NCBI RefSeq assembly: GCF_024699075.1
Contig: NZ_JAILQF010000254.1
Span: 1 to 24,866 of the forward strand
Source: Butyrivibrio sp.
GTDB lineage: Bacteria > Bacillota_A > Clostridia > Lachnospirales > Lachnospiraceae
Direction: 5' to 3'
Length of the DNA stretch: 24,866 nucleotides
Every line of letters starts with the position of its first letter. Positions within the stretch are counted from its first letter, which is position 1. Of this stretch, positions 1 through 24,866 are shown piece after piece. Made by a program: the position numbers and the translations under genes. The notes under the pieces are model-generated. The model was not told the DNA's origin and did not search any database. It saw only the letters and a program-made list of their open reading frames with translations.

Positions 1-365
1 GACTGTTTCATATTAAAAAGAATCATGTCTGCTTCGGGATGAGCAGCAAATTCCTTAAGTATATCTTCCTTATATCCTTCTCTGTAAAGGATATCTTCGT
101 CTGAAAAGAGGATTATTTCGCCTCTTGCATGAGTAATAGTAATATTTCTTGACTTACCTACTCCTCTTTCATCACAATGAAAACACCTTATAAGATGAGT
201 CCTGTAGGTGTACTCTGAATAAGCAAACTCATGGCACTGATTGACTATAATGGCATCGCTCTGAAGATTCATGGCAGCTGCAAGTGTAGTTGTATTCTGG
301 TCTACAGCTGAGATCACGACTTCAAGCTCAGGTACGTAATTTTCTTCCATATTCATATCATCCAC
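1..365 (-). CDS. Family 2 glycosyltransferase, N-terminal part (cut by window edge)
   Basis: About 120 N-terminal residues are visible and the rest lies beyond position 1. The translation has the opening of a GT-A fold enzyme: a first beta strand (PELEVVISAVDQNTTTL), then a segment with the pattern RGVGKSRNITITHARGEIILF followed by SDEDI. This matches the 'G.s.aRN.gi..a.Ge.i.f.DdD' block of family 2 glycosyltransferases, with D-E-D at the nucleotide-sugar/metal position. It follows the chain-length gene by 8 bases in the same direction, so it is probably one of the transferases that assemble the repeat unit of the surface polysaccharide. The start is uncertain: a GTG at 365 lies 5 bases after an AAAGG that overlaps the stop of the upstream gene, while ATG codons at 356 and 350 are further from it. 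I prefer the GTG. Donor and acceptor sugars cannot be told from this fragment. Confidence 0.75.
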   Translation of the reverse strand, partial: MDDMNMEENYVPELEVVISAVDQNTTTLAAAMNLQSDAIIVNQCHEFAYSEYTYRTHLIRCFHCDERGVGKSRNITITHARGEIILFSDEDILYREGYKEDILKEFAAHPEADMILFNMKQ

Positions 366-373
366 TTTAACCT

Positions 374-1525
374 TTAAATCCCGGACTTTGGCAATCTGTA
401 ATACCAGTTCAAAAATGTCATATCTGCCTTGGTCATAATGATTCCAAGAACAGGACAGTCATGCTTATGAAGCTGGCTGATCATGTGCTCTGCCATAGCT
501 CCTCTTCTGTCAGCAGCGGGTATTGCTATAACTACTCCCTCGCATTCACTTATCTCTCTATAGGACTCAAGTGTTGACCCTGGAAGAGGCATTGCTTCTA
601 TCCTGGTTCTTTCGAAATTAAATGAACTCTTAACTATATCCTTAAAGTCTTCAACACACTTTTTAGAATTATCTGATCCTTCAGTATCATTTACTGATAT
701 AAAAGCAATACTTGAGTGAGCTCCAAGAGTCTTCTTACTGCAGGCTATAAGCTCGTTTTTAAATCGTGTTGGAAGTTCCTGATTATCAAAAGGCAGAACT
801 CCAAGTACAGGGATATGGTATCTCTTCTCTGCATCCTCCGGCACATAGATAGCATCATCCATGGCATCAAGAAGGATCATAATCATTATTACAAGAAATA
901 CTGCAATTCCTGCTCCAAGAGCGGCTGCTACTGCTGTCCTGTCTGTTATAGCTTCAAGAGATGGCTCGTCATCCTCTCGTTCGAGATTTATGGATATGAA
1001 CTCGTCTCTTTTTTGTCCATAAGATATAAGTGCATTATCTGTTGCAGTAAGTATTGCCTTAGTCAGCTCCTTGTCTGTGTTATTTATTGTAATAACAAGA
1101 TATCTAAGATCCGAAGGGACAGATGCTGTGGTACTTCTAAGCACTTCATCTCTTGTAACTCCGCCTTCTACAGAGCCTGGAGTCTCACTTCCTGAAGCAA
1201 GCTCGGTAATCCCCATCTCTTTAAGATTATCCATGGTAGTGTTGATGATCTCATCTGTTGTCATCAGCTGATTCCAGGTATATCCGTTATAGTAGTCGTA
1301 TACTTCTCCGGTCTCATCAGGTGTAAATATAAGATAGAGCATGGACGTAGCTTCATAGGTTCTTGCAGGCGCATAGACAACATTTGCAGCAAAATAGATC
1401 GCAAATCCCGCCACTGCTCCTATCAAGGCTGCAAGCGGTATAAGCCATATTTTTCTAAGGAGTCTTCCATAGAAACATCTTATATTCATGTTTTCATTTC
1501 TGTGACCTGTATCTTCAAGTGCCAT
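374..1525 (-). CDS. Wzz/YveK-type polysaccharide chain-length protein with degenerate kinase-like C-terminal domain
   Basis: 383 residues. It has the architecture of a polysaccharide co-polymerase, which sets chain length for Wzy-type polymerisation at the membrane. Transmembrane segment 1 is at about 26-48, an extracytoplasmic domain runs from about 50 to 195, and transmembrane segment 2 is at about 197-219, followed by the 'IPVLGVLP' stretch (238-245) typical of Wzc/CapA-type proteins just after TM2. Residues about 268-370 look like a bacterial tyrosine kinase (CpsD/Wzc) fold in outline: a strand SSIAFISV at 271, and near the end EGVVIAIPAAD and CPVLGIIMTKAD. The Walker A loop is replaced by DTEGSDNSKK, no Walker A' or B block is visible, and there is no C-terminal tyrosine cluster. 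The kinase activity is therefore probably absent (inference). The start overlaps the stop of the upstream gene by one base (TGATG), with AGGAG 10 bases upstream. Confidence 0.85.
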   Translation of the reverse strand: MALEDTGHRNENMNIRCFYGRLLRKIWLIPLAALIGAVAGFAIYFAANVVYAPARTYEATSMLYLIFTPDETGEVYDYYNGYTWNQLMTTDEIINTTMDNLKEMGITELASGSETPGSVEGGVTRDEVLRSTTASVPSDLRYLVITINNTDKELTKAILTATDNALISYGQKRDEFISINLEREDDEPSLEAITDRTAVAAALGAGIAVFLVIMIMILLDAMDDAIYVPEDAEKRYHIPVLGVLPFDNQELPTRFKNELIACSKKTLGAHSSIAFISVNDTEGSDNSKKCVEDFKDIVKSSFNFERTRIEAMPLPGSTLESYREISECEGVVIAIPAADRRGAMAEHMISQLHKHDCPVLGIIMTKADMTFLNWYYRLPKSGI

Positions 1526-3006
1526 CAGTTCTCGTTCTCCTGTGATTGTTTTTTCATGGCTGTTATCTGATTCTCTTCTACTCCTTCTGTTGCATCAGGT
1601 GTAAAGAGAATCTTGATTGTAAGGAGCATAAGCTTTATATCAAGCCATACAGAGTAGTTCTGGATATAGAACAGGTCAAGCTTTAGCTTATCATAAGGTG
1701 TTGTATTGTACTTGCCATAAACCTGGGCATAGCCTGCAAGGCCGGCCTTGACCTTCATTCTGTATGCAAACTCAGGCATCTCTTCCATGTACTGCTCTAT
1801 GATCTCAGGTCTTTCTGGACGTGGTCCGATAAAAGACATCTCACCCTTTAAGATGTTAAAGAGCTGCGGAAGTTCATCAATCCTGACTTTACGAATAAAG
1901 TTACCGATAGGTGTAATTCTTGAATCGTTCTTGGACGCAAGGCGGGCAACACCGTCTTTTTCCGCATCCTGTCTCATGCTCCTGAACTTGATGATCTTGA
2001 AAGGCTTCTGATTTACAGTACATCTTACCTGCTTATAAAATACAGGTCCCTTGTCATACAAGTGGACACATATAGCAGTAATAAGCATTATCGGGCTCGT
2101 TAAGACTATAAGAATAAGTGAGCATATGATGTCGATAAATCTTTTTACGATCCTTTGTTCTATCTTGATGGAGTATTCTCTAAGGAGAAGAATAGGTGTA
2201 TCAAAGAGGTGAAGCTGGTCAGATCCTCTTACAAGTACGTCAGTTATCTTAGGCATGATATACATTCTGATAGAGTGTGCATAACAGAACTTAACAAGTT
2301 CATTTCTCTTCTGAGTCGGTATATCCCAGATGATAACGCCGCCGTATTCATTACTAAGACACTCTTTTTTCAAAACATCCATATCAGCTGAGATATTGAT
2401 TCTCTTTGTGATATGGAATCTGTCAGGTCTTGAGCCGAACTTGTGCTCTATGTCATCTGTAGGGTGATTGCCTGATATAAGAAGGAGCTCTCTTGGCATC
2501 TGCACAAATCTTTTGAACAGAAAGTCCACAACATAGGTCCATATGAAGGACAAGACGAGCTCGAAAAACAGAACCTTAAGTATTGGTCCTACAGAAACCA
2601 GCCAGTTTCTCATAAGTGAGAGCTGGAAATATGAGATTATATTGACAATAAGCAGTGTGAATATCTGAGACAGAAATACGTCCAGAGGTTTATCATAACC
2701 AACCCTTAATCCTCCATAGGTTCGTGAAAAGAAAAAGAGTAACATGAAATAGATGAGCAGAACTACAATATGTCCGTTCACCGTATATTTAATACCATTA
2801 CCAAGTACGTAGCCATCCTGACTTATACGAACAGATGCCAGTTCCGGATAATAACTTTCAAACCAGAACCAGGCATATACAAATGTCTCGAGGATGAGCT
2901 CGCACATGCCTATTATTAGTGTAATGATTCTTTTTGTAGATTCAGAATAACGTCTGCGTGCCATAAAATCCTTCCCCTGAGTAATCGCAGAATTAACCGG
3001 CCTCAT
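1525..3006 (-). CDS. Undecaprenyl-phosphate sugar-1-phosphate transferase (WbaP/EpsL-type initiating enzyme)
   Basis: 493 residues. It transfers a sugar-1-phosphate from a UDP-sugar to undecaprenyl phosphate at the membrane, the first committed step of exopolysaccharide or capsule repeat-unit synthesis. Four membrane segments (about 27-50, 79-96, 110-128, 143-165) are followed by a cytosolic CoA-binding-like domain (about 170-270) and the bacterial sugar transferase domain (about 285-470) with its membrane-entering helix at 288-312. Catalytic-core motifs visible are KFRSM (340-344), the Asp-Glu pair in RIDELPQ (D377, E378) and SFIGPRPERP (391-400), as in the PglC/WbaP superfamily. The long form resembles family members with the N-terminal membrane module. 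It is 27 bases after the GtrB-type gene in the same operon. The true start may be the ATG at 2964 (MARRRYSES), which follows a better Shine-Dalgarno (GGGGAAGGA) than the one used here. The sugar is unknown. Confidence 0.92.
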   Translation of the reverse strand: MRPVNSAITQGKDFMARRRYSESTKRIITLIIGMCELILETFVYAWFWFESYYPELASVRISQDGYVLGNGIKYTVNGHIVVLLIYFMLLFFFSRTYGGLRVGYDKPLDVFLSQIFTLLIVNIISYFQLSLMRNWLVSVGPILKVLFFELVLSFIWTYVVDFLFKRFVQMPRELLLISGNHPTDDIEHKFGSRPDRFHITKRINISADMDVLKKECLSNEYGGVIIWDIPTQKRNELVKFCYAHSIRMYIMPKITDVLVRGSDQLHLFDTPILLLREYSIKIEQRIVKRFIDIICSLILIVLTSPIMLITAICVHLYDKGPVFYKQVRCTVNQKPFKIIKFRSMRQDAEKDGVARLASKNDSRITPIGNFIRKVRIDELPQLFNILKGEMSFIGPRPERPEIIEQYMEEMPEFAYRMKVKAGLAGYAQVYGKYNTTPYDKLKLDLFYIQNYSVWLDIKLMLLTIKILFTPDATEGVEENQITAMKKQSQENEN

Positions 3007-3033
3007 TTAAGGCCTTAAGCTTATAAAAGCTTC

Positions 3034-3966
3034 CTATATGTCCTCTTTTACAAGATACATAGGTCTTTTCTTGACTTCAAGATAAGTTTTGGACAGGTAC
3101 TGTCCTACAACTCCAAGGCAGAAAAGCTGCACTCCACTGACCAGCATGATGATACAGATAGTAGATGGCCATCCGGTTGTCGGATCCTCCCAGAACAGAC
3201 TTCTTACCAGAATGAAGAGTATTCCTATAAAAGCAATAGCGCAGAACAAAGTACCTATAATTGATGCTATAGCAAGCGGTACAGTTGAAAAGGCTATTAT
3301 TCCATCAATTGCATATACAAAGAGCTTCCAGAAAGACCACTTGGTCTCTCCCTTTTTTCTTTCTATGTTTTCAAATTCGATCCACTTGGTACTAAAGCCT
3401 ACCCAGCCAAATATACCCTTGGAGAATCTGTTATATTCTTCCATTGAAAGGATCGCATCAACAAAGCGTCTTGTCATAAGACGGTAATCTCTGGCACCGT
3501 CTACTATCTCAGTCTTAGACATCTTGTTGATAAGATGATAGAACCTTCTTGCAAAAAATGATCTTATCGGAGGCTCACCTTTTCTGTCAACACGTCTTGT
3601 TGCAACAGAATCATAGCCTTCGTTAACTATATAGCTGTACATCTGTGGAAGAAGTGCCGGCGGATCCTGAAGATCAGCATCAAGCATTACGACATAGTCT
3701 CCCTTTGCATGTTGAAGTCCTGCATAGATTGCAGCTTCTTTTCCAAAATTTCTTGAAAAGCTTACAAGATGGACTCTCTTATCCTTATCTATAAGCTTGT
3801 GTACTTCTGCAACTGTTCCGTCCTTTGATCCGTCGTCTATATATATAACTTCAAATTCGACTTCCTTAGCATTAAAGAACTCTTCTGTCTTCATGAGCTC
3901 TTCATAAAAATCTGCTACGTTCTCTTCTTCGTTATAGCATGGAACGATGACGCTTAATAATTTCAT
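3034..3966 (-). CDS. GtrB/DPM1-type polyprenyl-phosphate glycosyltransferase
   Basis: 310 residues. It belongs to family 2 glycosyltransferases that move a hexose from a nucleotide sugar to polyprenyl phosphate on the cytosolic face of the membrane. The flipped lipid-linked sugar is usually then used to decorate surface polymers. Motifs: VIVPCYNEEENV (7-18), the nucleotide-binding IDDGSKDGT (43-51), the metal-binding DADLQDPP (96-103), and ERKKGETKWSFWKLFVYAID (202-221) just before the membrane part. Two C-terminal transmembrane hairpin segments lie at about 225-256 and 268-290, standard for the GtrB/CsbB group. Length is normal. It is the first gene of the operon, preceded by an extended -10 promoter about 50 bases upstream. 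Which sugar it uses cannot be read from the sequence. Confidence 0.93.
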   Translation of the reverse strand: MKLLSVIVPCYNEEENVADFYEELMKTEEFFNAKEVEFEVIYIDDGSKDGTVAEVHKLIDKDKRVHLVSFSRNFGKEAAIYAGLQHAKGDYVVMLDADLQDPPALLPQMYSYIVNEGYDSVATRRVDRKGEPPIRSFFARRFYHLINKMSKTEIVDGARDYRLMTRRFVDAILSMEEYNRFSKGIFGWVGFSTKWIEFENIERKKGETKWSFWKLFVYAIDGIIAFSTVPLAIASIIGTLFCAIAFIGILFILVRSLFWEDPTTGWPSTICIIMLVSGVQLFCLGVVGQYLSKTYLEVKKRPMYLVKEDI

Positions 3967-4013
3967 AGTAATCCTCGTATATAGTTATTTTAATTCTATT
4001 GTAATTCATCAAC

Positions 4014-4022
4014 ATTATAACA
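4014..4022 (-). promoter_or_regulatory. Extended -10 promoter of the polysaccharide operon
   Basis: On the minus strand the sequence TG-T-TATAAT is a perfect -10 hexamer with the TGn extension, 47 bases before the ATG at 3966. No good -35 hexamer is seen 16-18 bases upstream, which fits an extended -10 promoter. It sits just downstream of the spoVG terminator, so the polysaccharide genes would be a separate transcription unit. Confidence 0.5.
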
Positions 4023-4031
4023 TAGATATGC

Positions 4032-4092
4032 AAAAAGCACAGAAGCAGGGCTAAAAGTTGTCGTCGCCGACAAACTTTAGCCCCGCCCCTGC
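4032..4092 (-). terminator. Hairpin terminator after spoVG
   Basis: An inverted repeat has arms at 4048-4063 and 4068-4083 (16 positions, two central mismatches, loop TCGC). It is extended by GCAGG/CCTGC at 4045-4049 and 4088-4092. On the minus strand it begins 32 bases after the spoVG stop, and a T5 tract (4036-4032) follows about 8 bases after the stem. The T tract is not directly adjacent, so termination is probable rather than certain. No T tract follows on the plus strand. Confidence 0.6.
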
Positions 4093-4124
4093 GTGAGAGT
4101 TATGTATCGTTCCTGAGTTTTTGT

Positions 4125-4433
4125 TTAAACAAAAGGAGTTTCCGGCGTTTCTTCTGCCGGCTGTGCTGTATCATCTTCTACAGCTGCTTTCTCATATGCA
4201 TCAAGGATCATCGTTTGAATCTGCTGGCGTGTATCGGAATTGATTGGATGAGCTATGTCACGGTATTCACCATCCGCAGACTTCTTGGATGGCATAGCAA
4301 TGAACAATCCTTTTTCGCCTTCGATTACCTTGATATCATGAACTACAAATTCATTATCAAAAGTAATAGAAACTACTGCTTTCATTTTGCCCTGTTTCAG
4401 AACCTTACGAACACGTACATCTGTAATCTTCAT
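4125..4433 (-). CDS. spoVG: Septation/sporulation regulator SpoVG
   Basis: 102 residues from the chosen start. SpoVG is a small, highly conserved RNA/DNA-binding regulator that affects septation, sporulation, capsule and other traits in Firmicutes. The translation begins [11 protein letters not shown] and continues with [28 protein letters not shown] and EYRDIAHPI, which are family signatures covering about residues 1-80. The C-terminal tail (about 85-102) is acidic and proline-rich, as is common. The open frame extends 13 codons upstream to 4472, but the ATG at 4433 has a strong Shine-Dalgarno (GAGGGGG, 7 bases away) and gives the canonical N-terminus, so I place the start there. It lies 70 bases after glgD in the same direction with no obvious terminator between, so read-through from glgCD is possible. 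A hairpin terminator follows. Confidence 0.95.
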
Positions 4434-4503
4434 TTGTTTGCCCCCTCGTAGGCACTTTTGGCAGGCATGCAATCAAATTGTCATGTGCCGGATGAATTAA
4501 CAC

Positions 4504-5622
4504 TCAGATGACATATCTCTCGTTATTTTCTACCACCACCTGAACTTTGTCTTCTCCCTTGCAATAGGAGTTGGCCTGTATTGTGCCGTGACTTTCCACA
4601 ATACAGTTCTCGATATGAGTATTATCGCCAATATAAACATCGTTAAGGATGATGGAATTCTTAATATAGCAGTTGTTGCCGATGAAGGACTCTTTGAATA
4701 CAAGTGAATCCTCAACAGTTCCGTTAATGATACATCCGCTTGATATAAGGCTGTTCTTGACTCTTACACCGACATTGTACTTAGCAGGTGGAAGGTCTAT
4801 GACCTTGGTGTAAATATTCGGATATTCATTAAAGAAATAGTTCCTTACTTCCGGTTTAAGAAAATCCATGTTGGTCTTGTAGTAATCTTCAACTGTAGCT
4901 ATGTTAGACCAGTACTCTTTGATCTTATAGCCGTAGATACGCTTCATATCTTTGTATCTAACGAGAATATCACGTACAAAATCAAATCTTTCTTCTGCTT
5001 CAGCTTTCTCGATAAGCTCGATAAGCTGTCTTCTTCTTATTACATATATACCGCAGGAAACTGTGTTGGACTTAGCTACAACAGGCTTTTCCTCAAACTC
5101 ATCAATACGGCTTTCCTCGTTCATTCTGATAGTTCCGTATCTGTCTGTGTTAACATCTGCAGGCATATCCTTGCATACAACTGTGATATCTGCCTGTTTG
5201 TTAATATGATATTCAAGGAGCTTGTTGTAATCCATCTTGTAGACGCAGTCACCTGATGTGATTATTACATAAGGCTCGTGACATTTTCTGAGGAAATCAA
5301 GATTCTGTCCGATAGCGTCTGCTGTTCCTCTGTACCATCTTGAATTGCTTGCTGTCTGTGTGGGTGTGAATATGAACATTCCACCCTGCTTACGTCCAAA
5401 ATCCCACCATTTACTTGATGAAAGGTGTTCATTAAGTGAACCGGCATTATATTGAGTAATTACGCCAACTGTCTGTATATGAGAGTTGGACATATTTGAA
5501 AGTGCGAAGTCAATGCTGCGGTAATGGCCTGCTATGGGCATTGCGCATACTGCTCTTTTTTCAGAGAGCTCACCCATCTTGCTGCTGTTACCACCTGCTA
5601 GTATAATTCCTATTGCTCTCAT
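4504..5622 (-). CDS. glgD: GlgD, regulatory subunit of glucose-1-phosphate adenylyltransferase
   Basis: 372 residues. GlgD is the Firmicute-type partner of GlgC in ADP-glucose synthesis for glycogen. It stimulates GlgC and has little or no activity alone (established for the family). The protein aligns with GlgC throughout: a nucleotidyltransferase domain (about 1-245) with [11 protein letters not shown] (33-43), [10 protein letters not shown] (95-104) and [10 protein letters not shown] (123-132), then a left-handed beta-helix domain (about 270-372). The glycine-rich nucleotide loop is degenerate: [16 protein letters not shown] at 9-24 lacks the G-x-G-x-R arginine and the K of 'RAKPAV', consistent with a non-catalytic subunit. 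The start overlaps the glgC stop by four bases (ATGA), so translation is probably coupled and the two proteins made in similar amounts. Confidence 0.95.
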
Positions 5623-6893
5623 GATTCATCACCTGCCTTATCCAGAGTTCTTCCGCTGCCAAGCTTTCCATTCTTGTAATCCTTGGCATTTGTAACACCG
5701 TTGATCATAACATTCTTACCGATAGTTACCTTGTCCGGAATAACAGATCCTTCACCGAGAGTTACAAGGCCTTCTCTGTAGATATCAGGTCTTGTTTCGT
5801 TAGGAGCTTCCTCGCCATCACCAAGCTTAACATCAGAGCCTACACGGCACTCTTCATCGATGATAGCCTTTTCTATGTTACAGTTATCGCCTATTATCGT
5901 TCCGTTCATGACAATTGAATGGCTGACAACTGTTCCCTTACCAATCTTAACTCCGCTACCAATTACTGAATTATATACTTCACCTTCGATCTCAGAACCT
6001 TCACCTATGATACTTCTTTCGATGGTGCTGTCAGGTCCCAGATACTGCGGAGGCTGAACGTCATTCTTGGTATAGATCTTCCAATATTCTTCATAAAGGT
6101 TGAACTCAGGAACGATATCGATAAGCTCCATATTAGCTTCCCAATATGAAGTAAGTGTTCCTACGTCCTTCCAGTAGCTGTCGAATTCGTAAGCAAAGAG
6201 TCTCTCACCCTTGCCATGACAATAAGGTATAACATGCTTACCAAAATCAAGTCCCGGCTGGTCACGGTTAACTGTAAGTGCCTCTTTGAGTGCTTCCCAG
6301 GAAAAGATATAAATACCCATTGAAGCAAGATTTGAGCGTGGATGCTCAGGCTTCTCTTCAAAGTCTACGATCTGGTTCTGATCATCTGTGATCATGATAC
6401 CAAAACGGCTTGCCTCTTCCATTGGTACAGGCATTACGGCTATGGTTACATCTGCATTATTAGCCTTATGGAAATCGAGCATTGTCTCGTAATCCATCTT
6501 ATAAATGTGGTCACCAGAAAGGACCAGAACATAATCAGGATGATATGCTTCCATATACTCCATGTTCTGATAAATCGCATTAGCAGTACCTGTATACCAT
6601 TCACTGTTTCCAACTTTCTCATAAGGAGGAAGAACAGTTACGCCACCAAAATTACGGTCGAGGTCCCAGGATATTCCGATTCCGATATGTGAATTGAGCT
6701 TAAGAGGTCTGTACTGTGTAAGTACGCCTACGGTATCAATTCCAGAATTAATACAATTACTGAGTGGGAAATCTATAATTCTATACTTTCCCCCAAATGA
6801 AACTGCCGGTTTAGCCATCCTATCAGTGAGGACGCCCAATCTGCTACCCTGCCCCCCTGCGAGCAGCATGGCTATCATTTCCTTTTTAATCAT
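5619..6893 (-). CDS. glgC: Glucose-1-phosphate adenylyltransferase GlgC (catalytic subunit)
   Basis: 424 residues, normal length. It makes ADP-glucose from ATP and glucose-1-phosphate, the committed step of bacterial glycogen synthesis. Visible motifs: the glycine-rich loop [22 protein letters not shown] (10-31), [14 protein letters not shown] (34-47), [12 protein letters not shown] (99-110), the catalytic [10 protein letters not shown] (126-135), FEEKP (178-182), SMGIYIF (191-197) and a C-terminal beta-helix of hexapeptide-like repeats (about 285-400). All expected catalytic residues are present, in contrast to the neighbouring GlgD. The ATG is preceded by GAGGTGG at 4 bases. It heads the operon glgC-glgD(-spoVG) and is divergent from the Mur ligase gene. 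The rest of the glycogen pathway (glgA, glgB, glgP) is not in the window. Confidence 0.97.
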
Positions 6894-7069
6894 CTTGCCA
6901 CCTCGCGTATGATGTCGATTTTGAACATTTCTGTTCTTTTAAAATTGTGCATCAGCACAGAAAAAATAATGCGGAACTTTATTGCAGCCTGATATTGCAG
7001 AACGTGACTGCAACGGTAGAACTATGGTAAAACATAAAGAAACGAAGATGCGAAATATCTCCGATTAAA

Positions 7070-7078
7070 AGTATATCA
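7070..7078 (-). promoter_or_regulatory. Candidate extended -10 promoter for glgC
   Basis: The minus strand reads TGA-TATACT, an extended -10 with 5 of 6 matches to TATAAT. No good -35 hexamer lies upstream. Transcription would start near 7063 and give a leader of about 170 nt before glgC. Confidence 0.4.
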
Positions 7079-7138
7079 CAGAATGTGCCATTATGAAACG
7101 TAAAATCGCAATAATTCATTTAATCATTTATTGCTTAT

Positions 7139-7167
7139 TTAACAGTCTGATAGAGATTTGCTATAAT
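7139..7167 (+). promoter_or_regulatory. Sigma-A-type promoter for the Mur ligase gene
   Basis: TTAACA (7139-7144), a 17-base spacer and a perfect TATAAT (7162-7167). Predicted transcription start is near 7174, giving a leader of about 215 nt that includes the structured repeat before the ATG at 7390. Confidence 0.65.
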
Positions 7168-7288
7168 AAGGCCTGGTACACTTTGAAAGTGCACGAATTT
7201 TTCAACTTCAGGAAATCTCAGATTCTTGAATTGGCAATTCAAAACGCGGTACACGAAATAATTTATCTATATATAGTAGGAGAAGAAT

Positions 7289-7381
7289 AAGTTTGAAAAT
7301 AAAATTTTCAAACTTCACAAAGTGGTGTCGCGAGCTCCACCACTTCAACCATTAGTCACTCGTTTCACTCGCGACATGAGG
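7289..7381 (+). repeat. Structured two-hairpin repeat, copy A (in the Mur ligase leader)
   Basis: Hairpin 1 is a perfect 12-bp stem at 7289-7300/7304-7315 with loop AAA. Hairpin 2 is a perfect 8-bp stem AAGTGGTG/CACCACTT at 7320-7327/7338-7345, and its loop carries TCGCGAG. A 35-nt tail (7347-7381) is identical to the tail of copy B at 23581-23615. GTCGCGAG at 7327-7334 is perfectly complementary to CTCGCGAC at 7368-7375 in the tail, which would allow a pseudoknot or an alternative fold. The tail runs directly into the GAGGAG ribosome binding site (7378-7383) of the Mur ligase gene, so in this copy the element forms the end of the 5' leader. Confidence 0.85.
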
Positions 7382-7389
7382 AGAAAAAT

Positions 7390-8706
7390 ATGAATATATA
7401 TATTTCAGGAATATCTGGAACCGGAATGGGACCACTTGCTTTAATGGCCAAAAAAGCCGGAATAAATGTTTATGGTTCCGACAGGAGTCTTGGTGCAATA
7501 GCAAATGAGCTTGAAAAAGCAGGAATTGAGTATCAGGTTGGTCCTCAGGATGGCACCTATTTTTCTGAAAAAATAGATTCAGTTGGAATAGACTGGTTCA
7601 TTTACACTTCAGCTCTTCCTCAGGATCACCCTGAACTTGTTATGGCAAGAGACAGAGGAATCAAGGTATCAAAGCGAGATGAACTTATAGCTAAGCTGGT
7701 AAAAGATCTTGACCTTAAAATGGTAGCTGTAGCAGGAACACATGGTAAAACAACTACTACATCAATGCTGGTCTGGGCAATAGACAAGCTTACAGATGAG
7801 AATAATAACAGGCTCCTGCCCTCTTCATATCTTGTAGGAACCACTCTTTCTTTTGTTCCATCCGGATCCTACAAAGAAGGGGACAAGTTCTTTATTTATG
7901 AAGCGGATGAGTATGATAGGAATTTCCTTAATTTCCATCCATGGGTGAGCTTAATAACCTATGTGTCCTACGATCACCCTGATATTTATAAGACAAGAGA
8001 AGACTATGAGCAGGCTTTCATACAGTTTGAGGATCAGTCTGAGAAGGTAATCTTTGCAACTAAAGAAGCTTCCATCCATGGCGCTGACGCCCTTAAAGCT
8101 AAGGGCAAAGATGTGCAGATCATCCCAGGGATCGATCAGCGTATCAATATTTCGGGAAGTCCAAGAAGAGAAGATGCAACCACAGCATTTTTTGCCATAA
8201 AAGAAATGCTTAGTTTCTGCGGCAAAGAGGTTTCCGATGAAAGAATCCTCTGCGTTTTAAACGAATTCCCAGGAGTAGGACGTAGATTCGAGCGTATATG
8301 TGAAGGCTTTTATTCAGACTATGCCCACCACCCGGAGGAAGTAAAAGCTACAATAGATATTGCCAAAGAAGAAGCCAAGAAGCTTTCCAAAAAGGGCGTT
8401 GTAGTCATTTATCAGCCCCATCAGAACACCCGCCAGCACGAAGTAAGGCACCTCTATAAGGATGCTTTCGACGAAGCGGACAAGATATACTGGCTTCCTA
8501 CTTATCTTACTAGAGAAGATGAAAGCCTTCCTGTTATAACACCTGAAGAGTTTATAGCTGATATAAGTGCAAAGGATAAGGCATTTGTAGCTGAACTTGA
8601 TGATGACCTTGCGGAAAAAATAAAGGCAGACCACAGCGATGGGTATCTGATTATACTATTAACTGCAGGACCTGCGGATAAATGGTTCAGAAACGTAGTA
8701 AAATAA
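7390..8706 (+). CDS. Mur ligase of the MurC/Mpl family (UDP-N-acetylmuramate--L-alanine ligase-like)
   Basis: 438 residues. ATP-dependent ligases of this family join L-Ala (MurC) or a recycled tripeptide (Mpl) to UDP-N-acetylmuramate in the cytosol. N-terminal Rossmann-like domain: ISGISGTGMGPLALMAKKAG (5-24) and GSD (29-31). Central ATPase domain: P-loop GTHGKTTTT (116-124), YEADEYDRNFL (170-180) and YDHPDIY (194-200). C-terminal domain: PGVGRRFERI (294-303), YSDYAHHPEEV (308-318), YQPHQNTR (341-348) and TAGPADKW (425-432). The QPH-x-x-TR and final G-x-x-D motifs are MurC-like, while the 'GxMGxLA' opening and 'EADEYD' are closer to Mpl. I therefore leave the substrate open; L-alanine is the default. 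The ATG follows GAGGAG by 6 bases, contributed by the repeat. No wall genes adjoin it, and the next gene downstream is dnaD-like. Confidence 0.8.
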   Translation: MNIYISGISGTGMGPLALMAKKAGINVYGSDRSLGAIANELEKAGIEYQVGPQDGTYFSEKIDSVGIDWFIYTSALPQDHPELVMARDRGIKVSKRDELIAKLVKDLDLKMVAVAGTHGKTTTTSMLVWAIDKLTDENNNRLLPSSYLVGTTLSFVPSGSYKEGDKFFIYEADEYDRNFLNFHPWVSLITYVSYDHPDIYKTREDYEQAFIQFEDQSEKVIFATKEASIHGADALKAKGKDVQIIPGIDQRINISGSPRREDATTAFFAIKEMLSFCGKEVSDERILCVLNEFPGVGRRFERICEGFYSDYAHHPEEVKATIDIAKEEAKKLSKKGVVVIYQPHQNTRQHEVRHLYKDAFDEADKIYWLPTYLTREDESLPVITPEEFIADISAKDKAFVAELDDDLAEKIKADHSDGYLIILLTAGPADKWFRNVVK

Positions 8707-8883
8707 ACTGATTCTTTTCAGTGGATTAACGCACATGCCCAAATATACAACTATTTCCGACTTTTGAAAACATTAGTTAGCTTTAAAAATTTCTTTTGCA
8801 AAATTGCACTAAAGGAAACTTGTTGATAACAAGGGATGCCGCAAATGTGTAAAGAATCGGCAATCACCAAAATGGCAAATGAT

Positions 8884-8901
8884 TTTTCCACATTGTCCAC
8901 A
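8884..8901 (+). promoter_or_regulatory. Tandem DnaA-box-like pair
   Basis: Two abutting 9-mers, TTTTCCACA and TTGTCCACA, differ from the DnaA box TTATCCACA at one position each. They are head-to-tail with a 9-bp period. A lone inverted box lies 55 bases upstream at 8821-8829. The proximity to replication genes supports DnaA binding, but this is inference. Confidence 0.5.
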
Positions 8902-8941
8902 TTTTAAACCGGATTTTTGGAGCGAAAACCTTTAAGATAAC

Positions 8942-8992
8942 AACCGTTACATTCACATCCCCAAAGGCTTGTAAATGTAGCGGTTCTTTTTT
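8942..8992 (+). terminator. Rho-independent terminator between the Mur ligase and dnaD-like genes
   Basis: A 12-bp stem, AACCGTTACATT (8942-8953) with AATGTAGCGGTT (8974-8985) and one G-T wobble, a 20-base loop, then CTTTTTT (8986-8992). It lies 236 bases after the Mur ligase stop and upstream of the dnaD promoter, so it separates the two transcription units. Confidence 0.75.
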
Positions 8993-8995
8993 GAA

Positions 8996-9022
8996 ACTTC
9001 CACATTATCCACCGTCTCCACA
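8996..9022 (+). promoter_or_regulatory. Tandem triple DnaA-box-like array
   Basis: Three 9-mers in perfect 9-bp head-to-tail phase: ACTTCCACA, TTATCCACC and GTCTCCACA. The CCAC cores start at 9000, 9009 and 9018. The middle one matches the DnaA consensus at eight of nine positions. An AT-rich stretch follows, and the dnaD promoter begins 61 bases downstream. Function as an operator or an origin element is inference. Confidence 0.5.
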
Positions 9023-9082
9023 CTGATTTTATAAAATCTTTTATCATGCTACGCAAGGAGGGCAAATCGTCTTTTTGCCTAT

Positions 9083-9110
9083 TTGCACGAAAAAATCCCT
9101 GTGCTATACT
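9083..9110 (+). promoter_or_regulatory. Promoter of the dnaD-loader-prs operon
   Basis: TTGCAC (9083-9088), a 16-base spacer and TATACT (9105-9110), with four and five matches to the two consensus hexamers. The predicted start near 9117 gives a leader of about 165 nt. Confidence 0.55.
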
Positions 9111-9118
9111 CTGAATTG

Positions 9119-9178
9119 TTCGGAGGTATTCAAAGCCGAACACTCAGATCCAAAGCGGATCTGTCTAAATGTTTTTTT
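9119..9178 (+). other. Hairpin-rich start of the dnaD leader
   Basis: Right after the predicted transcription start there is a stem TTCGG/CCGAA (9119-9123/9136-9140), then a perfect 7-bp stem CAGATCC/GGATCTG (9145-9151/9157-9163) and a T7 tract at 9172-9178. The T tract is eight bases from the stem, so it is not a canonical terminator, but it could be an attenuator or pause site. Confidence 0.35.
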
Positions 9179-9282
9179 CACAGTATAAGGCTCATGTTTT
9201 ATTTTTTACACAAACGAAGTGCCTGGCTTGTAGGGAGGAAGACATTTCGTAAAATATGTGACACCAAAGGGGACACTAGCTT

Positions 9283-10311
9283 ATGATGGGGAAAGTGACA
9301 ATGAGTCATCACACAGCGGCCAGCCAGACTGCTGTTACCAACGCATTTATTGATTACTATATGGGAGATGCCAATGATGCTCAGATCAAGGTTTACCTTT
9401 ACCTTCTGCGCATGATGCAGGCAGGACTTTCTACCAGCGTCTGTGATATCGCTGATAAATTCAATGACACCGAAAAAGATATAATGAGAGCCCTTACTTA
9501 TTGGGAAAAGAAAGGTCTCATCGGTCTTGAGTATGACGCTGCAGGTCATCTTCTCAGTATTTCTTTAGAAGATATTCCTGAAGTCCATGACAGCGCTAAA
9601 GTCACTGTTATGCCCGGATCAAGAGCCATCAAGGCAAGTTCACCTGCTACTCCTGCAATTGCTCATCGTCCTAAGAAATCAGACGAGAAAGAGAATCAGC
9701 AGCTTGTATTCCTTGCAGAGCAGTACTTTGGCAGAACTTTAAGTCCCGCTGATATCCAGAAGATCTTCTATATACATAATGACCTTGAGTTCTCTATGGA
9801 TCTTATGGACTACCTGATGCAGTACTGCGCTGAACAGGGCAAAAAAGACTTCCGTTATATGGAGAAAGTCGCTGAGAACTGGGCAGAGGCAGGAATCAAG
9901 ACTACCCGTCAGGCCAAAGCAAGAGCAAGAAAATATAATAAGAATGTTTATACCGTTATGAAGGAGCTTGGATTTGATAATACTCCCGCTCCTGCAGAAG
10001 CTGCATATATAGAACGCTGGTTCAACGAATATGGCTTTTCTCTCGAAATCGTTATCGAAGCCTGTTCAAGAACAGTTCTTTCTACACAAAAGAACAGACT
10101 CCAGTATGCAGAAGGTATATTAAAGAGCTGGCATGAATCTAATGTGTCATCTCAGGAAGATATCTCTAAGCTCGACCAGAGTCATACCGTAGAATCTTCA
10201 GATAATACTAAAGCTTCAAAGAAGACATCAGGCAAGAACAACTTATATCTTCAGTTCCAGCAGAACACCTATGACTTTGATGCTTTGGAAAAAGAACTAG
10301 TTAAGAATTAA
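9283..10311 (+). CDS. DnaD-domain replication initiation/primosome protein
   Basis: 342 residues. DnaD/DnaB(Bs)-type proteins act between DnaA or PriA and the helicase loader when replication forks are assembled. The N-terminal part (about 15-95) looks like the winged-helix DnaD N domain. It is followed by a linker (about 100-138) and two consecutive DnaD C-type (DnaB_2) domains at about 139-205 and 220-285. Each ends with the family's Y-x3-[IV]-x3-W signature: YMEKVAENW (192-200) and YAEGILKSW (275-283). A polar, lysine/serine-rich tail follows. ATG codons occur at 9283, 9286 and 9301. AAAGGGG, 10 bases before the first, is the only good ribosome binding site. It is 32 bases ahead of the helicase loader gene, a pairing that supports a primosome role. 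Confidence 0.9.
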   Translation: MMGKVTMSHHTAASQTAVTNAFIDYYMGDANDAQIKVYLYLLRMMQAGLSTSVCDIADKFNDTEKDIMRALTYWEKKGLIGLEYDAAGHLLSISLEDIPEVHDSAKVTVMPGSRAIKASSPATPAIAHRPKKSDEKENQQLVFLAEQYFGRTLSPADIQKIFYIHNDLEFSMDLMDYLMQYCAEQGKKDFRYMEKVAENWAEAGIKTTRQAKARARKYNKNVYTVMKELGFDNTPAPAEAAYIERWFNEYGFSLEIVIEACSRTVLSTQKNRLQYAEGILKSWHESNVSSQEDISKLDQSHTVESSDNTKASKKTSGKNNLYLQFQQNTYDFDALEKELVKN

Positions 10312-10343
10312 GCTAAACAAAATACACCTCAGGGAGCAGACCA

Positions 10344-11303
10344 TTGGCACTTAATAACGCGCAATATAATGAAATCATGCACGAGTACGAGATCAAACAG
10401 CTTAAGAGTCGCGCAGAGGCAGACAAAAGACGCGACTACGTTTACGCTCATGTCCCGGGATTCAAGGAACTCGCAGAGTCGATTCCCTCAATTTCGGTTG
10501 ATTTTGAGATAGGGAGGCTATCAGGTGACAATCAGAGCATGGATGTTCTGAGACAAAAGCTGGCTGCCGTCACCGCTCGCAAAAAATCCCTGCTGAAGGA
10601 GGCTGGTCTTCCGGAAGACTATCTCGAACCCATCTACGAATGTCCTGACTGTAAGGACACAGGTTATATAGGTACTGAGAAATGCCATTGTTTTCAGCAG
10701 CGCACAATTAAGCTTCTCTATGCTAAGTCCAATCTGGAACTGTTGACCAGTACAAACAACTTCAATAAGTTGTCGGAAGAGTATTATGGAGGTGATGATC
10801 TAGCGCATTTTCAGGCAGCGGAAAAAATCTCTAAAAGCTTCGTTAAAAACTTCAGAACAGACTACCAAAATATAGTTTTCTATGGTACAGTAGGAACCGG
10901 TAAAACCTTTTTATCTATTTGCATAGCAAAGGAACTGCTTGATCTGGGAACTGCCGTGATATATTTCAGTAGCAGCGACCTTTTCAGACAACTTTCGGAT
11001 TATGCATTTGATTATAATTCAAAATCCGAACTTGAAAACCTTTGCGATTACCTTTACAATTGTGAATTGCTGATAATAGATGATTTAGGTACAGAACTTA
11101 CAAACTCCTTTGTTATCGCTCAGTTGTTTACTATCCTAAACGAGAGAGACTTAAGGCATAGATCTACTATTATTTCAACTAATCTCTCACTACAGGAAAT
11201 ACATGGCAGATATCAGGACAGAGTATTTTCACGTATCATGAGTCATTTCCAGCTTCTTAAATTAACGGGTACAGACATACGTCTGCAAAAAGCAAAAAGG
11301 TAA
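10344..11303 (+). CDS. DnaC/DnaI-type AAA+ helicase loader
   Basis: 319 residues. It delivers the replicative helicase DnaB/DnaC to the origin or a stalled fork, using ATP. An N-terminal helicase-binding region carries a zinc-ribbon-like cluster C100-PD-C103 ... C114-H-C116. The AAA+ domain then shows Walker A GTVGTGKT (181-188), Walker B LLIIDDLG (242-249), sensor 1 IISTN (276-280) and an arginine-finger region RVFSRI (293-298). The start is TTG at 10344, preceded by GGGAG at 8 bases; no ATG or GTG in frame fits better. The gene order dnaD-like, loader, PRPP synthetase, all in one direction with short gaps, indicates an operon. The ATPase block is intact, so it should be active. Confidence 0.93.
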   Translation: MALNNAQYNEIMHEYEIKQLKSRAEADKRRDYVYAHVPGFKELAESIPSISVDFEIGRLSGDNQSMDVLRQKLAAVTARKKSLLKEAGLPEDYLEPIYECPDCKDTGYIGTEKCHCFQQRTIKLLYAKSNLELLTSTNNFNKLSEEYYGGDDLAHFQAAEKISKSFVKNFRTDYQNIVFYGTVGTGKTFLSICIAKELLDLGTAVIYFSSSDLFRQLSDYAFDYNSKSELENLCDYLYNCELLIIDDLGTELTNSFVIAQLFTILNERDLRHRSTIISTNLSLQEIHGRYQDRVFSRIMSHFQLLKLTGTDIRLQKAKR

Positions 11304-11347
11304 GTTTTGGGAATACTGTTTTCAAGTGAAAGTGAGGATTTTTTTCA

Positions 11348-12556
11348 ATGCCAAAAAGAGAAGAAAAACGTGATCTGGAGACCATTCCGGTAGGTTCCCT
11401 GGGAGTTATCCCCCTTAAGGGTGTCAGGAAACTGGCTGAACAGGTAGATTATTACCTTGTTAAATGGAGGGCAGAACGTGAGAACGAGCACAAGGGGAGT
11501 CTCGCATTCTCCGGTTATGAGCGTCCTTCATACCTTCTGGATTGTGACCTTCCAAGATTCGGAACCGGTGAAGGTAAGGGTGTTATCAAGACTTCTGTAA
11601 GAGGTGATGACCTTTACATTCTGGTAGATGTTGTTAACTATAGTCTGACATATAAACTTTTTGGCAAAGAAAATCATATGTCTCCTGATGATCATTATCA
11701 GGATTTAAAGAGAATTATTGCAGCAGTTGGCGGTAAGGCACGCAGAATCACTGTGATCATGCCATTCCTTTATGAGTCACGTCAGCACAAGAGATCAGGA
11801 CGTGAATCCCTCGATTGTGCTATCGCGCTTCAGGAACTGACATCTATGGGTGTAGATAACATTATCACATTCGATGCACATGATCCTCGTGTACAGAACG
11901 CTATTCCGCTCAATGGTTTCGAAACAGTTCGTACAACTTATCAGTTTATAAAAGCACTCCTGCGCAATGTGAGCGGCCTCAAGATTGATTCGGATCATAT
12001 GATGGTAATAAGCCCTGATGAGGGAGGCATGGGCCGTGCTATATATCTGGCCAGCGTACTTGGTCTTGATGTAGGCATGTTTTATAAGCGTCGCGACTAC
12101 ACTCAGGTAGTTGACGGACGTAACCCGATACTGTCCCACGAATTCCTGGGATCTTCAGTAGAAGGTAAGACAGTTATCATCATAGACGATATGATCTCTT
12201 CCGGGGAAAGCATGCTTGATGTTGCCGCAGAGCTGAAAGAGCGCAAGGCCGCCAGGATCTACGTATTCTCGACCTTTGGACTCTTCACATCAGGACTCGA
12301 GAAGTTTGATGAAGCCTATGAAAAGGGCATTATCGACAGAATCCTGACGACCAATCTGATCTATCAGACACCGGAGCTTCTCTCACGCGAATGGTACATT
12401 AGTACTGACATGAGCAAGTATATTGCTTATATTATCGACACACTTAATCATGATGCTTCTATCAGTGATCTTCTTAATCCTGTAGAACGTATCAATTCAA
12501 TCATAACTCGTTACAATAACGGAGAATTAGAAGAATTCGCAACACTGAAAAATTAA
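11348..12556 (+). CDS. prs: Ribose-phosphate pyrophosphokinase (PRPP synthetase), long form
   Basis: 402 residues, against about 315 for classical Prs. It would make PRPP from ribose-5-phosphate and ATP for nucleotide, His, Trp and NAD synthesis. Landmarks: RRITVIMPFLYESRQHKRSGRESL (132-155, equivalent to the 'ARQDRK...REPI' ATP loop), DNIITFDAHDPRVQNAI (170-186, ribose-phosphate/metal region 'DLHADQIQGFF'), FYKRRD (245-250, catalytic flexible loop with K and R) and the PRPP loop VIIIDDMISSGES (276-288). The last is an atypical version of 'VDDMIDTGGT'. Extra length is at the N-terminus (an insertion about 40-85) and C-terminus (about 345-402). Substrate binding appears conserved but allosteric control may differ (inference). 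It is the last gene of the dnaD operon, 44 bases after the loader, followed by a strong terminator. Confidence 0.85.
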   Translation: MPKREEKRDLETIPVGSLGVIPLKGVRKLAEQVDYYLVKWRAERENEHKGSLAFSGYERPSYLLDCDLPRFGTGEGKGVIKTSVRGDDLYILVDVVNYSLTYKLFGKENHMSPDDHYQDLKRIIAAVGGKARRITVIMPFLYESRQHKRSGRESLDCAIALQELTSMGVDNIITFDAHDPRVQNAIPLNGFETVRTTYQFIKALLRNVSGLKIDSDHMMVISPDEGGMGRAIYLASVLGLDVGMFYKRRDYTQVVDGRNPILSHEFLGSSVEGKTVIIIDDMISSGESMLDVAAELKERKAARIYVFSTFGLFTSGLEKFDEAYEKGIIDRILTTNLIYQTPELLSREWYISTDMSKYIAYIIDTLNHDASISDLLNPVERINSIITRYNNGELEEFATLKN

Positions 12557-12603
12557 ATTTTTTCAGTCAAAAATCAAGTTACGAAAAACTTACACCAACT
12601 TTT

Positions 12604-12642
12604 AAAGGACCATCACTGGGGAGTGATGGTCCTTTTATTTTT
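12604..12642 (+). terminator. Strong Rho-independent terminator after prs
   Basis: A perfect 14-bp stem (12604-12617/12622-12635) with loop GGGG, then CCTTTTATTTTT. It begins 47 bases after the prs stop and also faces the convergent gene that ends at 12723. On the minus strand the T tract is short (three), so it works mainly for plus-strand transcripts. Confidence 0.95.
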
Positions 12643-12722
12643 AGCTCAAACTTTTATATCGAAAAAAGCGCTAGGTTTTGCCAGTGTCTGGATATTATAT
12701 ATGATTCTATAAATTCTCGTTT

Positions 12723-15284
12723 CTATTTGTACAGATACGTCAGGAAATGATTACCGTTTTCCTCAAACAAGTCTATAGAATCATTCATTCCATTCTTATA
12801 TACGCTGGCTGTTCCCTTAGCAGGATTAAAGAGGACTATATTCTGGCTGTTAAAGCCTATAAGAAGCATAGCGCTACCATCAGATAATCTTACCATTACA
12901 GGGATATCCTGATTAAGGTAATAGAGCATAGCGTTCATGTCACAGCCATCGTATTCAAGGATAGTCGCTCCAGGAAGACTCTGCGCAAGGATTTCTTCTG
13001 CAGTACTGCCCTCTTCGAGCATCTTTCCAACGTCAACATTTATCCCTTCAAACTCAAGCATTGCACGAAGACACACTTCTGTAGAATTATCAGCACTATA
13101 GTTCTTGTCTTCTACGTTATAGGTTATGCTCATTATCTGATTACTTGTAAGAAGATTACCTGAGTACCATACATAATCGTTGGAGTTATCAACTATAACG
13201 CCCTTGCAGGTATATGCCATATTTAGAGCATCAGCGGCATTAACAGTAATGTCTGTAACTCTGTCCTTGTAATAAACAAAGAACATATTGTTTTCATTAA
13301 CAGAGTTTTCAACTGCTACTTCCCTGCTTCCCTCATACAGAGTCTGAGAAGGAGTCAGCACCTTTAAAGATGCTGCAGTTACTGAAGTTTTAAGGCTTAT
13401 CCTTGCTGTAAGCTTATAAGCCTCAGTATTAACATATTCAAGGATATTAGAGCCTTCCTCAACTTCAAGTGTGCTCATGATCTGGTCCTGAGTTGACTCT
13501 TCGTAAAAGCCTGTTCCCTCATTCCACTTAACTCTGGACAAGATGATCTGATTATCTTTGATAAGAGTTCCTATAGTGAAGTTACCCTCTGACTTATAGT
13601 TCTCTAGAAGTCTTCCCTCTTTGTCCTGTATTCTTATTGAATACATGGCATATACAGGGTTGCCCATCTGATCATCGTGGATATCTTCTTCCTTCACAAC
13701 TCCATAAACAAGGTCTTCGTCCATATATCCAAGGAGGATTATATACTCCCCATCATCTGGCTCTATAGTAGTAACTGCCTGGGTTGCAAAGTTCATGATA
13801 TTTATGGACTTAAGGCCAGCCCTGCTTGACTTATCCTGCCATGCTATCATCTCGCCTGACTCCGGCATTTCATACTCACAGCCAAGCATATTGCTTATTA
13901 CTGATTCGTAGGTCCTGCCTTCAAGATCAACAGCCAGAAGATCGCTTCCAAGTATCACATAGAACTGACTGCTGTTTCCAAGTGTAGCTATCTTCCTTGC
14001 ATAAGCCATAATAATGTCTTCGCTCTGATTACTTGGGATAAAGACCTGCTCTTCAACTGTATTGGTTGAAGCATTGTAGGCATAAACTGCAATTCCGACT
14101 TTACCTTCGTGAATTCCGCGGTTCATGTATCCCGCAACAGAGAAATAGACGTTACCTGCCTCATCAATGTTAAGGATCTGAATTGAGTTATCCTGATGCA
14201 AACATCTTGAATCATTGTTATCTTCATCGTAAAAACCAAAGATGTAAGCAAGTTTATTATTAGTTACATTGTAGGAAAAAAGCCTGTCCTGACATACAAA
14301 GGCAAAGGCAGATCCACCCTCGTTCTCTGTAAACTCAATATTATCAGTATCTGCTATTCCTAAATTTATCTCGTCGCCGTCAAACTCATCCTTATCAGGA
14401 TTAAAAATGCTATTCATTGTACGCTCATAGTTAAGGAGATAAATCCTGTCTTTGGTGTAGCGCACTCTGAAATACTCTTCAACATTGCAGGTGTACTCTT
14501 TTTCTCCGCCTACTGTCACCTGATACTTCAGAAGAAAGCTTCCTGTCTGCTCGTGAAGATCTACTGTCAGAACTTCAGGAGCAGTATGAGATTTAATCTC
14601 AAGGTCTCCCCAGGTAACCTGATTTAAGCTTGAGTTGATATTAACCTTGGCATAGGTAGTATTATCACCTGATGAATTAGACTCAAGATAGGTCTTTATT
14701 TCTTCAGGGGCTTTTTCTTTATCAAAAGTAGTCTCTGAAAAGTGCTTAACGAAATCAAGCTTTTCATCAAAGTAGTAGCGCTCCTCATCACCTGTCCATA
14801 CAATCCTTGATATGTATCTGACTGTCTGTCCGTCTACATCAGCCATTATTACAAGGGCATATTCCTTATTAACATCTATAAGGTCTTTTATCTGAAAACC
14901 GAGTGTTACAGTATCTTTTGCTGCACTTTTTACAGAGTTTTCTATCTGCGTGCTCTCAACAAGACTACTGCCATCAAGAGTACGAACTTCAAACTTAAAA
15001 TTCGTTGCATCCTGGCCATAGAGGTTCATTACAGCAGTGATTTCCCTGTCTTTTCCTGTTGGGAAAATAGTTCCATGCACGTACCTTACATCCATTTCAG
15101 ATGTGTAGCCATAAAGAGTGCACAGGGAATTGTCATTTTCAATCAAGGACAATGTTGGAAGGGTCGCCGAAGACATCTGAGCAGTCATATCACTACTTTG
15201 ATGATTAGTGAATCGACTTATCAGAATAAGGCTCAAGATGAAAACTATGATTATATATATGATCTTTATTATCGTCTTTTTCAT
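12723..15284 (-). CDS. Large membrane-anchored extracytoplasmic protein with C39-like C-terminal domain
   Basis: 853 residues; I recognise no named family for the whole protein. A single N-terminal transmembrane/signal anchor is at about 3-24 with basic residues before it, so the rest should lie outside the membrane. Residues about 30-290 form Ig-like or beta-rich segments. About 300-640 has repeated short strands with aspartates and aromatic residues, such as LYSYNV- or FSYNVTNNKLAYIF-type blocks, suggestive of a beta-propeller. The last 120 residues (734-853) resemble a C39-like papain-fold domain: EVCLRAMLEFEGI around C738, IPVMVRLSDGSAMLLIGF (794-811) and IVLFNP (816-821). In C39_2 domains a histidine sits where S804/A805 are found, so the catalytic dyad seems lost. 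No good ribosome binding site precedes the ATG. It is divergent from the DUF402 gene, and the promoter is not evident. Confidence 0.7.
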   Translation of the reverse strand: MKKTIIKIIYIIIVFILSLILISRFTNHQSSDMTAQMSSATLPTLSLIENDNSLCTLYGYTSEMDVRYVHGTIFPTGKDREITAVMNLYGQDATNFKFEVRTLDGSSLVESTQIENSVKSAAKDTVTLGFQIKDLIDVNKEYALVIMADVDGQTVRYISRIVWTGDEERYYFDEKLDFVKHFSETTFDKEKAPEEIKTYLESNSSGDNTTYAKVNINSSLNQVTWGDLEIKSHTAPEVLTVDLHEQTGSFLLKYQVTVGGEKEYTCNVEEYFRVRYTKDRIYLLNYERTMNSIFNPDKDEFDGDEINLGIADTDNIEFTENEGGSAFAFVCQDRLFSYNVTNNKLAYIFGFYDEDNNDSRCLHQDNSIQILNIDEAGNVYFSVAGYMNRGIHEGKVGIAVYAYNASTNTVEEQVFIPSNQSEDIIMAYARKIATLGNSSQFYVILGSDLLAVDLEGRTYESVISNMLGCEYEMPESGEMIAWQDKSSRAGLKSINIMNFATQAVTTIEPDDGEYIILLGYMDEDLVYGVVKEEDIHDDQMGNPVYAMYSIRIQDKEGRLLENYKSEGNFTIGTLIKDNQIILSRVKWNEGTGFYEESTQDQIMSTLEVEEGSNILEYVNTEAYKLTARISLKTSVTAASLKVLTPSQTLYEGSREVAVENSVNENNMFFVYYKDRVTDITVNAADALNMAYTCKGVIVDNSNDYVWYSGNLLTSNQIMSITYNVEDKNYSADNSTEVCLRAMLEFEGINVDVGKMLEEGSTAEEILAQSLPGATILEYDGCDMNAMLYYLNQDIPVMVRLSDGSAMLLIGFNSQNIVLFNPAKGTASVYKNGMNDSIDLFEENGNHFLTYLYK

Positions 15285-15389
15285 GATGGTTTACCAAATA
15301 TATTTATCATTTGACTTATTATCCGTCACAATGTAAGCTATTTTTAATAACCTGTAGTTTAGCATATATGGAAAACCGTGAGGTGGAAT

Positions 15390-15893
15390 ATGGAAAATCC
15401 AATTCTGTACCGTAAGCGGATAATACCAGATGAGTGTATTAAATTAAAGGATGATGTCATTCTCTATCATGATTCAACCATGATCATGACGTCATGGCGT
15501 GCTTTTCGCCAAAAAGATTATCTTTCTTACGGATATTCCTGTTATTTCCTGGATCAAGGCTTCAAAATGAGTAAGTTCTACAGAGACGATGGCACCTTCA
15601 GCAGGTGGTATTTTGACATCGTGTCCTATCAAAAAGGTCCCGAAGACAATTCAATAATGGTTGTAGATCTTCTCGCAGATGTGGTCATCTATCCTGATGA
15701 TCGTTTCGAAGTCGTGGATCTTGACGAACTGGCTGAGGCTTATGACAAGAGCCTGTTAACTGCTGGTCAGATGCACGAGTGTCTTGAAAGCCTTGACCGT
15801 CTTATCAAGATCATCAACGAAAGAAGACTTTCTGAGCTATATCTGCCCTTAGAGATCCAGATATCGAACCTTCGAAATAATGTGCGCGGATAA
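15390..15893 (+). CDS. DUF402 family protein (FAU-1-like; possible nucleoside diphosphatase or RNA-associated)
   Basis: 167 residues from the ATG at 15390. The DUF402 fold is recognisable: a beta-barrel core with FSRWYFDIVSYQKGPEDNSIMVVDLLADVVIYPDDR (about residues 70-106, written here in pieces as FSRWYFDIVSY and MVVDLLADVVIYPDD) and FEVVDLDELAEAY, followed by a helical C-terminus. Family members include metal-dependent nucleotide phosphatases (as in Ntdp of Staphylococcus) and the RNA-binding FAU-1; the exact role here is unknown. The open frame could begin at GTG 15378, but the AGGTGG at 15381-15386 makes the ATG at 15390 more plausible, although the 3-base spacing is tight. It is divergent from the 853-residue protein and convergent with the SleB-type hydrolase. 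Confidence 0.75.
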   Translation: MENPILYRKRIIPDECIKLKDDVILYHDSTMIMTSWRAFRQKDYLSYGYSCYFLDQGFKMSKFYRDDGTFSRWYFDIVSYQKGPEDNSIMVVDLLADVVIYPDDRFEVVDLDELAEAYDKSLLTAGQMHECLESLDRLIKIINERRLSELYLPLEIQISNLRNNVRG

Positions 15894-15938
15894 CCTTCCG
15901 GAATTACCTTTTCTTATAATAATAAATTTATCTTTTTC

Positions 15939-17147
15939 TTAGTAGAAAATATGTCCGCCTATCTGTATACCTTCAAGTCCTGGGATCGGAGTCCTGAAAT
16001 ATACGCAGGTTCCGATATTGGTGACTCCGCTCATGGCTTCATCTGCTGCCCTGTAACAGGAAGCAGTTGCCTTGTCCTGCGCAAGAGCAAGCTCAAGTCT
16101 TCCACTAGCAACAGGTGAAAATTGTTTGTTCTGGTATATAACTCCCACAACTGTATCAGGGTACACACTAGACAGTACTCTGTTTATTACGACAGCTCCA
16201 ACTGCAAGCTGTCCTTCATAAGGTTCACCGCCTGCTTCACAGTAAATAAGATTAGCAAGAAGGAATCTGTCTCCTTCTGCAAATGTCACTTCTGAAATAT
16301 CTCTCCATGACGATGCCGCAGCAAGTCTTGAAAGTCTTATTTCTTCTTCAAGTTTCTTCTGAAGCTCTGCTATATCATTGTCCTTGGCAGCGATCTCCGC
16401 TTCCTTGGCTTCTGCCTCAGCTTCCGCAGCATCGATCTGATCAGAATAGTTACTTACTGCATTACTTGTAGATGTTACAAGTCCTGATACTCTGTTCTGC
16501 TCTTCAATCTGGGCTGCCTGATAGGATTCAAGCTCAGCCTGCTCTGCTTCAAGCAGTGCTTTGGCTTCTTCGATGCTAGCTACCGTATTCTGATATGCAA
16601 TGAGCTGCTCCCTGTCATATTCAGAAAGAAGACGTATATACTCACTGTTATTCAGAAAATCCGCAAAGCTTTCTGCTTCAAGAAGTATCTCAATAAGCAC
16701 AAAATCCTGGGATTCGTATATAAACTGAATACGCTTTTTCATTGCAGCATACTGGTCTGCTTCTGTCTGCATCGCTGCTTCAAGTTGTGCCTGAGTTTCT
16801 TCTATTTCTGCTTTTTTTGTATCTATATCAGCTTCGATCTGGGCCAGATTATTACTTACATCTGAGAGCTGGGTATTAAGGTTAGAAAGTTCTGACTTGA
16901 GGTCGCTTTGCTCCGACTTAAGGTCATTAACTTCTTCATTTTTTTCATCAAGCTCATTCTGGAGGTTTTCACGTTCTTCCTTGGCATCATCCAAGGCCTT
17001 TTTAGTCTCAGAAGTAGCATAGGCAGTATAAGGAGTGTTAACTGCAGCAAAGCGTATACAAATCGAAGTCACGACACAAAGTGCCATGACCTGAAATGAT
17101 TTTTTCACCCTTCGATGTGCAATTTTCACCCCTCGTCTTCTTGCCAT
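15939..17147 (-). CDS. SleB-type cell wall hydrolase with N-terminal coiled coil
   Basis: 402 residues. The N-terminus is basic ([16 protein letters not shown]), followed by a hydrophobic segment (about 18-35) ending near AYA at 42-44, which suggests export. Residues about 46-290 are a long coiled coil with heptads rich in E, L, Q and A, including ANYQT-like '[18 protein letters not shown]' features of the PcsB/YibP coiled-coil domain. The last 108 residues (295-402) are a Hydrolase_2 (SleB/CwlJ) domain: [18 protein letters not shown] with likely catalytic E304, VVINRV, NKQFSPV and the C-terminal GGHIFY. This domain cleaves peptidoglycan glycan strands (lytic transglycosylase-type in SleB). 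The coiled coil suggests control by a membrane partner, as FtsEX controls PcsB (inference). It lies 12 bases after the dCMP deaminase gene, the last of its operon. Confidence 0.88.
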
Positions 17148-17159
17148 AAAAATCCCGTC

Positions 17160-17642
17160 TTAAATAGAAATGTGTATATTACGACCTGTGCGCTGATACT
17201 GATAATACCTTACACCTGCAGCATTGAACATCTTCTTGGATGCTCTTGTAGATGCTGTATTTTCGTATTTGTCACTGTCATAAATAACAGTTCTGATACC
17301 TGCCTGAATGATAGCCTTGGCACATTCATTACAAGGGAAAAGAGAAACATATATCTTTGCACCTTCAAGCGAACCGCCGCGATAATTTAAGATCGCATTA
17401 AGCTCTGAATGAGTAACAAACGGATATTTAGTTGCAAGTTCGTCTTCTCCATCTCTTTCCCAAGGAAACTCTTCATCAGAGCAGCCTGTTGGGAAGCCGT
17501 TATAACCCATGGATAAGATCTTATTGTCCTGGCTTACTATGCATGAACCCACCTGTGTATTGGGATCCTTGGATCTCATACCGGCAAGCTTTGCTACTCC
17601 CATAAAGTACTCATCCCAGGTAATATAGTCTTCTCTTTTCAT
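17160..17642 (-). CDS. dCMP deaminase (ComEB-like cytidine/deoxycytidylate deaminase family)
   Basis: 160 residues. It converts dCMP to dUMP, feeding thymidylate synthesis. The zinc site is complete: H78-S-E80 in FVTHSELNAIL (H as ligand, E as proton shuttle) and P103-C104-N-E-C107. VGSCIVSQDNKILSMGYNGFPTGCSD (31-56) is the typical substrate-proximal block of dCMP deaminases. The usual HAE is HSE here, which keeps the functional H and E. GGAGG lies 6 bases before the ATG, and the start is 18 bases after the upp stop, so the two pyrimidine-salvage enzymes are in one operon. Confidence 0.93.
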   Translation of the reverse strand: MKREDYITWDEYFMGVAKLAGMRSKDPNTQVGSCIVSQDNKILSMGYNGFPTGCSDEEFPWERDGEDELATKYPFVTHSELNAILNYRGGSLEGAKIYVSLFPCNECAKAIIQAGIRTVIYDSDKYENTASTRASKKMFNAAGVRYYQYQRTGRNIHISI

Positions 17643-17660
17643 CTTAGTCCTCCGAACAAA

Positions 17661-18290
17661 TTATTTTGTTCCGAAAATTCTGTCACCGGCATCACCAAGT
17701 CCTGGTACGATGTAGCCATGCTCGTTGAGCTTTTCATCAACTGTTCCGATGAAGATATCAATATCAGGATGAGCTTCCTGAACTGTCTTGATTCCTTCAG
17801 GAGCTGCGATAATGCACATGAAGTGGATATGCTTGCAGCCTTTTTCCTTGAGCATCTGGATAGCTGCAGCTGATGATCCGCCTGTAGCAAGCATAGGATC
17901 AACTACGAAGATTTCTCTGTCTGCAACATCAGCAGGAAGTTTGCAATAATATTCAACAGGCTTAAGTGTTTCAGGGTCGCGGTAAAGACCGATATGACCA
18001 ACCTTTGCTGCAGGTATAAGCTCGAGCATACCATCAACCATTCCAAGACCCGCGCGAAGAATCGGAACTACGCAGAGCTTTCTTCCCTTAAGTTCCTGTA
18101 CTACTGTTGTAGTAATGGGTGTCTCTATCTCAACATCCTGAAGCTCAAGATCTCTTGTTGCTTCATAACAGATAAGCTCTGCTATCTCACTGATGATCCT
18201 TCTGAATTCGTTAGTTCCTGTTGTCTTTCTTCTGATAAGACCGATCTTGTGTTTGATAAGTGGGTGATCCATTACTACAATTTTAGACAT
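17661..18290 (-). CDS. upp: Uracil phosphoribosyltransferase
   Basis: 209 residues, the normal length. It makes UMP from uracil and PRPP. Motifs: [22 protein letters not shown] (9-30) at the N-terminus, [12 protein letters not shown] (76-87), PRPP loop [12 protein letters not shown] (129-140) and uracil-binding [12 protein letters not shown] (193-204), ending FGTK. The ATG follows GAGGAG by about 8 bases. I see no PyrR-type attenuator or riboswitch in the 126-base gap to rpiB. It begins the closely packed set upp, dCMP deaminase, SleB-type hydrolase and may be read from the rpiB transcript. Confidence 0.97.
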
Positions 18291-18416
18291 TGTTATTCTC
18301 CTCTTTTATATTAGTTAGCATTTGATTGTCTATTTAAGAATTCACGGCCCCCAAAAGGTCCGTTTACTTTTTGAATACTTTTTATAGAATATGTATTCAG
18401 AATAATTTTTCGATGA

Positions 18417-18851
18417 TCATTCATTATCCATCATCTTTTTGATTCTGCGGCTGTGCTTTTCAAGACCAGAAAACTCTGTATCAAGGAATGTATCAACGAT
18501 CTCGCATCCAAGAACAGATCCTACGAATCCGCCTCCCATGGCAAGAACGTTGGCATCATTATGCTCTCTTGTAAGTCTTGCTGATGATACTTCAGAGCAA
18601 AGTGCGCAGCGAACGCCCTTTACTTTATTAGCAACCATAGAAATTCCAATTCCGGTTGTGCAGATAACGATACCCTTTTCACATTCTCCGGATGCTACAG
18701 CTTTAGCTGCTGCCAGACCAAAATCAGGATAATCGCAGGAATTCTTGTCGTAAGTACCAAAATCCTTGTACTCGATTCCTCTCTCCTTGAGATGCTCCAT
18801 TACTGCGACTTTAAGATCATATCCGCCATGATCACTGCCAAGTGCTATCAT
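18417..18851 (-). CDS. rpiB: Ribose-5-phosphate isomerase B
   Basis: 144 residues. RpiB interconverts ribose-5-phosphate and ribulose-5-phosphate in the pentose phosphate pathway, or a related sugar phosphate such as allose- or galactose-6-phosphate. Motifs: IALGSDHGGYDLK (2-14), YPDFG (41-45), the active-site strand IVICTTGIGISMVANK with C64 (61-76), and TREHNDANVLAMGG (94-107) with H97. These match RpiB rather than LacA/LacB, and the gene is not in a sugar-utilisation cluster. Its product feeds PRPP synthetase, whose gene is also in this window. GGAAGG lies about 11 bases upstream of the start. The gene lies 118 bases after the sua5-type gene, separated by two hairpins. Confidence 0.95.
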   Translation of the reverse strand: MIALGSDHGGYDLKVAVMEHLKERGIEYKDFGTYDKNSCDYPDFGLAAAKAVASGECEKGIVICTTGIGISMVANKVKGVRCALCSEVSSARLTREHNDANVLAMGGGFVGSVLGCEIVDTFLDTEFSGLEKHSRRIKKMMDNE

Positions 18852-18910
18852 TGTGTGTACTTCCTTCCGCTTAATATTTTATTTGATGTATATATTATAA
18901 ACAAACACTG

Positions 18911-18968
18911 GGAATTGGTGGCGACATACAGCACCAATTCCTAGCGATAAAATGTCCCATTTTATCGC
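18911..18968 (-). repeat. Two adjacent perfect hairpins after the sua5-type gene
   Basis: On the minus strand, one base after the stop codon, there is an 11-bp perfect stem (GCGATAAAATG/CATTTTATCGC, loop of 3; 18944-18968), then a 10-bp perfect stem (GGAATTGGTG/CACCAATTCC, loop of 11; 18911-18941). Neither is followed by a T tract, so they are more likely RNA-stabilising or partial terminators. The second stem shares the TTGGTG/CACCAA arms with hairpin 2 of the structured repeat at 23581-23675, but the loop and the 35-nt tail are not shared. Confidence 0.6.
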
Positions 18969-18969
18969 A

Positions 18970-20028
18970 TTATATATGCTCAACATGCTGACCGGCAGCC
19001 TTTAAGAGCCTGTTCATTATAGCCTGACCTATACCATTTGTATCAAAGGATTCTGAAAACATGACATCCACATCTTCGTCATCAAACTCACGAAGTATGC
19101 GGAAAAGTTCGTGCGCAACGCTCCTCTCGTCTTCCCTTGACCCAACGCTTTTGACAACATCAGCCTTGTAGTCTTTAGCAGTAGCATCTGTTGCTATGAT
19201 GCCTACCTTAAGACCCTGCTCATGCATCTTTAGCGCACGCTCATTAATATATTTTAACACATGTTCCTGGGAACCTTCCACTATTGTTAACTCGCCTTTT
19301 GGCGCATAGTGGCGGTATTTCATTCCAGGTGCTTTTGGTTTTTCTTTTGAGTTTGAATCAATAATTGTTTTATCGATAGTTACATCCGGAAGTACCTCTT
19401 TTAACATCTCATAGGTTATGTATCCCGGGCGAAGTATCATTGGAACATTTGCGGTAAGATCAACAATAGTTGACTCAAGGCCTATTCCAACCTGGCCTCC
19501 GTCAATTATCATATCAACCTTGCCGTCAAGGTCTTCTATGCAGTACTTGGCCACTGTAGGAGATGGTCTTCCTGATGTGTTGGCGCTTGGAGCTGCAATA
19601 AATCCGCCGCCTTCTTTGATCATCTGCGCTGCGATCTTATTACTTGGCATACGGATTGCAACTGTTTCAAGACCGCCTGTTGTCTCAAGTGGAATAAGAT
19701 CAGACTTATTAAGGATCATAGTAAGTGGTCCGGGCCAGAAGGCGTTAGCAAGCTTTATTGCAGCTTCCGGAACATCTGATGCCACCTTGTACAGATCCTC
19801 AACCTGCCAGATATGCACTATCAGCGGGTTATCAGAGGGTCTACCCTTTGCGGCATAGATCTTTTTTGACGAATCAGGATTTCTTCCGTCCCCGCCAAGT
19901 CCATATACGGTCTCTGTGGGAAAAGCAACAAGGCCACCTCTAAGAAGGATCTCTCCAGCTTTTTTCAAAGCTTCCTGTGCTTTTTCGTCTATATTGTTTT
20001 CATCAATTACTACTACCTGTGTTTCCAC
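18970..20028 (-). CDS. ywlC: L-threonylcarbamoyladenylate synthase, Sua5/YwlC type
   Basis: 352 residues, the long Sua5 form with two domains. It makes threonylcarbamoyl-AMP from Thr, bicarbonate and ATP for the t6A modification at position 37 of ANN-decoding tRNAs. The YrdC-like domain (about 15-205) shows FPTETVYGLGGD (36-47), KGRPSDNPL (61-69), WPGPLT (98-103), PSANTSGRPSPT (147-158) and GLESTIVD (183-190). The linker with APGMKYRHYAP leads to the C-terminal Sua5 domain (about 225-350). All key residues appear intact. It follows the GH18 gene by 25 bases, in the same direction. Confidence 0.95.
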   Translation of the reverse strand: METQVVVIDENNIDEKAQEALKKAGEILLRGGLVAFPTETVYGLGGDGRNPDSSKKIYAAKGRPSDNPLIVHIWQVEDLYKVASDVPEAAIKLANAFWPGPLTMILNKSDLIPLETTGGLETVAIRMPSNKIAAQMIKEGGGFIAAPSANTSGRPSPTVAKYCIEDLDGKVDMIIDGGQVGIGLESTIVDLTANVPMILRPGYITYEMLKEVLPDVTIDKTIIDSNSKEKPKAPGMKYRHYAPKGELTIVEGSQEHVLKYINERALKMHEQGLKVGIIATDATAKDYKADVVKSVGSREDERSVAHELFRILREFDDEDVDVMFSESFDTNGIGQAIMNRLLKAAGQHVEHI

Positions 20029-20053
20029 TTCTTAATACCTCTACTACTTCAAA

Positions 20054-21790
20054 TCAATTATTTACATACGCCTCTAAAATAGGCCAGATATCGCTTGTCT
20101 CATATCCAAGCTGCCATGCTGCAACACCTGCGCAGCCATTAACGTCCATTACATTAAGCTTTGTCTGGATTGATTCTGCATCTTCAAGCCAGATCTCAAC
20201 CTTGGTTCCATCAGACTGTGTATAGGTTCCATAATACTGACAGGTATTCTGATCCCAGGTCATCTCAATGCCGTTTGAGCTTATGTAGCTAGCTGCCCAG
20301 GACATGCCACCTGCCTGGCTCTGAACTGTTCCATCAGTACTTGTGAACCATATTCTTGTATAGAATGGTATACCGTTTACGAGCTTATCAGCTGGTACAT
20401 CTTCAAGAGTATTCTTGATTCCCTCTTCAACATAAGTGATGGATGCAACAGAACCAGCTTCTGCGCTTCCTTCATAGTGCTCATCGTAAGCCATGATAAT
20501 TACGTAGTCACAAACAACTCCAAGCTCTTTTCTATGAAAAAAGCTATTGCCCATAGGAACAGGGATATCAACAGAAAGTACTGTTCCATTAGCTCTGCAG
20601 GCAATTGAAAGCTCTCTGATGAATTCTATATAGTCTTCACCGCCATCAGCTGCGATATCTTCAAGACTTGAACCTGTAAACTCAAGATCGACATTGATTC
20701 CATCGATTCCATAGGCTCTTACTTCACTCATAAGGTTATCAATAAGTCTTGCTCTTGATGTGCTAGTCGCAAGTACTGTAGCAGTGTGCCCCTCTCCATC
20801 TCTAAAGAAGGAGTTATTGAAGTTATCAAGTGCTGCCCAAACCTGCATTCCGTTTGCATGAGCTGTATTTACATAATCCTGAGTGGCAAAAGATTCTATG
20901 CCGCCTTCATTATCACTAAGGGAAAACCATGTTGGTGAGATAACATTGATACCGGTTGTTCCTGATATTGCTGATGAAAGGGTTGAATTACCTGCTTTGC
21001 CGCCAATAGACTGCCATACAAGGTTAACCTTGCCATTCATCTTAACTGTTGTATATTCAGGCTCTGCATAGTGGCTAGGCGCAAGGAGGTCTACTGTCTG
21101 GATATTTTCCAGAAACTTGTTTTCAACATATCCGATATAGCCGTCAGGGCTTACAACCTTAGCCCAGTCTTCAAGCTTCTCAAGTATTACAACTGTATCT
21201 GACTTATTAAGTCCTACAAGGATCTCACTCTTAACGCCGCCGCGAAGTCTTAATTTAGTATCCTTCTTGATAGTAGCTCTAACTTCCTGACCAAATTCTG
21301 TGAACATGGTGATGTGATTAGGGTCAGTATAAGCTGTGTATGAGAAATTAGTGTATTTCATTACGTAGTCCATTGCTACATAAAGAGTATCACCTTCGAA
21401 TACAGCAGCTGCATATCCAAGATCCTCTGAGGATCCGTCAGTAGAGCTTACTGTGCTCTCACCGACATTTGCTGTTAAGATCGCACCAGGAGTTGTATAA
21501 ACAAGGATCTGCTCCTCTTCGCCGTAGTAGAAACGGTCGTTTAAATACTCCTGTACATCTGAAAATGTCATATAATAAACGCCATCAATAAGTCTGGCAT
21601 GAAGATCCGTTTTTTCATACTGAAGAATGATCGGAACATCCGCCTCATCTTCTATTCCAAAATAGCTGGTTGTATCTGCCTGTTCATTACTGTAGGAATA
21701 TTTGTCGTATAATTTTTTACCAACATATCCTCCACCAAGTAAAAATATAAGGAAAATAATTACAAGTACCGGTATAACCTTATGTTTCAT
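20054..21790 (-). CDS. Membrane-anchored GH18 family hydrolase with SH3b domain (YaaH/SleL-like)
   Basis: 578 residues. One N-terminal signal/anchor helix (about 5-25) suggests an extracytoplasmic enzyme. Residues about 50-165 resemble a copper-amine-oxidase-N-like stalk domain (VYYMTFSDVQEYLND, LYVAMDYVMKYT). About 172-228 is a bacterial SH3 domain (LRLRGGVKSEILVGL, DWAKVVSPDGYIGYVENKFL). About 250-575 is a GH18 barrel with the active-site strand GIDGINVDLEF: D363, D368 and catalytic E370. N366 replaces the usual Asp, a variant common in the spore-lytic YaaH/YdhD/SleL group. MAYDEHY (433-439) and AAWQLGYE (557-564) are the expected later strands. It probably acts on peptidoglycan GlcNAc linkages. 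AAGAGG lies 4 bases before the ATG. Confidence 0.9.
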   Translation of the reverse strand: MKHKVIPVLVIIFLIFLLGGGYVGKKLYDKYSYSNEQADTTSYFGIEDEADVPIILQYEKTDLHARLIDGVYYMTFSDVQEYLNDRFYYGEEEQILVYTTPGAILTANVGESTVSSTDGSSEDLGYAAAVFEGDTLYVAMDYVMKYTNFSYTAYTDPNHITMFTEFGQEVRATIKKDTKLRLRGGVKSEILVGLNKSDTVVILEKLEDWAKVVSPDGYIGYVENKFLENIQTVDLLAPSHYAEPEYTTVKMNGKVNLVWQSIGGKAGNSTLSSAISGTTGINVISPTWFSLSDNEGGIESFATQDYVNTAHANGMQVWAALDNFNNSFFRDGEGHTATVLATSTSRARLIDNLMSEVRAYGIDGINVDLEFTGSSLEDIAADGGEDYIEFIRELSIACRANGTVLSVDIPVPMGNSFFHRKELGVVCDYVIIMAYDEHYEGSAEAGSVASITYVEEGIKNTLEDVPADKLVNGIPFYTRIWFTSTDGTVQSQAGGMSWAASYISSNGIEMTWDQNTCQYYGTYTQSDGTKVEIWLEDAESIQTKLNVMDVNGCAGVAAWQLGYETSDIWPILEAYVNN

Positions 21791-21953
21791 AAAACCTCTT
21801 CCCTCAAATTCTTATAGTTTTGACCGGGTTATATTTTACCACATAACGTGATACAGTGCCATCTCTGGGGCTATTCCTCCCCATTTTAACGTTTTGCTTT
21901 TTTATCTGATCATAACTAAATGTGATATAATTTATATATGCATTAACGCATTC

Positions 21954-21990
21954 AAAAACACAGCCCTCCGAATCTTTTCGTCAGGCTGTG
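21954..21990 (-). terminator. Rho-independent terminator of a minus-strand transcript
   Basis: Minus-strand stem CACAGCC/GGCTGTG (21990-21984/21965-21959) with a possible inner extension, followed directly by TTTTT (21958-21954). There is no T tract on the plus strand. No annotated gene ends here, so it implies an unannotated transcript coming from the mecA side. Confidence 0.75.
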
Positions 21991-22507
21991 CGTCTGTAAG
22001 CTTTGTGACATGATCTACAATTATATGCAATTGGCGGGATCCTCTTGTTATAAATGTTAATTTAGTCACAAGTATTTCTTTTGTCCAAAGGTTCTATCAG
22101 CACCAAAAGGTATCCGTGATATAAATTCTGATATTTTGTTTTAAACTGCCTTTTTTCAAAAAAGATGCTTTTGTCCTCTTATGAGATGCCATTCCGTACC
22201 CTGATAATAAAAACTCCTTGAAATATCGTAGCGAAATGCTACTTATAGACTGCGAAATACTTGCGTTTTGTTTTGGTTATCTGCATAATTCGGCTCCCAA
22301 AAGCAAAAGTCATACAAATACCGCAGGTATGATAATTTCAGATTTTTGATACGTTGTTTAATTTAAATTGTTTTGTTATTTTTCAAAAATGGGTAATCCC
22401 TCAGACTAATATGTCTGTAAGGCGTTCTGTCTGATGCAGAACTAATTACGATATTTTAGAAAACATGCCCCCCTTCCGGATACATATCCTGGAAAGGCAT
22501 CTCACGA
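21954..22507 (-). ncRNA. Candidate long noncoding RNA (promoter and terminator flanked)
   Basis: A minus-strand promoter (22514-22542) and a strong terminator (21954-21990) bracket about 550 nt without a convincing gene, inside the 921-base gap between the GH18 gene and mecA. The predicted RNA contains many short perfect stems: a compound 14-15-bp hairpin near its 5' end (22465-22499), GTTCTG/CAGAAC (22424-22442), CAGAC/GTCTG (22402-22417), TCATAC/GTATGA, GTAGC/GCTAC, CTTTTTT/AAAAAAG and the terminator. It does not match tmRNA, RNase P RNA, SRP RNA or any riboswitch core that I can recognise. It could instead be a long leader with an attenuator for the GH18 gene, whose ATG is 164 bases beyond the terminator. 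Confidence 0.4.
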
Positions 22508-22513
22508 GGAAAT

Positions 22514-22542
22514 ATTATACAGCCATTATTCCATTTTTGCAA
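22514..22542 (-). promoter_or_regulatory. Promoter of the candidate noncoding RNA
   Basis: On the minus strand: TTGCAA, a 17-base spacer and a perfect TATAAT. The expected start is near 22507, just before a strong compound hairpin. Confidence 0.6.
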
Positions 22543-22618
22543 TACCCTTATTTATAAATTCTTTTTATTTTTTTAGAAAAAAGACTCTTAATTATAGGGC
22601 TTTGGACCGATACATATA

Positions 22619-22647
22619 TTGACATTACGCAAGGTTTACCTTAGTAT
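22619..22647 (+). promoter_or_regulatory. Sigma-A-type promoter of mecA
   Basis: A perfect TTGACA (22619-22624), a 17-base spacer and TAGTAT (22642-22647). The expected start near 22654 gives a leader of about 58 nt before the mecA ATG. Confidence 0.65.
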
Positions 22648-22711
22648 TTGTGTAATCAATTTTTACAGCTAAGTTTTCAAGGATGAAATAACAAAAGCAG
22701 GAGGTAAGTTT

Positions 22712-23503
22712 ATGAAAATTGAGAAGGTGAATGATCACCAGATCCGTTGCACACTTACCAGAGAGGATCTTACCAAGAGACAGCTCAAAGTTAGTGAGCT
22801 CGCATATGGTACTGATAAAGCGCGTGAACTTTTCCAGGAAATGATGCATCAGGCCAATACTCGTTTTGGCTTTAATGCAGAGGATGTTCCGCTCATGATA
22901 GAGGCTATTCCTGTTAACTCAGAGTGTATTATTCTGGTTATTACCAAGTCTGAGGATCCTGAAGAGCTGGATACACGTTTTTCAGAATTTGGCCCGTCTG
23001 TTCAGGATGATAATGCGTCCTATGAAAATGGTAATGTGGACTATTCCGAGAATACAGAAGAAAATGAAGATGAAGAGGTCATGGATCTGTTCCATCGTCT
23101 TCAGGACGGCGACTTCTCCGGATTCCTTGACGGAGTTACCAATCATGAATCCAAGAGACTTAAGGCAGGTCTTAATGCATCTATAAAAAGAGCAGCAAGA
23201 AACAATGAAAATTCCTTCTGCTGCTTTAAGCTGAACTCAATGCATGATGTATTAAAGCTTCCGGCACTTCTTCCTCCGGGCTTCCACAGCCGCAATACTT
23301 TATTCCGTAACGAGGACGAAGGTGGATATCTACTCTGCATATATGGCAACCAGAATGATAAGCGTTTTACAAACCTTTGCAATCTGTTTGGTGAGTATGC
23401 AAAGATGGTGGATACAGCAACTTGCAGTTCTATCTTCCTTGAAGAACATTATCCGATAGTTATTGCAGATAAAGCTCTTCAAAAACTGGCATCAGCTAAC
23501 TAA
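22712..23503 (+). CDS. mecA: MecA-type adaptor protein for ClpC
   Basis: 263 residues. MecA adaptors bring substrates to the ClpC-ClpP protease and help ClpC assemble; in Bacillus the substrate is the competence factor ComK. The N-terminal substrate-binding domain (about 1-85) starts MKIEKVNDHQIRCTLTREDL and has the ARELFQEMMHQA block. A very acidic linker follows (about 95-130). The C-terminal ClpC-binding domain (about 150-263) shows YLLCIYG, FGEYAKM and LEEHYPIVIADKAL. Length and layout are typical. AGGAGG is 6 bases before the ATG, the promoter is at 22619-22647 and a terminator follows directly, so this is a single-gene unit. Confidence 0.93.
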   Translation: MKIEKVNDHQIRCTLTREDLTKRQLKVSELAYGTDKARELFQEMMHQANTRFGFNAEDVPLMIEAIPVNSECIILVITKSEDPEELDTRFSEFGPSVQDDNASYENGNVDYSENTEENEDEEVMDLFHRLQDGDFSGFLDGVTNHESKRLKAGLNASIKRAARNNENSFCCFKLNSMHDVLKLPALLPPGFHSRNTLFRNEDEGGYLLCIYGNQNDKRFTNLCNLFGEYAKMVDTATCSSIFLEEHYPIVIADKALQKLASAN

Positions 23504-23514
23504 AAATATTCTTA

Positions 23515-23545
23515 GAAATCCGCAGTTTCTGCGGATTTCTTTTTT
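23515..23545 (+). terminator. Rho-independent terminator after mecA
   Basis: A perfect 11-bp stem GAAATCCGCAG/CTGCGGATTTC (23515-23525/23529-23539) with loop TTT, then TTTTTT, 11 bases after the mecA stop. Confidence 0.95.
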
Positions 23546-23580
23546 ATGTAAAAAAACGCTCTCGTGGTTTTCATTTTTAA

Positions 23581-23675
23581 CCTCATGTCGCGAGTGAAAC
23601 GAGTGACTAATGGTTCGATATTGGTGGAGCTCGCGACACCAATTCGGGTTTGAAAGTGGAACACTTTCAAACTTT
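23581..23675 (-). repeat. Structured two-hairpin repeat, copy B (after the PFOR terminator)
   Basis: This copy is inverted relative to copy A at 7289-7381. In minus orientation, hairpin 1 is GTTTGAAAGTG/CACTTTCAAAC (11 bp perfect, 3-base loop; 23648-23672). Hairpin 2 is ATTGGTG/CACCAAT (7 bp; 23620-23643) with the same ten-base loop as copy A. The tail at 23581-23615 is identical over 35 nt. The stems differ from copy A by compensatory pairs, and the loop GTCGCGAG again matches CTCGCGAC in the tail. It lies between the convergent terminators of mecA and the oxidoreductase gene, so no gene follows it closely. Confidence 0.85.
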
Positions 23676-23715
23676 GTACCACCGATCCATCTTCTGTAGT
23701 TTATATTTCAAGCAC

Positions 23716-23751
23716 AAAAATATCCCCTGCGACTTTCGTCGCAGGGGATAT
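23716..23751 (-). terminator. Rho-independent terminator after pyruvate:ferredoxin oxidoreductase
   Basis: A perfect 14-bp stem ATATCCCCTGCGAC/GTCGCAGGGGATAT (23720-23733/23738-23751), 4-base loop. On the minus strand it ends in a T5 tract (23720-23716), 32 bases after the stop codon. Confidence 0.95.
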
Positions 23752-23783
23752 TAGTTTTAGCTTATATAGAGACTTATTATCTC

Positions 23784-24866
23784 TTAGCTGTTTGTATCAT
23801 ACATTGATACAAGTCTTTCCAGATATGCAAGGTGATCCTTAGCATTCTGAGCATTCTCAGCGTACATTCTGTCAGCGTTAGCAGGATTGCTCTTCTTCAG
23901 TGACATGTAACGAACCTCACCATCAAGGAATTCCTGATAGTTCTCAGGTTTTGTGTTCTTGAAGTCGAGTGTGAACTTCTTGCCTTCTGCTGCTGGGTTG
24001 TATCTGAAGAGGTTCCAGTAACCGCACTCAACGGCTCTCTTTTCCTCTGTCATACATCCTGTCATACCGCCGTTAACCTTGATACCATGGTTGATACAAG
24101 GAGCATAAGCGATAACAAGTGATGGACCCGGATAAGCCTCAGCCTCACGAAGAGCCTGAAGTGTCTGGTTCATGTTAGCACCCATAGCGATCTGAGCTAC
24201 ATATACGTAGCCATAGCTCATAGCGATAGAAGCAAGGTCTTTCTGCTTGATAGCCTTACCACCTGCTGCGAACTGTGCAACTGCACCTACAGGAGTAGCC
24301 TTGGAAGCCTGTCCACCTGTATTTGAGTAAACCTCAGTGTTAACAACGAGAACGTTTACATCCTTACCGGAAGCAAGTACGTGATCGAGACCACCGAATC
24401 CGATATCGAATGCCCATCCGTCACCACCGAAGATCCACTGTGACTTCTTAGCTACAAAGTCTTTATTCTTCTTAATATATTTAGCTGCATCTGAATTATC
24501 ACCGTCAAGTGCTGCGATAAGTTCATTTGTAGCTGCTGTATTCTCAGCGCCGTTGCTGAATGTATCAAGCCACTTCTGAGCTGCAGCCTTAGCTTTTCCG
24601 CCATCGGCCACGATTGTCTCAACCTGCTCTTTTATTGCATCACGAAGTGCGTTCTGAGCAAGTACCATACCCATACCAAACTCTGCGTTGTCCTCGAACA
24701 ATGAGTTATCCCATGCAGGTCCATGGCCTTCCGCATTTACGGTATAAGGTGTTGAAGGTGAAGAGTTACCCCAAATTGAAGTACATCCTGTTGCGTTTGC
24801 AACATACATTCTGTCACCAAAGAGCTGAGTTACAAGCTTAACGTAAGGTGTCTCACCACAACCTGC
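23784..24866 (-). CDS. nifJ: Pyruvate:ferredoxin (flavodoxin) oxidoreductase, C-terminal part (cut by window edge)
   Basis: About 360 C-terminal residues of a protein that is normally near 1,180. The enzyme oxidises pyruvate with CoA to acetyl-CoA and CO2 and reduces ferredoxin, the central step of anaerobic pyruvate metabolism. The frame runs through the window edge, starting AGCGETPYVKLVTQLFGDR, then MYVANATGCTSIWG, the block just before the thiamine pyrophosphate domain. GDGWAFDIGFGGLDHVLASG (TPP/Mg binding), NTEVYSNTGGQ and PCINHG follow, and the C-terminus matches the homodimeric single-chain form. The N-terminal pyruvate, CoA and [4Fe-4S] domains lie beyond the window. It is closed by a strong terminator. 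Confidence 0.97.
   Translation of the reverse strand, partial: AGCGETPYVKLVTQLFGDRMYVANATGCTSIWGNSSPSTPYTVNAEGHGPAWDNSLFEDNAEFGMGMVLAQNALRDAIKEQVETIVADGGKAKAAAQKWLDTFSNGAENTAATNELIAALDGDNSDAAKYIKKNKDFVAKKSQWIFGGDGWAFDIGFGGLDHVLASGKDVNVLVVNTEVYSNTGGQASKATPVGAVAQFAAGGKAIKQKDLASIAMSYGYVYVAQIAMGANMNQTLQALREAEAYPGPSLVIAYAPCINHGIKVNGGMTGCMTEEKRAVECGYWNLFRYNPAAEGKKFTLDFKNTKPENYQEFLDGEVRYMSLKKSNPANADRMYAENAQNAKDHLAYLERLVSMYDTNS

Follow-up and report, generated by a model that had tools for sequence, protein, structure and literature searches.

The MurC-like Mur ligase gene in the window (the whole stretch of DNA that was analysed, 24,866 nucleotides) follows a leader that ends in two perfect hairpins and a tail running into the ribosome-binding site (RBS), and this locus raises the question of whether the leader is an RNA element that could switch access to the start codon or a mobile repeat captured by the gene. 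Both possibilities had been named in the original prediction, and the two hairpins, an 8-nt loop-tail complementarity and GAGGAG before the gene were all found as it described them, with correct coordinates for this copy (copy 1, 7289..7381, + strand). The reading favoured here, with confidence somewhat above even, is that the element is a dispersed mobile repeat of Lachnospiraceae, about 95 bp long, which installs a structured Shine-Dalgarno (SD) sequence between a gene's RBS and its start codon; there is good support for its conserved structure, for its dispersal and for its placement at gene starts.

The limits of copy 1 were set by the empty sites of other copies, and by the family form, AAGTTTG...CATGAGGTT, its end would lie at 7383. 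Hairpin H1 (7289..7315, +) folds as a 12-bp stem with an AAA loop, its arms being AAGTTTGAAAAT (7289-7300) and ATTTTCAAACTT (7304-7315), and hairpin H2 (7320..7345, +) as an 8-bp stem of AAGTGGTG (7320-7327) and CACCACTT (7338-7345) closing the loop TCGCGAGCTC (7328-7337); both stems covary. A third hairpin, H3 (7347..7383, +), recognised from covariation and folding and missed in the original prediction, contains the SD (GAGGAG, 7378..7383, +; family form GAGGTT), which was assigned from sequence and the position census. In copy 1 its pairs are AACC (7347-7350) with GG.., UUA (7352-7354) with UGA (7377-7379) and GUC (7355-7357) with GAC (7373-7375); the outer helix is weak there, AACC standing opposite GGAG with two of four pairs formed, and the computed minimum-energy fold gives the tail a pairing other than H3. 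Loop-tail pairing analyses delimit the two strands of a possible pseudoknot or kissing interaction, GTCGCGAG in the loop (7327..7334, +) and CTCGCGAC in the tail (7368..7375, +), which are exact complements, with the small correction that G7327 doubles as the last base of the H2 stem, so that the pseudoknot of copy 1 has seven pairs, with an eighth available when that stem pair is open. At GUC:GAC the tail strand shares bases with the 3' arm of H3. The 121-nt fold of copy 1 has an energy of -25.7 kcal/mol; shuffled sequences give -17.4 (z -2.7), with 2 of 200 doing as well.

The gene led by copy 1 (7390..8706, +, ATG at 7390) was identified by Pfam and by a 99% identical orthologue in an uncultured Butyrivibrio (G001), the nearest to the window among the genomes searched, with 43% of sampled 31-mers in common; its NCBIfam murC match is below the cut-off of that model. 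The element-free G001 orthologue has one SD (GAGGAGAAAATCATC-ATG), and comparison with it indicates that the SD-like AGTAGGAGAAGAA just 5' of the element in the window (7275..7287, +) is probably the former host SD of the Mur-ligase gene. A likely promoter, TTAACA and TATAAT separated by 17 nt (7139..7167, +), comes from a consensus scan only (3 found against 1.6 in shuffles) and has both hexamers conserved in G001; the element would therefore fall in the transcribed leader. Between the likely -10 and the element, about 110 nt (7168-7275) are missing from the orthologous G001 leader; this segment apparently holds two further small inverted repeats and is perhaps a second, decayed insertion.

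A second copy in the window (23573..23674, - strand) has a TTGGTG variant of H2. A 26-nt piece of the tail is identical at both copies (0.00 expected by chance), and H2 recurs in the window with one mismatch. Copy 2 is followed by an ATG and a 20-codon frame running into a hairpin, no larger gene being found downstream of it. It is an orphan lying downstream of a pyruvate:ferredoxin oxidoreductase-like frame, itself below the family cut-off.

Besides these two, there are about 30 copies in G001 and about 75 in G067, which by inference is B. fibrisolvens D1. A covariance model (R1) built from 13 copies gave 44 matches in G001 (E ≤ 10) and 88 in G067 (E ≤ 1), counts that include opposite-strand matches to palindromes. 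The census comprises 110 of 119 model matches (37 + 82), nine having been removed by hand, namely eight opposite-strand palindrome matches and one partial array unit (L146 1139-1241). A scan of the genus with stricter filters matched 2 of 49 genomes, G001 and G067; a broader model matched 3 of 200 and added G119 and G276, both of other genera; and a third model matched 6 of 397, belonging to six genera (G001, G119, G122, G207, G276 and G410). Support is weak in three further Lachnospiraceae genera, with one match in G122 (E 8e-5), two in G207 (E 7e-5 and 4e-4) and three in G410 (best E 8e-8). L210, L213, L212 and L215 directly precede open reading frames (ORFs) of at least 218 codons, and L209 and L211 (the only G122 match) precede none. 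Two G276 copies (L207 and L208) are of a variant with an apparent extra hairpin (AATCGAATTTATTTGATT) between H2 and H3. An exact tail pattern is present in one bin of an uncultured Butyrivibrio, CAMVNV, on six contigs, and on one contig of Natrinema (L035, Natrinema zhouii), where the exact 21-nt match is probably due to chance.

Searches of other collections agree with the original prediction that no named RNA class has this layout. The whole window gave no match to Rfam 15 at the gathering cut-off, and the region 7250-7420 gave nine matches at E ≤ 10, all of them well short of gathering scores, the best with 17.9 bits against a gathering value of 52.7. A nucleotide search of 60 genomes besides G001 returned, as its sole hit, a 25-nt H1-like match in G051, the element itself being absent. 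No match was found in the phage records searched, nor in viral contigs with one strict pattern, and the plasmid search found one record with the element, pNP243 of B. fibrisolvens D1. No published description of such an element was found in searches that largely excluded subscription journals.

Covariation among the copies, on which the original prediction hung together with a non-random position relative to genes, was found throughout the stems. In the G067 alignment 20 of 21 stem pairs changed on both sides (205 cells against 47.7 when shuffled; 0 of 500 shuffles), and the several-genus alignment A7 contains 286 both-side cells against 82.6 in shuffles (0 of 500); sliding the 3' partners abolishes most of the signal in both. 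A first MAFFT alignment of 13 copies agrees, with both-side change at six pairs (0 of 500 shuffles). These shuffle controls ignore the relatedness of the copies. A7 consists of 88 chosen loci (64 of 75 from G067, three from G001, the window, 10 of 11 from G119, four from G276 and six from the other three genera), and its percentages are somewhat flattering since the 11 omitted G067 loci are mostly damaged or low-scoring; moreover, the alignments were fitted to the structure of H1, H2 and inner H3, so the paired percentages lean towards that structure. One pair of the H3 inner stem (A opposite C) is non-standard in 53 of 90 rows. The H1, H2 and H3 stems are maintained by compensatory changes.

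A conserved AACC in front of ATTAG complements the GGTT with which the element ends, and the minimum-energy folds of a standard copy (L074) and of window copy 2 contain AACC-A-UUA-GUC ... GAC-A-UGA-GGUU; this AACC...GGUU form is absent from the minimum-energy folds of window copy 1 and G410 L212. The outer-helix columns are unpaired in the models, so the alignment there is not biased towards an AACC:GGTT helix, and its letters co-vary as AACC/GGTT (58 of 93 rows), AGCC/GGCT (G207), CACC/GGTG (G276 L190 and G122), TGCC/GGCA (G410 L209) and AATC/GATT (G067 L119), although several G067 rows break the helix. Pairing is present in 91.7% of cells, 12 cells are changed on both sides (0 of 500 shuffles) and three of the four pairs show such change (26 of 500 shuffles as high). 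At the level of the family, this points to an SD that is likely covered by H3; in window copy 1, GGTT has become GGAG, with a stronger SD and a weaker outer helix. An excess of G-U over A-C mismatches (55 vs 23 in H1, H2 and the outer helix) was considered as proof of selection on the sense RNA, an argument that was dropped because the outer-helix count also reflects selection on the SD side, and the H3 inner stem shows the opposite (31 vs 67).

The predicted pairing between the H2 loop and the tail stood in part: many copies keep it, some with compensation, but its signal is marginal in G067 alone and several copies have lost it. Within G067, 10 of 500 shuffles were as high for percent paired, 9 of 500 for the covariation score and 0 of 500 for both-side cells. 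Across genera, 38 both-side cells were counted against 13.8 (0 of 500 shuffles), with weaker results for the number of pairs showing both-side change (31 of 500) and for further pair types (219 of 500); this signal is stronger partly because one G119 type is counted many times. When duplex energies were compared with those of shuffled loops for 84 distinct loop/tail combinations from 111 copies, 14 of 51 non-standard combinations had p<0.05, where 2-3 were expected, the G119 rows (p 0.03-0.26) being mostly not significant singly. Compensated pairs occur in L145/L135 (TTGCAAG or TCGCAAG with CTTGCGG), L210 (GCTGCGA with TCGCAGC) and L089. Pairing is lost in a clear minority (L127, L114, L057, L134, L213 and others), and L127, L114, L130 and L213 have little or none of it, yet keep a downstream ORF and the H3 stem. 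Among 77 distinct loop/H3 combinations of A7, the 5-bp H3 stem is complete in 4 of the 34 that have a loop-tail run of at least 7 and in 23 of the 43 that do not (Fisher p 1.3e-4), an association that is gone at a run of at least 6 (p 0.45) and comes from a post hoc test ignoring relatedness. The loop-tail pairing is thus probably real but optional, sharing a strand with H3. The outer H3 helix and the loop-tail pairing both show covariation. A translational switch RNA is possible because the tail strand is common to the loop-tail pairing and the SD-containing hairpin, and the loop-tail pairing may either free the SD or, as a kissing complex, lock it.

The position of the copies is far from random with respect to genes. 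In the census of 110, an ORF start codon lies at most 60 nt from the anchor in 86 copies, and at 10-13 nt in 61 of these. The anchor test covered the 83 census copies with [AT]GAGG, the remaining ones having none in range: in 63 of them the base preceding GAGG is followed by an ORF start at 10-13 nt, compared with 38 of 526 for the other [AT]GAGG occurrences that these loci have on that strand and with 188 of 4150 for positions picked at random. Among the listed G119 copies, the ATG of an ORF of at least 62 codons lies 11-14 nt after the anchor in 11 of 12, the twelfth being the first unit of an array; in G276, only two of four copies precede a long ORF at the normal distance (11 nt). By the NCBI annotation of pNP243, genes start directly after its two strongest copies. 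Among the exceptions are relics, the first units of arrays, copies at contig ends, and orphans, of which window copy 2 is one. The structured repeat does form the end of the Mur-ligase leader as predicted; it is not specific to Mur ligases, and copies precede many different reading frames.

Several copies also touch the frames upstream of them. At L027 1630-1395 (-), also L145, there is an array of three tails and two H1-H2 units, in which the CATTAG of the first tail is the stop codon of an upstream 91-codon frame, and in L016, L019 and L028 a TGA adjoining H1 seems to supply the upstream stop codon. A conserved leader peptide ending at CATTAG was rejected on reading the copies by eye, with no script, because the frame of that TAG differs between the two H2 variants.

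Element-free orthologous places bear out the suggestion of a mobile repeat captured as a leader, in that the dispersed repeat has been inserted. Neither G020 nor the 99%-identical Mur-ligase locus of G001 has copy 1, and the place in G001 orthologous to that of copy 2 is empty too. Of 77 G067 copies, 28 were queried, and 17 have a matching gene start in G001 or G020 (21 loci), although some of these starts (76-79% identity) may be paralogues; a model search of the 21 loci and the two Mur-ligase loci gave one weak match (L167, E 0.8). The original site could be restored exactly in L085/L168 (GTTTTGAGGAAT|AAATATGG), which is clean, and in L077/L167 (GCATGAGGTTT|AAATATGG), the other empty sites being too diverged to fix the junction. 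At these exact sites AAGTTTG...CATGAGGTT sits between GAGGAAT or GAGGTTT and AAATATGG without duplication, and the junction can shift by two bases. The weak match in L167 (1366-1479, 18.2 bits) lies directly before the start codon, CATGAGGT making up most of it; this otherwise empty L077 orthologue may hold the relic of an older copy, in which case insertion may have gone behind the SD of that copy. Two sites show insertion without target duplication, one of them clean and the other with a possible relic.

A general target-site duplication was rejected on these two pairs of loci, with one reservation: the similarity of 5' and 3' flanks is slightly in excess (4 of 5000 permutations as high; 66 copies), most clearly in L082 and window copy 1, which may leave room for target duplication or flank exchange in some copies. 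The ends AAGTTTG.. and ..CATGAGGTT are not inverted repeats and the two exact sites have no duplication, features that do not match those of a MITE. In L057/L114, orthologous-looking copies of G001 and G067, the gene start differs, and in the G001 copy the sequence that follows the 3' SD repeats what stands at the 5' flank and H1 (GAGGTTATGCGATTGAAAA), a pattern that suggests an exchange between the two flanks.

The 5' flanks support insertion behind an SD as the probable mode of entry. An SD-like 5-mer lies at most 14 nt 5' of 38 of 94 non-array copies in G001, G067 and the window, where a control stretch gives 9 of 94, and in all 106 copies with a sufficiently long flank taken together the starts of SD-like motifs cluster 6-8 nt upstream of the element. 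In the listed G119 copies the 5-mer is on the 5' side in 11 of 12 and GAGGTT directly before the element in 7 of 12, and in G276 SD-like sequence was found on the 5' side in none of four copies. The left target is thus SD-like, yet its letters and spacing vary. Arrays (L145, L146, L147 and L090) are consistent with an element that inserts repeatedly behind its own SD, and sites that by their flanks are common to G001 and G067 (such as L056/L083 and L055/L091) indicate that some insertions are older.

Four other accounts were weighed against these data. That unconnected hairpins arose by chance upstream of one gene is scarcely credible: AT-rich intergenic DNA folds easily and nothing further speaks for it, and it is already refuted by copy number and covariation, to which the 26-nt exact tail, the recurrence of H2 and the gene-start position are added. 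A dedicated cis-regulatory leader RNA, riboswitch-like or protein-binding, serving a regulon with the pseudoknot as its switch, would account for the strong covariation, the SD within the structure and a loop-tail pairing that competes with the SD hairpin, and pseudoknots near the RBS govern translation in repZ (PMC8383071) and tisB (PMC7708055), as the portions of these papers cited here describe. However, the downstream genes, judged by reading their sequences, look unrelated, the genus scan matched only two genomes, element-free orthologous gene starts are common, and arrays, SD-less relics and orphan copies exist, so this account is considered quite improbable. A more ambitious form of the mobile-repeat reading, for which the evidence allows tentative and less than even confidence, is a mobile RBS cassette that would home to the gap between SD and start codon and replace the native RBS by a hairpin-embedded one whose opening the H2-loop pseudoknot would govern, so that unrelated genes would come under a common control of translation based on RNA structure.

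The remaining account, a non-autonomous element of IS200/IS605 or REP type, would treat the hairpins as single-stranded DNA ends recognised in trans by a Y1 (HUH) transposase and AACC:GGTT as a pairing of guide with cleavage site, the RNA fold having no translational role. It gains from the two exact cases without target duplication, the subterminal hairpins, the resemblance of the host target (GAGG..T) to the element's right end (GAGGTT), and the presence of Y1 transposases (PF01797) in G001 and G067, where 11 matches were found. However, neither window copy had a BLAST hit at E ≤ 1 in any of the 11 Y1 loci, and two Y1 element families accounting for 7 of the 11 loci end in ..TTCAC and have neither these hairpins nor this right end, so Y1 transposons as parent are unsupported by the ends examined. 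These families (L156, L158 and L163, about 1.8 kb, right end ..GTTCAC; L157, L162, L164 and L165, about 2.0 kb, ..CTTCAC) were found in G067, one of the seven copies being in G001. Guide-like sequence is also missing between the left junction and H1, the right end is changed in G207 and G276 (GGCT and GGTG) with left flanks that do not match, and a mechanism of this kind alone leaves the insertion at SDs and the conserved SD spacing unexplained; we regard it as unlikely. No transposase partner was found among the Y1 elements whose ends were examined, nor any autonomous copy in G067, where the 48 listed H2-plus-tail matches are all at or within known copies; they were compared by eye with the list of known copies, and 40 of 67 first-look candidates were scored.

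On the favoured reading, the mobile repeat inserts between SD and start codon; its own 3' end, CATGAGGTT, is a new SD at the normal distance from the start, so that the gene keeps an RBS. It is the folded sense strand that would matter: in the mRNA, H3 (AACC-A-UUA-GUC ... GAC-A-UGA-GGUU) would cover the SD, and the H2 loop could pair instead with the 3' arm of H3, making access to the SD depend on the pairing formed. During spread, an enzyme acting in trans probably works on the folded single strand, be it DNA or RNA. We view the element as mainly selfish, able to spread at little cost because it replaces the SD that it displaces, and regulation of individual genes as secondary; to judge from position and fold, the element may set the translation strength of the downstream gene.

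Short interspersed repeats are common in bacteria. Those derived from IS200/IS605, the PATEs and REP elements, are palindromic and non-autonomous, with subterminal hairpins and no target duplication; the present element resembles them in its palindromes, its subterminal hairpins and its two exact sites without duplication, and differs in that no transposase with matching ends was seen among those examined, the target is SD-like and the SD spacing is kept. The BOX, RUP and SPRITE repeats of pneumococcus are described, in the part of the source cited, as short, structured, high-copy, intergenic and presumed parasitic, and BOX as modular and able to give its neighbour a stop codon (PMC3049150). 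The present element shares their short length, structure, high copy number, intergenic location and presumed parasitism. In contrast to BOX and RUP, for which that part of the source reports terminal inverted repeats, target duplications and over-representation between convergent genes (PMC3049150), it sits in the gap between SD and start, has exact cases without duplication and carries the SD of the next gene. In the IncI-alpha repZ leader, a pseudoknot upstream of the RBS is required for translation, in what the cited sections present as plasmid copy-number control of one gene by an antisense RNA, unlike the dispersed element described here (PMC8383071). The tisB mRNA likewise needs a leader pseudoknot for translation, with a sequestered RBS and a standby site, but that pseudoknot is placed by the cited sections near the 5' end, far from the RBS, of a single E. 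coli toxin mRNA that is no repeat (PMC7708055).

If the favoured reading is true, a repeat that lands between RBS and start codon, carries its own RBS and has an RNA-like fold kept in several genera would be a direct link between mobile DNA and the initiation of translation. In this family one leader exists in roughly a hundred natural variants in front of different genes, and element-free orthologous starts are available as well, which makes its effect on expression, the mechanism of its insertion and its age directly testable.
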